From Candidatus Competibacter phosphatis (GTDB lineage Bacteria > Pseudomonadota > Gammaproteobacteria > Competibacterales > Competibacteraceae), in the NCBI RefSeq assembly GCF_012939995.1, contig NZ_SPMZ01000026.1:1-64000 (forward strand): DNA of 64,000 bases, in the 5' to 3' direction. Shown here piece after piece: positions 1-64,000 of the stretch (its first letter is position 1; each line of letters starts with the position of its first letter). A model generated the notes under the pieces. It made no database searches. It saw only the letters and a program-made list of their open reading frames with translations, and was not told the DNA's origin. A program made the position numbers and the translations under genes.

Positions 1-295
1 ATAGTTCAGTTCCGTGCTGTCCTGGATGCACAACACCACCGGTTGGCCATGCATCCGTTCGACGCTGCAGTCCCAATGAGGGGTCAGTACGCGCTCCCAA
101 GTGACCGCCTCATGGGCTAACAAACGATAGGCGGCCTGGGTTTCCGCCCAGCCATTGCAGGCGACCGGAATGCTGGCATTCGGTTGCGCCCCTAACCGTT
201 CCGCCATCCGCACCAGTCGTCGATTCAACCGGGCATCACCCAAATCCGCTCCCCCCCAGTTCCGCCGCCGCCCAACCCACCTCCACCGTCTCCAT
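1..295 (-). pseudogene. IS4-family (Tn5-like) transposase, N-terminal part, frameshifted and cut by window edge
   Basis: Reading leftwards from an ATG, the first 14 residues (METVEVGWAAAEL) and then, in the neighbouring frame, GDARLNRRLVRMAERL, SIPVACNGWAETQAAYRL and QPVVLCIQDSTELNY match the N-terminal DNA-binding and early catalytic region of Tn5/IS50-type transposases; the DST of the last motif is where the first catalytic Asp of this family lies. The two frames are joined by one extra G in a seven-base G run (C7 at 251-257 on the top strand). The rest of the DDE domain lies beyond the left edge. It is either a decayed element or a consensus error in the run. No inverted repeat end could be recognised to its right. 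Confidence 0.8.
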
Positions 296-1166
296 GATTC
301 TTCACCTTGTGCCGCTTGTTCGCTCCCTCAAAATGGAGGCCGCTACCCTCGCTATCAAGATCTGTGTAATGGATAGACCGAGAAGGCAAGGCGACCATCG
401 AATAATTCCATGCAAACACCCTGGGCGGGCAGCGGAACACTGATCGATCGGACTTGCCAGCCACCCGACATGTCACACGCTGGCGACTGGCTCGCACCAC
501 TTGGCCACCCGCAACCTCCAAGGCCAACCACCGATGGCAGGCGTGGACGAAACAGAAACCAGGTTCGGGTTGAAATGAACCGATCAAAGCGATCCGTACG
601 GGCTCGCAATGAACCGATCTCAAGCCTCTCGTACGCCCATTGACAGCGAATCCACGAGACTGCGGCTAGCACCGATAGGCTGTACAAAAGAGAACACTGT
701 ATATCCTCGAAAAGCTGGACAGAAAAATTTTTTTAATATCATACGATTGGATGGGTGGAAATCAGGTGGTCGAGGTCATGCCCTTGGTTCGGTCCAACCT
801 CTCCAACCTTGCATTATGGACACGCGCCAAGTGAAACCCCATGAGCGGCCTATCGACTACACACAAGATGCTAACCTCATGAATAACGAAATTTTAATCG
901 ATTCAATAACTTTTCATGTCGCAACGCAACACGCATATAATGAACCACAACGGATGATTTTGGCTGAAACCCTGTTTTGGCTGGAGCCCTTTATCAAAGC
1001 ACGCAACTTCATGACCGGCAACCAATAAGATGGCGCGTTTTTTTGCCCAACAAACAATTCAACTCCCTTACGATGCTTACACATTCGAAAATAAGCGGTT
1101 GATCAACTTCGAACGTTGCGTGCCCATGCATACAACCGACACCGACATATTTTAAGGCATGCTATC
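296..1166. other. Spacer without recognisable gene
   Basis: Several short frames exist on both strands, but none gives a recognisable domain and none has a convincing start signal. Composition is mixed, about half GC at the left and AT-rich towards the right. It could hold the right end of the transposon on the left edge and decayed sequence; I could not identify target-site duplications. Confidence 0.4.
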
Positions 1167-2580
1167 ATGAGCACATTAAGCAACAGAAAAGATTTAAATT
1201 ATCACCCCAAGGTACTAATAATCGATATTGACGAAACCAATGCAAAATTAATTGCCGAAATCCTTGAAAGCGAGAATTATAGGGTTCAAATCACCATCAA
1301 TTGCCAAAAAAGCTTTAGCGCATGCCCAACAACACCAACCCGACCTGATTATATTAGATTCCATGATACCGAGTTATAATGGACTCAAAGTAGCTCAAGT
1401 ATTAAAAAAATACCCCTGAAACAAAGAACATTCCTATTATAATAACCACCGATTTGGACTCATACAGTGCCAAACAGGATTTCAACAATAATACCGATGA
1501 AATTTTAATTAAACCAGTCAATCCAATTGAATTATTGACTCGTGTCAACACTATGTTCAAATTAAAAAATATATAGGGATCAACTTGAAATTCGAAAGAA
1601 TATTGAATGCAATTTCACCAATGAGGACGGCATAGTAAAAAACAAAATCAATTAGCAGCGACACCAGGAATCATTTTTTACTTATAGAAGATAACTTGAC
1701 AGAAAAAAAGCTTAATATTCAATATGCTAAATCAGGAACAATTTATTATCACCTTGACCAACACAGGAGAACAAGCGATCGCTCTTGTACACAACAAATT
1801 ATTTGATTTGATAATTATCAATACGGTGCTTCCTGATATGGATGGACTGGATATTTATAAAATAATCAAGCGCATAGATCTTTATCAATATATACCAATC
1901 ATATTTGTATCCAATACCAATGACTATCAATTAAAACTAGCGTGCCTCGAATATGGCGCAGATGATTTTTTTCATCAATCCCATCAACAATAAAGAATTT
2001 ATAGCAAAAATCAATTTATTACTAAAAAAAGAAAAACATATACAGATCAATTATATGACAATTATCAGGCGGCGATTAACTCGGCAATCAAAGATGGGCT
2101 AACCAATTTGTTTAAGCGTTCTTACTTTATAAGATGCTTAGATCATGAAATAAAAAAGAACATTACGCACGATGGGATGCCTCTCGTTAATGATCATCGA
2201 TATCGATAATTTTAAAGCAATTAATGATCATCTTGGTCATTTAGCAGGGGATGCTATCTTGTATGAGTTCGGCAAAATTATTTTGAATAATATTCGGGAT
2301 ATTGACCAAGCAGCCCGGTACGGTGGAGAAGAATTTATTATTCTATTACCTAATACCAAAAAAAGAAAAAAGCTTTATTAATCGCCCAGAGAATACAGTC
2401 CGCCCTACTAGAGATACCCTTGCCTTCAAATCTTCCAAGTATTCTTAATAAGCTAACGGTCAGTATTGGGATCGCAGAGTTTCCATGCTGCGCAACATCG
2501 TCAAGTGAACTACTCAATAAAGCAGATCTCATGCTTTATCAAGCAAAAAAAAACAGGAAAAAAATAAGGTTTGCCTCTAA
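1167..2580 (+). pseudogene. REC-REC-GGDEF diguanylate cyclase (PleD-like), multiply frameshifted
   Basis: This would synthesise cyclic di-GMP under control of two receiver domains in the cytoplasm. Segments in alternating frames give, in order, a first receiver (VLIIDIDE, PDLIILDSMIPSYNG, ILIKPVNP), a second receiver (LLIEDN, DLIIINTVLPDMDG, GADDFF) and a GGDEF domain (DGLTNLFKRSYF, SLMIIDIDNFKAINDHLGH, RYGGEEF, TVSIGIAEF, KADLMLYQAKK). In the second receiver the usual phospho-Asp position appears as Asn (IINTVLP), so it may not be phosphorylated. The I-site RDID sits five residues before GGEEF. Thirteen breaks, at A/T runs such as 1306-1311, 1404-1410, 1703-1709, 1966-1972, 2358-2371 and 2545-2564, are all cured by removing one base each, which yields one frame of about 465 residues ending KKTGKNKVCL. 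It converges with the next gene. Confidence 0.8.
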
Positions 2581-2675
2581 GGCACCTAATTACCAAAAAA
2601 TATTGATTAATTGTAAGATAGCAGCCTTGATAGAGTAACGATAAGTTGAACAGCATCAGAAATTAGAGCATCGTA

Positions 2676-4466
2676 CTAATTTATAAAGATCCGATTTTTT
2701 ACCTGATTTTTTTAGCATGGTATAGTCGGTGATCTGCCTTTTCTATAAGCTCATTTGACTTAATAGCATCTATCGGACAAAAAGCAATACCTATACTGAC
2801 GGTAATACGTGCCAGCAAAGGATTTTCAACCTCTGGAAAAACATATTGTTCAACAGATTTTCTAATTCTTTCAGCAACGGCAATAACTTTTTTCAACCTC
2901 AGCATAGGGAAAAACTATAGCAAACTCTTCTCCACCATAACGCACCGGAAAATCTATTTCCTGGATATGCGACCTAATAAGCCGAGCAAAAAAATCTTAG
3001 AATCTCGTCACCAAACAAATGACCTAATTCATCATTGTATTTTTTTAAAATCATCTAAGTCTGCGATTAATAACCCAACATTATATTGATGACATTGCGC
3101 TCGAGCAATTTCTATATCAAGATAGCGTTTAAAATATGATTGATTATAAAGCTGTGTCAGTCCATCGGTAACCGCCAAACTGAGCGCCTGCTCTCGGTGT
3201 GACTGAAGTAAATCGTGATATGCTTTTTTTTCTCAGCAAGGCATTTATTCTCGACTTCAGTTCTCGATTATCAATAGGCTTAATCAAGAAATCATCCACT
3301 CCTTCTTCCACCCCTTTTAACCTGCTTTCTAAATCAGATAAACCAGTAATCATCACTATTTGTATATCGCGAGTTCGATCGTTATTTTTTTAAGTGCTGA
3401 CAGACTTGATAGCCATCTAACCCGGGCAAAATAATGTCGAGCAATATCAAGTCAATTTTTTTCATGCATGGCAAGAGAAATTGCTTCCTCACCTGATTTT
3501 ACTCTCATTAACTGATAAGGCTCATTCATGATTAGCCGCTGAATCAGCTTTGAATCTTTATCATTATCTTCGACAAGAAGCACACTCTGCACATTTTTTA
3601 TTTCGAAAAGATTTTTTCATTCAACGAAGAAATAGTTTTTTTGGCCCTCTGATTGTATACGAACAACCATTTGTTCTCGGTACTGTTTAAGTCTCAACAT
3701 GGATCTAATACGTGCAATAATTTCAATTTTATTGATTGGCTTGGTTAAAAACTCATCAGCCCCCAGCATCGAAACCAAGCTTTTTTATCATGTTCACTTT
3801 GTAAGGCTGTAACTAAAATAATCGGAATATCTTTTGTTTGTGGATTTTGCTTAACCAATTGAGTCACTTGATAGCCATTGATCTCTGGCATCATAATATC
3901 CATCAAAATCAAATCAATTTTTTCTACTATTAACAACATCCAATGTAGCCTTTCCATCATAAGCTGTAATAATATCAAAATGCTCTTTAAAAAGCATGGC
4001 ACTAATTAATTTTACATTATTTGGTTCATCATCAACGACTAAAATTCGAGGCTTATAATCAGGTTCCTGTTTTTTTTTGCTCTATATCTTTCTCATCTTT
4101 TGATCTAATAAAATAAAATATTTCATTCATAAATGTACGAGTATTAATAGGCTTGGTAATATATCCATCGCAACCTGCTGCTTTTGCCTTATTATCATCT
4201 CCTATCATAGCATGTGAAGTAAGTGCTACTATTGGAATATGATTCAAGTCAGGATCTTGTTTAATGATACGGGTTGCTTGCAAACCATCCATATCAGGGA
4301 GTTGTATATCCATCAATATCAAATCAGGCTCGTGTATTTTAGTTAAAAGAATCCCACTCTCTGCATCGGTAGCCTCAATAACTTGACATTGCGCCTTATT
4401 GATGATGCTCTTAAGCAGCTTCATGTTCATTTCATTATCTTCTATGATTAAAATAACTGGGGCCAT
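2676..4466 (-). pseudogene. REC-REC-REC-GGDEF diguanylate cyclase, multiply frameshifted
   Basis: Starting at an ATG four bases after GGAGG, the frame gives receiver 1 (ILIIEDNEMNMKLL, DLILMDIQLPDMDG, YITKPIN), receiver 2 (RILVVDDEPNNVKLI, DLILMDIMMPEINGYQV, FLTKPINK), receiver 3 (SVLLVEDNDKDSKLI, DLILLDIILPGLDGYQV, FLIKPIDN) and GGDEF (VTDGLTQLYN, RYGGEEFAIVFP, ARITVSIGIAF). About fifteen single-base corrections in A/T runs, including T9 near 4070-4079, join everything into one protein of roughly 590 residues; without them it would look like three or four small proteins. All three receivers keep the phospho-Asp. The position equivalent to the I-site Arg reads Gln (QEID), so feedback inhibition by c-di-GMP may be weak. 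A likely target of the histidine kinase encoded upstream on the same strand. Confidence 0.78.
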
Positions 4467-5245
4467 AAATCCTCCCAATAAAAAATTTTATAATACCAAC
4501 TTATAGATAGATCTTCACGTACCGTTTAGCCACCTTGCCCGGCAAGGCAACGAGCGCCTAGCCAGCAGTGATGGTCGGGATGGCACGTTCGAAAGTGGCA
4601 TCAACATGAGTGGCCGCGCTGGCGACTTCGATCAGGTCTGCAAGCAAGGCGGAGATCTACAAGCTGATGGGGGGTATATGCCGTGGATCTTGCGAGCGAT
4701 CATCCAATATCACAGAGGCATGCTCGACTTCGTTACTCGTCTGTGGGGATTTCGGGATAGTACAAACAGATGGTCTTCCAATCGTTGAGCAAAGCCACAG
4801 TCAAGACATCAGTTTTAGCGCGGCCGTTACCCCTAGCGCCGCCCGCGAGTGGTACCCGGTATAACCAAGGCAGGGGAACGTGCTGGGTGGACGAATCCAT
4901 CGAGGGTAGACCATACTGCCGCCTTCACAGGCAACATGGACATCACCATCACAACCTTCAAACTCGTAAAGGCGCGAACCTTAATCAACAACCGAAATAC
5001 TTATAGCTACAGCAATCGACTATGTTCGAGCCACGACGCTTTATCAGCATACACTATCTTGCACAGCACCAAATTTGCGTGAACAACTCTAATTTCCGCT
5101 ACAGTCTTTATCAATCATTTATCAATCAAGTTGGCCACATAATTAGTTACGACGCTCAGGCGCCTGACAGTCAATCAGGGGTTTCGAATTTTTCCATATC
5201 TGCTTCTTGGAGGGTATCGGTCACTACCGATAGGAGAATAAACAC
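4467..5245. other. Spacer between two signalling genes, no gene recognised
   Basis: About 780 bases of clearly higher GC than the genes on either side. Short frames on the top strand (for example 4610-4864) have no recognisable domain. It separates the kinase gene from the receiver/GGDEF gene on the same strand, so those two probably do not form a tight operon. Confidence 0.4.
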
Positions 5246-7425
5246 TTATTGTTTACTAACGACCTGCCTTATGGATACTGGGTAATATGGGATAATAAAT
5301 TTGAATGTACTACCTTTATTCTTTCCTTCACTTTCAACAAAAATTTTTCCCGCATGTAATTCAACAAGCTTCTTGGTTAACGACAAGCCCAACCCTGTTC
5401 CCTGATACTTTCGGCTTGATGATCCATCTGCTTGAACAAAAGGCGAAAAAATCCGCTCTTGGTCTTCCAGAGCGATACCAATTCCTGTATCCGATATGGA
5501 AAATTCGATATATTGGCTATCACAGGATCTTTTCTGAACTAGATGTTTTTCACTGCTAAAAGAGGGATCTTGTGGAGGATATCGATAATTATCGAGCAAA
5601 TGCTGTTGATTTTTTTTCAGGCATGTTAATCAATCTTGCAGAAATTTTAATACCACCACCCTCTGGAGTAAACTTAGTTGCATTAGATAATAAATTATAA
5701 AAAAATCTGTTTCAATTTTCGTTCATCAGCATAGATGAGATTTGGTATATTATCGATTTGCGTGGTTAGCTGAATTCTGTGCCTCAAAACCTTTTCTTTA
5801 ATCATCAATAAACTTCTTTCAAGAACGGAGGAGGGATCAATTTCAGAAATGTGCAACTCTAATTTTCCCGCTTCAACCTTGGATAAATCCAGTATATCAT
5901 TGATCAATGATAACAAATGGCGGCTACTGGTGAGCACATCATTTAAATATTCATCTTGTAATTCGTTTAATTCACCAAAACTTCTATCCACAATTAATTC
6001 TGTAAAACCAATAATATGATTTAATGGAGTGCGTAACTCATGGCTCATATTAGCTAAAAAACTCGCTTTTTTGCTCGATTTGCTTCTTCCGCCGCTTCTT
6101 TTTTCTAAACGCTCCTTAGCTGCATTAGACTCAATAGCATTCCTAATATTTTTAATTAAGGCCGTTTCCATAAATATAAATGATTCAGCCAATCGCCCTA
6201 CTTCATCAGTATATTTCATAGGCAACTCTTTAATTAGCTTGCCATACTCTATTGCATTATCTGTAAAGTCCTGGTTTGGCAATTGTTTTGCGTAAGAAGT
6301 CAAGATTTTTAATAGGGCTCGATATTTTTTGAAACAAGAATTAAGCTCAAAATAAGGCCGCCCAAAAATATTAAGCTGATTATTACACTTTGACGAGTGA
6401 GTAGAATTTTTTCCAGGTTCTTGAATTTCTCTCAAGGGAACAGCAACCATAATATACCAATCAAACGCTTTAAAAATAGCTTACAAAACCCTCCATGATT
6501 CGACTATCAGCAGAAAACGGATCTATATATCGAATGTAATTTTTTTTCTGATTTAGCAGTAGCTATTAGATCATCAAATAATAAATTTCCCGTATATGCA
6601 TTGATATAGTTAAACTGTAAGTTCGAGTCTGGTAGCAATAAATTTGGAGGCTTAATCAACATATTTTTATTGCTATCGAACAAAAACGCATAGCCTGTTT
6701 TAGCAATGTGAATATCAGCAAAAGTTTTAGTCAGAATTTCTAATATTTTTATCCATTTTTCTTCTGACTTTCAGCTTCAATATCATCAAAACTGATAATT
6801 GCTCCAAATGTCCATCCCCAGTCTTTTTATTGGAATAAAGTAACCAATTTTTTTTACTAATTGCCGCATTTTTATCCAAATCCCAATAAAATACGGCCGA
6901 CAATCCTTTTTTCATCAAGATTGTCAAAAATGTGTGATTTCCGCTAAATTCCTACCTTTCAATTCTTCAATATTTGCAATAGACAAATTTTTCATATTTT
7001 TTTATTCGTATGGCCTAATATCATAGAGTTTTTTATCAAAAAACCATTAATTCTTCCCTACCTAAATCAACTGCCCTGATCCACGCTAAAAATAGCATTT
7101 TTTTTGCATCATCTTCTTTTTAGTTTTATTTTTTCTCGATCAATATTCTCTGTTCATTGATAAAAAGTACTACAAATAATCGATAAATTTTTTTAATTCT
7201 TTTTGCTAGCCTCGTAAGTATTTCAAATTTATCAGATAATAACCTATTATATCCAGCAGAAATATTCAGCTCAACTAATCTCAGAACATTATCAGCCGAT
7301 TCTACTTGAACCTGAAGAATCGCGTTACCTACATCTTTATGGCTGTAATACATGATTGCAATAGAAGTGATCATCATGATCAATGAAATTAATAAAATAA
7401 TTTTGATCCGTAATGAACTAAACAT
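5246..7425 (-). pseudogene. Cache-domain membrane sensor histidine kinase, multiply frameshifted
   Basis: The protein would sense a periplasmic signal and autophosphorylate. From the start: a transmembrane helix (residues about 8-28, IILLISLIMMITSIAIMYYS), a periplasmic region of about 300 residues with Cache-like pieces (YIRYIDPFSAD, FDWYIMVAVPLREI), a second helix (VIISLIFLGGLILSLILVS), a HAMP-type linker, HisKA with the phospho-His box NMSHELRTPLNHI, and HATPase_c with N box LLSNATKFTPEGGG, DTGIGI, and GTGLGLSL. No receiver is attached. Breaks at A/T runs are removed by single-base deletions. Just before the H box three nearby +1 errors cancel, leaving an open frame but garbled residues where the coiled coil should read KEAAEEANRAKSEF. 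Two substrate-binding proteins are encoded upstream on the same strand and may present the ligand. Confidence 0.8.
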
Positions 7426-7465
7426 ATTGCATCTTAAACTAGGTTGAAATCAATGCAAGAGCATG

Positions 7466-7500
7466 ATGATTATTCCATTTTTTAGAAATGGAATAATCAT
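7466..7500. repeat. Perfect 15-bp inverted repeat upstream of the histidine kinase
   Basis: The arms ATGATTATTCCATTT and AAATGGAATAATCAT are perfect reverse complements around a five-base loop, about 40 bases upstream of the kinase start codon. It may be an operator, or a terminator for transcription entering from the right; there is no clear U-run in the leftward direction. A second smaller inverted repeat, AGTATAC and GTATACT, lies at 7665-7685. Confidence 0.55.
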
Positions 7501-8383
7501 TCCTCAAGGTTAAGCTAGACCGTTGGTAAATCCAACGATATCGTAGTTTATGACAATTTATGGGTTGCTGCATCCAGTCACTCACCTAATAAATCATGAA
7601 TTGATTCTCTGACTATCTCATAAAATGAGTCAGGTGAAATGTAAAAAGCTACTAGATCTTATAAAGTATACCGGTAAAGTATACTGACACAGGTTAGGGT
7701 TATCCGAGCCTCTCGCTTCCGTACTCCATTGAAATACTTTATCAATGTCTTCATGGGGCTTCTATCCTCTCAAGAGCAGGAGCCTCTGGAAAAGGAAAGG
7801 TGGTTTAGTATGCCGCTTTCCGAAGCAGCAGCGAAGCAAAAGCCAAGATAGAGCAGAGAAGACGACTGTTGCGCCACTGCGCGAGATGCAAATCCATTCA
7901 GCCCAAGTTTGCCTTACTTCAGGGTACTAGTGCTGACCGGAGTCTGGAGCTGCGCTGGACACCGACGCGATGCTTGGGATACTAAGAAACGAATGGTAAT
8001 GCGGTCTACTGGAGTATGTAGCCACGAGGCTAAGCATGACGTGTGGAGCTTTCCTCATCACCATCCATCATGCCAAGGTAGGGACGGCATCTGGCGTACT
8101 CGAAGCACCAACCATGGCGACTTCAGCTTCGAGAGCCAGATGACAACTTCCAGGGTATCTCTACTAACTAGCTAGCGAACTATCTTCTCGGCCGGCAGCG
8201 CTTGTTTGACCGCTTCACTGACAACCTTAGCTACGGCAATTCTATTTTACACGCTCCGCGCTTCACACCTGCGATGCCTCTCTCACAGGTTAAAGCGTAC
8301 CCAGCTCTCCAGGAATAGTCGAGGCATAACTCGGAACCTTAGTCGCTCCAGGCGTCACCCTCCTTGTTTATTCAAAGTTCGCG
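7501..8383. other. Spacer without recognisable gene
   Basis: About 880 bases of near 50 percent GC between AT-rich genes. Short frames on the top strand have no recognisable domain. It could be a decayed gene, but I cannot name one. Confidence 0.4.
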
Positions 8384-9563
8384 TTAATTAGACGTGGGGA
8401 TCGTAATATCCTGATAAATTTCATCAGCAGCAGCTAATATTTCAGCTTTAAGATACAGGCCAATGATTTCAGCCGTTTTAAGGTTTAGGGCAATTGTAGG
8501 TGCTTCCTCAAAAATCTGATTAAGCTCCCGAGGCTTGGCGCCATTTAAAATCTTGGCCATGGAAACCGCCAAGAACCGACCAACCGGCGCAAAGCCTCCT
8601 TCTCGGGCAATACTCATTAACAAACCAGCCTTAACTTCATCTGATCCCTGTTGGGAAAAAGTTGGAATTCGATATCGATTCGCAATAGAGACTAATTTTG
8701 GAATCGTTGTAGAGTTGACACCTTGTTGGATAACGACATAAATAGCATCAACTTGGGGGGCAAGATTCTCAAAACATTTTACTACACTCTGTCCAGCTTG
8801 CTCTTTATCCGGGATATCATCCTTGGTAAAACATCTGACAATTTGAAAATTTTTCTCCTTAGCAAGGGATTCGATCACATCGATTGCGGCGTACGTTTTA
8901 CCCAATGGAGAGTCTTCATACGCGATTCCCAGTTTTTTAAACCCAATGGTATTGTAAAAAATTCGAACTTGCCTTTCCCAACGATTGGGATCAACCCGAG
9001 CAAATAAATGGTCTTGACCAGAATCCTCATTGCTTTCAATGATGCCTGAATTTTTCGGGTCGGTTGAAGACATCACCATAGTGGGTGTATTGTGCTTATT
9101 ATTGGCCAGATCCTTACCTGCCCAGGTACCCATAGCAATAATCAAATCAATGTCTTTCTTTTTATTCAGACGCTCCAGAATAGTGTTAACTACTTCTATC
9201 CGAGTAGTATTGCTCCAATTTGCATTGAAAAACGCATCAATGGGAAATTCGATGTAAGGGCTTTTTATATTTTGTCCTAACCAGGACCATAGCTTTTTCG
9301 GATCTTTATCTACAATTATCGGTAATTCAATACGCTCAATCCAACCTAAATCAATCAAGCCTTTAACCACAGCAGCAAGGTAAGGATAATAGGCGTAAGA
9401 ATTACCGCCTTGATAGTAAGCAATACGCCATTTTTTTTCCTTGATGGGTCACGGGTTGATAGCTATAGTTATCATTTTTCCCCTCGACTTCCATAGGTCC
9501 AAAAGATAGAAAAACCAAGATCAAAGACACTATTACTATCATAGATGCATGATGGTTATTCAT
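8384..9563 (-). CDS. Periplasmic substrate-binding protein (ABC_sub_bind/TrpX-type), one frameshift near N-terminus
   Basis: The protein should bind a small ligand in the periplasm. A signal peptide (MIVIVSLILVFLSF) follows an ATG with GGGGA ten bases upstream. One extra base in T8 at 9431-9438 separates the first 45 or so residues (ending QGKKWRIAYYQGG once corrected) from the remaining 330. Family features are LIIAMGTWAGKDLANN, TPTMVMSSTDPKNSGII, LGIAYEDSPLGKTYAAID, VDAIYVVIQQGVN, IPTFSQQGSDEVKAGLL and ALNLKTAEIIGL, the pattern of PF04392 proteins. No permease or ATPase gene is nearby, so it may serve the adjacent sensor kinase rather than transport. Two A6/T6 runs inside this gene are correct as written, so not every run is damaged. 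Confidence 0.8.
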
Positions 9564-9627
9564 TGTTATCCCCTAAAATTAAACAGGCATGTACACATAC
9601 AATCATCACTATGGTTAACCTATCTTA

Positions 9628-10828
9628 TTATTCTGAAAGGGGTTCTATTTCACTATAGATCTCATCAGCAGCCCCTAATATAACGATAGGAGGATTGAAA
9701 CCGATAGTTTCGGCGGTCTTCAAATTGATGGCAACTTTTGGAGGCTCTTCAAAGAGTTGCGTTATCTGATTAGGCTTGGCACCATTAAGTACTTTTCGCG
9801 ATATTTTGTGCCTCAAAAATTACCTACGTATTTAAACCCAGCCTGAGATAGACTAAGAAGCAAACCAGCTTTGACCTCAGTAGAACCGGCTTGCGAAAAC
9901 GTTGGGATATGATGAGTACTAGCTATTTTAACAATATCGGGAAGTGTTTTACTATTTACACCATTTTGTTGAGTTATATAAATAGCATCAACTTTTTTGA
10001 TCGAGCAACTCATTCATACACTTTCTAACACTGTCGTCGCGGATCTTAGTATCATCAATTCTTTCATCAAAGGAATAACAGATAGTAACTTTAAAATTAC
10101 GCTCATTCGCAATTTTTTTGTACTATATCAATGGCTGAAAAGCTTCTTCCATTAATAGAATCCTCAAAAAAACATTCCAAGATTTTTAAAATTGACAATC
10201 TCATGGAAAATTCGAATTTGACGCTCGTAGCGCTTTGGATCAATGGTTGCGTGAACGTTTTCGAAGCCAGAATCTTCAATGCTTTTAATGATTCCTGATG
10301 AAATAGGGTCGCTAGCAGTTAATACCATAGTAGGAGTTGTGTGTTTGTTATTAGCGAAATCTTGCCCTGCCTGAGTACCAACAGCAAGCAGCAAATCAAT
10401 ATCTTTGGCCTTGGTCAATCGCTGCATTAAGCGTGTGACGGTTTCTTCTCTCTGCTTACTAACCCAATTTGGTGAGTAAAAAGCATCTTTTTGGAAACTC
10501 TATATATTTACTTTTTGCCTTTGTTGCCAACCAATCCCAAAGCACTTTATTTTCTTCTCCTTTTTGTTTAGGCAGCTCAGATATTTCAATCCAGCCTAGC
10601 TGCATCAACCCACGAATTGTCTCAGTAAAAAACTTGTTGGTAATCGGTAAAAGGGCCACCTTCATAGTACGCAATACGCCATTTCTTACCATTATTAGTA
10701 ACAGGCGCCATGGAATAAATATCCTTATTACTAGAGTTAGGAAGACTCTTTTCCATAGCAAGCGCGGTAGCGCTCAACAAACCAATACCAACAAATATAG
10801 AAAGCAAATATTTTGCGCAGGTTTTCAT
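9628..10828 (-). pseudogene. Second periplasmic substrate-binding protein, paralogue of its neighbour, multiply frameshifted
   Basis: The start ATG lies nine bases after GGGGA and opens a signal peptide (KYLLSIFVGIGLLSATALAM). Pieces in successive frames parallel the neighbouring gene along its whole length: GKKWRIAYYEGG, GLMQLGWIEISELP, LLLAVGTQAGQDFANN, TPTMVLTASDPISSGII, VDAIYITQQNGVNSKTLP, IPTFSQAGSTEVKAGLLL, VAINLKTAETIGF. At least seven breaks lie in A/T runs (for example A7 at 10166-10172 and A6 at 10627-10632) and each is cured by deleting one base; two more need a base removed from runs of four or five. It is a tandem duplicate, possibly with a different ligand. It is the first of the leftward genes that lead to the sensor kinase. 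Confidence 0.75.
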
Positions 10829-10952
10829 GTAATTAATCCCCAAACCAGGTTAGTTGACATCATTATGGGTAGAAAAAACAAACTCTCGCTTTTTTTAAGA
10901 AAATAATGAGCCTTAAATGACGATCAGCTTTCCGTCAAAGAGTTAGTATTCA

Positions 10953-11596
10953 CTATGAATTTTTATAAAGATAAACCGTATATTCCTCAAGCCCATAATC
11001 ATTACGAATCCTAAAACAACGACCGAATTTATTGGTTAAAAAACCAAGCCAGCTCGTCAAGTGACAAATGAAATAGCTCAGCATCCTCCAGCTCAACCTG
11101 TTTTGATCTTAAATTGAATGCCATGGCTTGCTTACAATAAGGGTAAATTTTTTTCGATCATTGAACAAAAATAAACAAACATTTGTTCAAATGTTAGATC
11201 AATTTTTTTCAGTAAATACCCCATTCATGATTATATAATCAAAGCTAGGCAGCGAAATATTTGGTTGTAAAATATCAATATTAAAAAAAGGAAATATTGG
11301 AATATTTCTTTTTACAAATATCAATAAAAGCTTGAGAGATATCCAAACCAGCATATTGAATATGATGGATGTTATTTTTATTGATATAATCAAGCAAAGC
11401 CGCAGTACCACAACCAAAATCAAGCAGGGTAACGCAGTCATTTTTTTTTATGTTGGATTATATCCAACATCACCTGATATCGCTTATCAGCATCCTCGGA
11501 TTTTTGCCAATCAACCCCCAAGTGGGAGTCACCAAATAATTTTAAGCAATTTTCATAGTGTGCGACTATACCGGAATAAGGACGTTTTGTTTTCAT
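10953..11596 (-). pseudogene. Class I SAM-dependent methyltransferase, frameshifted
   Basis: From an ATG (MKTKRPYSGIVAHYENCLK) the frames give GDSHLGVDW, YQVMLDIIQHK, then the SAM-binding motif LLDFGCGTAALLDYI, AGLDISQAFIDIC, FDYIIMNGVFTEK, and a C-terminus NDYGLEEYTVYLYKNS. This is the order of a small (about 210-residue) class I methyltransferase. Breaks lie at A9, T7 and three other A/T runs; one run needs two bases removed. The substrate cannot be told from sequence. It reads in the same direction as the binding-protein genes, 124 bases upstream of them. Confidence 0.7.
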
Positions 11597-11823
11597 AATT
11601 TGATTATCTATAAAGTTTTTTGGCTTGACATAGCTAAAATAACCGTGGCGATTAATCTTTTCAAAAGTGATAGATTCATTCCAGGCTCAAATTTCAGCAT
11701 TAGGCTATTCATTTTTAACTAATTGCAATACTCCCACAACCATTTAAAAAAAAGTGATAGTCATATCATCTCTTTAACAACATCGGTAGACCAATGCAAA
11801 AATTTGGCACGCTCACCGGTCAC
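11597..11823 (-). pseudogene. Broken small ORF or N-terminal extension of the methyltransferase
   Basis: A GTG preceded by AGGAG (spacing five bases) opens VTGERAKFLHWSTDVVKEMI, then the frame breaks near a T8 run and continues in other frames as LKFEPGM and ESITFEKINRHGYFSYVKP, running up to the methyltransferase start. I do not recognise the product. The strong ribosome-binding site makes a real gene likely. With the same single-base corrections seen elsewhere in this region, it could be the true 5' part of the methyltransferase gene. Confidence 0.35.
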
Positions 11824-11870
11824 GACCTCTCCTAACGAAAGTGAGGGGTACACGACTGATTCTCCGCAAC

Positions 11871-13097
11871 TTAGACAACCGATTTATACACATAGGGAGA
11901 GGTGGCTAAAGCAAGTAGCGCGGCGTAGCTGGGATAAAAAGCCAACTCGTCACCCACTCGAGGTTCCGGGTTCATTTCGTCGACATCGAGAATAAGATGA
12001 TCGCTGCTGCCACCCAGCACTTGGATACCCGACTCCACGGGTTTTAAACCGGTAATGGCCACATCCTGACGTCCGAGGTTACAAATCGCGCGCTGGCGCA
12101 AGCCGCGGTCGACGAACGTTTCGCAACCCCCAAAGGCGTCCTGGCCGCGAGGGCCCACCGGTATCGAGGGTTTGCGCTCGACCTCGATCACTTCGGCGAT
12201 CGCCACGAAAGTATCCTGACGGGTACCCGGCCAGGGAGAACGATCGCTGGGATTACGCCCAAGCATGATGCCCTCGCCGATACGAAAGTGGTTGATCTCG
12301 CGAGGCAGGCGATCCGAGACGAGCAGCGGCAGGGCGTTGGTGCTCCCACCCGAGAGCAACGGTAGCTCCAGACCCGTCTCCCGCCGGCAGATCTCGCGCA
12401 ACGCCACGAGTTGACCGATATTCTCGGGCGTGGGCATGACACCGCCGAAACAAGCCAGATTGCAGCCCAACCCGACCAACTCGAAGCCAGACAGCTCCTT
12501 GGTCGACCGAACGATCTCAACCGCTCGATCCGGCCAGACCCCCTCGCGCAGATCGCCGACATCGACCATCAGAATGCCCCGGTGACAACGTCCTTCGCTT
12601 CGCGCGGCCCCAGCCAATGCCTTTATGGTGACCAGACTGCTCACCAGCGACATGTCGGCCACGCGCACCACCTCGGCAACGCGACTGAGGGTGGGCAGGC
12701 GTAACAGAAGCAACGGTACGTCAACCCCCATCTCGCGCAAAGCCCAGAGATTTTCGAGTCGAGAGTCGGCGAGCATGGTCGCGCCCGCTTCGAGCAAGGC
12801 GCGCACTACTTCTGGATGCGCACAAGCAACCTTGGTCACACAAGCCACATCAACGTCATGCCGAGCACACAGTTCGAGGATCGTGGCGGCATTGTCGCGG
12901 ATGCGCCCAGTGTGGATTTCCAGCCGCGGCGTATACCGCCGGTAAGACACAGGCTCGCTCAGGGAAGGATGGCTTGGCAGTCGTCGTCGCCAGGACTGCA
13001 ACGGCGCGACCGGTCCCTGCCGCGATCCAGGGCGGGACAGCGAAGCCGAAACGCCGATGGGATCGAATCCCGAGTCACGATAGCCAAAGATTTCCAT
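11871..13097 (-). CDS. PLP-dependent alanine-racemase-fold amino-acid racemase (Orr/YhfX-type)
   Basis: The protein probably interconverts L- and D-forms of an amino acid in the cytoplasm. The barrel starts at YTPRLEIHTGRIRDNA, the expected PLP lysine is in VTKVACAHPEV, and LMVDVGDLREG, VGLGCNLACFGG, LLSGGSTNALPLL and FRIGEGIMLGR follow the pattern of ornithine-racemase-like members of the alanine racemase N-terminal family rather than canonical Alr. A start at MEIFGYRD gives about 408 residues; an upstream start at 13184 would add 29 and overlap the previous gene more. It is the last gene of a three-gene set with overlapping ends. Substrate is unknown. Confidence 0.8.
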   Translation of the reverse strand: MEIFGYRDSGFDPIGVSASLSRPGSRQGPVAPLQSWRRRLPSHPSLSEPVSYRRYTPRLEIHTGRIRDNAATILELCARHDVDVACVTKVACAHPEVVRALLEAGATMLADSRLENLWALREMGVDVPLLLLRLPTLSRVAEVVRVADMSLVSSLVTIKALAGAARSEGRCHRGILMVDVGDLREGVWPDRAVEIVRSTKELSGFELVGLGCNLACFGGVMPTPENIGQLVALREICRRETGLELPLLSGGSTNALPLLVSDRLPREINHFRIGEGIMLGRNPSDRSPWPGTRQDTFVAIAEVIEVERKPSIPVGPRGQDAFGGCETFVDRGLRQRAICNLGRQDVAITGLKPVESGIQVLGGSSDHLILDVDEMNPEPRVGDELAFYPSYAALLALATSPYVYKSVV

Positions 13098-13120
13098 GGG
13101 AGTCTCAACGCGGCCGGTTG

Positions 13121-14719
13121 TCAGATCACCACGACCCGCTCTCTCAGCAGACGGTTGTTGGCTTGCGCCAGTCGCGGATGCCATCGGTCCGGCCGTTCTC
13201 CCGGAGGAAGAATGTCAGGCAGAGTATCCATCAGACTGGCCAGATGCGCGTCTTGCACGGTGAGCGAACGGATCTTTTCCAATTGTTTTCGCGACAATCC
13301 TCCGCTGGCGATCATTTCCACCGGACCCGCCGGCAGCAATAGCTGGTCATCCAAACCGTGCATTACCGTCTGCATGCCCGACAGATAAAGATTGCTCGGC
13401 ACCAGGGATAGACGCTCGGCCCATTCGGCGCAACCCGCTGTTTCATTGAATACCCGGATCAGAGCCTGCTGCATGACCGATAGATAATGAGCCTGGAAAT
13501 ACCCTCCACAGCAACTGATTCCACGCGCGAATCCAATCGCCGTATAACAGGTGAACAGCGAAGGCAATAGCCGTCCGGCACGCAGCCCTTCGAGAATATC
13601 GGCGGGACGGAACGTGAAACTCCATGCTTGACCCCGATCGTCCCGCCCTTGCAGGGTCGCCGTACGGTCGGTGGCGCCCGTAAGCAATAGAGGAATCCGA
13701 TAGCCGTTATCGCAGACTCCCCAGAAAAACAAGGTTCCACAACTCCCCGGATCGGGGATGGTTTGATGGGCGCGCAATAGGCGCTGGGTCATCTTGCTCC
13801 GATCCCAACAAGCCCTGGCGCCATCCAACTGGTTTAATACCCGGGTTCTGATCGTCGGGTTGAACATCACTTGCCAAATCAAGCTGTCTTCGTTGTGCAG
13901 ATCCGCTTGCAACAGCATGTTGGTGATTTGTTCCAGTTCCAGAAAAATCATCTCCGGCGCATTGTCCGGCTCGCGAAAACAGCGTTTCCAAATTCGGTTG
14001 TTCAATACCACGGCTTGCTGCGAGTAGCTCTTTAATCCCAGAATCGCCTCGTTTCGATAATCCTCGCGCAGGATACTTTCAACCGCCGCCGCCAATGCCG
14101 GCGATACGCTCTGGCTCGCGGTCATGGTCTTGAAACGTTTCTCGGCGCACGCGATCAGGCCGTTGTCATAGGGGGCGACCAGGCTGACCGATCTTCTTTT
14201 TCCCCGATCTGGAAAGATCGGTAATTTGATCGGTAGTTTGAACTCCGTCCCTTGCCGGTCCGGGTGGTAGAGCAACAAGCCTCTCGGATAGGTCGGATTA
14301 TTGAGCGCAATGTTGCCACAAGCGAATACCGGCACGGTGGTCGCGGGCTTGCCGCCCACGGCCCTGAGCGAAAAGATCAAGCTCGTCTGCACGGATTGCG
14401 CCTGAAAATCCACGCCATGGTGATGCGCGGTCAATATCGCTGGGAGTGCTTGCAATTCCTGGGCAGCTTTTTCCGCAACCGTTTCGCCCAACAAGGGAAG
14501 GACGGAGCGATGGACCGCCTCCAGCAAGTCATGACGCGGCTGTGGAGGATCGTCGCAAATCGACAGCATCCGCCCTAGATAGTCAACGAGCGAAATCGAT
14601 CCGTGCTGGTCGAGGGCGCGCTGGATCACCGGCGACCGCGCGCGGACTTGGGCAAGCACATGAGCGAGGTCGAGGGAATCGGATTCAAGCACCGGTTTCA
14701 CTTCACTGCGGGCGTGCAT
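13121..14719 (-). CDS. Unknown protein of a racemase/MFS cassette
   Basis: I do not recognise this 532-residue protein. It has no signal peptide, no membrane helix and no nucleotide-binding loop. Central parts such as VPVFACGNIALNNPTYPRG, LLYHPDRQGTEFKLPIKLP and a cysteine-containing GISCCGGYFQAHYL look conserved in style and suggest an enzyme. It does not show the motifs of IucA/IucC siderophore synthetases. Its start overlaps the end of the MFS gene by 17 bases, and its end comes within a few bases of, or overlaps, the racemase start, so the three are probably translated together. Confidence 0.7.
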   Translation of the reverse strand: MHARSEVKPVLESDSLDLAHVLAQVRARSPVIQRALDQHGSISLVDYLGRMLSICDDPPQPRHDLLEAVHRSVLPLLGETVAEKAAQELQALPAILTAHHHGVDFQAQSVQTSLIFSLRAVGGKPATTVPVFACGNIALNNPTYPRGLLLYHPDRQGTEFKLPIKLPIFPDRGKRRSVSLVAPYDNGLIACAEKRFKTMTASQSVSPALAAAVESILREDYRNEAILGLKSYSQQAVVLNNRIWKRCFREPDNAPEMIFLELEQITNMLLQADLHNEDSLIWQVMFNPTIRTRVLNQLDGARACWDRSKMTQRLLRAHQTIPDPGSCGTLFFWGVCDNGYRIPLLLTGATDRTATLQGRDDRGQAWSFTFRPADILEGLRAGRLLPSLFTCYTAIGFARGISCCGGYFQAHYLSVMQQALIRVFNETAGCAEWAERLSLVPSNLYLSGMQTVMHGLDDQLLLPAGPVEMIASGGLSRKQLEKIRSLTVQDAHLASLMDTLPDILPPGERPDRWHPRLAQANNRLLRERVVVI

Positions 14720-16545
14720 GGCAAAAGCTTCCCTTATCCGAAAGAAGACTCGCGCTGGTCGCTATCGCAAACAGTACCGCCGTGGCCAAATACCCCAGAC
14801 CGAAATAGACAAGACCTTGATGGATATCGGTTGACATGATGAGCCAACCAAACAGAATCGGTCCAAGCATCTGGCCAACGCGACTGGTGGCGCGAAATAT
14901 CCCGATCGAACGCCCTTGACCAAGTCGGTGGGTGACATCGAGCGTCAGCGCATAAGTGGTTTGTGACGCCAGCACCAAGCAACTCGACAAACCCAGCAGC
15001 AAAACCGCCACGATCGTTCCGAGCAGCCCGGTAAAGAACTGAAACCCGAGAAACGCGCAGCCACCCAGCACACAGCCGGCGATCACAAACCAACGTTTAT
15101 TGTTGGAGGCATCGATATAGTGACTGATGAGAGGGCCTAAATAGACCATGCATAAGCCGTACAGGATCAGCACACCGCCAATGATCGACTGAGAGATCCC
15201 AAAGCGGTCCAGATAAACGGGGATGAAATAATTCAGCAGGCCAATCACAGCAATGGCTGACGGCAGGCTGCTTAAAAAGACCAGGCTCAGCACATAGCGG
15301 TTGCTGAGAAAATCCCAATAATGCCTTGCCGTCACCGATGCCAAGGTCGGTCGAGACCCAGCGGACTCGTCGCGCGAACGGGTGGGTTTGAACAGGCCAC
15401 CCAGGATCAAGCCGCGATAGCGATGGAGTGTCCTTCTCTCATAACCGCCCCGCCGCTTGAAAACCCCATGCAGAGCGAACCAGGTGTAGCCCATTGCGAG
15501 AAGAATCATGACCGCGCTGAGTAAAAACACTGGACCATAGCCGATTCGTTCCGCCAACATGGCGCCGGCGGCGGTCCCGCAGATACTGCCGGCATACAGG
15601 CCGGCGAACAGATAAGCCAGGCCACGCGCCTTGTTTTTATCGTCGGTATGCACCATGACAAAACCCTGTGGGGCCATCAGGGCCAAACCGTAACCGAGGC
15701 CACAGAGACCCATCGCGAGAATGAAATGTATCGCGCTGGGCGCCAACCAAGCATACAACATGGCACTGACGCCCAGGGCCAGACCCACCAGCAAAGGCTC
15801 ATGCCAGCCGCGCCGATCCAGCCAAATACCCGACAATATGATGCTGATGCCGACACACAGAAACATCACGGAAATCGGCAATCCCAGCACCACATCCTCC
15901 GGCAGCCCCCAGAGAGGCTGATAGAGGTTTTTCATGTGCAGCGGGACGAAGGCGGCCGATAAATCGACACCGAACAATAACAAGAAAACCACGGGACGAA
16001 TGCGGCCGGGATCGACCCTCGGGGATGGCGAACAGCCGCCGGCACTATCACTCTGCAGGACTTTGAACAGCAAGATCAGCAGTTCGACGAACAACAGTGC
16101 CGCGATCACCAGCGTTATGGCGATTTCGATAACGACATCAAGCAAGCCGGACACGATCGCCGGGTCGCCGGACGCCATCAGCGTAAAATTGCTCATATAC
16201 ATACACAGTGCCAGCAGTTGCGCCGCGCTGTTGACCACCACCAATGGCCAGCCGACATTTTGCAACGACCACTGTTCCGGCATCGACGGTGCTCGCCGAA
16301 CGATCATCGCCAACAATGCCAGGCAGCCAATCAACAGAATCCCCAGGGTGATACAAAGGGGTATGTCGATAATCGCGCCGCGTCCATGCGGGACGACCAG
16401 CACCTCGAACTCGACGGAAGGATCGAGCACGCCCGACGATTTCCCATACAGCTTGGCAAGCGCCGTCAGGGTAAAAAAAGCTACTGAAGCTCACGCTTAG
16501 TATCAGTAGCACGACCGAGCCACAAAACAGTTTCAATTTGGCCAT
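14703..16545 (-). CDS. MFS transporter with extra N-terminal membrane region, one frameshift
   Basis: A strong AGGAAGGA site precedes an ATG opening MAKLKLFCGSVVLLILSVSF. One extra base in A7 at 16473-16479 breaks the frame; removing it gives SSFFTLTALAKLYGKSSG and joins the remaining 575 residues. The first 170 residues hold about four helices that are not part of the standard fold; the MFS core follows (LDRRGWHEPLLVGLALG, GLCGLGYGLALMAP, then a cytoplasmic loop rich in Arg, then six more helices). It likely exports the product of the two downstream enzymes, with which it overlaps. Confidence 0.8.
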
Positions 16546-17281
16546 GACATCCTTCCTGGCCCCGATCCCATCCTGATAACGCATCTTAATTGATATATTT
16601 CAATAAACGACTGTCTCATATCCTGCGATAAATCCGCACGCGGCGATTTCATGAAATCGGGTTTCCAGCAGATAGAGTAGTGTCGTTTCAAGAGCTGGTT
16701 GTAATTTAAACAAGGCATTATTTGTGCCATTACCCACAATCGTGATTATCGGATTAACCTAGGAAATCAGCATAAGTGTAAACAAATTCAGACACAGACA
16801 AATCACCTCGATCCTCGTTTCGGCTAAAAATTGAATATTTCGCAGGATCAATGGCTCGTAACAGCTTGTTTTATCTGTATGACGATGCGTGTGGTGGGAT
16901 AAGGTGGCCGGAATGATGATCAAGCACCAACATTCGGTAGGGCTGGATACCAACAACAATTCAACTAGGACAAATTCGCGGCATAAAGCAGGCACAAGGG
17001 AGTCGTCGCCCTACCCCCCGAACCCTGCCTGATCGATTTCAGCGGCCCGGGGTGGGCAGTCAAGTTCAACAGCGATGTGGCTTGCTCGGCGCTTAGGGCC
17101 AAAATGAACCGGGTGTCAGCAAATGACGGCCCCATAAGCCCCAACCAGGGCCAATCAAGGCATTCATATCGTCATCCCCGGACCGTCTCGACAATGAGTA
17201 TCGCGTCGAGTACGGCTGGTTGTCGCGCGAAACGCCGAAGTCCCCAAGAGACTTTCCCTCGGCGGGGACGGAACCCTCCGA
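16546..17281. other. Spacer without recognisable gene
   Basis: About 740 bases between the leftward MFS gene and the end of the acetolactate synthase gene. Only short frames with no recognisable domain and no convincing starts are present. It should contain the promoter of the MFS cassette, but I could not pick a clear -35/-10 pair. Confidence 0.4.
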
Positions 17282-19078
17282 TCAGGATTCGTCGTCGAAA
17301 TCGTGGATGATGTCGGCCAGGGACCCACCGGGCGGAATCATCGGTTTGACATCCTCGGTCCGGTCGACCCAGACATCGACCACGAAGGGGCCGTCATGCG
17401 CCAGCGCCCGTTCGATGCCTGCCCGGATCTGCTCCGGGCGAGCGATCCGCACGGTTTCGATACCGGGAAACACCCGTCCCAGATTGAGAAAATTGGGATT
17501 GGGCATCCGGCATTCCTTGCTCTCGATGCAGGCCGGATCGCAGTCGCTCGTCCGAACCAGACAAGTCTCGTAATGATGGCCCTGGTTGAACATGTCCTCC
17601 CACTGCCGGACCATGCCCAGAAAACCGTTGTTGAGGATGAACACCTTGACCGGAATCCGATTGGCGGCAATGGTGGCCAGTTCCTGGAGATTCATCTGGA
17701 AGCTGCCGTCGCCATCGATGCAGAGGACCGTCTTGTCGGGCCGGGCGTAACAGGCGCCGATGGCGGCCGGCAAGCCAAAACCCATGGTGCCGAGCCCGCC
17801 CGAACTGATCCATTGGCGCGGTTCCTGATAGTTGTAGAACAGGGCCGCCCACATCTGATGCTGGCCCACGCCGGTGACCACGACGCCGGTCCGATGGGTC
17901 AAGTTGGAAAGTTCCTCGATGAATCGCTGCGGCTTGATGAAATCGCCGTCCGCCCGATAACCGGGCGCAAACCGCTGTTTCCAACTCCGCACCGTGTCCA
18001 ACCACTCGGTGAGGTCGGCGCCGTCCAGGTCGAGATCGTTGGCGTAGGCGAGAAAATCGCGGGCGTTGGCCCGTAGCGCATAACCGACCGGAACGGCCTT
18101 GTTGATCTCGGTCGCGTCGATATCGACATGGGCCAGCTCGATGCCCCCGACCGAACTCCCGCACCGCAACCCGATCATCGAAACGAGCACCGATGGACAG
18201 GATGAAATCCGCCTCCCGCAAGGCCCCGTTCGCGGCGACAGTCCCGTGCATGCCGGGCATGCCCAAGCATAGCGGATGATCGTGCGGAACCGCGCCCAAC
18301 CCCATGAAAGTCAGCGCGACCGGCAGATGGTATTTTTCCACGAATCGCCGCAGTTCTTGGCCGGTCCCGGCACTGACGACACCGCCACCAGCCAGAATCA
18401 CCGGCCGCCTGGCTTGCCGCAACGCCGCCAGCAAGCGATCGGCGGCAAGCCGCTTCATGGAGGCTCGCGGGCGATAACCGCGCAAGGGTCTGGCTTGCCG
18501 CTGGTCGTGTCGCAACCGACCAGGGCGTTCTTGCAGATATCGACCACCACCGGTCCCGGTCGGCCGCTGCCGGCGACGAAAAAGGCTTGGCGCAACACAC
18601 CGGCCAGTTCGGTGACATCCTTGATCAGGTAGTTGTGCTTGGTGATGGAGCGGGTAATCCCCACCATGTCCACTTCCTGGAAGGCGTCCTTGCCCAACAT
18701 GGCGCTGGGCACCTGCCCGGTGATGAACACGCAGGGCACCGAGTCCTTGTAGGCGTCGGCGATGGGAGTGACCAGATTGGTGGCACCCGGCCCGGAGGTG
18801 ACTAACGCCACTCCAATCCGACCGCTGGCTCGGGCGTAGCCCTCGGCGGCGTGGCCCGCCCCACCCTCTTGCCGGAATAGCACGAAGCGAGGCGCTTTTC
18901 GTCCCTGCCGCATTCTGAGGTTGAGTTCGGCGTGCAGCGGGATGATGGCGCCGCCGGTATGGCCGAACAGATACTCGACACCGAGTTCGTTCAGCACGTC
19001 GATGGCGATTTCGGCGCCGCTTTGCTCGGACGGCGTTTGCACCTCAGGCTGAGCAACGGGTTCTTGCAATTCCGACAT
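17282..19078 (-). CDS. Acetolactate synthase-like ThDP enzyme, large subunit, frameshifted
   Basis: This would condense pyruvate units in branched-chain amino-acid synthesis or acetoin metabolism. The N-terminal domain carries FRQEGGAGHAAEGYAR with the catalytic Glu, VTSGPGATNLVTPIADAY and GQVPSAMLGKDAFQEVD. The middle domain has ILAGGGVVSAG and GARFDDR; the C-terminal ThDP domain has ISSGGLGTMGFGLPAAIG and GDGSFQMNLQEL followed by LNNGFLGMVRQW. Two frame changes break it, near 18460-18490 and near 18180-18200, neither in a long run. The stretch between FDDR and HVDID is about four residues shorter than usual, so a small deletion may be involved. No regulatory subunit gene is adjacent. Biosynthetic versus catabolic role is open. 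Confidence 0.75.
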
Positions 19079-19174
19079 GACTCTCTCTTCCGGGTTGATC
19101 CATCACTGGGTTTTCATGAATGCTGGCAATCAAGGGCTTATTTTGCCAGCACTCGAACCCAGCGGACACCCGCA

Positions 19175-20239
19175 TCATCCATCCCCGCCGCCATCCCGCC
19201 GAAACATCACCAGATGATCAATGTCCAGCCGGATACCAATGCGCTGCCCCAGTGCATGGTCGTGATGACTGGGCGTCAGACACAGCAACCGCGCGCCACT
19301 GGGTAGTTTGAGGGTGTACAAAAACTCCGCTCCTCGAAACGCTCGCTCCACCACCTCCGCCCGCAGCGGGCTGTCGTCGTCATGCACCACATCGTCCGGC
19401 CGAACCAGCACCTCCACCTGCTCGCCCGCCACGCAGCCGCGATCCAACGACTTCCCCCCAATTTCGCCCAATTCCGTGTTCACCCGCCCCTCGCCACCCA
19501 GTCGGCCGGGCAACAGCACGCCTTGCCCGATGAAATTGGCGACGAAGCGGTCGGCCGGTCGATGGTAAAGGTTGTAGGCGCTGTCCCACTGCAACAGCCG
19601 GCCCTGATGCAACACGCCAATCTCGTCGGCGAAGGCGAATGCCTCGAACTGATCGTGGCTGACCAGCAGACCGCTGGTACCTTCCCGCAGCAGAATGGTC
19701 CGCACCTCGCGCGCCAAATCCTCGCGCAAGGTCACGTCCAGATTGGAAAACGGCTCGTCCAGCAACAGCAATCGTGGTCGCGGCGCCAGCGCTCGCGCCA
19801 GCGCCACCCGTTGTTGCTGGCCGCCGGAAAGCTGGTGCGGGTAGCGTCCCGCATACTCCTCCAGCCCGATCAGTTTCAGTAGTTCGACCACCCGCGCCCG
19901 CCGCTCACCCGTTTTCCAGTCGCGCAGACCAAAGGCGATGTTGTCAGCGACACGCAGATGGGGAAACAGCGCCAGATCCTGAAACATCAGCCCGATCCGC
20001 CGCTGCTCCGGCGGTAAGGTCCAGTCGGGCCGACTGAGTTCGATCCCCTCCAACCGGATGGAGCCATGCCGCAACGGCTCGAAACCGGCGATGGCCCGTA
20101 GCAAAGTGGTCTTGCCGCAACCGCTGGGTCCCAGCAGGCAACCGATGCCGGCGTGGCTCATCCGCAGCGTCAGATCCCGGATGACCTTGCGGGGCGGATA
20201 GGCAACATCGAGATCGATCAATTCGAGAAAGGTCGTCAC
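19175..20239 (-). CDS. fbpC: ABC transporter ATPase for ferric iron (FbpC-like)
   Basis: The protein would hydrolyse ATP to drive import of Fe(III) across the inner membrane. It has Walker A GPSGCGKTT, Q-loop MFQDLALFPH, signature LSGGQQQR, Walker B LLLLDEP and H-loop SHDQ, followed by a TOBE-type C-terminal region from about residue 235. Its start codon overlaps the permease stop (ATGA). Its place after a two-domain permease and an iron-type binding protein behind a Fur box fixes the substrate as iron with fair confidence; a thiamine or sulfate role is less likely. Confidence 0.88.
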   Translation of the reverse strand: MTTFLELIDLDVAYPPRKVIRDLTLRMSHAGIGCLLGPSGCGKTTLLRAIAGFEPLRHGSIRLEGIELSRPDWTLPPEQRRIGLMFQDLALFPHLRVADNIAFGLRDWKTGERRARVVELLKLIGLEEYAGRYPHQLSGGQQQRVALARALAPRPRLLLLDEPFSNLDVTLREDLAREVRTILLREGTSGLLVSHDQFEAFAFADEIGVLHQGRLLQWDSAYNLYHRPADRFVANFIGQGVLLPGRLGGEGRVNTELGEIGGKSLDRGCVAGEQVEVLVRPDDVVHDDDSPLRAEVVERAFRGAEFLYTLKLPSGARLLCLTPSHHDHALGQRIGIRLDIDHLVMFRRDGGGDG

Positions 20240-21933
20240 TGTCCAGTCCTCCCACGGCCGATGGCACGACTGAGCAGGATCACCGGCCCGACGCCGGCCA
20301 ACACGATGGCCAGGGCGAAACTGGCCGAATCCGCCAGCCGCTCGTCCGAGGCCAATTCGTAAGTCCGCACCGCCAGCGTGTTGAAATTGAACGGCCTCAG
20401 AATCAGCGTCGCCGGCAATTCCTTCAACACATCCACGAACACCAGCAACAACGCGGTCAACAAACTACCGCGCAGCATAGGCGCGTGCACCCGCCACAAC
20501 ACCGCTCGGGGCGTCGCCCCCAGCGCGCGGGCGGCATCGTCCATGCTCGGCCGGATGCGGGTCAATCCCGCCTCCACGCTGTGCAGCGCCACCGGCAGAA
20601 ACCGCGCGCAGTAGGCGAACAGCAGCGCGATCAGCGTCCCGCTCAACAGCAAGCCGGTGGACACGCCGAACCCAGCGCGAGCCCAGCCATCCACGCTCCG
20701 ATCGATGGCGGCGAACGGCAACATCACCCCGATGGCGATCACCGTGCCGGGCACCGCGTAACCCAAACCGGCGCCGCGCACCGCCAACCGCACCAGCGGT
20801 CGCGGTCGCAGGCGTTGCCCATAGCCCAGCAGCAAGGCCAGCAGCAAGACCAATCCGGCCGCCCCCACCGCCAGCAACAGGCTGTTTGCCGTCAGGTGCA
20901 GGAATCGCTCATCCACCACGCGCGGCGCGGTTCGTGTCGCCCAAACCACCAAGACACTCGCTGGGATCACAAAACCCATCAGCAGCGGAATCAGGCAGGC
21001 CAGTACCGCCAGTCCGCCGCGTTTGCCCGGCAACGGCACGCGCGGCGGTCGGTGCTGGCGGGCACTGGTATGATGGAAACGCGCTTGCCGCCGCGACAGT
21101 CGCTCCATCACCAATAAGGCGAAGACAAACAACAGCAACAGCGTGGCCAGTTGCGCGGCGGCGGTGGCATCGTTCATCCCAAACCAAACCCGGAAAATGC
21201 CAGTGGTGAAAGTGCCGACGCCGAAATACTGCACGGTGCCGTAGTCGGCCAACGCCTCCATTTGCACCAGCGACACGCCAGCGATCAGCGACGGCCGCGC
21301 CAAGGGCAAGGCGACGTCGAGAAAACGTCGCCATGGACCAGCGCCCAAACTGCGACTGACCTCCAGCACCGCCGCCGACTGTTCGAGAAACGCCGCTCGC
21401 GCCAACAGATAAACATAGGGGTACAACACCAGCGTCAGCATCGCGACCGCGCCCGGCAGCGAGCGAACCTCGGGAAACCAGTAATCGTGCCGGGTCCAGC
21501 CAAAGGTTTCGCGCAAGGCGGTTTGCAGCGGGCCGGCGAAATCCAGCAAGCCGGTATAGGTGTAGGCGATGATGTAGGCGGGAATCGCCATCGGCAGCAG
21601 CAGCGCCCACTCGAACAGCCGCCGGCCCGGAAACTCGCATACGCCGGTCAACCACGCGGCCGGCACCCCGACCAGCAAGGTACCGATCCCGACCCCGAGC
21701 ATCAGCAACAAGGAATTCGCGAGATAGTCGGCCAGCACGGTATCGACCAGATGCCGCCATACCGCGCCCGCCGGTTGCAGCGCGGTGACGAACACGGTCA
21801 ATACCGGCAGCGCCAGTAAGACAGCGACCCCAACCACCCACAGCGTCCAACGATCGGCCCGTGCTCCAAATCGCCTTCCCTTTCGCGAGGGAGGGTCAGG
21901 GCGAGAAAGCGTTCGGGCTGGGTCTACTTCCAC
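20236..21933 (-). CDS. fbpB: Ferric iron ABC transporter permease (FbpB-like, two fused permease domains)
   Basis: The 565-residue protein has about twelve helices in two repeated halves, each with the permease EAA-type loop (AAVLEVSRSLGAGPWRRFLD in the first half, DDAARALGATPRAVLWRV in the second). This double permease is typical of FbpB/SfuB iron transporters. The likely start is a GTG that overlaps the last codons of the binding-protein gene. It forms an operon with the genes on both sides. Confidence 0.88.
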   Translation of the reverse strand: MEVDPARTLSRPDPPSRKGRRFGARADRWTLWVVGVAVLLALPVLTVFVTALQPAGAVWRHLVDTVLADYLANSLLLMLGVGIGTLLVGVPAAWLTGVCEFPGRRLFEWALLLPMAIPAYIIAYTYTGLLDFAGPLQTALRETFGWTRHDYWFPEVRSLPGAVAMLTLVLYPYVYLLARAAFLEQSAAVLEVSRSLGAGPWRRFLDVALPLARPSLIAGVSLVQMEALADYGTVQYFGVGTFTTGIFRVWFGMNDATAAAQLATLLLLFVFALLVMERLSRRQARFHHTSARQHRPPRVPLPGKRGGLAVLACLIPLLMGFVIPASVLVVWATRTAPRVVDERFLHLTANSLLLAVGAAGLVLLLALLLGYGQRLRPRPLVRLAVRGAGLGYAVPGTVIAIGVMLPFAAIDRSVDGWARAGFGVSTGLLLSGTLIALLFAYCARFLPVALHSVEAGLTRIRPSMDDAARALGATPRAVLWRVHAPMLRGSLLTALLLVFVDVLKELPATLILRPFNFNTLAVRTYELASDERLADSASFALAIVLAGVGPVILLSRAIGRGRTGQ

Positions 21934-22958
21934 CCAGCCCGGTCCATCAAGCGCACGGCGGCGGCGTTTAGTTCGCCCAGTTTGGCCACGTTCAGGGTGT
22001 CGGCCTTGAACGTGCCCCAGGATTCGAGGGTGGCGCTGGGCGGAATGGCCGGATTGACCGGATACTCGTTGTTGACATCGGCATACCAGCGCTGCGCCGA
22101 ATCACTGGCCAGAAACTCCAGCAGCTTGAGCGCGTTATCGCGGTTGTGGGCATGGGCGGTCACGCCAGCGCCGCTGACGTTGACATGTACCCCGGTGGTC
22201 TTGGCATCGGGCCAGAACACCGCTACCTTGGCCGCCGCCGCTTGTTCCGCCGGATCTGGCGAGTTCACCATGCCGCCCAGGTAATAGGTGTTGGCCAGAG
22301 TCACATCGCACTCGCCGGCGGCCACGGCCTTGATCTGGTCGCGGTCGCCACCCTTCGGCGGGCGGGCGAAATTGGCGACCAGACCCTTGGCCCAGGCCTC
22401 GGTCTTGGCTTCACCGTGGTGGGCAATCATCCCCGCCACCAGCGATTGATTGTAAATGCTGTCGGAGGAACGCACGCAAATCTTATCTCGCCATTGCGGC
22501 GCGGCCAGATCCTCATAAGTGGAGAGCTGTGCCGGCTTGACCCGGTCCTTGGCGTAAATGATCGGCCGGGCACGAACCGACAGTCCGTACCAGTACCCCT
22601 CAGGATCGCGGTAGGCGGCCGGGATGTGCTTCGCCAGCGCCTCGGATTGTACCGCTTGCAGCACGCCCGCCTGACGAGCGGCGGCCAAGCGGCCGGCATC
22701 CGAGGTCAGCAGCACATCCGCCGGAGTGTTGGCGCCTTCGCTTTGCAGGCGTTGTAACAGCGCTTCCTCCTTGCCGGTCACCAGATTGACGGTAATGCCG
22801 GTCTGTTTGCTGAAATCATCCAGCAAAGGCTTGATCAGGTCTTCCTTGCGCGCCGAATAAACATTGACTTCCTCGGCCGCCAGCAGCGGCGAGGTCAGCA
22901 GGCCGACCAACAGACAAAGCACGGGTAATAAAACGCGGGGTTTCGATAGCTTGGGCAT
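21924..22958 (-). CDS. fbpA: Periplasmic ferric iron-binding protein (FbpA-like)
   Basis: The protein would capture Fe(III) in the periplasm. The start is an ATG six bases after GGAG; it opens a signal peptide (VLLPVLCLLVGLLTSPLLA) cleaved before AEEVNVYSARKE. Iron-binding family marks are VNVYSARKEDLIKPLL, LLTSDAGRLAAARQAGVL, the tyrosine pair in ANTYYLGGMV and NNEYPVNP. It is first in the fbpABC operon. A Fur-like site lies about 60 bases upstream, so iron repression is expected. Confidence 0.9.
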   Translation of the reverse strand: MPKLSKPRVLLPVLCLLVGLLTSPLLAAEEVNVYSARKEDLIKPLLDDFSKQTGITVNLVTGKEEALLQRLQSEGANTPADVLLTSDAGRLAAARQAGVLQAVQSEALAKHIPAAYRDPEGYWYGLSVRARPIIYAKDRVKPAQLSTYEDLAAPQWRDKICVRSSDSIYNQSLVAGMIAHHGEAKTEAWAKGLVANFARPPKGGDRDQIKAVAAGECDVTLANTYYLGGMVNSPDPAEQAAAAKVAVFWPDAKTTGVHVNVSGAGVTAHAHNRDNALKLLEFLASDSAQRWYADVNNEYPVNPAIPPSATLESWGTFKADTLNVAKLGELNAAAVRLMDRAGWK

Positions 22959-23016
22959 AAACATCTCCGGGAATGCGATGGACGTCGAGAACTTCATTTG
23001 AGCGCGATTATTTTTT

Positions 23017-23037
23017 AAATGATAGTTATTCTCATTT
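23017..23037 (-). promoter_or_regulatory. Fur box upstream of the iron-transport operon
   Basis: An imperfect palindrome, AAATGAGAATA on the coding side matched by ACTATCATTT, lies about 60 bases upstream of fbpA. It keeps the ATGA/TCAT arms and AT-rich core of the Fur consensus. Its place before an iron importer supports the reading. Confidence 0.7.
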
Positions 23038-23262
23038 GCGCTGTAAAGAATTGCCCAGCAACCGGATTGATCGAACATTGGCTTCACCTGGAGGCCGCGC
23101 TGACCTCCGCGTTGCTGCCCAGCTTTTCCGACACCATGTACGACTCCTCTCTCTATTTTGAGGGAGAGGATCGGGGGTCATTCAAATTTTCACCAACCGC
23201 CTGGCGGTCGTGGCGACATGCTTGCCCTGGAACCGGACGGATGCCAGATGCACTGGCGAAAA

Positions 23263-23354
23263 CCCATGACAAGCGCAACCAAACCACCACATTGCTCGGC
23301 GTGAGTCGCGCCACTCCGTGGAGAAAGATGAAAGAAATTGGCCTTGATGATTGA
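23263..23354 (+). pseudogene. Remnant of a Fis-type HTH (C-terminus of an NtrC-family regulator)
   Basis: The last 30 codons before a stop read RNQTTTLLGVSRATPWRKMK then EIGLDD, which is the Fis-type helix-turn-helix (HTH_8) at the end of sigma-54 activators, with Pro where Leu is usual. No ATPase domain precedes it; upstream sequence in this frame has no recognisable motif. It appears to be the tail of a lost gene. Confidence 0.6.
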
Positions 23355-23554
23355 TACCTGACAGAGAGACGACTATCGTTAAAAAATTACGTGCGAATTT
23401 CCTGATGACGCCCGACCTCAAATCTTGTTTTAGCTATTGATTTTGAAAGGCTTTTGCAGGATCATGCGGCGCAATGAAGCTCTTGGCCGGACGCGCCGAA
23501 CGGCGCTACCGCATTTCAAATAACTCCAATCCGAAATCCACTGCAGAGGACGAT

Positions 23555-24169
23555 ATGATCCGATCCGTACTATGGCAATTGTTGGTCCTGGGGATCAGCG
23601 GCGTCTTGGCCAGCGCCGCGCAGGCCGCTGGCGATCCCGCCGCCGGCAAATCCAAGTTCGCAACTTGCGCCGGCTGTCATGCCATCCCCGGCTATACCAA
23701 CGCCTATCCGACTTATCATGTCCCCCGGCTGGGCGGTCAGCACGCCGACTACATCATCGTCGCGCTCAAAGCCTACCAGGCCGGCGAGCGCAAGCATCCC
23801 ACCATGCACGCCAACGCCTTCCCGCTCAACGAGCAGGACATGCAGGACATCGCCGCCTACCTGTCCAGCTTCCCGGCCGCCGCCGCACCCTACCCGGTTC
23901 GGGGCGACACCGCCGCCGGCAAGACCAAAAGCGCGACCTGCGCAGCCTGCCATGGCGCGGATGGCAACGGCAACATCCCGATTTATCCCCGACTGGCCGG
24001 CCAGCAAGAAGATTATCTGCGCAAGGCGCTGGGCGATTACCAAAGCGGTGCCCGCACGAACCCGATCATGGGCGGCATGGCCAAACCGCTGTCGCCGCAG
24101 GACATCACCGATCTCGCTAGCTATTTCGCTAGCCAACCCAAAGGTCTGGTGACCGTCCAACAGGAGTGA
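23555..24169 (+). CDS. Di-haem cytochrome c4-type protein
   Basis: A periplasmic electron carrier of 204 residues. The start ATG follows AGAGGA at a normal distance and opens a signal peptide (LLVLGISGVLASAAQA). Two haem-binding motifs, CAGCH and CAACH, are about 95 residues apart in two similar halves, each with an Arg-Leu-(Gly/Ala)-Gly-Gln motif (PRLGGQHADYI and PRLAGQQEDYL) and a distal-Met region (HPTMHANAF and NPIMGGMA). No oxidase or reductase gene is beside it, so its partner is unknown. Confidence 0.88.
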   Translation: MIRSVLWQLLVLGISGVLASAAQAAGDPAAGKSKFATCAGCHAIPGYTNAYPTYHVPRLGGQHADYIIVALKAYQAGERKHPTMHANAFPLNEQDMQDIAAYLSSFPAAAAPYPVRGDTAAGKTKSATCAACHGADGNGNIPIYPRLAGQQEDYLRKALGDYQSGARTNPIMGGMAKPLSPQDITDLASYFASQPKGLVTVQQE

Positions 24170-24190
24170 GTACCGCCTAGCTCGTTCCGG

Positions 24191-25633
24191 CTAGGGCTCC
24201 CGCACCAACCGAAACTCCAGATCGTCACTGAGCGGATCGGCGCCTGCCCGCCAGTTGCCGCCGCGAATCGCCACCGCTTCCGGCAACCGACTGGCGCAGC
24301 GCTGCTCCTGACCCTCGTACTCCCGCCGGTATTCGGAGCAGGTCCACTCCCGGACCTGCTCATCCGAATCCGGCGCGGCGGCCATCACGCCGGCACGGGC
24401 GGCATACTCCCATTCCAGTTCGGCCGGCAGGCGGTAGACCTTGCCCGTCCGCGCGGACAGCCAGGCGGCGTAGTCCATGGCCTCTCTCCAGGTGACCCGA
24501 ACCGGGCCATCGGACATCGCGCCGGATGCCGGCGGCGCGGTCCGACCGCTGGCTTCGGCAAAACGACGGTACGCATCCAGGCTGACTGTGTACCGACTGA
24601 TCGCAAAGTCAGCGCCAGGCACCGCCACCCAATCCGACTCCGGCGGCGCGGACGGCGGTTGAGCAGCCGCACCGCTGGCCGCCGGAGGCACGGTCGCGAC
24701 CGGAGTCGACTCAGCGGCCGGTGAGGCTCCAGGCTGTGAGCCGGCGGGCGTCGGCGCCGCCGAAGCCGAAGCCGAAGCCGAAGCCGAAGCCGAAGCCGAA
24801 GCCGAAGCCGAAGCCGAAGCCGAAGCCGAAGCCGAAGCCGGGGCAAAGTAGAACTCGCCACGCAGCGAGGAAGCGACCCAGGGAATCTGGCCCCCGCCAC
24901 TCTCCTGCTCCACCGCCACCAGCACCTGCTTGAACACCTGTTCGAGGCTAAGGCCGGGCATGCTCATGGCCGCCAGCAGATGGCGGGTGTAGGGGCTGTT
25001 GCGGCTGGCGCCGTCCTGCGAAACCGCGCCGGGCGCGGTGGCGTAGGCGATAAAGGTCCCGGCCGGACCCTCCATCCGCGCCAACCCCCGGCTTCCGCCG
25101 AAACCCCGGGTAAAGGGATTGTTGCGGCAGGCATCCAGAATCACGATGTTCAGTTCGTTGCCGGCGGACTCCATCGCCCGCAGCACGATGTCGGCGTCGA
25201 CACCCTCGTCGGGCACTTCGAACTCCTGATGGATGTCGGCGCCGATGGGGATCAGGTAGTTCTGCCCCTTGAGTTGGACGCCGTGCCCGGCGTAATAAAA
25301 CAGACCGACGCCGCGCCGCTGCCGCAACTGTTGCTCGAATTCCCGCAGCGCCAACCGCAGGGTCTGGCGGTCGGCGTCGAGCCGTTCGATGACCTGAAAC
25401 CCCAATTCCCGCAGTTTGGCCGCCATGTCGTGGGCGTCGTTGGCCGGGTTCTTCAGCGGCGCGTCCTGATACGCGCCATTGCCGACCACCAGCGCGGTGC
25501 GGGATTCCGCCAGCACCGCTCCGGGGGCAAGCAGCGCGACCAGACCGACCCAACCGGCCAAAACCATTTTCGACCAGGAACAGCTTCTTTTCTCACGTTC
25601 GATCAGCAAACGCATTGCAAGCACGAAGTTCAT
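24191..25633 (-). CDS. Secreted caspase-like protease with Ser-Ala linker and FGE/SUMF1-type domain
   Basis: After an N-terminal hydrophobic segment (residues about 23-42) the caspase p20-type domain runs to about residue 260, with catalytic His in FYYAGHGVQ (about H117) and Cys in ILDACRNNPF (about C169). A Ser-Ala dipeptide repeat (about 265-295) and a Pro/Ala-rich stretch link it to a C-terminal formylglycine-generating-enzyme fold (ISRYTVSLDAYRRFAEA, VTWREAMDYAAWLS, YRLPAELEWEYAAR, IRGGNW). The FGE part probably binds rather than oxidises. It converges with the cytochrome gene and diverges from the glycine-zipper gene. Such caspase-FGE fusions are known as a domain architecture; their substrates mostly are not. 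Confidence 0.88.
   Translation of the reverse strand: MNFVLAMRLLIEREKRSCSWSKMVLAGWVGLVALLAPGAVLAESRTALVVGNGAYQDAPLKNPANDAHDMAAKLRELGFQVIERLDADRQTLRLALREFEQQLRQRRGVGLFYYAGHGVQLKGQNYLIPIGADIHQEFEVPDEGVDADIVLRAMESAGNELNIVILDACRNNPFTRGFGGSRGLARMEGPAGTFIAYATAPGAVSQDGASRNSPYTRHLLAAMSMPGLSLEQVFKQVLVAVEQESGGGQIPWVASSLRGEFYFAPASASASASASASASASASASASASASAAPTPAGSQPGASPAAESTPVATVPPAASGAAAQPPSAPPESDWVAVPGADFAISRYTVSLDAYRRFAEASGRTAPPASGAMSDGPVRVTWREAMDYAAWLSARTGKVYRLPAELEWEYAARAGVMAAAPDSDEQVREWTCSEYRREYEGQEQRCASRLPEAVAIRGGNWRAGADPLSDDLEFRLVREP
24759..24840. repeat. Hexanucleotide tandem repeat (GCCGAA)n inside the caspase gene
   Basis: About 13.7 uninterrupted copies of a six-base unit encode the Ser-Ala linker on the bottom strand. 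Because the unit is six bases, gain or loss of copies keeps the frame and changes only linker length. Confidence 0.95.
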
Positions 25634-25851
25634 ATTGCAATCATTCGGGGGCAGTGGTTTTCGGAGAGAGGGAACCGTTGGCGAGTTTGCGCGCCACCGG
25701 CTGAATGGTACTACCTTGGCAAGCCACCAACCGCGCCGGGGGCGGCGATTTTTCTCCGAACGGCTGGCCGGCGCGTTGATTTCGCACCCCGCCGCTTCCA
25801 GAATTGTCGAAAGGATATAAAACCAACCACGACCACGGTTTGGAGATACTC

Positions 25852-26535
25852 ATGCACGTTCACCATTCAGGCACGAAATGGCTCGTCGCCGTCGCGATCG
25901 GCGCGACTTTGTCGGGGTGCGCCACCAACCCCGACGGCACCACGAACACGAACGACCAGCAGGCGACCGTCGCTCAGGGCGCGGTGTTCGGGGCGCTTGT
26001 GGGCGGGCTGCTCGGCGCCGCCGTCAGCGGCGACAACCGGGGCCGAGGCGCTTTGATCGGCGCCGCGGCCGGTGGTTTGATCGGCGCCGGCATCGGCAGT
26101 TCCATCGCCGAACGCAAGGCTCAGTACGCCAACGAGGAGGACTTCCTGGTCGCGGAAATCCGCCGTAATCAGGAGTTCATTCAGGAAGCCGACGCCCAGA
26201 ACCGCCAGCTTTACCAGGAAATTGCCCAACTGGACCGCGAATCGCAGCGGCTGGCGCGGCAATATCGGGCGGGCAAAGCCTCGCGGGACGCCCTCGTCCA
26301 GCAGAAAGCCACCGTGGAAAAGCAACTGGCCAAGGCCAAACAGATCAACTCACTGGCCGAGAAACAACTGGCCGATGCCGAGCAGGTCCATCAGGAATCC
26401 CAGCAGAAGCGAGGACCGCAGGATCAATATACCCGGCAGTTGGAGTCCAATCTGGTGGAACTGAAGGAAACCCGGCAAAAATCCAGTCAGAACGTCGCCA
26501 GCTTGCAACGGGTTTACGACAGCATGTCCATCTAG
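25852..26535 (+). CDS. Glycine-zipper coiled-coil lipoprotein
   Basis: The start ATG six bases after GGAG opens a lipoprotein signal ending LSGC, so the mature protein should be lipid-anchored at Cys23 or so. A glycine-zipper region follows (GAVFGALVGGLLGAAVSG, ALIGAAAGGLIGAGIGS), then a coiled coil from about residue 95 to the end (EIRRNQEFIQEADAQ, LAKAKQINSLAEKQLAD). Probably an outer-membrane or periplasmic structural protein. It is the first of four rightward genes that seem to form an operon. Confidence 0.8.
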   Translation: MHVHHSGTKWLVAVAIGATLSGCATNPDGTTNTNDQQATVAQGAVFGALVGGLLGAAVSGDNRGRGALIGAAAGGLIGAGIGSSIAERKAQYANEEDFLVAEIRRNQEFIQEADAQNRQLYQEIAQLDRESQRLARQYRAGKASRDALVQQKATVEKQLAKAKQINSLAEKQLADAEQVHQESQQKRGPQDQYTRQLESNLVELKETRQKSSQNVASLQRVYDSMSI

Positions 26536-26601
26536 CACAACAACGCTCGAAGCATCCCCCCGCCCGCCATCGGGCAAGCCGGGGATGGGGAGATCACGAT
26601 C

Positions 26602-27100
26602 ATGGCATTCACACGCGGTTATGCCGGTATCCTGAGTCTGCTCCTGCTGGGAGGCTGCGCCGCCGATCCGACCAACGATCCGCACGGCGGCGGATTCTTC
26701 GGCGGCGTGCACGGGCTGGCGGCCGGCGACTACGAAACGCGCCAGCAGGGCTTGCAAGAGCAGCGGGACGACAGCCTGAACCAACTGCGCGCTGCGGGAA
26801 GAAGGCGCCTATCTGGAAAGCGAGCGACAGATGAAAGCCGACGAGGTGGCCGAGCAGCGCCGCCAGTTGGCCTCGCTCAAGGCCAGAAACCGAGCACTCG
26901 CCAAGCGGGTCGATCAGTTGAAGCGATCCAAATCCGCCACCGATCAGCGCACGGCGGAGTTGCAGCGCAAGCAACAACAATTGAACCGCGACATCCAGGA
27001 GTTCGAAGTCCAGCTCGACAAGGGCCAACTGACCGCCGCCCAGGCCAATTCCAAACGGCTCAGCCTGGAACGGCAGTACGACGCCATCAAGAATCTGTGA
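26602..27100 (+). CDS. Small coiled-coil lipoprotein, one frameshift
   Basis: A lipobox LLLLGGC near residue 19 marks a lipoprotein. The frame breaks near 26791-26800 in a GCGC tract; skipping one base joins DSLNQLR to LREEGAYLESERQMKADE and then a coiled coil running to the end (LASLKARNRALAKRVDQL, KQQQLNRDIQEFEVQL). Total length is about 166 residues. It resembles its upstream neighbour in layout (lipobox, short Gly-rich part, coiled coil) but not in sequence. Function unknown. Confidence 0.65.
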
Positions 27101-27117
27101 GACGCGGGACGTGGGGC

Positions 27118-27819
27118 ATGAACGATGCTTGCCGGATGCCGGCACTGTTGCTGGCGGCATGGATCATCGCGATGCCGGCCGCCTTGGCCCAGGATAGCGA
27201 GCGGAACCGCTATTTCGTCCAACAAATGATCGAAATGGCTGCCACCAACAACGAGCAGGGAGTGGCGGGCATGCAACGGATGCTGGAACAGAACCCGAGA
27301 CCGGCGGCGCCTGATCAGGCGGCGGCGCGCGCCGCCTTTCAGCATGGTCTGGCCCTGTTTGGGCAGGATGCGCTGGACGCGGCGCTGGAGGCATTCCAGC
27401 AGGCCAGCCGGGACGATCCCGGTAACGCCGACGCCGCCAACTATGCGGGGCTGGTCTACCGCAAGATGGGTCGCTTTCCCGAAGCGGAAGCCGCCTTGCA
27501 ACAGGCGCTCGCCCTCGAACCCACCCGGGCCGTGGCCTGGTTCCAGCTCGCCCAAGTGTACGGCCTGACCAACGACGCCGACCGCGCACTGGGCGCCTTG
27601 GCCAACACCTACCGCTTTGCCCAGAATCAGATGCGCGCCGAGGAAATCCTGCGCAACATCGCCGAAAACGAGGCGGCCGACATCCTGCGCAACGCCGCTC
27701 TGGAAACCTTGCGGCTGTTCCATCTGCCGGCGGAAGCCGTCATCGTCCCGCCGCTGCCGGCCAACCCCGACGGTATCGTGCCGATGAACAGCGCGCCGAT
27801 CCCCACCCGCGCGCCATGA
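27118..27819 (+). CDS. Secreted TPR protein
   Basis: A signal peptide (LLLAAWIIAMPAALA) leads into a 30-residue segment (YFVQQMIEMAATNNEQGV) and then tetratricopeptide repeats from about residue 75 to 175 (FQHGLALFGQDALDAALEAF, ANYAGLVYRKMGRFPEAEAA, AWFQLAQVYGLTNDADRAL). It shares this order and many residues with the first 220 residues of the next gene, so the two are tandem paralogues. Its last codon overlaps the next start (ATGA). It probably works as a periplasmic scaffold. Confidence 0.8.
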   Translation: MNDACRMPALLLAAWIIAMPAALAQDSERNRYFVQQMIEMAATNNEQGVAGMQRMLEQNPRPAAPDQAAARAAFQHGLALFGQDALDAALEAFQQASRDDPGNADAANYAGLVYRKMGRFPEAEAALQQALALEPTRAVAWFQLAQVYGLTNDADRALGALANTYRFAQNQMRAEEILRNIAENEAADILRNAALETLRLFHLPAEAVIVPPLPANPDGIVPMNSAPIPTRAP

Positions 27820-29249
27820 ATTTCCCGCTTCTCGCCTTTCGTGGCGTGGCGCTGGCACTGGCGCTGACCGGCGCTTTGCCCGCCTCGGCCAGTCAATACG
27901 AAACGATCGATTATTACGTCCAGCAAATGATCGCCCTGGCCAGCGCCAACGAAGAAGCTGGCGTACTGATCTTCCGGGAACAAATAGAAAACCTGCCACG
28001 ACCGGAACCGGGCGATGCCCGGCAGGCCAGCCCTTTCAGCCAGCACGGCCAGGAGCGGTTAGCGGGCGGCCAATTGAAGGAAGCGTTGGCGGCGTTCCGC
28101 CAGGCCTTCATCGCCGATCCCGCCGATCCGGAAATTGCCGGCGCGCTCGGCCTGACCTATTTGCGGTTACGCCGTTTCAAGGAAGCAGAACGTTTGTTGG
28201 TCTACGCGCTGTCCCTGGCACCGACCCGTTCGGCGTCCTGGCTCGCCCTGGGACAAGTCTATGGTCAGCAGGGCGACGTCCGCCGAGCGACCGGCGCGTT
28301 CGTCAACGCCCTCCGCTTCGCCCAGGACCAGCCACAAGCGACCGAACAACTGCGGCAACTGGCCACCGCCGACCCGGCGGATGCCGTCCGCATCGGCGCG
28401 TTGCAAGCCTTGCGAGCTACGAAGCCCGCGCCCGCTACCAAGCCCGTTCCGCTCACTGATTCCCCACCCCCTCAACCGGCCGTGCCGGTCCAGCCTGGGG
28501 GTGATTCCAGGCACGTTTCCGAAATCCAAACCACCCCTTCCACCACGACAACCCGCGACCTACTCGGCTCGCTGAAACAAGGTTTGGCCTTGTTGGCAAA
28601 ACCGGCCGACCCCGCCACGGCGGAGCCAACCGCGTCACCGGCGGCGGATAACGGCAATCCTGGGCAACGCATTTACCGACGCGGCATGCCGCTCACCTGC
28701 CTGATCGTTACTTTCCAGGATGGCAAAACCGCCAATCTGGGCAGTGGCCTGCTGGTATCGAAGGATGGGCTGGTCATCACTAACAACCACGTCATCGATA
28801 AAGCCGAGAACCTGGCGGTCCGCTGCGGCGACCGGGAGTCGGTGGCTCGCATCCGCAAACGCAGCAAGGAACCGGACTTGGCGTTGTTGGCAACCAAACT
28901 CAAAAGCAAGGAAAGCTTTATTCTCAACCAAACCTACAGCCAGGATCTGATCGGGCTGGATGTGTTCGTGATCGGCAACCCCTACGGCTTGGAGAGTACC
29001 TTTTCGACCGGCGTGATCAGCGGACTGCGCGAGATCGATGGGGTCCGCTACATTCAGATTTCCGCGCCGATCAGCCCTGGCAACAGCGGCGGACCGGTCA
29101 TCCTGCGGGACGGTACCGTCATCGGCGTCGCCACCATGGGGTTGAAAGTCGGCCAAAACCTCAATTTCGCCATCGCCGCGGCCGATGTCATTGCGTCCCC
29201 GATTTTTGCGCCGAAGCAAATGCAAGTCCGCTCGGTGAGCGCGCCCTGA
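27816..29249 (+). CDS. Secreted TPR and trypsin-like serine protease fusion
   Basis: A signal peptide and TPR region (residues about 1-200, paralogous to the previous protein) are followed by a Pro-rich linker and a DegP-like protease domain from about residue 290. The catalytic triad is complete: His in ITNNHVID (about H325), Asp in EPDLALLA (about D354), Ser in SPGNSGGPV (about S424). No PDZ domain follows, unlike DegP. The protease would act in the periplasm, perhaps recruited by the TPR part. It ends 37 bases from the end of the convergent FHA gene. Confidence 0.88.
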   Translation: MNFPLLAFRGVALALALTGALPASASQYETIDYYVQQMIALASANEEAGVLIFREQIENLPRPEPGDARQASPFSQHGQERLAGGQLKEALAAFRQAFIADPADPEIAGALGLTYLRLRRFKEAERLLVYALSLAPTRSASWLALGQVYGQQGDVRRATGAFVNALRFAQDQPQATEQLRQLATADPADAVRIGALQALRATKPAPATKPVPLTDSPPPQPAVPVQPGGDSRHVSEIQTTPSTTTTRDLLGSLKQGLALLAKPADPATAEPTASPAADNGNPGQRIYRRGMPLTCLIVTFQDGKTANLGSGLLVSKDGLVITNNHVIDKAENLAVRCGDRESVARIRKRSKEPDLALLATKLKSKESFILNQTYSQDLIGLDVFVIGNPYGLESTFSTGVISGLREIDGVRYIQISAPISPGNSGGPVILRDGTVIGVATMGLKVGQNLNFAIAAADVIASPIFAPKQMQVRSVSAP

Positions 29250-29286
29250 ATCCACGCCCGTTCCGGTTCGGACGCGCGGGCGGCGT

Positions 29287-31005
29287 TCACTCCACCGCCC
29301 CCAGCGCCAGTACGTAGCCCCCCGCCACCAGCAGATCGCCCGGCTTGGCGGCGGCGGCGGTGTCCACGCCGGGACTGAGCACGTCCAGCACCTCGCCCGA
29401 CGGTGCCAACCGGTAAACCGACATGTTCTGGCTTTCCAATTGCACCCACCAATCCTCGCGCCGCACCTGCACCCGCAGATGGCGACGCGACAACCCCAGA
29501 TATTCGGCGCTGATACCGACCGTCTTGTTCGGTTTGCCCTCCCAACGCAGAGAACGCGGATCGGCCAGCAGGCGTGGCGCGATATCCGCCTCCGAGCCAC
29601 GACCGAAACTCACCGCCCGCTCGCGCGGGACCGGCAACGCCAGCGGCGCCGGTAGCCGCACCCAGCCGAGATAATGCCCCGTCATCGACGATGGCGCGGC
29701 GAGGAATTCCAATTCCAGCTCCGGAAACGGCCGCCACACGCCGGGCAGCTCCAGCGGCGCCGACAGCCCCACGACCTCGCCAAACAACCGATCCGCGCTG
29801 TCGATCCGCAGCCAGGCGGCGGCGTCGGGATGGTTGTCCAGCACCAGTCCACCCGCGCGGTTGAAGCTGATCCGCCAGTCGCTGATACCGGCCGCCGCAT
29901 AGGTCGACAAGCGTTGCAAGGCGACGCCCACCACCTGCAAGCAAGCCGCCGGTCGACGGGGAATCCAGGTGTGCTGGTCGAGTCCGGCCGGCGGCGCGGG
30001 CGCGGGTGGCGGGGAAGACTCCAGAATGGCGGCCGGCGGCGCGGACGGTTCCTCGAAATGTATTGGGATGCCGAACACCGGCTCGCGCCGGCCCCAATGA
30101 TCGATCATCGTATAATCGCCGTCCGCCGGGGCGGATGGCTTCGATCCCGATGCCGGCTTGCCCAAATCGGCGACCGGGGCGACGGGCCGCCGTTCCGGCC
30201 GCGCCGGCGATTCTGGCGACGCCTGTTCCGGCAACGTTGGGAGCTCCACATCCGCCGACAGCGCCACGACCCGCAGCCGCAAACCACGACCACGATGGTC
30301 GCGCGCCACGAAGCCACCCTGGCCGTCGCCGGTCAGATTCAGACAGGCCGGCGGCTCCTCCACCACATCCACCAGGGTCGGCGCCTCGGATCGCTGGAGC
30401 AGCAATATCGATTCGTTGCCTGGGAACGGCCAAGCCACCACCGCGTAACTGCTGGCACGCCGATCACCGTTGAGCAGCGTCAGCCGCTGGCCGGGATAGA
30501 TCGATCCCACTTCCCGCCAATCGCTTTGCCCATCGGCCGTCACCTCGATCCGAAAGACCGGCGCTTCATCATCGGCCGGCAGATGGATCGCCCGACCGAA
30601 CAGTGCCTGCACCTCGCCCGGACGCAACACCGGGTCCGGCTCCAGGCGATAACGAATCGTCGCGTTCTCGGCCAGATGCTCGCCCAGATCCCGTTCGTGC
30701 AAACGCCGCAGTTCCCGCAGGAGCAAATGGCGACCGAACCCATCCTCCAGTCGTTCGTCACGAATGGAATCGCGTTCCGAAATCCGGATGACGACGTGGC
30801 TGTAGTAGATTTCCTGGCGCTGGCCGGCGGAACGCGCGATACGTCGCGGATGGCGCTTGAGTGCTTCCAGCAGCAACACCCCCTCCTGGCCGATCCGAAC
30901 CCGATCCCACAACCATTCGGCGTTGAAGATATCCGGCACCGCGCGCAAGTTCACGCAGATGACATAATCGGAAGCAATCAGGGCATTAGGGTGAGTGGTC
31001 ATCAT
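29287..31005 (-). CDS. FHA-domain protein of the SEDS/PBP operon
   Basis: The 572-residue protein has no signal peptide or membrane helix. An FHA domain occupies the C-terminal 110 residues: FGRGSEADI, then the phosphothreonine-binding pattern LSRRHLRVQV and LESQNMSVYRL. The N-terminal 330 residues are of unknown fold; a Pro/Ala-rich linker follows. Its start overlaps the end of the SEDS gene. FHA domains read phosphothreonine, so the nearby Ser/Thr kinase is the natural partner. Confidence 0.75.
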   Translation of the reverse strand: MMTTHPNALIASDYVICVNLRAVPDIFNAEWLWDRVRIGQEGVLLLEALKRHPRRIARSAGQRQEIYYSHVVIRISERDSIRDERLEDGFGRHLLLRELRRLHERDLGEHLAENATIRYRLEPDPVLRPGEVQALFGRAIHLPADDEAPVFRIEVTADGQSDWREVGSIYPGQRLTLLNGDRRASSYAVVAWPFPGNESILLLQRSEAPTLVDVVEEPPACLNLTGDGQGGFVARDHRGRGLRLRVVALSADVELPTLPEQASPESPARPERRPVAPVADLGKPASGSKPSAPADGDYTMIDHWGRREPVFGIPIHFEEPSAPPAAILESSPPPAPAPPAGLDQHTWIPRRPAACLQVVGVALQRLSTYAAAGISDWRISFNRAGGLVLDNHPDAAAWLRIDSADRLFGEVVGLSAPLELPGVWRPFPELELEFLAAPSSMTGHYLGWVRLPAPLALPVPRERAVSFGRGSEADIAPRLLADPRSLRWEGKPNKTVGISAEYLGLSRRHLRVQVRREDWWVQLESQNMSVYRLAPSGEVLDVLSPGVDTAAAAKPGDLLVAGGYVLALGAVE

Positions 31006-33368
31006 TTCCTTCCTCGACCGCGACGGCCAGCGCCACGATCGGCAACACGAATAGCACCAGATGGCTACCGGCGGCCGAGAGCAGCGACATCGGCTGGCCC
31101 ATCACCGGCAGAAATCCCAGATTGGTACCCCATGACACCAAAAAAATGCGCGCCGAGCAAGGCCGCGCCGCCGCACAGCGCAAAATAGGCGAAGCCGCCA
31201 AACGCCACCAATCGTTGGTCATTGCGGTCGGTCCGTCTCAGGGCGCGATCGGCGATAGCCACCAGCAGCAAAACGAAGGCCGTCTGCGTAGCCACCAGCA
31301 GCAACGCCGCCAGACCGCCGTAGCGATTCAGGAAAAACGTCGGCGTGAAGTCGTTTTCCACCAAGGGAACGGTCATGACCCGCCCGTTGGCCGTATCGCT
31401 CCAGACCGCGCCGGTCCAGCCGCCGGCCCGGATCGCCTCCAGCGCCCGGCGCGGTTGATAGCCGGCGTGCGGGTATTGCTCCGGCGCCATCCAGGCTCGA
31501 ATCCGAATCGGCTGCAAACTCGGCGGCAAGCTGTCCGGCCATTGACGCAACCCCATCACCCCACTCGCCAGCGACCCGACCAGCACGAGCAACGCCAATC
31601 GGCCGCCCCACCGCCAACCCAACCGAGGATGCACCCGCAGGTAGCTCCATGCCAATGCCAGCACCCAGAGTAGCAACAAAACCAAGGGCGAAAAATCGCG
31701 CAGGATTCCCAGCGCAAAACCGCTCGCCACCAGCAACAATAGCACCGGCCCCAAAGAGAGCGGCCACCGGGAGAGTTTTCGGGCGCCCCCCTCTCCCGCG
31801 CCGACCGTCAGCGCATGAGCCGCCAACAACACCAACGCCAGCTTGGCCAGTTCGAACGGCTGGAAACCGCTCCAACCGCCCTCGTCGCCAAACGCGGCCT
31901 GCGCCGCCAGCAATATCAGCGCCGCGCCACCCAGCGCCAGCGGTCCCCAGCGCGCCAGCCGAAAACCCAGTCCGTCGACCGGCCGCCAGCGGCGCCAGAC
32001 GCTCCGCCAAGCCCACGCCAGCCAGCCGAATGCCCCGGCCAGCGCCGCCCCGCCACCGCCAAAGCGCGGCCAACCGGACTCTTCGGCGCCGGTTCCCAAT
32101 TGCAGCAGGGTGATCCACCCACCGCCCAGCAACAGCGTCAGCACGACCAGCAAACCAACGCTCCACGGCGAGCGTACCGCCGTCAGCCACAGCAACAGCA
32201 CCGGCCATGCCAACAAGTAGGGCCACAGCACCGGAACGGTCAAACTGCTCAGATAGAGACCCAGACCAACCCCGGCCAGCGCCAGCGCGCCCGCGATCCG
32301 GCCGCGATCGCCCGCACTCGGCCAGCGCCCGTCGCGCGTCCGAACCGGCCAGATCAACCCCAGCGCCAGCAGGGGCAGCGCCAGACCCAGCGGCCAGGCC
32401 AACGCACCCAGGCCGGGCGGCCATAGCCAAGTCACCGAGTGCCAGTGCACCTCCACTGGGGGCGTGACCGGACGCGGGGCTATCGCGGCGGGCCAGCGCT
32501 GGGCGCGGGCCACGACCGCCAGTTCCAGCACCGGGACGGTCCGCAATACCCGATACCGGGTACGACCGATGATCAAGTCGTCGCCGATCGCCAGCGGGAC
32601 GGAGCGCCGCCACAGCGATTCGGCCTCCGGTCCGCCCGCCGCCACCGTCACCGCCGGACCGTCCGGCCGCCCGGCCTCGCCGGGGCGCAGCACGAAACCC
32701 GAGTCGACGGGCGCCAGCACCACGGTATCCAGCGGCACCCCCACCAAGCCCAACCGGTCGGCGCAATGGACGCCGCCCCCCAAGCGCAGCGGTCGCCGGA
32801 CCAGGCCGAGCCATCCCAGATCGGCCATGCGCTCGCGCCAACGGCTCCGCCAGTCCGGGTAACATTCGGGCAGCGGTTGGCCATCCAGGCGCAAACGAAA
32901 ACCATCGTATTCCCAACGCCGCCCACCCTCTTGCAGCGCCAATCGCCCACCTTCCACGCCAAGTACGGTAAAGGTCTGACCGTCCGCGACAAAGGCCGCT
33001 CCCGCTCGCAGTGACCATTCCCGGATCGGCTGCTCGTCGCCGCCACGGGCCGGTTGCCACAACACCTGCTTGTCGGTGGCGATATTGGTCAGCCGCCAAC
33101 CGCCGCCGACTTCGCGCCACAGCAGAATATGTTCGCTGTCGGCCTGCGGCGCCCGCAATGCCTCGCGACCCAACATGACCGTTTGGCCCGGTTCCAGGGT
33201 GACGGTCAGCACCCAGGGCTCCAGCCAGGCTGGTGCTCGATACACGGTCCACCCCGCCGCCAACACCGGCAACAACCAGAGCAACGTCAGCCACCAGCGA
33301 CCAGCCAGCGCCGCCGGCCAGCGAGGCGCGACGGAATCGCCACCGGCACGGAGTCCGGGTTCACTCAT
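30986..33368 (-). CDS. SEDS-family (FtsW/RodA-like) peptidoglycan polymerase with large N-terminal extension, one frameshift
   Basis: After one helix (residues about 26-44) comes a non-cytoplasmic region of about 280 residues of unknown or FHA-like beta type (LEPGQTVMLGREALR, SLRAGAAFVADGQTF), then about ten helices of a SEDS core. Family marks are FQPFELAKLALVLLAA, the catalytic-Asp loop VPLVENDFTPTFFLNRYGG (Asp about 673) and, after correction, NLGFLPVMGQPMSLLSAAG. The frame breaks at A7 31140-31146; dropping one base joins the true C-terminus (VLPIVALAVAVEEG). Its start overlaps the PBP stop and its end overlaps the FHA start. Expected to polymerise lipid II with its PBP partner. Confidence 0.82.
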
Positions 33369-36300
33369 CGCCTTTCGCCTCGGCCAGCGCCGTCAGCCAA
33401 GCCGCCGTCAACTCGCCGCATTCCGTACCGTCGGGACCGATGGCGGGACTGATCCAACAAGCGAAGGCCAGACGTCGATTCTCGCCCGGCAGCGCGCCCG
33501 GTTCCAGCCAGCCCACCAGCCAGGCATTCGCCGCCGCTTTCGTGGAATCCAACCATGCGGCGCCAGCCTTCAAATAGAGCGACGACCGGATCGCATCGAA
33601 GCGCAAATCCGCGAAAGCGGTGCGCAGCGGTTCCTCGTCCAGCGCCAACCGCATGCCCCGCCGAATGCGGTCGGTGGCGATGTCGAGCGCGGTTGCCGCC
33701 GCGTCTCGCGCCGGTTGACCGTTCAGTTCGACCAGCACTCTCGGCGGCGTCCGCTGGCCGGTGGCGATGACCGCCGCCAGCTCGGCCAATTGTAGCGGCG
33801 TGACATACACGCCCTGTCCCAGCGCCGCGCGCCGGACTCGTCCGCGATCGCTCATCGGTTCCAGCGTCGCCGCGCTGGCTCGCAGGACATCGCTCGCCTC
33901 GATCAGGTTGGCCGGCAACAAACCGCCATCCAGATCCCGGGTCGAGTCGAAACCGAGTTCGGCCATGATATTCAGCAGCGGCCGTACCCCCCGCAACGCC
34001 GCCGGAGTCAGGGCTCGCGCGCTGGCCAAGCCCGACGAGCCCGCATCGTCCAGCAACGTGGCATCGGTGGTCTCCACCAGCCAGGCAAACCAACCGCGCG
34101 CGGAATCGCGCAGCGCCTGAATCAGGCCATACCGCTCATCGCCATGGCGACGCATCCGTTCCAGCAAAGTCTGCCCGCCATCCTGTTCATCGCAAACCGC
34201 CGACGGTTCGCGACCGCCAGCGTGGCTCGGATAACACGCCGCGTCCGCCGCAAAACCATGGGCCAGCGCGAGCGGCCAGCTCGCCAGTGCGTCGGCGGTC
34301 AAGCCCACCAGCGCCGCCGCCAGTTGCGGCCGGTGACCGGCTTCCCGCTCCAGCAACAAGGCATCGACCAGCTCGAAAACCGAGCCAACCGAGTCCGAGC
34401 CGTCGCCGTCGTGCTGCCAGGCTCGAACCCACAACGGATTGCGGCGCGGTCGCACAGCCGCCACGAACGTGGATAGATCGCTCCAGGCAACGCCGACCGG
34501 CGGTTCCGGGCTACCGGCCACGGCCAAGATATCGCCCTGGTCGGCATCCAGCACGATCAGGCTCGTCACGCGCTCTTCCCGCCGGGCATCGGTTTCACTC
34601 GCCGCAACGCCGATGGCCGGCGATCGTTCCAGCAGCGCCCGCCGCGCCGCCTGCTGCAAGCGGGGGTCCACGGTCAGGCGGGCCTCGACCGCCGTTGCGC
34701 CATACCGACCCAACCGCGCCAGCACGCCGCCCACCGAACCGGCATGGACCGGACCCAGGCCGACCAACGCCGCTAACCCCAGATCCCACACTGCTCCGGT
34801 CGGTTGGCCGGCTTCCCACAACAGCGTCCCTGCCCGGTCGCGCAACGTCACTTCGGCCGGCGACGGTCGGGACGGGTCGCCACCATTGGCCGCCGGCGAA
34901 TCGTACCAGCGCAGGCGACCATCGACTCGGCGGATATGGGCAAAGTCGTAACGGTACAAACCGGGGAATGCCTCGGCCGGCAATGGTTGAAAAACCAGTT
35001 CCAATTCCGTGGCGCCGTCCCGCATTTCCAACCGCAACCAGCGGGCCAGCGCGTCCCGCCCGGCGCAGGGTCGCGCGTCCACGCAACGCGGGGCGCTGGC
35101 CAGCACCGTGGCGCCGGTCACGGCCGGGGGGCCGCCCACCACCAGCAGTTCCAGCCGCTCGCCGGCCTGGGCCGGTCGCGGCAGGCTCAACCGAAACCGC
35201 ACCGGCCACCGCTGCTCCAGCTCCGGCCAACGCGCCACCCGTCGCCAGGCTTGCCAACCGTGTGGCGCTTCGATAAACAAGCGTCCGGCCAGCAGCGGCA
35301 TGGACTCGGTCAGCATCAGCGGCACCTCCTTCCAATCCGCCCGCCAATCTCCGTTCAGATCGGCATTCTCCGGCCGCCAGCGCACCGCCGCCAGCAGTTG
35401 GCGCGCGTTGAACGTAGCCACTTGGCGGCGTACGTAGCGGCCGGTGGTGCTGAAATGCAACGCCTGATGCAAACGTTGTATTTCATCATTCCACGGTCCA
35501 TCCAACCAAGCGTGTTCACCGTCACCGGACGCCAGCAGGTCGGGACGGACACGAGCGAACGCGCGGCGCAAGGGTAGATCGGCCGGCGCGATGGCGATCC
35601 GACCATCTTCGCCCGACCGCAGCAAACCAGCGGCCAGCGACCGCTCGAACAGTTCGGCGTCTTCGCGAGGCGGGGGCGGCACGGCGGGCGCATACTGGCC
35701 GGGCGCCAGGCGGAATTCCCGCGCCGAACCGTCGCCCGCATACCACAATACGGTTCGCGGTTCCGCGTCGGCCATCCCGAGCTTTTCCAGCGGAGGGCCG
35801 TATACCTCGATCCGCAGCCGCCCAAGCGAACAGGCGCGATCCTCCAACCTTCGCACTCGCAGCGCGCGATCCCAGCGCCCGGCGATCACCGGGCCGACGT
35901 TCCACAGCAACCAGAAATCGCGCTGGAACGCCAGTGCCGGCCCCGCGCCCGTTTCCGCCGTGTCCGCCAGCAGCAAGACCGGCCGCTGATCATGCAAGGT
36001 CACCCGCAACGACCCCGCGTCGGCGTACGATCGCGGCGGCATGCCCGCCGGTTCCGTGGTCACGACGAAAGCCGGCACGTCCACCCCATCGGGACCGTCA
36101 TCCAGCAACGGGTTCTTCAGACCGCCATCCATCGCTTGGGAAGGATGAGCGGCACGATTGGCGGCGGCGACTTCCCGCAGCCGTGACCAGTCCCAGCCGA
36201 CGTACAGTGGCGCCATGACAGGTCCGGCGGCGGAATCGACGCTTTGGTCGCACAAAGCCAGATCCTGCTGACCGATCGGTTGGCCCGGTCCTCGTACCAG

Positions 36301-36540
36301 CAGCAGCCCGTGGCGTGGGATAATCAGATGAAATCCCGGGCCGGCGGGAATGGTCACCGCCTCCTCCGGCAAGCCCGTCGGCAACCGCGCCGGTGCCGCC
36401 GGCAGGGGCGTCGGCCGGGTATAAATCGCCGCCAGTTGCGCCCACAAGGCCCCCACGCCGAGAGCCATGCCCAGCGCGAACAGGACCGACGGCAACAGCC
36501 GGCGCGACGCGGCGCAATTCAGTGTCGATACAGATTTCAT
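33361..36540 (-). CDS. Very long, degenerate class B penicillin-binding protein
   Basis: One helix near the start (SVLFALGMALGVGALWAQLA) anchors a 1059-residue protein. The last 430 residues follow a transpeptidase fold (LTVDPRLQQAARRALLE, SLIVLDADQGDILAVAGS, GQGVYVTPLQLAELAAVIATG). The three active-site motifs are altered: SxxK reads SVFE (Ser about 720, Lys replaced by Glu), SxN reads SAR, and KTG reads KAG (about 991). The N-terminal 560 residues are far longer than the usual dimerisation domain and are not recognised. It is probably a non-catalytic partner of the SEDS protein, whose start overlaps its stop. No Shine-Dalgarno is obvious. Confidence 0.75.
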   Translation of the reverse strand: MKSVSTLNCAASRRLLPSVLFALGMALGVGALWAQLAAIYTRPTPLPAAPARLPTGLPEEAVTIPAGPGFHLIIPRHGLLLVRGPGQPIGQQDLALCDQSVDSAAGPVMAPLYVGWDWSRLREVAAANRAAHPSQAMDGGLKNPLLDDGPDGVDVPAFVVTTEPAGMPPRSYADAGSLRVTLHDQRPVLLLADTAETGAGPALAFQRDFWLLWNVGPVIAGRWDRALRVRRLEDRACSLGRLRIEVYGPPLEKLGMADAEPRTVLWYAGDGSAREFRLAPGQYAPAVPPPPREDAELFERSLAAGLLRSGEDGRIAIAPADLPLRRAFARVRPDLLASGDGEHAWLDGPWNDEIQRLHQALHFSTTGRYVRRQVATFNARQLLAAVRWRPENADLNGDWRADWKEVPLMLTESMPLLAGRLFIEAPHGWQAWRRVARWPELEQRWPVRFRLSLPRPAQAGERLELLVVGGPPAVTGATVLASAPRCVDARPCAGRDALARWLRLEMRDGATELELVFQPLPAEAFPGLYRYDFAHIRRVDGRLRWYDSPAANGGDPSRPSPAEVTLRDRAGTLLWEAGQPTGAVWDLGLAALVGLGPVHAGSVGGVLARLGRYGATAVEARLTVDPRLQQAARRALLERSPAIGVAASETDARREERVTSLIVLDADQGDILAVAGSPEPPVGVAWSDLSTFVAAVRPRRNPLWVRAWQHDGDGSDSVGSVFELVDALLLEREAGHRPQLAAALVGLTADALASWPLALAHGFAADAACYPSHAGGREPSAVCDEQDGGQTLLERMRRHGDERYGLIQALRDSARGWFAWLVETTDATLLDDAGSSGLASARALTPAALRGVRPLLNIMAELGFDSTRDLDGGLLPANLIEASDVLRASAATLEPMSDRGRVRRAALGQGVYVTPLQLAELAAVIATGQRTPPRVLVELNGQPARDAAATALDIATDRIRRGMRLALDEEPLRTAFADLRFDAIRSSLYLKAGAAWLDSTKAAANAWLVGWLEPGALPGENRRLAFACWISPAIGPDGTECGELTAAWLTALAEAKGDE

Positions 36541-36641
36541 GTGCAATGATATAAAGGGGGAACCAGCTTGACCCGGCGCCTATCGATTAGTTTACTGGAT
36601 TACCATTCTGCCCCGAGAATGCCCAGCCTGGAGAATGCCCC

Positions 36642-38912
36642 ATGCAAAGTGGTGAACGGATCGCGATCAATGGCCGAAGTTACCGGCTCGGCGCCATTCT
36701 TTCGCCCGGCGCCGGCAGTTACGGTCAAGTCTGGGCGGCCACCGATGACGCCGGGCGCGCTGTCGCCCTGAAGTTCATCAATACCGAAGCGATGTCACAG
36801 GCCGACCCCGCCTTCCAGGGTCATTGGCGCGCGCACCTGGAGCGGGAGATCGCATTTCTGGACGGCCTGGGCGCCGAACAGTCGCGGCATATCGTCGACC
36901 TGCTCGACCACGGTCAAATCGACGGTCAGCCGGTGCTGGTACTGGAACGGTTGCAGGCCAACCTCGGTCAATGGCTGACACAACAGCGGCGGGACGGCGC
37001 GCCGCCCCAGGAACTGGATCGCATTCTCGACTGGGCCAGGCAGATTTTGACGGGCTTGGCGGTGATCCACCGCGCCGGCTTCGTCTACCGCGATCTTAAA
37101 CTCAGCAACATCCTGATCGGCGACGACGGCGATCTGCTCAAGCTGGCCGATTTCGGTTCACTCAAACGTGAGAACGGCGACAGCACCCGTTCGTTCATCG
37201 GCACTCCCGCCACCATGGCGCCGGAGCAGATCCTGCCGGTCGGTCACGGCGCGGGCGGCTGCGAGTATGCGGTGGACTACCGCGCCGATTATTATGCTCT
37301 GGGTCTGCTGCTGTTCAGCCTCATCACCGAACAGCCGACCACCGAGGCCCAGCGCCGGCTCGGCCAATTGCTGACCCTGCATGGTCAGGAAGGCGCTGCC
37401 CAGCGAGGCGAGCAACTGGGCGGCCTCACCGAGGACGAACAAGAGCAACTGCGGCGCTCCATCGAATTCTGGACGGTACCAGCGCTACCGGAGCATGGAC
37501 ACGGCGGCGCGGCGACCCTGTTGACGGACCTGATCGAGCAATTGCTGGCGCGCGATCCCGCCGACCGGCCAAGCGATGGTGACGCCATCCGCGCCGTGCT
37601 GGATGCGGCGCGTTCCGGCCAGTCCATCCTGCCCGCCCCGATTGCGGAACCGGATTGGGACCTGCCGCTGTCGGCCGATCCACCGCGTCGGCACCCGCGC
37701 CGCGCCGACGCACCGACTTTTTCGCCCTGGCTGCGGCGATCGGTGGGACTGGCTGGGATGCTTGGGTTGGCGAGCGTGTTGGCCTGGACGCTCCTCCTCC
37801 AGCCAGCCGGTCAGATCCGACAGGATCGCCAGCAGTCGCCGGACGCCGTCGCCAGCGCCCCAGTGGTATCCGATACCGTGCCACCGACGGAACCGACCGT
37901 GTCCCCGACTCCGACACCCATGGTCGCCGACACGCCACCACCGCCGGCCGCCACCACCGCGCCGGAACCGCTCCAGGATGTGGACACCGCGCCGGTCGCG
38001 GCCAATACCGATCCACCGGCGCCCGCCGAAACCGATGCCGGAACCGAACCCGAACCCGAACTGGCAACGACTGTCACCACTCCGTCCGAGATCGAACCCG
38101 CCGAACCCGCCGAACCCGTCGAACCGGTGGTTATCGTCGCTCCGCCCGCGATCGTGACGCCCGCCACGCCGAAACCCGCCCCGTCAGCTCAGCCCAAATA
38201 CTCGATCAAGGCCAGAACCGCCAAAGCGGCTCCTGCCGCGCCCATCGTCGAGGAGCGCGCGCCGGCACCCGCTTCGCGGATCACGAAATCGGCATCGAAA
38301 CCAACCGCGCCAACGGCGGCGACTTCCAACAGCACCCAGCGTACCGCGAAAGCCACTCCGGCCACCCGCGCCAGTCGCACCGCCACAGCGGCACCCGCCA
38401 CCGCAACTCCGCGCGCGACCCGACCCGCCACCGTGCCCGTCAAGCCAGCGATCGCCCGCGCCGCGCCGCGCCCACAACCAGCGTCGCCAACCCTGCCGCC
38501 GATCGAACTGAAATCGCGCTCGCAACCCACGGCGTTGAAGCTACCGCCGATCGAACTGAAATCGCGCTCGCAACCGGCGCCACCGACCCTGCCGCCGATC
38601 AAGCTGGTGAGCCACTCCAGCGGCACCGCGCCAGCCACCGCTCCCGCCAAACCGCCCAGCGCGCCGATGAACCGCTCCAAGCCGGCGGCAGGCACGACCG
38701 GCGGCGTTTCCGGTCCGACCGAAACCTTTACCCGCTGGGTCAGCCGCACCAGCACGGCAGTAGGGTCGGAAGTGCAACGTGGACTGGAAAGCGTCAACCG
38801 GGCGCTGAACGGTAACGGTGAGACCGCTCAGGTCGAACGTCGCGATCACTGGTCTCCCCGCTATGTCGAACAGTCGGATTCTCTTCCGCAACGGCGACAG
38901 GAATACCGCTGA
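36642..38912 (+). CDS. Transmembrane Ser/Thr protein kinase with repeat-rich outer domain
   Basis: The kinase domain fills residues about 14-330: P-loop GAGSYGQV, ATP lysine in VALK (K44), catalytic loop YRDLKLSN (Tyr for the usual His, D151), ADFGS (D170) and APE (E195). A helix at about 367-386 (GLAGMLGLASVLAWTLLL) follows. The outer 370 residues are rich in Pro, Ala and Thr, with a repeated LPPIELKSRSQP motif; there are no PASTA domains. It is transcribed away from the PBP with about 100 bases between starts. The GGAG ahead of the ATG supports this start. It likely phosphorylates the FHA, SEDS or PBP proteins. Confidence 0.88.
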   Translation: MQSGERIAINGRSYRLGAILSPGAGSYGQVWAATDDAGRAVALKFINTEAMSQADPAFQGHWRAHLEREIAFLDGLGAEQSRHIVDLLDHGQIDGQPVLVLERLQANLGQWLTQQRRDGAPPQELDRILDWARQILTGLAVIHRAGFVYRDLKLSNILIGDDGDLLKLADFGSLKRENGDSTRSFIGTPATMAPEQILPVGHGAGGCEYAVDYRADYYALGLLLFSLITEQPTTEAQRRLGQLLTLHGQEGAAQRGEQLGGLTEDEQEQLRRSIEFWTVPALPEHGHGGAATLLTDLIEQLLARDPADRPSDGDAIRAVLDAARSGQSILPAPIAEPDWDLPLSADPPRRHPRRADAPTFSPWLRRSVGLAGMLGLASVLAWTLLLQPAGQIRQDRQQSPDAVASAPVVSDTVPPTEPTVSPTPTPMVADTPPPPAATTAPEPLQDVDTAPVAANTDPPAPAETDAGTEPEPELATTVTTPSEIEPAEPAEPVEPVVIVAPPAIVTPATPKPAPSAQPKYSIKARTAKAAPAAPIVEERAPAPASRITKSASKPTAPTAATSNSTQRTAKATPATRASRTATAAPATATPRATRPATVPVKPAIARAAPRPQPASPTLPPIELKSRSQPTALKLPPIELKSRSQPAPPTLPPIKLVSHSSGTAPATAPAKPPSAPMNRSKPAAGTTGGVSGPTETFTRWVSRTSTAVGSEVQRGLESVNRALNGNGETAQVERRDHWSPRYVEQSDSLPQRRQEYR
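38496..38575 (+). repeat. Direct repeat in the kinase outer domain
   Basis: A 32-base unit starting CCGCCGATCGAACTGAAATC occurs twice with a 48-base period, and a diverged third copy starts near 38598. It encodes LPPIELKSRSQP twice and LPPIKLVSHS once. Confidence 0.85.
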
Positions 38913-38974
38913 CCTCGCAACAGAAGGGCCGAGCACCTCTCCTCACGCTTGGTTACGACCCAAGCGACCGACGG

Positions 38975-39841
38975 TTAGCCGTCGTCGCCCGTCGCCTCCG
39001 CCGGCCAAGGCGGCAGTAGGCCCACCTCGGGACGGCGGGTCCGCAGCCACTCGTGAAACAGCCGGGCCAAGCGCGGAGCCTGTCGATTGTTGGGGGTGTG
39101 AATGAAGACATACGGCTCCCGGCCCTCGTTCAACCAAAGATCGAGTTTGTCCAGCCAAGGCGCCAGATACGGCCGGTTCGCCTCGGGGACGGGATGGCCG
39201 ATGTAACGGATGAACGGACGTGGACCCAAGCTGATGGCGTGGACCGGTAGGCGCGGCTTCCGGCCCTGGGCGGTCTGGGTATCCGGATCGGTTGGGTCGG
39301 CGTCGAACAAGGCGCGGCTGTCCAGCATGACTCGGTCGAGATCGAGATCCCGCAATAATCGATTCAACTGGCGCTCCGCTTCGCCCTTAGCGAAGAAGGC
39401 ACGATGCCGCACCTCGACCGCGTACTGAAACCCAGCCGGCAGCGCGGTCAGATAATCGCGCAACACCGGCAGATCGTCCGGGCCGAAGCGGGACGGCAAT
39501 TGCAGAAAGCTCGGACCCAAGCGCCCGGCCTCCGCCAGTGGTGTCAACCGGTCCAGGAACTCCGTCGTTTCCGCCGCGACGCCACGTAGTCGCCGCTCGT
39601 GACTGATGACGCGCGGAAACTTGAAACAGAACCGAAACCCCGGCGCGGCCTCGTCCCGCCAACGCAAGACGGTTTCCGGTTTGGGCAATCCGTAGAAACA
39701 ACTGTTGCCTTCAACCGTATCGAACACCGCCGAATATTGGCGCAGGAAATCGCTAGGCTTGGCGGCGGGGGCAAACAGCTCACCGACCCAGTCGCGGTTG
39801 CTCCACACCGGACAGCCGAGGTGATGACGGGCGCGTGTCAT
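38975..39841 (-). CDS. DUF72 family protein (YecE-like)
   Basis: The 288-residue protein has the DUF72 pattern: LGCPVWSNRDWVGELF near the start, EGNSCFYGLPKPETVLRW, FCFKFPRVISHERRL, FLQLPSRFGP, AVEVRHRAFF and VFIHTPNNRQAPRLA. It is a TIM-barrel-type family with no settled biochemical role. The start ATG follows AGGA at a normal distance; a longer reading frame upstream lacks a better site. It converges with the kinase gene. Confidence 0.88.
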   Translation of the reverse strand: MTRARHHLGCPVWSNRDWVGELFAPAAKPSDFLRQYSAVFDTVEGNSCFYGLPKPETVLRWRDEAAPGFRFCFKFPRVISHERRLRGVAAETTEFLDRLTPLAEAGRLGPSFLQLPSRFGPDDLPVLRDYLTALPAGFQYAVEVRHRAFFAKGEAERQLNRLLRDLDLDRVMLDSRALFDADPTDPDTQTAQGRKPRLPVHAISLGPRPFIRYIGHPVPEANRPYLAPWLDKLDLWLNEGREPYVFIHTPNNRQAPRLARLFHEWLRTRRPEVGLLPPWPAEATGDDG

Positions 39842-40042
39842 GATCGATCCTGCTAAATTCCAGGGGTGCGAACATTGTCCAAACGTGGCCCCAAAGCCGC
39901 CTCCTCGTCGAACCGGCATTGCGCCATTTCATGCCACCGGAATCCAACAGTTTGGTGGTCATCGCGAACGAGTTGTGGCCGGCTTGCGAATGAAAATCCC
40001 CCAACTCTCCTTCCTCGGATCACTTGCGGTGAGTGCCGTGTC

Positions 40043-40867
40043 CTAAACTGGCAATAGGGTGTCCTCACCCACCTCGTCGGTCCATACCGTGAATCGCTCC
40101 AACCGGCTGGGGCCGAAGGAGGTCAGCAGCGCCACATCGGCGGCGTCGAGGCCATGAGCCATCAGCACTCGACCGATGCGAGGTATGTTGTTGCGTGGAT
40201 CGAAAGGGTACCAGCGACCGCCCAGATACGCCTCGAACCAGGCACTGAAATCCATCGGACCCGTCACCGGCACCCCGATATCGCCCAGATAGCCGGTGCA
40301 ATATCGCGCCGGGATGTTCAGGCAGCGGCAGAACGTGATCGCCAGGTGGGTAAAATCACGACAGACGCCGACTCGCTCCTGGTAGGTTTCGTAGGCGGTG
40401 CGGGTCTTGCTGGCCTGCATGTAGTCGAACATGATGTGATTATGCACGAAGTCGCAGATCGCCTGTACTCGCGCCCAGCCCTTCGGCACGGTGCCGAACA
40501 GTTGCCAGGCCAGATCCACCATCCGATCCACCTCGCAATAACGACTCGGCATCAGGAAGGTAAGCGTCGCATCCGGCAAATCGTGGATCTCGTGCTGTGC
40601 GGCGGCGGGATTCCGTGGGTCCGGCTGGCCGCTGTCCTCGACCACCGCGTCGTTCCAAAATCGAATGGGACCGGCGGGAGCCACCAAACGGCCACAGCGA
40701 TTGCCAAACACGTCGGTGTAGTCACTGACCTGCACCGGCGGCTCGACCAGCAGATAGTCGCCCCGCCGGATTGAGGGTCCGCGCGACGGATGAAGGTAGA
40801 GCATTGTGATGATCGGCGTTGGCGCCGGATGTTCGAAAATGATGTCGTAACCGGCCCGGATCAGCAT
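40043..40867 (-). CDS. Transglutaminase-like protein (COG1305)
   Basis: The 274-residue protein has the cysteine motif in RVGVCRDFTHLAITFCR and the Asp-containing WYPFDPRNNIPRIGR. In place of the usual His-Ala-Trp it has FSAWFEAYL, so the catalytic His is not at its standard place; some members of this subfamily appear to share this, so activity is uncertain. It lies two genes from a second transglutaminase-like protein of a different subfamily. Cytoplasmic, no signal peptide. Role unknown, possibly peptide hydrolysis. Confidence 0.82.
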   Translation of the reverse strand: MLIRAGYDIIFEHPAPTPIITMLYLHPSRGPSIRRGDYLLVEPPVQVSDYTDVFGNRCGRLVAPAGPIRFWNDAVVEDSGQPDPRNPAAAQHEIHDLPDATLTFLMPSRYCEVDRMVDLAWQLFGTVPKGWARVQAICDFVHNHIMFDYMQASKTRTAYETYQERVGVCRDFTHLAITFCRCLNIPARYCTGYLGDIGVPVTGPMDFSAWFEAYLGGRWYPFDPRNNIPRIGRVLMAHGLDAADVALLTSFGPSRLERFTVWTDEVGEDTLLPV

Positions 40868-41136
40868 GAGAATTCCTCAGCGTGAAGAGAAGTAGGTAAC
40901 TGGAAAACCTTAACGGCGGCGGATCGAATCGCCAACCGGCTTATTCCACGCAGGTCGGAGGAATGGCGAGGAATGACATGGAAGGTTTCGATCGATGGGC
41001 AAATCCTGCCCAAACCGTTGGTCGAAGCTGAAACGCTTCGTGACCAAGAGAATCGCCAACCCTGCCCGAAGTGACCCGCGCAAGCGATGAAGCGCCTGTC
41101 ATTCAGCCTCAGGAAGGCGGAGATCGAGGACCAAAC

Positions 41137-41165
41137 AAAATAGCCCGGCGAAGCCGGGCTATTTT
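41137..41165 (-). terminator. Rho-independent terminator of the cold-shock gene
   Basis: A perfect 13-base stem (AAAATAGCCCGGC and its complement) closes a three-base loop, starting 22 bases after the cold-shock stop codon and ending in TTTT in the leftward direction. Confidence 0.9.
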
Positions 41166-41187
41166 CATCAATCTCAATCCTGAACGC

Positions 41188-41394
41188 TTAGTCCATGGAG
41201 CGGATATTGGCTGCTTGTTTACCTTTGGGGCCAGTGGTCACATCGAATGAAACCTTCTGGGCTTCCCTAAGGGTTTTGAACCCTTGCCCCTGAATGGCCG
41301 AGAAATGCGCGAATAAATCCTCACCACCGTCGTCCGGGGAGATGAAACCAAAGCCCTTTGCTTCGTTAAACCATTTAACAGTACCACTTGCCAT
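41188..41394 (-). CDS. Cold-shock protein (CspA family)
   Basis: A 68-residue single-domain nucleic-acid chaperone. RNP1 is KGFGFI and RNP2 is DLFAHF, after the usual [12 protein letters not shown] opening. Length and sequence are those of ordinary gammaproteobacterial Csp proteins. The AT-rich 240 bases upstream could form the long 5' leader often seen in this family. A terminator follows directly. Confidence 0.95.
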
Positions 41395-41637
41395 GTCTTT
41401 AAGATCTCGAAAAAAGATTGAAAAAAATTGAGCAGCCGCTCATGGGCACAAGAGTTAAAATAGAGGAACTGACGAGCCGAATACCAGACAAGAAGGGTTT
41501 GCAGCGAATGGACAGATAATCTACTAAAAAATCTTGCGCCAATCACTATAGGGCACAGGACCAGATAAAACAAGCGTCTATTGAAAAATTCATTGAAAAA
41601 TAAAAAAAATTCGTATAAATAACAGATCAATATTTCC
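41395..41637 (-). promoter_or_regulatory. AT-rich leader and promoter region of the cold-shock gene
   Basis: The 243 bases upstream of the cold-shock start are far richer in A and T than their surroundings and contain no gene. In csp genes such regions hold the promoter and a long untranslated leader that folds with temperature; that role is inferred from position and composition only. Confidence 0.4.
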
Positions 41638-42495
41638 TCAAAGCGCCGTTACCTGGACATCGACCGTCAGCATCGGGATTTGGCCCTTGGGTCCGACGAA
41701 ACTACCGGCAACCGGCGGCACCACTTCCGGATGACGAGCCACCGCGACCGGGATATGCCGACTGCCAGTCAGCTCGCCGGCGGTCGGATCGAAACCTTTC
41801 CAGCCCGGACCGGGCAGATAGACTTCCGCCCAGGCGTGAGTCGTCGCACCGCCCGGCCCAAGCTCGGGAACATGCGAATAACCGCTGACGAACCGGCTCG
41901 CCAGGCCGAGAAACCGGCAGGTTTCGATGAACAAGGTTGCGTAATCGCGACAGGAACCACTGCGGATGGCCAAGGTCACTTCAGGTGGCTGCACGCCGGG
42001 CTCCTCGCGAATGACATACCGGAATTCCTTGGCAATGATACGGTTCAGTCGATCCAGCAACACGTAGGTTTCCACTTTGTCGCGCAGCAGATTCAGGCTA
42101 TTGAACCAATCGCGCACCACCGGCTGCTGATCGAGATAAACCGGTTGCTGAAAGGGCGCAAGATCGACCCTTTCTTCCTGGAGGTATTCAAACGGATAAT
42201 GGACCGCGTAGTCCTCGACGATGAAATCGAGCGGCGCCACTTCATAATGCCGGATGATCACCTCGCTGCCGATGGTCAATCGTTGCGCGGTCTCCGTAAA
42301 GTTGGCCACGGCCACCGAGTTGTCGAACACATCGCGATGCCACTTGATGCGATGAGCAGGCGAGATGTCGAGTTTCGAAGCCTCGATGCGCACGTCATGC
42401 CCCTCGCGCGGACGAAGTAACAGCCGATGCGGCAGCAACGTCACCATGCCGGAAAATTGATAAACGGTGAGATGCCTGATCCTCAAACGTTGCAT
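41638..42495 (-). CDS. Transglutaminase-like cysteine peptidase with Bact_transglu_N domain
   Basis: The N-terminal 80-odd residues (RIRHLTVYQFSGMVTLLPHR, RLLLRPREGH) match the beta-rich Bact_transglu_N domain. The core has a complete triad: Cys in RSGSCRDYATLFIETCR, His in TTHAWAEVYLPG, Asp in WKGFDPTAGEL. Length of 285 residues is typical. Unlike the transglutaminase-like gene at 40 kb it keeps the usual catalytic His. It probably acts as a peptidase or amidase in the cytoplasm; substrate unknown. Confidence 0.88.
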   Translation of the reverse strand: MQRLRIRHLTVYQFSGMVTLLPHRLLLRPREGHDVRIEASKLDISPAHRIKWHRDVFDNSVAVANFTETAQRLTIGSEVIIRHYEVAPLDFIVEDYAVHYPFEYLQEERVDLAPFQQPVYLDQQPVVRDWFNSLNLLRDKVETYVLLDRLNRIIAKEFRYVIREEPGVQPPEVTLAIRSGSCRDYATLFIETCRFLGLASRFVSGYSHVPELGPGGATTHAWAEVYLPGPGWKGFDPTAGELTGSRHIPVAVARHPEVVPPVAGSFVGPKGQIPMLTVDVQVTAL

Positions 42496-42735
42496 GTTTT
42501 ATACCCTACCGATTCAGCTTGGAATTCAGCTTAACACCAACTCCTGGCCGCCCGCGACCGCCACCACGTTCCATGCCGATATCGGATGCAATTGCCGACA
42601 GCCGGTCTATAGTTTTACTGCTTGTCGATGGTAGGCGAATGGACAGACAACGCCGCCTTTCGACGCCTGCCCCACCGGCGTTTGTTCTCCACGACACGGA
42701 CGTATAACCACAACCAATCACCAAAGGACCTCGTT

Positions 42736-45396
<2,661 letters not shown>

Positions 45397-45408
45397 GGGA
45401 GAATCCCG

Positions 45409-47025
45409 GTGAGCATCATTAAAGAAATTCATGTGCCGGATATCGGCGACTTCAAGGGCGTGGACGTCATCGACGTGCTGGTTGCCGCTGGCGACAGCGT
45501 CGATGTGGAAACACCGCTGATCATCCTGGAAACCGACAAGGCGTCCATGGAGGTGCCTTCCCCATTGGCCGGCGTGGTTCGGGAAGTCAAGGTCAAGGCT
45601 GGCGGCAAGGTCTCGCAGGGCGACCTGATTCTGTATCTGGATGTCGCCGAGAGCGTGTCCGCGCCCGAGCGTCCCGCCGCCGATGCCGGTGAAGCAGCCT
45701 CCGCCAGCAGTCCCGGCGAAGCGCGCGAGGTGCGAGTGCCGGACATCGGCGATTTCAAGAATATCCCGATCATCGAGGTGCTGGTCGCACCTGGGGATCA
45801 TGTCGAAATCGACACGCCGCTGATCACCCTGGAAAGCGACAAAGCCAGCATGGAAGTACCCTCGCCCCATGCCGGCACGGTGCAAGGCATCGAGGTCAAG
45901 GTCGGCGACCAGGTCTCGCAGGGCGATCTGATCCTGATGTTGAGCACGAGCGGAGCCGACACCGCCGCCAAGCCGCAATTGCCGGACACGCTCAGCGCGA
46001 TCACGCTCGGGCCGCGCGCCCCGAAGCCGGAAGGCGCACCGAAACCGCCGCCGGTCTCGAAGCCGCCGTCGGCCGATACAGCGCCGGCGGCCAGCTTCGC
46101 CAAGGTTCACGCCAGCCCCTCGATACGGCGTTTTGCCCGGGAACTGGGTGTCGATCTGACCCGCTTGGCCAAGGGTTCCGGTCCCAAGGGACGGATTCTC
46201 AAGGAGGACGTGCAAGCCTTCGTCAAGGGGGTGATGACGGGCGCGACCCCAGCGGCGGCCCCGGCGGGCGGCGTGACTGGCGGTGGCGTCCTGGATTTGC
46301 TGCCCTGGCCGAGCGTGGATTTCGCCAAGTTCGGTCCGGTGGAAGCCAAGCCGCTGCCGCGAATCAAGAAAATCTCCGGCGCCAACCTGGCACGCAACTG
46401 GGTAATGATCCCGGCGGTCACCTATCACGAAGACGCCGACATCACCGACCTGGAAGCCTTCCGCCTCCAGATCAACAAGGAGAACGAGAAAGCCGGCGGC
46501 GCCAAGCTGACCATGCTGGCCTTCCTGATCAAGGCCTGCGTCCGGGCGCTGCAAAAATTCCCGGAGTTCAACACCTCGCTGGACGGCGACAACCTGATCT
46601 ACAAACAGTATTTCCACATCGCCTTCGCCGCCGACACCCCCAACGGACTGGTGGTGCCGGTGATCAAGGACGCCGACCGGAAAGGCATCTTCGACATCGC
46701 CGCGGAAACCGGCGAACTCGCCAAGAAGGCGCGCGACGGCAAGTTGGGACCAGCCGACATGCAAGGCGCCTGCTTCACCATTTCCTCGGTGGGCGGCATC
46801 GGCGGCACGGCCTTTTCGCCGATCGTCAACGCCCCGGAAGTGGCGATTCTGGGCGTCAGCAAATCGATCATGAAACCGGTGTGGGACGGCAAACAGTTCG
46901 GGCCGCGCCTGATCCTGCCGCTATCGCTGAGTGCCGACCATCGGGTGATCGACGGCGCGCTGGCGACCCGCTTCAATGTCTACCTCGCGCAACTGCTGGC
47001 GGATTTCCGCCGCGTGCTGCTCTAA
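45409..47025 (+). CDS. aceF: Dihydrolipoamide acetyltransferase, PDH E2
   Basis: It transfers acetyl groups from E1 to CoA and forms the core of the complex. Two lipoyl domains (LETDKASMEVPSPLAG near residue 43, LESDKASMEVPSPHAG near 145), a peripheral-subunit-binding domain (SPSIRRFARELGVDL, GPKGRILKEDV) and a catalytic domain ending in SADHRVIDGALATRF are in order, joined by Ala/Pro linkers. E. coli has three lipoyl domains. The start is a GTG eight bases after GGGAGA. Confidence 0.96.
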   Translation: MSIIKEIHVPDIGDFKGVDVIDVLVAAGDSVDVETPLIILETDKASMEVPSPLAGVVREVKVKAGGKVSQGDLILYLDVAESVSAPERPAADAGEAASASSPGEAREVRVPDIGDFKNIPIIEVLVAPGDHVEIDTPLITLESDKASMEVPSPHAGTVQGIEVKVGDQVSQGDLILMLSTSGADTAAKPQLPDTLSAITLGPRAPKPEGAPKPPPVSKPPSADTAPAASFAKVHASPSIRRFARELGVDLTRLAKGSGPKGRILKEDVQAFVKGVMTGATPAAAPAGGVTGGGVLDLLPWPSVDFAKFGPVEAKPLPRIKKISGANLARNWVMIPAVTYHEDADITDLEAFRLQINKENEKAGGAKLTMLAFLIKACVRALQKFPEFNTSLDGDNLIYKQYFHIAFAADTPNGLVVPVIKDADRKGIFDIAAETGELAKKARDGKLGPADMQGACFTISSVGGIGGTAFSPIVNAPEVAILGVSKSIMKPVWDGKQFGPRLILPLSLSADHRVIDGALATRFNVYLAQLLADFRRVLL

Positions 47026-47041
47026 CCGGAGGCCGCTGCTC

Positions 47042-48820
47042 ATGAGTCTCGTGGAAGTCAAAGTCCCCGACATCGGCGACTTCAAAGGCGTGGATATCAT
47101 CGAGGTGCTGGTCAAGCCAGGCGATGTCCTTGCCCCGGAAGATCCGCTGATCGTACTGGAAAGCGACAAGGCCTCGATGGAAGTACCCGCGCCCCAGGCC
47201 GGGACGGTCAAGGAACTCAAGGTCAAGATCGGCGACAAGGTCTCCGAAGGCGATGTCATTCTGATGCTGGAAGCGAGCGCCGACTCGGCCACCGCCGCCG
47301 CCCCACCGGCCAAGCCCGCCGAACCCGCGTCCCCTCCGCCACCCGCGCCCGCGCCGGTTGCGGGTGCGTTTGCCGGCAAGGCCGATCTCGACTGCGAAAT
47401 GCTGGTGCTCGGCGCCGGGCCGGGGGGTTACTCGGCTGCGTTCCGGTCCGCCGATCTGGGCATGAAGACCGTGCTGGTGGAACGCTACCCGACCCTGGGC
47501 GGCGTTTGCCTCAACGTCGGCTGCATTCCCTCCAAAGCCCTGCTGCATGTGGCGGCGGTCATGGACGAGGTCACGCACTTCGCCGACCTGGGCGTGACCT
47601 TCGGCACACCCACCGTGGATCTGGACAAGCTGCGCGCTCACAAAGGCAAGGTGGTGGGCAAGCTGACCGGCGGATTGGCGGGCATGGCCAAGGCGCGCAA
47701 GGTGGAAACCGTGCGCGGCTACGGGAGTTTTCTCGATCCCCATCATCTGGAAGTTGAACTCACCGCCGGCGACGGCCAGGACAAGAGCGGCGAGAAAAAA
47801 ATCGTCCGCTTCGAGAAGTGCATCATCGCCGCCGGCAGTCAGGCGGTGCATCTGCCCTTCATCCCGGACGACCCGCGCATCGTCGATTCCACCGGCGCGC
47901 TGGAACTGCGCTTCATCCCGAAGCGGTTGTTGGTCATCGGCGGCGGCATCATCGGCTTGGAGATGGCCACGGTCTATTCGACGCTGGGCGCGCGCATCGA
48001 AATCGTGGAAATGCTCGATGCGATCATGCAGGGTCCCGATCGAGATCTGTTCAAGGTCTGGGAGAAGATGAACGCCAAGCGCTTCGACAAGATCATGCTC
48101 AAGACCAAGACGGTCGCGGTCGAAGCCAAGCCGGAAGGTTTGCTGGTGACCTTCGAGGGCGACAACGCCCCGGCCGAACCGCAACTGTACGACATGATCC
48201 TGCAATCGGCGGGTCGCTCGCCCAATGGCAAGAAAATCGGCGCGGAGAAAGCAGGCATTGTGGTCAGCGATCGGGGTTTCATCCCGGTGGACAAGCAGAT
48301 GCGCACCAACGTGCCGCATATCTTCGCCATCGGCGATCTGGTCGGCCAACCGATGCTGGCGCACAAGGCCGTGCATGAAGCCCATGTCGCCGCCGAAGCC
48401 GCCACCGGGCAAAAGAGCTTCTTTGACGCCAAGGTGATTCCCGGCGTGGCCTACACCGATCCAGAAGTAGCCTGGGTAGGTTTGACCGAAGCGGAAGCCA
48501 AGGCCCAGGGCATCAAGGTCGGCGTGGGTAAGTTCCCCTGGGCCGCTTCCGGCCGCGCCATCGCCAATGGTCGCGACGAGGGCTTCACCAAACTGATCTT
48601 CGACGAGGATAGCCATCGCATCGTCGGTGGCGGCATCGTCGGCACCCATGCCGGGGATATGATCAGCGAGGTGGCGCTGGCCATCGAAATGGGCTGCGAT
48701 CCGGCGGACATCGGCCTGACCATCCACCCGCACCCGACTTTGGGTGAGTCGGTCGGCATGGCGGCGGAGGTGTTCGAGGGCGTTTGCACCGACCTGCCGC
48801 CGATGAGAAAGAAAAAGTAA
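47042..48820 (+). CDS. lpdA: Dihydrolipoamide dehydrogenase with N-terminal lipoyl domain, PDH E3
   Basis: It reoxidises dihydrolipoyl groups with FAD and NAD+. Residues 1-80 form a lipoyl domain (LESDKASMEVPAPQAG); an Ala/Pro linker leads to the FAD domain (LVLGAGPGGYSAAFRSADLG), the redox disulfide GGVCLNVGCIPSK, the NAD domain GGGIIGLEMATVY and the dimer-domain His in TIHPHPTLGES. A lipoylated E3 is common in beta- and some gammaproteobacteria. The ATG follows GGAGG. An A7 run inside the gene (around 47795) is correct, unlike most others in this window. A terminator lies after it. Confidence 0.96.
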   Translation: MSLVEVKVPDIGDFKGVDIIEVLVKPGDVLAPEDPLIVLESDKASMEVPAPQAGTVKELKVKIGDKVSEGDVILMLEASADSATAAAPPAKPAEPASPPPPAPAPVAGAFAGKADLDCEMLVLGAGPGGYSAAFRSADLGMKTVLVERYPTLGGVCLNVGCIPSKALLHVAAVMDEVTHFADLGVTFGTPTVDLDKLRAHKGKVVGKLTGGLAGMAKARKVETVRGYGSFLDPHHLEVELTAGDGQDKSGEKKIVRFEKCIIAAGSQAVHLPFIPDDPRIVDSTGALELRFIPKRLLVIGGGIIGLEMATVYSTLGARIEIVEMLDAIMQGPDRDLFKVWEKMNAKRFDKIMLKTKTVAVEAKPEGLLVTFEGDNAPAEPQLYDMILQSAGRSPNGKKIGAEKAGIVVSDRGFIPVDKQMRTNVPHIFAIGDLVGQPMLAHKAVHEAHVAAEAATGQKSFFDAKVIPGVAYTDPEVAWVGLTEAEAKAQGIKVGVGKFPWAASGRAIANGRDEGFTKLIFDEDSHRIVGGGIVGTHAGDMISEVALAIEMGCDPADIGLTIHPHPTLGESVGMAAEVFEGVCTDLPPMRKKK

Positions 48821-48828
48821 GCATCTCG

Positions 48829-48866
48829 CGGGTCCACCCGTTCTCAATGACGGGTGGACCCGTTTC
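48829..48866 (+). terminator. Rho-independent terminator of the PDH operon
   Basis: A 13-base stem (CGGGTCCACCCGT and its complement) with an eight-base loop begins nine bases after the lpdA stop and is followed by TTTCTT. Confidence 0.85.
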
Positions 48867-48895
48867 TTGAATTCACTCGATCAGGACCCACTTGC

Positions 48896-49480
48896 ATGGC
48901 CGCACTCGAAGTCGTGAAAATCGACATGAAGCAAATGACGGCGATTCCCCAGGAGACCAGCCAGACCTGCTGGTTCTCCTGCTATCAAATGATGCTGCAA
49001 TGGAAAGGCTACGGCACCGGCAAGATCGGCGATTACAAAGGGGAATTTCCGCCCGCCCCGATCAAGGAAAAACTCGAAGCCGCGAAAATCGATTGGAACG
49101 ATGCAGTATCGACCGGGCTCAAGGGCAAGGATTTTCGCAAGGCTGCCCACGCGCTGGGTTTGGAAGCCAACGGTGTGGGCCAGCCGTGGACAACTCAAGA
49201 CTTAAAGCGATTCTTGTCGTACCCCAGCCCCATCTGGGTGGCCGGCAACTGGGATAACTTTTTCCATGTCGTCGTGGTGACCGGGGTCGAAATCGACAAT
49301 GACCTGGACTGGGACGAGGTCGGCACGCTCAAGGATCGGTCGAAAGTCACGTACATCGACCCGAATTGGAAAGGCGCCAAACAAGCGAGCATCGAAACGC
49401 GATCTTGTTATTCCTGGTTGCCTGGTTCTTATGCATACAAAGGCATCATCGGCGCTTGGCAAGTGTGGAAGAAAAGCTGA
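48896..49480 (+). CDS. Papain-like (C39-type) cysteine protease fold protein
   Basis: The 194-residue protein has the order of a papain-like fold: Cys in QETSQTCWFSCYQMML, His in FFHVVVVTGVE and Asp in VTYIDPNWKG, all in the expected order. There is no signal peptide or transporter. PF12385/Peptidase_C39-like families often supply effectors or self-processing domains; which applies here cannot be told. The chosen ATG follows AGGA; an upstream alternate start would add 14 residues within the terminator. Confidence 0.65.
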   Translation: MAALEVVKIDMKQMTAIPQETSQTCWFSCYQMMLQWKGYGTGKIGDYKGEFPPAPIKEKLEAAKIDWNDAVSTGLKGKDFRKAAHALGLEANGVGQPWTTQDLKRFLSYPSPIWVAGNWDNFFHVVVVTGVEIDNDLDWDEVGTLKDRSKVTYIDPNWKGAKQASIETRSCYSWLPGSYAYKGIIGAWQVWKKS

Positions 49481-49539
49481 ATGCCGACGCATCGTCGGAT
49501 GGTGATGGCCCAACCAAGGACAAAGTAGAGGCTCCCATC

Positions 49540-49857
49540 ATGCACGACCACGACTTCGATGAAGAATCGTATGACCCGGAAGCGCCCCGGCCGCCCAGCA
49601 AAAGCCAACGCAAGCGGGAGGCCACCGCCTTGCAGGATCTGGGCGAACACCTGGTGAAGCTCACCCCGACGCAGTTGCGGCGGGTGCCGCTGCCGGAAGA
49701 TTTGTTGGCCGCGGTACGAACGGCGCAGGCCATTCCGCAGCGGGGGGCACGCAAGCGGCAACTGCAACTCATCGGCAAACTGATGCGCCGGCTCGACGAC
49801 CCGGAGCCGATCCGCGCCGCCCTGGCCACCCTGGTGGCGCCGCGCCATCTGAGTTGA
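49540..49857 (+). CDS. DarP/YjgA (DUF615) ribosome-biogenesis factor, C-terminally truncated
   Basis: The 105 residues match the first part of DarP, which helps 50S maturation: SKSQRKREATALQDLGEHLV, LPEDLLAAVRTAQAI, RKRQLQLIGKLMRRLDDPEP. E. coli DarP has 183 residues, so about 75 C-terminal residues are missing after ALATLVAPRHLS. The stop lies six bases from the end of the convergent regulator gene, whose sequence looks intact. Either a real truncation or a local frame error. Confidence 0.75.
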   Translation: MHDHDFDEESYDPEAPRPPSKSQRKREATALQDLGEHLVKLTPTQLRRVPLPEDLLAAVRTAQAIPQRGARKRQLQLIGKLMRRLDDPEPIRAALATLVAPRHLS

Positions 49858-49863
49858 ACCCAT

Positions 49864-50526
49864 TCAAGCGGCATCTCCCAGCCGGTAACCGACTCCGCGC
49901 ACGGTACGAATGACCCGTGGATCGAGCTTGCGGCGCAGATTGTGGATGTGGACCTCGACGGCATTGCTTTCCACTTCCTCGCCCCAACCGTACAGCCGAT
50001 CCTCCAACTGTTCGCGGGACAACACCGCGCCCGGCGTTTCCAACAACGCGTGCAGCAACGTGAATTCCCGCGCCGACAGGGGTACCGGCTGCCCGCGATA
50101 CTCAACTCTATGCGCGACCGGATCGAGCCGCAGCGTTCCCACCTCGATCAGATCGCGCGCCCGCCCGGTCTGGCGGCGCAACAAGGCCCGCATCCGCGCC
50201 AGTAGTTCAGTCAGATCGAACGGCTTCACCAAATAATCGTCGGCGCCGCTGTCCAGGCCCTTGACCCGGTCCGGCACCGCATCGCGGGCGGTGAGCACCA
50301 ACACCGGCACGGCATTGCCGCGCTGGCGCCAGTCGCGTAGCACCGCCAGCCCGTCCTTTCTCGGCAGACCCAAATCCAACAGCACCAACGCATATTCGGT
50401 GGTCTCCAGCGCCAGTTCCGCGTCGCGCCCGTCCCGTGCCCAGTCCACGGTAAATCCTTCGCCGCGCAACCCCTTGCGCAGGCTGTCACCGATCATCTCG
50501 TCATCCTCCACCAGCAATACGCGCAT
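49864..50526 (-). CDS. OmpR/PhoB-family response regulator
   Basis: The receiver domain has VEDDEMIGDSLRKGL, the phospho-Asp in LVLLDLGLPRKDG and the conserved Lys in DDYLVKPFD. A winged-helix DNA-binding domain follows (VPLSAREFTLLHALLE, EVHIHNLRRKLDP, IRTVRGVGYRL). It is closest in style to QseB/PmrA/TctD-like regulators. No histidine kinase gene is adjacent. It is divergent from the Bcr/CflA efflux gene with only about 45 bases between starts, so it may control that gene. Confidence 0.9.
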   Translation of the reverse strand: MRVLLVEDDEMIGDSLRKGLRGEGFTVDWARDGRDAELALETTEYALVLLDLGLPRKDGLAVLRDWRQRGNAVPVLVLTARDAVPDRVKGLDSGADDYLVKPFDLTELLARMRALLRRQTGRARDLIEVGTLRLDPVAHRVEYRGQPVPLSAREFTLLHALLETPGAVLSREQLEDRLYGWGEEVESNAVEVHIHNLRRKLDPRVIRTVRGVGYRLGDAA

Positions 50527-50569
50527 CCCGAACGCTCCGCTCCACTCGATTGTCAGTACAACCCAGGCA

Positions 50570-51808
50570 ATGAGCTTACAATTGCCCGGCTTCCGCTTCC
50601 ATCCGACTGGAGAATCGATCCTGACCAACCCACCCTTGTCCTGGCTGCTGCTGCTTGGCGCGCTGACCGCTTTCGCGCCGATGTCGATCGACATGTATCT
50701 GCCCAGCCTGCCGGCCATTGCCGCCGCGTTCGCCACCGATTCCGCCGCCGCCCAATACACCCTGGCCAGTTTCTTTATCGGATTGGCGCTGGGTCAGGCC
50801 GTCTATGGTCCGCTCGCCGACCGTTACGGCCGCAAGCCGCCGCTATATGCCGGATTGGCGCTCTACATCGTGGCCTCGATCGGCTGCGCGCTGGCACCCG
50901 ACATTGCCACCTTGACCGTGCTGCGGTTCGTGCAGGCGATAGGGGGTTGCGCCGGCGTGGTGATCGCGCGGGCCGTGGTGCGCGACCGCTTCGATGCGCG
51001 GACCTCGGCCAAGATTTATTCACTACTGATGCTGGTGATGGGATTGGCGCCGATTCTGGCCCCCATCATGGGTGGCTGGATTCTGGCGCTGGCGAGCTGG
51101 CGCGCGATTTTCGGAGTACTGGCCCTGTTCGGATTCGCCACCCTGCTGCTCAGTTGGCGCCACCTGCCGGAAACTCGTCCAGCGAACGCGATCGGTGACG
51201 GCGGAGTCGGCGCGGCCCTGCGCGTCTACGGCGACTTGTTGCGCGACCGGAATTTCATCGGGTACGCCCTGAGCGGCGGATTCGCGCTGGGCGGCATGTT
51301 CGCCTACATCACCGGTTCGCCGCATGTCTTCATCGAACTGTACGGCGTGCCGGCGCAATACTACGGCTGGCTGTTCGGACTCAACGCGCTGGGGCTGATC
51401 GCCAGCTCGCAGTACAACCGCCGGCTGCTGACGCACCACACCGCCGATGCGATCCTGCGTCGCGCCAACCGCGTGACCGTGCTGCTGGGACTGGTGCTGC
51501 TGGCGGTCGCGGCCAGCGGCTGGGGTGGCCTGCCGATACTGCTGATCCCGCTGTTCGGCTACATCGCCAGTCTCGGCTTCACCGGACCCAACGCCATGGC
51601 CTGCGCACTGGCGCATCAGGGCATTCGCGCCGGCAGCGCCTCGGCCCTGATCGGCTCGCTGCAATTCGGCGTGGCCACGGTTTCCAGCATGCTGGTCGGA
51701 TTGCTGGGCGGCGGCTCGGCACTCTCGATGGCGGCGGTGATCGCCGGCTGCGGCGTACTGGCCTACGGCGCGCATCGGCTGCTGGTCGGGGAGGGAATGC
51801 CCGAATGA
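50570..51808 (+). CDS. Bcr/CflA-family multidrug efflux MFS transporter
   Basis: About twelve helices. The Bcr/CflA marks are [15 protein letters not shown] in the first helix, [20 protein letters not shown] in the first loop and [10 protein letters not shown]. The product pumps drugs or dipeptides out with proton exchange. The ATG used lies before the first helix and leaves a 22-residue N-terminal tail; the exact start is uncertain because no strong ribosome site is visible. Confidence 0.88.
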
Positions 51809-51842
51809 CCAAAGCCTCGCGGACCCTTCACGGAGGTTGCCC

Positions 51843-52295
51843 TTGAAAATCTGGATCGATGCGGACGCCTGCCCGGCTCCGGTGAAAATCATCGTATTCC
51901 GCGCCTCGCAACGGGTCAGCGTAGCGGTCACGCTGGTCGCCAACCAACGGCTGCAAACGCCGCCCTCGCCTTTGATCACGGCGGTGCAGGTCAGCCAAGG
52001 CTTTGACGAGGCCGATGACTACATCGTGCGACAGGCCACCGCCAGCGATCTGGTCATCACCGCCGATATCCCGCTGGCGGCACGACTGGTGGAACGGGGC
52101 GTACCCGCGCTCAACCCACGCGGCGAGCTGTACACCCAGGACAACGTGCGGGAGCGGCTGGCCTTGCGCAACCTCAAGGAAGAATTGCGCTCGGCGGGCA
52201 CCCTGACCGGCGGCCCGCCGCCTTACAACGACCGCGACAAGCAGGCGTTCGCCAACGGCCTGGATCGCTGGCTGGCACGCCACCGGGCTCGCTAG
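51843..52295 (+). CDS. yaiI: YaiI/YqxD (DUF188) family protein
   Basis: The 150-residue protein has the DUF188 hallmark [19 protein letters not shown], then [28 protein letters not shown] and [19 protein letters not shown]. It belongs to the PIN-like nuclease superfamily by motif; activity unproved. The start is a TTG seven bases after GGAGG, just where the domain begins. Its stop codon shares bases with the stop of the convergent MFS gene. Confidence 0.92.
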
Positions 52296-53535
52296 CGGGT
52301 CTTCCGCATCCACCCCTTCCCCAACACCAGCCAAATCCAGGTCATCGACTGCCCCGCCAGCACCAACCCGAGGCCCAGCGATACCCGATATCGGCGTAGC
52401 CGCCGCCCGCCAGCGGCCAGTGATTGATCATCGCGCCCATGCCCCACTGCCCGGTGAAGGCCGCCACGAATACCAGCAGATTCAGCGCCGTGTTGACTCG
52501 TCCCGACAACGTCAGGGGAAAGGACTGCGACAACACCGCATAGCTCAACACTCCGCTGGTGCCGAAGAACCCGAACGCTATCCACAATGGCAACAGTGGT
52601 CCCCAGTCGAGCAGAATCGCCAATTGCACCCCCATGAACAGCACCATCCCACTGGCCGACACCGCCAGTGGCGGGATACCGTGGCGAGTCAAGCGATAAG
52701 CCAGTTGCCCCATGCCCAGAAAGCCCGCCACCATCGCCACCGCCACCCAAAACAGACAATTTGCCGCCGCCAGCTTGTCCAGACCGGACACGTCGCGCAG
52801 CCACGGACCGGCCCACAAACCTTGAATCGACAGAAACGAGGATTGCGACAACACCGCGCCCGGTGCGATTCGCCAGAACACCGGACTGCGGAATAGACCC
52901 GCTATCTCCCGCCATTGCGCTCGCCAATCGCCGACTGCCGTCTCGTCGCCATCCCGCTCCGGTACCGCCAGCAACAGGGCAGCCGCGACCAGGCAACTCA
53001 AACCCGCCAGCACGACGAACAAGCCGCGCCAGTCGATCACCCTCAGCGCGGCTTCCACCGGCGCGGTGGCGACCAACGCCCCCCAAGCCGCCGGCCGCCA
53101 GCACCCAGCCGTTGAGCGCCGGCAATCGCGCGGCCGGAAACCACAGCACGAAGGCTTTGAAGCTAGCCATCAAGCAAGCCGATACACCCAAGCCGATCAA
53201 ACCTCGCCCCACGATCAACTCCAGCGCGCTGTCGCTGACCGCGAACAAGCCGGCGCCGCCGCCGCGAACAACAGCAGCGTCGCCTCCACCCGGCGTGGCC
53301 CGAATCGGTCCAACAGCATGCCCAGCGGCAGTTGAAACGCGGCGAAGGTCAGGAAATAGACACTGGTCAGCAAACCGAGATCGGTGGCGTCCAGCCGCAA
53401 CTCGGCCACCAGATAAGGCGACAGCACCGCATTGATGGTGCGATACAGATAGGACAGGAAATAACCGGCGGCGAACGGCAGGAAAATCCGCGCCGCCACG
53501 GCTTGGGAGAACCCCATCGCCGTCGCTCCGTTCAT
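52292..53535 (-). CDS. MFS transporter, three frameshifts
   Basis: Twelve-helix transporter of the MFS_1 type: [95 protein letters not shown]. The pieces lie in three frames. Changes occur near 53255 in a GCC tract (one base missing), at C6 53079-53084 (one base extra) and near 52380 (one base missing). With these corrected the protein has about 414 residues. Substrate unknown. As three errors in intact-looking code are more than expected, decay cannot be excluded. Confidence 0.72.
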
Positions 53536-53556
53536 GACCTGGGTTCCGGGCGCGGT

Positions 53557-54216
53557 CTATCGATGCGGGGACAGCCGATACACCCGCTCCAGCAACCAAG
53601 TCAAACCACGCTCCCGCCAGCGTGACTCCTCGGCCAGCGCATCGCGGGTGTAGAGCAATTCCACTTCATGGGTGGCCTGGTACAGCGCCCGCACCTCCGC
53701 CTCGCCGACCGCGAACGGCGGTCCCGCCAATACACTCTGATCGTACTCCAGGGTCACCAGCAGCACCCGCGTCCCTACCGGCAGGATCGCATCGAGATGG
53801 CGGGCGTAGCGCGCGCGCATCGGCGGCGGCAACGCGATCAGCGAAGCCCGGTCGTAAATCCCGGCGGCATCGGCTAGATGCTGGGGTTCCAGGTCGAAAA
53901 AATCGCCGAGCAGAATACGGATCTCATCGACTTCCCAGATCTCGAACGCTCCTTCTCGCCAGCGGCGCGGCCTCAGCCCGTTCTCGGTGAAAAACGCTTC
54001 GACCGCGAGCCGGCTGATTTCCACGCCGGTCACCGGATGGCCTTCGCCGGCCAGCCACAGCAGATCGCGGCTCTTGCCGCACAGCGGGGCGAACACTCGC
54101 TGACCGGGACGCAGGTCGAGCTGGGTCCAAAATTGCTGGAGATGAACGTTGATGTCCTGTTGGTGAAAACCGATCTCGCTTCGCTCCCAGCGTTCGTGCC
54201 AAAAACTCGGTTCCAT
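53557..54216 (-). CDS. tpm: Thiopurine S-methyltransferase family protein
   Basis: The 219-residue protein starts with FWHERWERSEIGFHQQDINV and has the SAM loop VFAPLCGKSRDLLWLAGEGH, GVEISRLAVEAFF and YDRASLIALPPPMR, all typical of bacterial TPMT, which methylates selenium, tellurium or thiol compounds. It starts 31 bases after the end of the nucleotidyltransferase-fusion gene. Near-standard length and no odd features. Confidence 0.93.
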   Translation of the reverse strand: MEPSFWHERWERSEIGFHQQDINVHLQQFWTQLDLRPGQRVFAPLCGKSRDLLWLAGEGHPVTGVEISRLAVEAFFTENGLRPRRWREGAFEIWEVDEIRILLGDFFDLEPQHLADAAGIYDRASLIALPPPMRARYARHLDAILPVGTRVLLVTLEYDQSVLAGPPFAVGEAEVRALYQATHEVELLYTRDALAEESRWRERGLTWLLERVYRLSPHR

Positions 54217-54246
54217 GGTCGTGCATCCAGGTTGGGTGAAAAAGAG

Positions 54247-55710
54247 TCAGCCCGGCCACCAAGCGCGGGGCGTGAACAGCGCGCCAGCGCCCTGCAACAG
54301 ATAACGCAGGTTCTTGCCGGCGCCACGCTGGCAGGCGTAGAAAACGTCGCTCATTAGCCGTGTCTCGCGGGGCGCGCCGGCCGGCAAGATCAATTGCGTG
54401 GGACCGATCAACCCGGCCGGCGCCCGATCGGCGAGCCGCTCCCACTCCTCCCGCTGGCTGTCGGTAGCCTGCTCCGGGGTCAGCGGCTCCGCGCCCACCA
54501 GTCGCAGATCGCCGCTCACCACCGCCAACAAGCGCGGCAGGTGACGCAGCAACGGAATCGAGGTCATCCACTGCATGGTGACGAACGCCCGCCGCCGCCG
54601 AACGCCAAATTCATCGAATTCCAGGCGATTGCCGCGCAGCCGGGTCTCGCGCAAGGGATCGTCGAAATTCTCGACCAGCGCGGCGACCAGCGCCAACGGC
54701 CACAACGGCAGCGACAATAGCAACAGCAGTAACCCCCATAAGCGATCGAACGGCGCGGCCAGCACGTCGCCCAGCACCGTTTCGTGCTGGCTGGTCGGCG
54801 TGAAAGTCTCGATCATCGACCGCACCGCCCCGGTATCGACCTGAATCAGTCGATTGCCTTGGATAATGGCGTTCCGCACTTCCAACCGCTCACCGATGTA
54901 GGCATCCGACAACACCACACTGTCGCGCAGGATGGCATGACGATCCACGGTCACTCGGTTGGCGATCACCACCTCGCCGTAAAACTCGGCGCTGGCTTCA
55001 ACCCGGCAGTTCTCGCCGACGAAAACGACCCCCTGCTCCGGGCCGCGCGGTGACACCCTGGAACGCGGTCCCACGGTCAGCCTCGGCGCCACCTGCTGGC
55101 CCGGCACGATCAGGCCCGGAAAACGGCCGGCGGCGGCGTCGAGATTAGCTCGATGGTAAGCACTCGGCGATTCCAGTCGATTCAGGGCGGCACCGGGCAC
55201 TTCCACCACCGGCCAGGTGGGCGGCATCTCAACCGGTTCGGCGGACCAGCGCAACGGCTCCAACCCGCCCCGGCCGCCGGCACGGTGCAGGCACAGGCTC
55301 ACCGGCGCATTCGCCGCTCGGCCGTATACCACTGGACCGCTCACCTCGGCCGCCAAGCGCAGAAACTCATTCAGCGCCGCGCCGTGCAGCACATCGCCTC
55401 GCAAGGCGAGCAACTCGTCGGCCAGTTGGGATTGGCAATTTTCCACCACGGCATCCGGGTCTTCCTCGCCGCAAGTAAGGACATAATGCAACCGCATCTC
55501 CCAACGGCCACCGTCGCCTAGCGCCAACCGGAGTTCGTCGGCGAAGGGCGAAACCGCCACCACCGCCTCGCTCAGGCCGGCGGCACCCAGCGCTTCCAGG
55601 GTGTGCTCCAGCACCGATTTGCCCAGCACCGGCAACAGCGCGGCGCAAGTCCGGTCGGTCAGCGGCTCCAGTTCCCGGCCCAGCCGGTCGGCGAAAATCA
55701 GCGCCTGCAT
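54247..55710 (-). CDS. Nucleotidyltransferase, hexapeptide-repeat and sugar-transferase fusion
   Basis: Three parts can be seen. Residues 1-210 look like a sugar-nucleotidyltransferase (MQALIFADRLGRELEPLTDR, LLPVLGKSVLEHTLEALG), though the usual GGxGTR loop reads DRLGRE. Residues about 225-300 are hexapeptide-like beta-helix (VGENCRVEASAEFYGEVVIA, VTVDRHAILRDSV). The C-terminal 180 have a helix (LWGLLLLLLSLPLWPLALVA) and motifs of bacterial sugar phosphotransferases (SIPLLRHLPRLLAVVSGDLR, LVGAEPL, LIGPTQLI). The combination suggests an initiating glycosyl-phosphate transferase for exopolysaccharide. Confidence 0.7.
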   Translation of the reverse strand: MQALIFADRLGRELEPLTDRTCAALLPVLGKSVLEHTLEALGAAGLSEAVVAVSPFADELRLALGDGGRWEMRLHYVLTCGEEDPDAVVENCQSQLADELLALRGDVLHGAALNEFLRLAAEVSGPVVYGRAANAPVSLCLHRAGGRGGLEPLRWSAEPVEMPPTWPVVEVPGAALNRLESPSAYHRANLDAAAGRFPGLIVPGQQVAPRLTVGPRSRVSPRGPEQGVVFVGENCRVEASAEFYGEVVIANRVTVDRHAILRDSVVLSDAYIGERLEVRNAIIQGNRLIQVDTGAVRSMIETFTPTSQHETVLGDVLAAPFDRLWGLLLLLLSLPLWPLALVAALVENFDDPLRETRLRGNRLEFDEFGVRRRRAFVTMQWMTSIPLLRHLPRLLAVVSGDLRLVGAEPLTPEQATDSQREEWERLADRAPAGLIGPTQLILPAGAPRETRLMSDVFYACQRGAGKNLRYLLQGAGALFTPRAWWPG

Positions 55711-55752
55711 GGTCAGTAGACCCCTCGCTTCAGTAGCATGACCGGCACGGTC

Positions 55753-56542
55753 TCAAGAGGAAAAGGGCAACGAGAAGGAGGAAAGTCGGGTCCAGCACCA
55801 ACCTTGCCAGCGCCAATCCTGGCCTTCCGCCGCCAAGGCGCCTCGCCAACCGGCATCCAGCGGGAGGTTCAACACGCTCCATTCCCGGCCCGAGGCCTCC
55901 CGCAAACCGACCCGACCATCCGGCAACCGATCGTCCGGGAAACAAACCTCCAGGCTTCGCAAACCGCTGGCCAAACCGTCGCCCAGTGCCTTGGCGATCG
56001 CTTCCTTACGGGTCCAGCAGCTAAAAAAAGGCTTCCCGGAATCGTTCCGCCGGCAGCACCTGAAACGCCGCCCACTCACGCGGCGTGCACACGCGCTCGG
56101 CCACCGACGCATCGTTCACCACCCGATTCAGGCACTCCAAATCCACGCCAACCTCGCGACGGGCTATCGCATACAACGCTCGCTCGCCGCTGTGCGACAG
56201 GTTGAAACGCAGACCCGCGTCGGCATCCTCACCCGCCAACAGCGGCTTGCCGCGCGGCCCACAAGCGAAACACAGCGCCTTTGCGGGCCGATTCAGGTAC
56301 GCGCCCAACAATTCCCGCAGCAGGCCGCGCCCGACGACAAAACGATCGCGGTGTGCGGGAAAGTGAAACCGCGCCGCCCGCTCCCGCTCGTCCGCCGTCA
56401 GCGTCGCTGTCAGTTGCGCCAAGGACTTCGGCGGCTGATCCAGATCCGCCAACCACAGATGGATGCCGTCGGCGGTCAGCGCCGGTTTCCAGCCATCGAC
56501 GGGCGCCTCCGACCAAATTGACGCAATCGTCCTATCGTTCAT
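55753..56542 (-). CDS. 4'-phosphopantetheinyl transferase (Sfp/HetI type), one frameshift
   Basis: The enzyme loads CoA-derived phosphopantetheine on carrier proteins. The N-terminal piece has RARFHFPAHRDRFVVGRGLL without the first R, PRGKPLL, FNLSHSGERALYAIA and VGVDLECL with the metal-binding Asp/Glu. One extra base in A7 56023-56029 cuts the frame; without it, REAFFSCWTRKEAIAKALG, the second conserved motif, follows. Corrected length is about 262 residues. No polyketide or nonribosomal peptide gene is in the window. Confidence 0.85.
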
Positions 56543-56600
56543 CGGCGCACACGGTTACAGTGAGCGCCCATTCAGCCACCGATTCCAGGGGAAACATCCC

Positions 56601-57005
56601 ATGAGCCATACCATCGACATCAAAGTGCGAGGCTACCACCTCGACCTGTTCCGCCACGTCAACAACGCCCGTTATCTGGAATTTCTGGAGGAGGCCCGCT
56701 GGAATCTGCTGGAAAGCCGGGGCAACATGGATCTTCTGGAACAGCACGGCTACACCTTTGCCGTGGTCAATATCAACATCAACTACCGTCGCGCCGCCTT
56801 CATGGGCGAAATCCTGCAAATTGCCACCTCGGTGAAAACCATCGGCACCCGCAGTTGCGTAATGCACCAGCGGGTCACTCTCAAGGACAGCGATACCGTG
56901 GTTGCCGACGCCGACGTCACCTTCGTCATCGTCGACACCCACACCGACAAGGCCGCGCCGCTGGAGGGCGAATTGCGGGTGGCGATAGAGCGGCTGGCAA
57001 CTTGA
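56601..57005 (+). CDS. Hotdog-fold acyl-CoA thioesterase (YbgC/FcbC type)
   Basis: The 134-residue protein has the 4HBT motif LDLFRHVNNARYLEFLEEAR, with the catalytic Asp replaced as in many family members by the D of HLDLFRHVN; INYRRAAFMGEIL and VMHQRVTL follow. The ATG lies eight bases after GGGGA. It diverges from the phosphopantetheinyl transferase gene and converges with galE. Substrate unknown. Confidence 0.88.
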   Translation: MSHTIDIKVRGYHLDLFRHVNNARYLEFLEEARWNLLESRGNMDLLEQHGYTFAVVNININYRRAAFMGEILQIATSVKTIGTRSCVMHQRVTLKDSDTVVADADVTFVIVDTHTDKAAPLEGELRVAIERLAT

Positions 57006-57018
57006 GCGCGGGCGCGGC

Positions 57019-57993
57019 TCATCCCTCACGACCGCCCTCCCAGCGCCAGGCATGGGCAACGATGGTCGCCAGATCCGCGTAACGCGGGTTCCACCCCAGT
57101 TCGGCCCGCGCCCGTCTGGAATCGGCCACCAGCCGCGCCGGATCGCCCGGCCGGCGCTCGCCGTATACCACTGGAATTTCGCGGCCGGTGACGGCGCGGG
57201 CGGTGTCGATCACTTCCCGCACCGAGAAACCGTTGCCGTTGCCGAGGTTGAAAGCGCCGCCGCCAGCCCCGTCCCACAACCGTTGCAGCGCCAACAGATG
57301 CACCTCGCACAGATCGGTCACATGGATGTAGTCGCGGACACAGGTGCCGTCCGGCGTGTCGTAGTCGGTGCCGAATACGGTGATGTTCGGCCGGCGGCCG
57401 GCGGCGGCTTGCAACACCAGCGGAATCAAATGGGTCTCCGGCTCATGGCGCTCACCCAGTTCGCCGTCGGGATCGGCACCGGCGGCGTTGAAGTAACGCA
57501 GGCACACCGCTTTCAACCCGTAAGCCACCTCGTAATCCGACAGCATCTGCTCGACCATCCACTTGCCGCGTCCGAAGGGGTTGATGGGATTCTTGGGATG
57601 ATCCTCGTCGATGGGTGTCCGCAGCGGTTCGCCGAAAATCGCCGCCGTGGACGAAAAGATGAAGTGGTTGATCCGATGCGCGACCATCGCATCCAGCAAA
57701 TACTGAGTCTTGAACACGTTGTTGAGATAGTACTTGGCCGGCTCGCGCACCGATTCGCCGACTTGGATATGGGAGGCGAAATGCAGCACGCCGTCGAAGC
57801 GCGAGGTTCTGAGCAACTCATCCAGCAGGTCCCGTTCGCCCAGATCCCCCAATACGAAGCGTCCGCCCTTGACCGCGTCACGGTGGCCGGCGGACAGATT
57901 GTCCAACACCGTCACCTCGAACCCCCGCTGGCAGAGCAGCTTGACCATGTGGGAACCGATATAACCCGCTCCGCCGACCACGAGCACACGCAT
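57019..57993 (-). CDS. galE: UDP-glucose 4-epimerase-like protein with Phe at the catalytic Tyr position
   Basis: A short-chain dehydrogenase-type sugar epimerase of 324 residues. NAD binding is GGAGYIGSHMVKLL; LHFASHIQVGESVREPAKYY, FSSTAAIFGEP, RYFNAAGADPDGE, GTCVRDYIHVTDL and FNLGNGNGFSV are GalE marks. The YxxxK motif reads FGRGK, with Phe for the catalytic Tyr (codon TTC) and the Lys kept. In E. coli GalE, Tyr-to-Phe at this position nearly abolishes activity. Real change or a substitution error. Confidence 0.88.
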   Translation of the reverse strand: MRVLVVGGAGYIGSHMVKLLCQRGFEVTVLDNLSAGHRDAVKGGRFVLGDLGERDLLDELLRTSRFDGVLHFASHIQVGESVREPAKYYLNNVFKTQYLLDAMVAHRINHFIFSSTAAIFGEPLRTPIDEDHPKNPINPFGRGKWMVEQMLSDYEVAYGLKAVCLRYFNAAGADPDGELGERHEPETHLIPLVLQAAAGRRPNITVFGTDYDTPDGTCVRDYIHVTDLCEVHLLALQRLWDGAGGGAFNLGNGNGFSVREVIDTARAVTGREIPVVYGERRPGDPARLVADSRRARAELGWNPRYADLATIVAHAWRWEGGREG

Positions 57994-58361
57994 GGGGATT
58001 TTTCCTCTATTTTCGATACTTACAGGTTAATCAATGTGGCGTTCCCATACCGACCACCCTGTGACTGGGATACATGGAATCACTTGGATCACCAATCGCG
58101 GCACACTCTGGACAGGTTCATCGGCAGGAGGATCGGGAGAAAAGCGGCATGAAACATCGCTGCGGCGCATCCTGCGATACTTGGCGCCCGAACAGGGTCA
58201 GGGCCGCGAACGAGCACGATCGGTCTCGCAACCCGAACGACGACGAATAAGCGGCCCTGCTTCAAGCACTGCGGTAGGTTCGCTCAAACCAGCCCCGCAA
58301 GGTAACCGGAATCAAGTTCGCATCCGGCATTTTTCCGGCAATCCGGCTCGCCGTCGACGGT
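57994..58361. other. Spacer without recognisable gene
   Basis: About 370 bases between the galE start and the end of the coiled-coil gene. No domain is recognisable in any frame. Confidence 0.4.
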
Positions 58362-59402
58362 CTAGGCACTTCGCTCGCGGTGCAGGCGCAGCAAGCGCTC
58401 CATCAACTGTTCGATCTCGACTTCCAGCGCGATCTTCTCCTGTTCCGCCTGACGATCGCGCGCCGCCAGCTTTTCTTCCAACTGCTGGCGTTCCCGCTGG
58501 GCTTGTTCCACTTGTCGACGCAACTCGTGCGTCTCCTGATCCACAAGCTCGGCCAACTCGGACGAGGGAATCTCGACGCTCGCAATCGTCGCCTGTTCCC
58601 GCAATACCCGGCGCTCGGCCTGCAACCGCTCCAACTGCTCCCGCATCGCCTGACATTCTTCTTCCCAAGCCAACCGCTGCTGGTCCAATTCCCGCGCCGC
58701 CGCCGACTTGATCTGTTCCGCCAAACGCTGGCTGTCCGGCGACGGGCCGTAACCGCTGTGACTGGCTCGTGCTTTCTGCAGCGACAGATTGTCTTCCAAG
58801 GTATTCATCTGGATCTGCAAAGCCAGTCGCTCGCGCTCCCACGACTCCTGTTGCTGCTCCAAGCGCTCGTCCAGCGCCGCCTTATCCTGCCGCAGCACCC
58901 GCAACTGTTCCTCGAACTGACTGTTATGCAGCAACAAGCTGTGCCGTTCGCGCTCCCATTGCTCGCTGTCCCGCGCGAAACGGTCCTGCAGTGCCACTTG
59001 CTCCCGTTCGAGACGTTCGATGGTATCGCGCAGCTTGGCGACCTCGCGCAGATGGGCTTGCTGTTGCTGGTCGCCAGCGGTTTGCAGATCGGCGCATTGT
59101 TGCTCCAGCGCGGCATAACGCGCGCGCTCCTGCTCCAGATCGCCTTCGAACCGCTGCTGCTGCTGCTGCTGCTGCTGGCGAACCTGATAAAGTGCCGTCC
59201 GCTCATCCTGCAAGGTACCTTGCAGTTCGCTGTATTTTATCTGGTCGTCGGTGAGTTCCGTTTGAGCCTGCGCTAGATCCCGCCGCAAGCTTCGGTAGGG
59301 CAACAGGTAGATCATCATGCCACCGGCCACCAAGCCGATCACTCCAATAATCAGATATATCATGATGTCCGCCATCACTGCTTCGCTCGCCATGGTGTGC
59401 AT
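58362..59402 (-). CDS. Membrane-anchored coiled-coil protein
   Basis: One helix near the N-terminus (IMYLIIGVIGLVAGGMMIYLL in essence, residues about 14-34) is followed by about 300 residues of almost unbroken coiled coil, with a Gln-rich stretch (VRQQQQQQQQRFEG) encoded by a CAG-type repeat near 59152-59179. Repeats of WEREWHS-like heptads (SEQWERERHSLLL, QESWERERLALQI) suggest internal duplication. The start taken is an ATG eight bases after GGGGA; a start at MADIM is also possible. Downstream of the membrane response regulator on the same strand, 43 bases away. Function unknown. Confidence 0.75.
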   Translation of the reverse strand: MHTMASEAVMADIMIYLIIGVIGLVAGGMMIYLLPYRSLRRDLAQAQTELTDDQIKYSELQGTLQDERTALYQVRQQQQQQQQRFEGDLEQERARYAALEQQCADLQTAGDQQQQAHLREVAKLRDTIERLEREQVALQDRFARDSEQWERERHSLLLHNSQFEEQLRVLRQDKAALDERLEQQQESWERERLALQIQMNTLEDNLSLQKARASHSGYGPSPDSQRLAEQIKSAAARELDQQRLAWEEECQAMREQLERLQAERRVLREQATIASVEIPSSELAELVDQETHELRRQVEQAQRERQQLEEKLAARDRQAEQEKIALEVEIEQLMERLLRLHRERSA

Positions 59403-59444
59403 GGACACATTCCCCGCTGGTTTCGGCGCGGGGTACCCACCCTT

Positions 59445-60554
59445 TCAGCGCAGCACATACGCCAGTACCGACGCGCCAACGCCGGCCGCCGCCGCCCACC
59501 CCGCCGCCAAATGAATGCGTCGTTGCAGGTCGCGCTGGGCGTCCGCCCACAACTGGCGTGTCGTTTGTTCGGCCGCCGCCGCCGCCGCGTCGGCTTGACT
59601 GACGGCCGCCTGGGTAGCCGCCGCTTCCGCAGCCGTGGTTGCCCGCGACACCATCTCCCGCGCCACGTTCTCCGCCGCTTCACGAGCATCCAGGCCGGCT
59701 TTTTGCGTGGCTTCGGCAAACCGCAGGCTCAACTGCCGCACCAACCGGTTGGACAGATCGTGCAGTTGATGTTGGCATACCTGACCCGCCACTTCCCGCG
59801 CCAGCTCTTCGAAATCGGCCCGTGCTTCGCGTCGGTAGGTCTCCAACCGCTGCTCCATCAACGGCAGCATCTGCGTTCGCAACGCGGCTTCGCTGGGTTG
59901 GACCTCGCGCGGTTCCGGCGGCTGCCATGCCGCTAGTTGTTCCGCGCAAATACGGCCGGCGATCCGAGCGCAGGTTTCCTGCTGGCTGGTTTCCACATCC
60001 TGCCGCAGTTTGGCAACCACATCGTTGATCAGCGGCAGCACCTGCGTCTCGATCGCCTCGTAGAAAACCTGCTCGGCTTTTTCGAGAGCAATCGCGCCGA
60101 CCTGGTCGGCCGTCATGCCTTCGGCGGTCGGCGTTGCCGTAACCGGTTCCGGCGAGCTGGGCGGAGGGAGATTGGCGGCATCGAACAGCACGTTAAACCG
60201 TTCGAGAATCGCCCCGAGGGTCTCGGGTATCGCCGGCTTGCTCAGCACACCGACAGCGCCGGCCGCCTGGGCTTCATCCTGATAGGAAGGCTCGTCCTTC
60301 GAGGTATACATAGCCACCGGAATTGAGGCGGTGGCGGGGCTGTTCTTGATCTGGCGCACCGCCGTAAGGCCATCCATGCAGGGCATGGTATGGTCCATGA
60401 AGATCGCATCCGGATGCTGGTCACGCAGATAGCTCAGCGCTTCTTCCGCCGAATCCACGGTATCCACGGTCATGCCGAAACCCTGCAACATCTTGCGCAA
60501 CATCAGCCGCGCCGACTTGGAGTCATCTACAACAAGGACATGTCGGACTGGCAT
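59445..60554 (-). CDS. Response regulator with coiled-coil output and C-terminal membrane anchor
   Basis: The receiver (residues 1-120) has LVVDDSKSARLMLRKML, the phospho-Asp in AIFMDHTMPCMDG and VLSKPA. A Pro/Thr linker leads to about 210 residues of Ala/Glu/Gln-rich helix, then a final hydrophobic segment (AAGWAAAAGVGASVLAYVL) ending at the C-terminus, so the protein should be tail-anchored with the receiver in the cytoplasm. No DNA-binding or enzymatic output domain. Unusual; it may recruit partners to the membrane, possibly the coiled-coil protein encoded next. Confidence 0.8.
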   Translation of the reverse strand: MPVRHVLVVDDSKSARLMLRKMLQGFGMTVDTVDSAEEALSYLRDQHPDAIFMDHTMPCMDGLTAVRQIKNSPATASIPVAMYTSKDEPSYQDEAQAAGAVGVLSKPAIPETLGAILERFNVLFDAANLPPPSSPEPVTATPTAEGMTADQVGAIALEKAEQVFYEAIETQVLPLINDVVAKLRQDVETSQQETCARIAGRICAEQLAAWQPPEPREVQPSEAALRTQMLPLMEQRLETYRREARADFEELAREVAGQVCQHQLHDLSNRLVRQLSLRFAEATQKAGLDAREAAENVAREMVSRATTAAEAAATQAAVSQADAAAAAAEQTTRQLWADAQRDLQRRIHLAAGWAAAAGVGASVLAYVLR

Positions 60555-61226
60555 AGAGACCCCCCTGGTTTTTTTTTCATGCAGATTAGCAGGATTTCCT
60601 CACGTTAAGAACGATTCTAACCGAACCGACGACGCTTACGCGGGATGCAGACATGGCGCCCTGTAAAGTTGGTAATCCATGACGACGACGCGATACACCG
60701 CGCGCGCCACGGAAGGAAGCAACGATCCGCATCGCCCTCTCGACCGCCATCGGACAGCCGCCCCCCTCTCAACGCCGACGACACGAGAACGCGCGTGGTG
60801 TAAACAAAGCACAACACCTGACCGAACGACGCCAGCGAATAGTTCAGCTTTTTCTCTCGTCCAGACCCAGTTTAAATCCCAGCAAGATGGAATCGAAAAG
60901 CAATAACGATGCCTAGCCCGCGAAAAACAGCTAGCATCAAAGCTGTGGGGGCCTTTCGATCGCACCGGACACGACGGCGCGCGGGCTGCCGAGTTCGTCG
61001 CTTGGCGGACCGGGAGCACAGTCAGCCAAAGCGAGCGCCAAGGCGATTGGCTTCAGATGTCACAAAAAGTCCATTCCTGACCCGGGCGGACCGCTTTGCG
61101 TCACTGGATGCTCATCGGAATGGTCATGATGGCGCCGTCGGAAAGTTGCGGGCCGCCATGCACCCCAGGACAACCGGTGCAACCGGGCGCTCGATCAGCA
61201 TCGCGCCCGTCAGGACATCGCATCGA
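60555..61226. other. Spacer without recognisable gene
   Basis: About 670 bases between the response regulator and the TetR gene. Short frames on both strands have no recognisable domain. It must hold the regulator's promoter; a T9 run follows its start region. Confidence 0.4.
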
Positions 61227-61847
61227 TCAAGTGCGGCGCCTCAGCGCGACATGGGCGGTAATCAGCTCGGGAACCCGCCGTCGCCATTCCTCATCGTGGC
61301 AGGCCGCAAGCAACTGGTGGAATAAACCACCGGCAAAGGCCCAGGTATCCAAGGCCACCATGTGGGGTTCGAGACCAAGGCGCAAGGTACCTCGTTCCCG
61401 AGCCCGGCGGTACGCCACTTCCACCTGGTCGAGAAAATCCAGCGCGGGCTTGTTGAGTTCGGCCTGTACCGCAGCGAACTCACCGACGTACTCACAGCGC
61501 GAAGCCATGATCTCGAACAGTTGCCGCACTTCCTGGCAACTTTCCAGGGCGTGAAAGAATTCCTGCAACGCCTTCTCGACCCCCTCCAGCGGATCATCGA
61601 GATCTTCCGCCAGCAGAAAACTACCGGTCCTAGCCAATAGTGGGGGCGATATCTGCTCCCGTATGGCGAAGAACAGATCCGCCTTGTTGGCGAAGTGCCA
61701 ATAGACAGCACCACGGGTCACGCCGGCGGCTTCCGCCACTTTCTCCAGCGAGGTGCGACTGACCCCGCATTCGTGAAAGACCCGACGGGCCGCATCGATG
61801 ATCTGTTGACGGGTACGTTCCGCTTCTTCCTTCGTTTTTCGGGCCAT
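61227..61847 (-). CDS. acrR: TetR-family repressor of RND efflux (AcrR/TtgR-like)
   Basis: The 206-residue protein has the TetR HTH: ARRVFHECGVSRTSLEKVAE then AGVTRGAVYWHFANKADLFF, followed by a ligand-binding domain with the AcrR-type pattern (RQLFEIMASRCEYVGEFAAV, HMVALDTWAFAGGLFHQLL). It is divergent from the MexA/AcrA-type gene, and an AcrR-like operator sits between them. GAGA lies eight bases before the chosen ATG; an upstream in-frame extension exists but would put the operator inside the gene. Confidence 0.9.
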   Translation of the reverse strand: MARKTKEEAERTRQQIIDAARRVFHECGVSRTSLEKVAEAAGVTRGAVYWHFANKADLFFAIREQISPPLLARTGSFLLAEDLDDPLEGVEKALQEFFHALESCQEVRQLFEIMASRCEYVGEFAAVQAELNKPALDFLDQVEVAYRRARERGTLRLGLEPHMVALDTWAFAGGLFHQLLAACHDEEWRRRVPELITAHVALRRRT

Positions 61848-61986
61848 CAAAATGTCTCTCGTACTTGAACAGATCCACCGGCACGCCAGGTCATCGGCTG
61901 AATCTTGCAAGAATCTCGGGCTGGACGAGGATCGGATACGTTCCATCCAAATGATAGGAATCGCAATTCTCATTCGTTCGACTATT

Positions 61987-62010
61987 TACATACATACACG
62001 ATTGTATATA
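61987..62010. promoter_or_regulatory. AcrR/TtgR-type operator
   Basis: The 24-base site reads TACATACA at one end and TTGTATATA at the other around a short centre, close to the palindrome that AcrR binds in E. coli (TACATACA with TGTATGTA). It lies 36 bases upstream of the acrA start, between the divergent genes, where it would repress acrAB and acrR. Confidence 0.75.
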
Positions 62011-62045
62011 ATTACCTCCATCTTGCCAATCATTGGAGATCAACC

Positions 62046-63233
62046 GTGCTCCGCACTCGAATCCCGCCTGGCCGTTCCAGCGGCTTGCGCCCCGCTCTAT
62101 ATGGCGCTGTCCTCCTGGTGGCGCTGGTTACCGGCTGTTCGAAGTCCGGATCAGCCCCTGCCAATCAAGCCGCTGCTCCGCCGCCGTTGCCGGTCACGGT
62201 GGCGGCAATGCAGCCGACTCAGGTTCCCATCGTTGTCGAAGTCATGGCGCAAACCGAAGGCGCCAAGGAAACGGAAGTCCGCGCCCGGGTCGGCGGCATC
62301 CTGATCAAGCAGTTGTATGAGGAAGGCGAACCGGTCAAACGCGATCAGCCGCTGTTCCAGATCGATCGCGTGCCTTACGAAATCGCATTGGCGCGGGCGC
62401 GGGGCAATCGGGCCGAGGCCAAGGCCAAACTGGAACAAGCGGTGCGCGAAGCCAATCGCTTGAAGGGATTGCTGGACCGGAAATCCATCAGTCGTAAGGA
62501 ATACGACGATGCGACCTCCACCCAGGCCCTATCCCAAGCGGCGGTCAATGTGACCGAGGCGGCCGTGCGTCAGGCGGAATTGGATCTGTCCTACACCACG
62601 GTCACCGCGCCGGTGGCGGGCATCTCGGGGCGGGCGGCAAAGTCGGTCGGTAACCTGATCACCACCAGCGACAATCTATTGACGTCCATCCATCAGTCCG
62701 ACCCGATCTGGGTCCGGTTCAGCCTATCCGACAGCGATATGGCGCGGGTACCGGGTGGTCGTCTGACCCAAAAAGTCGTGACCGGTGTCGAGCTGGTCTT
62801 ACCGGATGGCTCCCTCTATCCCCATCGTGGCCGGCTGAATTTCCTCGCGTCCAGCATCGATCCGAATCTGGGTACGCAACAGTTTCGGGCCACTTTCGAT
62901 AATCCCGATCGGTTTTTGCTACCCGGTCAGTTCGTGCGGGTTCGTGTCTTGGCCGGTGAACGGCAGAGCGTATTCCTGGTGCCGCAGGCGGCGGTGGTCC
63001 AGAACGCCCAGGGTTATTTGGTCTTTGTCGTCGATGCCGAGAACAAGGTCACGCCGCGTCCGGTGCAGACCGGCGATTGGCAGGGTCAGGATTGGGTCAT
63101 CCTCGGTGGCCTGAAGGCCGGCGATCAGGTCATCGTCGATAACCTCATGAAATTGCGGCCCGGCGCGGTCGTTGCTCCGCATCCGCCTCAGGACGCGCCC
63201 TCGGCGTCCGCGACCACTCAGCCCCACGGCTAA
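62046..63233 (+). CDS. acrA: RND efflux periplasmic adaptor (AcrA/MexA type)
   Basis: The lipoprotein links the inner-membrane pump to an outer-membrane channel. The start is a GTG about eight bases after GGAG; the signal ends LVTGC. Adaptor marks are EVRARVGGILIKQLYEEG, the alpha-hairpin region (IALARARGNRAEAKAKLEQA, LLDRKSISRKEYDDA), YTTVTAPVAGISGRA and LLPGQFVRVRV. Length of 395 residues is normal. It is followed 12 bases later by the pump gene. Confidence 0.95.
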   Translation: MLRTRIPPGRSSGLRPALYGAVLLVALVTGCSKSGSAPANQAAAPPPLPVTVAAMQPTQVPIVVEVMAQTEGAKETEVRARVGGILIKQLYEEGEPVKRDQPLFQIDRVPYEIALARARGNRAEAKAKLEQAVREANRLKGLLDRKSISRKEYDDATSTQALSQAAVNVTEAAVRQAELDLSYTTVTAPVAGISGRAAKSVGNLITTSDNLLTSIHQSDPIWVRFSLSDSDMARVPGGRLTQKVVTGVELVLPDGSLYPHRGRLNFLASSIDPNLGTQQFRATFDNPDRFLLPGQFVRVRVLAGERQSVFLVPQAAVVQNAQGYLVFVVDAENKVTPRPVQTGDWQGQDWVILGGLKAGDQVIVDNLMKLRPGAVVAPHPPQDAPSASATTQPHG

Positions 63234-63245
63234 GCGGAGTTCGCC

Positions 63246-64000
63246 ATGTCTCGATTCTTCATCCATCGCCCGATTTTCGCCTCGGTGATTTCCATCATCA
63301 TCGTCATTGCCGGGATCATGGCGGCCCGCGTGCTGCCGATAGCCCAATACCCGGAAATCGCGCCTCCGACGGTCATCATCTCCGCCAGTTATCCCGGCGC
63401 TTCCGCCGAAACCTTGACCAAGACCGTGGCCGCCCCGATCGAGGAACAGCTTTCCGGGGTGGAAGGGTTGATCTATTTCAACTCCACGGCGGCTTCCGAC
63501 GGTCAGGTCGCCATCACCGCCACCTTCGAGGTGGGCACCGATATCGATATGGCCACGGTGAACGTGAACAATCGTGTGAAAATCGCCGAGCCGCGTCTGC
63601 CGGACGTGGTGCGCCAGTACGGTGTCAACGTACAGAAGCGCTCCAACGAGATCCTGATGGTGGCCACCATCACCTCGCCGGACAGCAGCCGCAGCGCCCT
63701 CTATCTGTCCAACTACGCCCTGGCGAACATCCTGGACGATCTCAAGCGTATTTCCGGCGTGGGCGATGCCCAGATCTTCGGCGCCCTGGACTACTCCATG
63801 CGGGTCTGGCTCAAGCCCGATCGCATGGCGCAACTGGGGGTGACCACCACCGACGTCGCGAATGCCATCGCGGCGCAAAACAAGCAGAACGCCGCCGGTA
63901 AGATCGGTCAGGAACCGGCTCCCGACGGCCAGCAACTGGTCTACACGGTGACCGCCAAGGGCCGACTCATTACCCCGGAACAGTTCGGCGACATCGTGGT
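63246..64000 (+). CDS. acrB: RND multidrug efflux pump (AcrB/MexB type), 5' part, cut by window edge
   Basis: The first 251 residues of the pump are present: MSRFFIHRPIFASVISIIIV, the first helix, then QYPEIAPPTVIISASYPGAS, EQLSGVEGLIYFNSTAASDG, FEVGTDIDMATVNVNNRV and GDAQIFGALDYSMRVWL. It exports drugs by proton antiport as a trimer. The frame is open to the right edge; the rest lies outside. Confidence 0.95.
   Translation, partial: MSRFFIHRPIFASVISIIIVIAGIMAARVLPIAQYPEIAPPTVIISASYPGASAETLTKTVAAPIEEQLSGVEGLIYFNSTAASDGQVAITATFEVGTDIDMATVNVNNRVKIAEPRLPDVVRQYGVNVQKRSNEILMVATITSPDSSRSALYLSNYALANILDDLKRISGVGDAQIFGALDYSMRVWLKPDRMAQLGVTTTDVANAIAAQNKQNAAGKIGQEPAPDGQQLVYTVTAKGRLITPEQFGDIV

Follow-up and report, generated by a model that had tools for sequence, protein, structure and literature searches.

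Control of a linked SEDS-PBP pair by a kinase and FHA proteins has been described for Actinobacteria. Their pstP-rodA-pbpA-pknA-pknB-fhaA/B locus unites genes of Hanks-type kinases, a SEDS protein, a class B PBP (bPBP) and FHA proteins, and this linkage has been described for mycobacteria (PMC6554272). SEDS proteins are activated by their bPBP partners via the pedestal (PMC6207328), and Escherichia coli FtsW requires D297 and R243 as well as W138 and Y379 (PMC8765783). In the SpoVE-SpoVD pair of Clostridioides difficile, catalysis by the bPBP is partly dispensable while its partner role stays, and the SEDS partner is needed (PMC12713402). Our literature search found no report of a linked SEDS-PBP pair under kinase/FHA control in Gram-negative bacteria, and none on the locus described below.

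Candidatus Competibacter phosphatis is a Gram-negative bacterium of wastewater. Within a window of 64,000 nucleotides of its genome (the whole stretch of DNA analysed), the original prediction had proposed four neighbouring genes for a Ser/Thr kinase, a PBP-like protein, a SEDS protein and an FHA protein. All four open reading frames were located where it had put them, and the identity of the first three was supported by Pfam matches to Pkinase and FTSW_RODA_SPOVE and by the PBPs of relatives, which scored 48-55 bits for Transpeptidase. The kinase gene (36642..38912, plus strand) is divergent from the PBP gene (33361..36546, minus strand), with 95 bp between them by ORF coordinates (36547..36641), an arrangement that is also found in relatives. 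The PBP and SEDS (31065..33368, minus strand) frames overlap by 8 nt, and the FHA gene (29287..31005, minus strand) is transcribed after the SEDS gene. A 7-base homopolymer (31140..31146, minus strand), of six bases in the nearest relative, shifts the SEDS frame, so that the last residues are frameshifted; the conserved frame ends near 30986, overlapping the beginning of the FHA gene. A partly conserved neighbour, which encodes a TPR-trypsin (HtrA-like) protein (27816..29249, plus strand; Pfam Trypsin_2, 4.5e-25), is convergent with the FHA gene; members of this family occupy the FHA end of roughly half of the loci. The surroundings consist mostly of housekeeping genes, e.g. of pyruvate dehydrogenase.

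Conserved co-occurrence in relatives, which had been suggested as a check, was found: in addition to the window, kinase, PBP or its stub, SEDS and FHA genes were adjacent in 19 of 26 independently fetched Competibacteraceae loci. Their order was constant across several genera and the flanks varied, which argues for more than chance. Inheritance within this family looks largely vertical, and the core genes persist amid a changing set of neighbouring caspase and protease genes. The kinase gene was not adjacent to the SEDS gene in G015, G008, L067, G1040 and the second copy of G024; one genome of another class carried a PBP-SEDS pair with no kinase detected within approximately 20 kb. Homologues of all four genes, together with a PP2C phosphatase, were clustered in the Burkholderiales genome G809, and three related Burkholderiales loci had no PBP nearby. 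Gene order and strand vary among G809, G677 and Competibacteraceae. Each of the four Burkholderiales loci has a PP2C gene close to the module; in the present genome this gene sits at another locus, and an orthologue (E ~1e-100) occurs in most of the family.

The kinase (756 aa; Pkinase, 2.4e-34) consists of a cytosolic catalytic domain (residues 1-340), one transmembrane helix (~368-386) and a long outer tail that is rich in Pro and Ala and contains PPIELKSRSQ repeats. The catalytic K, the D of YRDLK, DFG and APE are all present and conserved in 11 aligned homologues, which places the protein among the Hanks-type Ser/Thr kinases. Within the genus of the window, the dN/dS of the kinase domain was 0.12-0.15 vs 0.55-0.61 for the tail. 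As predicted, Pfam searches returned no PASTA repeats, and the PknB_PASTA equivalog NF033483 scored 75 bits against a cut-off of 450, with the match confined to the kinase domain; the protein thus falls outside the PASTA-type PknB/Stk1 group. The nearest solved structures are a mix of bacterial and eukaryotic kinases.

The SEDS protein (767 aa as read) is a member of PF01098 (FTSW_RODA_SPOVE; 1e-11, 44.9-46.3 bits vs cut-off 26.4), as are its relatives (52-66 bits), and the family profile matches Pseudomonas aeruginosa FtsW (5e-8). Together with the Transpeptidase scores of the relatives' PBPs, this upheld the proposed SEDS and PBP homologies. Asp673 (codon 31350..31352, minus strand), in the loop before TM8, aligns with FtsW's catalytic Asp (D297 in E. 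coli); it is invariant in the family alignments and is aligned in the comparison with P. aeruginosa FtsW. Conserved, too, are an Arg aligned with FtsW R243 and the QPFELxK and RDFSPL motifs. The loop of W138 is missing and SYGG, at the position of Y379, is replaced by SA(A/G)G, so activity or substrate may differ. Scores for the RodA and FtsW equivalogs TIGR02210 and TIGR02614 were 41.1 and 39.1 bits, far below the cut-off of ~337; two better-scoring SEDS genes lie elsewhere in the same genome, making this one the third.

Residues 48-310 (32439..33227, minus strand) form an ectodomain with two invariant Cys residues that is periplasmic by SEDS topology and is found in neither RodA nor FtsW. 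In the AlphaFold model (pLDDT mostly 66-88, weaker near 100-120 and 230-260), its top VIA-align matches were FHA domains (Z 8.5-6.5, rmsd ~2.3-3.6, 74-99 residues aligned), with Rv1747 FHA-2 the best at Z 8.5. Given the middling Z values and the modest model, we assign it a putative FHA-like fold with reservation. The phosphothreonine-binding Ser of the SxxH motif is absent from the Competibacteraceae sequences, which have Asp77 instead. Foldseek with the SEDS model, the core of which was poorly predicted, returned nothing under E 0.001, and RodA and FtsW were absent among the matches listed. No SEDS protein with an FHA-fold ectodomain came up in the literature search.

The cytosolic protein (572 aa) appears to be of FHA type from its motifs: GR (468-469) and SRRH (506-509) mark a C-terminal FHA-like domain, and the GR...SRxH pattern was invariant in 18 homologues; an N goes with it. 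There was no Pfam match, and full-length and C-terminal profiles found no FHA match in the PDB. The homologue in G809 was recovered by hhalign (6e-26), and the Burkholderiales homologues are without the motif His. Weak matches of the N-domain (E ~1e-4) in genomes of 6-7 Mb from the phylum were read as chance, with unrelated genes in the two regions listed of five, and those of the SEDS ectodomain in G967, G1005 and G565 were read likewise by analogy. The third gene of G1040 was unsupported as an FHA homologue (E 0.033).

The PBP-like protein (1061 aa) is of class B type with a degenerate active site, as judged from Transpeptidase (4.6e-4; 19.9 bits, slightly below the 22.1 cut-off) and from motif tables against active relatives. 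In agreement with the predicted dead PBP, SxxK has become SVFE (residues 722-725; 34372..34383, minus strand), SxN has become SAR and KTG(T) has become KAGA (993-996; 33559..33570, minus strand), which sets the protein apart from active class B PBPs. The structure prediction (pLDDT 47) was set aside. The motifs are lost in each of the five genomes from the genus of the window, and G009 lost them differently. They are intact in G016, G024 (two copies), G028, L067, L068, G809 and G1040. Two Contendobacter-type lineages, one Burkholderiales genome and one genome of another class are represented among the relatives with intact motifs; the G809 protein, 32-35% identical, has STFK, SIN and KTGT. On the SEDS tree, forms with active PBPs are basal and several separate losses follow, leading to dead pseudo-enzymes in two lineages and truncation to ~380 or ~170 aa in others. 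The dead PBP is most likely a derived state rather than the ancestral design. In many relatives the gene is reduced to the N-terminal transmembrane helix and a membrane-proximal segment (residues ~291-385; 35392..35676, minus strand). This aligned segment has a dN/dS of 0.08-0.14, and the dead transpeptidase domain is still constrained (dN/dS 0.28-0.32). The retained membrane-anchored stub is probably a SEDS partner that outlasted the transpeptidase.

The gene linkage and homologies, the catalytic residues that are conserved or lost, the recurrent losses and the purifying selection lead us to favour, with a confidence slightly above even, an accessory SEDS-bPBP peptidoglycan-synthase module under Hanks-kinase/FHA control, in which the PBP was reduced to a partner role in several lineages. 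Enzymatic activity, phosphorylation, FHA binding, the partnership with PP2C and SEDS activation by the stub are what we infer under this reading, as is the predicted regulation of wall synthesis. Alongside the RodA and FtsW systems that the genome also encodes, but distinct from them, a SEDS glycosyltransferase dedicated to the module and bearing the periplasmic FHA-fold domain would work with a class B PBP-type protein. The transmembrane kinase would phosphorylate module proteins in the cytosol, the FHA protein would read this signal and switch or position the SEDS enzyme, and PP2C from its other locus would reset it. The ancestral partner would have been an active transpeptidase; in the window lineage and several others it may have lost activity or the entire catalytic domain, whereas the anchor and the juxtamembrane segment were retained, most likely for activating or holding the SEDS protein; cross-linking would then fall to other PBPs. 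A more specific version, possible and offered only tentatively, has a SEDS polymerase without its own transpeptidase driven by the kinase and the FHA protein, the PBP repeatedly reduced to a ~170-aa membrane-anchored activator, and the FHA-fold domain serving as periplasmic sensor or docking site.

Such an accessory module would share with RodA-PBP2 and FtsW-FtsI a SEDS core that retains the catalytic Asp and the central motifs, and an adjacent bPBP-type partner with overlapping genes; unlike them, it is additional to the genome's RodA and FtsW, linked to kinase and FHA genes, often without a transpeptidase in the partner, and without the W138/Y379 equivalents. It resembles SpoVE-SpoVD as a dedicated accessory pair; there the enzyme is intact and its loss experimental, whereas here the active site, or the domain in its entirety, was lost in natural lineages. 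The gradation among relatives, with active PBPs at one end, pseudo-enzymes in between and short stubs at the other, amounts to an experiment by nature on whether class B PBPs are retained as SEDS activators apart from the transpeptidase, and the stub delimits a small candidate activating segment that is directly testable. The locus hints at a signal-controlled route of cell-wall synthesis that is little known.

It might be argued that the SEDS protein took another substrate or a non-catalytic role, such as exporting or polymerising some other lipid-linked sugar, or scaffolding, and that the transpeptidase was lost as the product was no longer peptidoglycan. Repeated transpeptidase loss, the absent W138 and Y379 equivalents, the large ectodomain and the Burkholderiales members without PBP would fit, but the catalytic Asp and the central-cavity motifs are conserved, the partner stub and the relatives' active PBPs point to peptidoglycan, and we consider this reading unlikely. 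We regard it as improbable that the module is a diverged form of the actinobacterial pknA/pknB-pbpA-rodA-pstP-fha locus that was acquired whole, by inheritance or by transfer. The same four or five functions are present, PP2C included in the Burkholderiales loci, and the FHA-SEDS-PBP-kinase map order resembles the mycobacterial one. Against this, the kinase gene is divergently transcribed, its product is without PASTA and nearest to both bacterial and eukaryotic structures, the SEDS protein is equally distant from the RodA and FtsW models and carries extra transmembrane helices beside its ectodomain, the PBP has extra domains and is dead or truncated, and order and strand differ between lineages. 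With PASTA absent, PP2C elsewhere, FHA after SEDS and one pair lacking a nearby kinase, the "actinobacterial-style" likeness, as compared by model scores, holds only as analogy; the wording "independent or highly diverged control system" is in keeping with the results.

Least probable is that the cluster belongs to a defence or stress island of kinase, FHA, caspase-like and trypsin-like genes, with the wall genes as effectors or targets. PADLOC kinase models match the kinase domain, and besides the TPR-trypsin gene a caspase-FGE gene lies at 24191-25633 (Pfam search), with caspase-FGE genes also in G809. The PADLOC scores are generic, however, and the housekeeping neighbours, the largely vertical-looking inheritance and the retention of the core amid changing caspase and protease genes speak against such an island.

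In the source genome (4.39 Mb in 121 contigs, the window being 64 kb at the start of a 99-kb contig), the kinase gene (36642-38912, + strand) is divergent from the PBP-like gene (33361-36546, - strand), with 95 bp between their starts, and the latter overlaps by 8 nt the SEDS gene (31065-33368, - strand), beyond which lies the FHA-type gene (29287-31005, - strand). These genes are linked across relatives, where the PBP repeatedly lost its active site or catalytic domain; we read the locus as an accessory kinase-linked module of SEDS and class B PBP (bPBP), for which no precedent in this group was found, and infer its mechanism. The SEDS-PBP pair is an extra one, since two better-scoring SEDS genes, assigned to RodA and FtsW on the basis of adjacent genes, are located on other contigs and four better transpeptidase matches elsewhere in the genome. 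It should be added that the genome's own FtsW-type gene (locus L002, G000:C9:14753-18703), adjoining murG-type sequence, is broken across two frames. In the window, a 7-base run at 31140-31146 (six bases in the nearest relative) shifts the SEDS frame, by either sequencing error or real frameshift; the conserved frame extends to about 30986, into the FHA gene start.

Relatives that came from named records carry, for the most part, the label Competibacteraceae, Competibacter or Contendobacter MAG; except in the contig scan, the genomes sampled were those of the window's phylum. The PBP query matched in 22 of 59 related genomes, every one from Competibacteraceae, and around these matches gene order was constant and the flanks variable. 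Scanning of genome contigs yielded 26 loci, in which tblastn placed the kinase beside the PBP, or its remaining N-terminal stub, in 19 and the FHA gene in 25. Three of the seven kinase-less loci terminate at contig ends, and in genomes G015 and G008, the second copy of G024 and locus L067 the kinase was truly missing beside the module by tblastn. The SEDS ectodomain profile matched in 24 of 39 family genomes.

Outside the family, the ectodomain had no match among 369 genomes sampled across the class, and matches were rare: genomes G677, G903, G932 and G809 of one other order, taken for Burkholderiales, and G1040 of another class. In G809, homologues of all four genes are adjacent, together with a PP2C phosphatase and a caspase-FGE gene. 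The G677 locus comprises kinase, SEDS, FHA, SH3 protein, PP2C and a second FHA-type protein, with no PBP, and loci of two genus-mates look similar. G1040 possesses homologues of PBP (hhalign, 7.6e-22) and SEDS (2.7e-36), with no module-like kinase or PP2C within about 20 kb by tblastn; homology of the gene preceding this pair to FHA was not demonstrable.

The PBP motifs are intact in G016, G024 (two copies), G028, L067, L068, G809 and G1040. They are degenerate throughout the window genus (five genomes: SxFE; SAR, ASR or SSR; (K/R)xGA) and, in a different manner, in G009 (AVFS, DFP, KAAT). Shortened products have 331-383 aa in G020, G025 and G032, and 164-204 aa in G015, G026, G027, G008 and G031; the match covers only stub and mid region in G035, and roughly the stub segment alone in G023, G029, G022 and G034. 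On the SEDS tree, forms with active PBP lie near the base; a single change accounts for the window genus and no fewer than two for the short forms, to which G009 adds another. With a long G809 branch and six open forks, neither the root nor the exact order is firm.

Pairwise dN/dS was 0.28-0.32 for the dead transpeptidase domain and 0.22 for the active pair, so the former is under constraint and not simply decaying; the stub segment gave 0.08-0.14 in the window genus, the FHA protein 0.14 and the kinase domain 0.12-0.15. The membrane-proximal part of bPBPs activates SEDS-bPBP pairs (PMC6207328), a mechanism predicting a strongly constrained stub after loss of the catalytic domain; in C. difficile, bPBP catalysis is partly dispensable and the SEDS partner required (PMC12713402). 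The stub may activate SEDS through its membrane-proximal segment once the catalytic domain is gone. Kinase and FHA protein would supply a cytosolic control layer, similar to that of Actinobacteria, where PASTA kinase genes occur in linkage with pstP, rodA and pbpA (PMC6554272).

The SEDS profile aligned with P. aeruginosa FtsW (E 5e-8), Asp673 falling on the catalytic Asp; the Arg aligned to R243 of FtsW, QPFEL and RDFSPL are kept, and equivalents of W138 and Y379 are not. In the AlphaFold model (mean pLDDT 63.9), a TM helix leads into a beta-rich domain (about 48-310) that is followed by helices. When TM helices are counted from the QPFEL loop towards the N-terminus, this ectodomain comes out as probably periplasmic, which its two invariant Cys would fit. 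FHA domains head the VIA-align list for the model, with a middling Z of 8.5 for Rv1747 FHA-2; the FHA-motif Ser that would bind phosphate is Asp here, which makes phosphothreonine binding by the domain unlikely.

The module kinase has intact motifs, one TM helix and a Pro-rich tail; Burkholderiales kinases (332-354 aa) are tailless. Adjacency in Burkholderiales suggests that PP2C is tied to the module. Most family genomes have a module-type PP2C orthologue at about 1e-100, including genomes without a SEDS match; that of the source genome (C13:49389-50324) adjoins an FGE-domain protein.

Near the module, the window encodes a protein with caspase and FGE-sulfatase domains (24191-25633, - strand); similar genes accompany the module in same-genus loci, at the second G024 copy and in G809. 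A run of Gly-zipper protein, small ORF and TPR protein (25852-27819, + strand) is repeated on the FHA side of several loci, and Gly-zipper-like genes are also close to the module in G677, G903 and G1040. A further SEDS paralogue with related ectodomain (L165, G028:C63:4000-23999) adjoins a kinase-FGE gene, with no PBP or FHA detected nearby. Finally, an AvrRpt2-family papain-like cysteine protease (48854-49480, + strand; Pfam 5.5e-12) follows pyruvate dehydrogenase genes.
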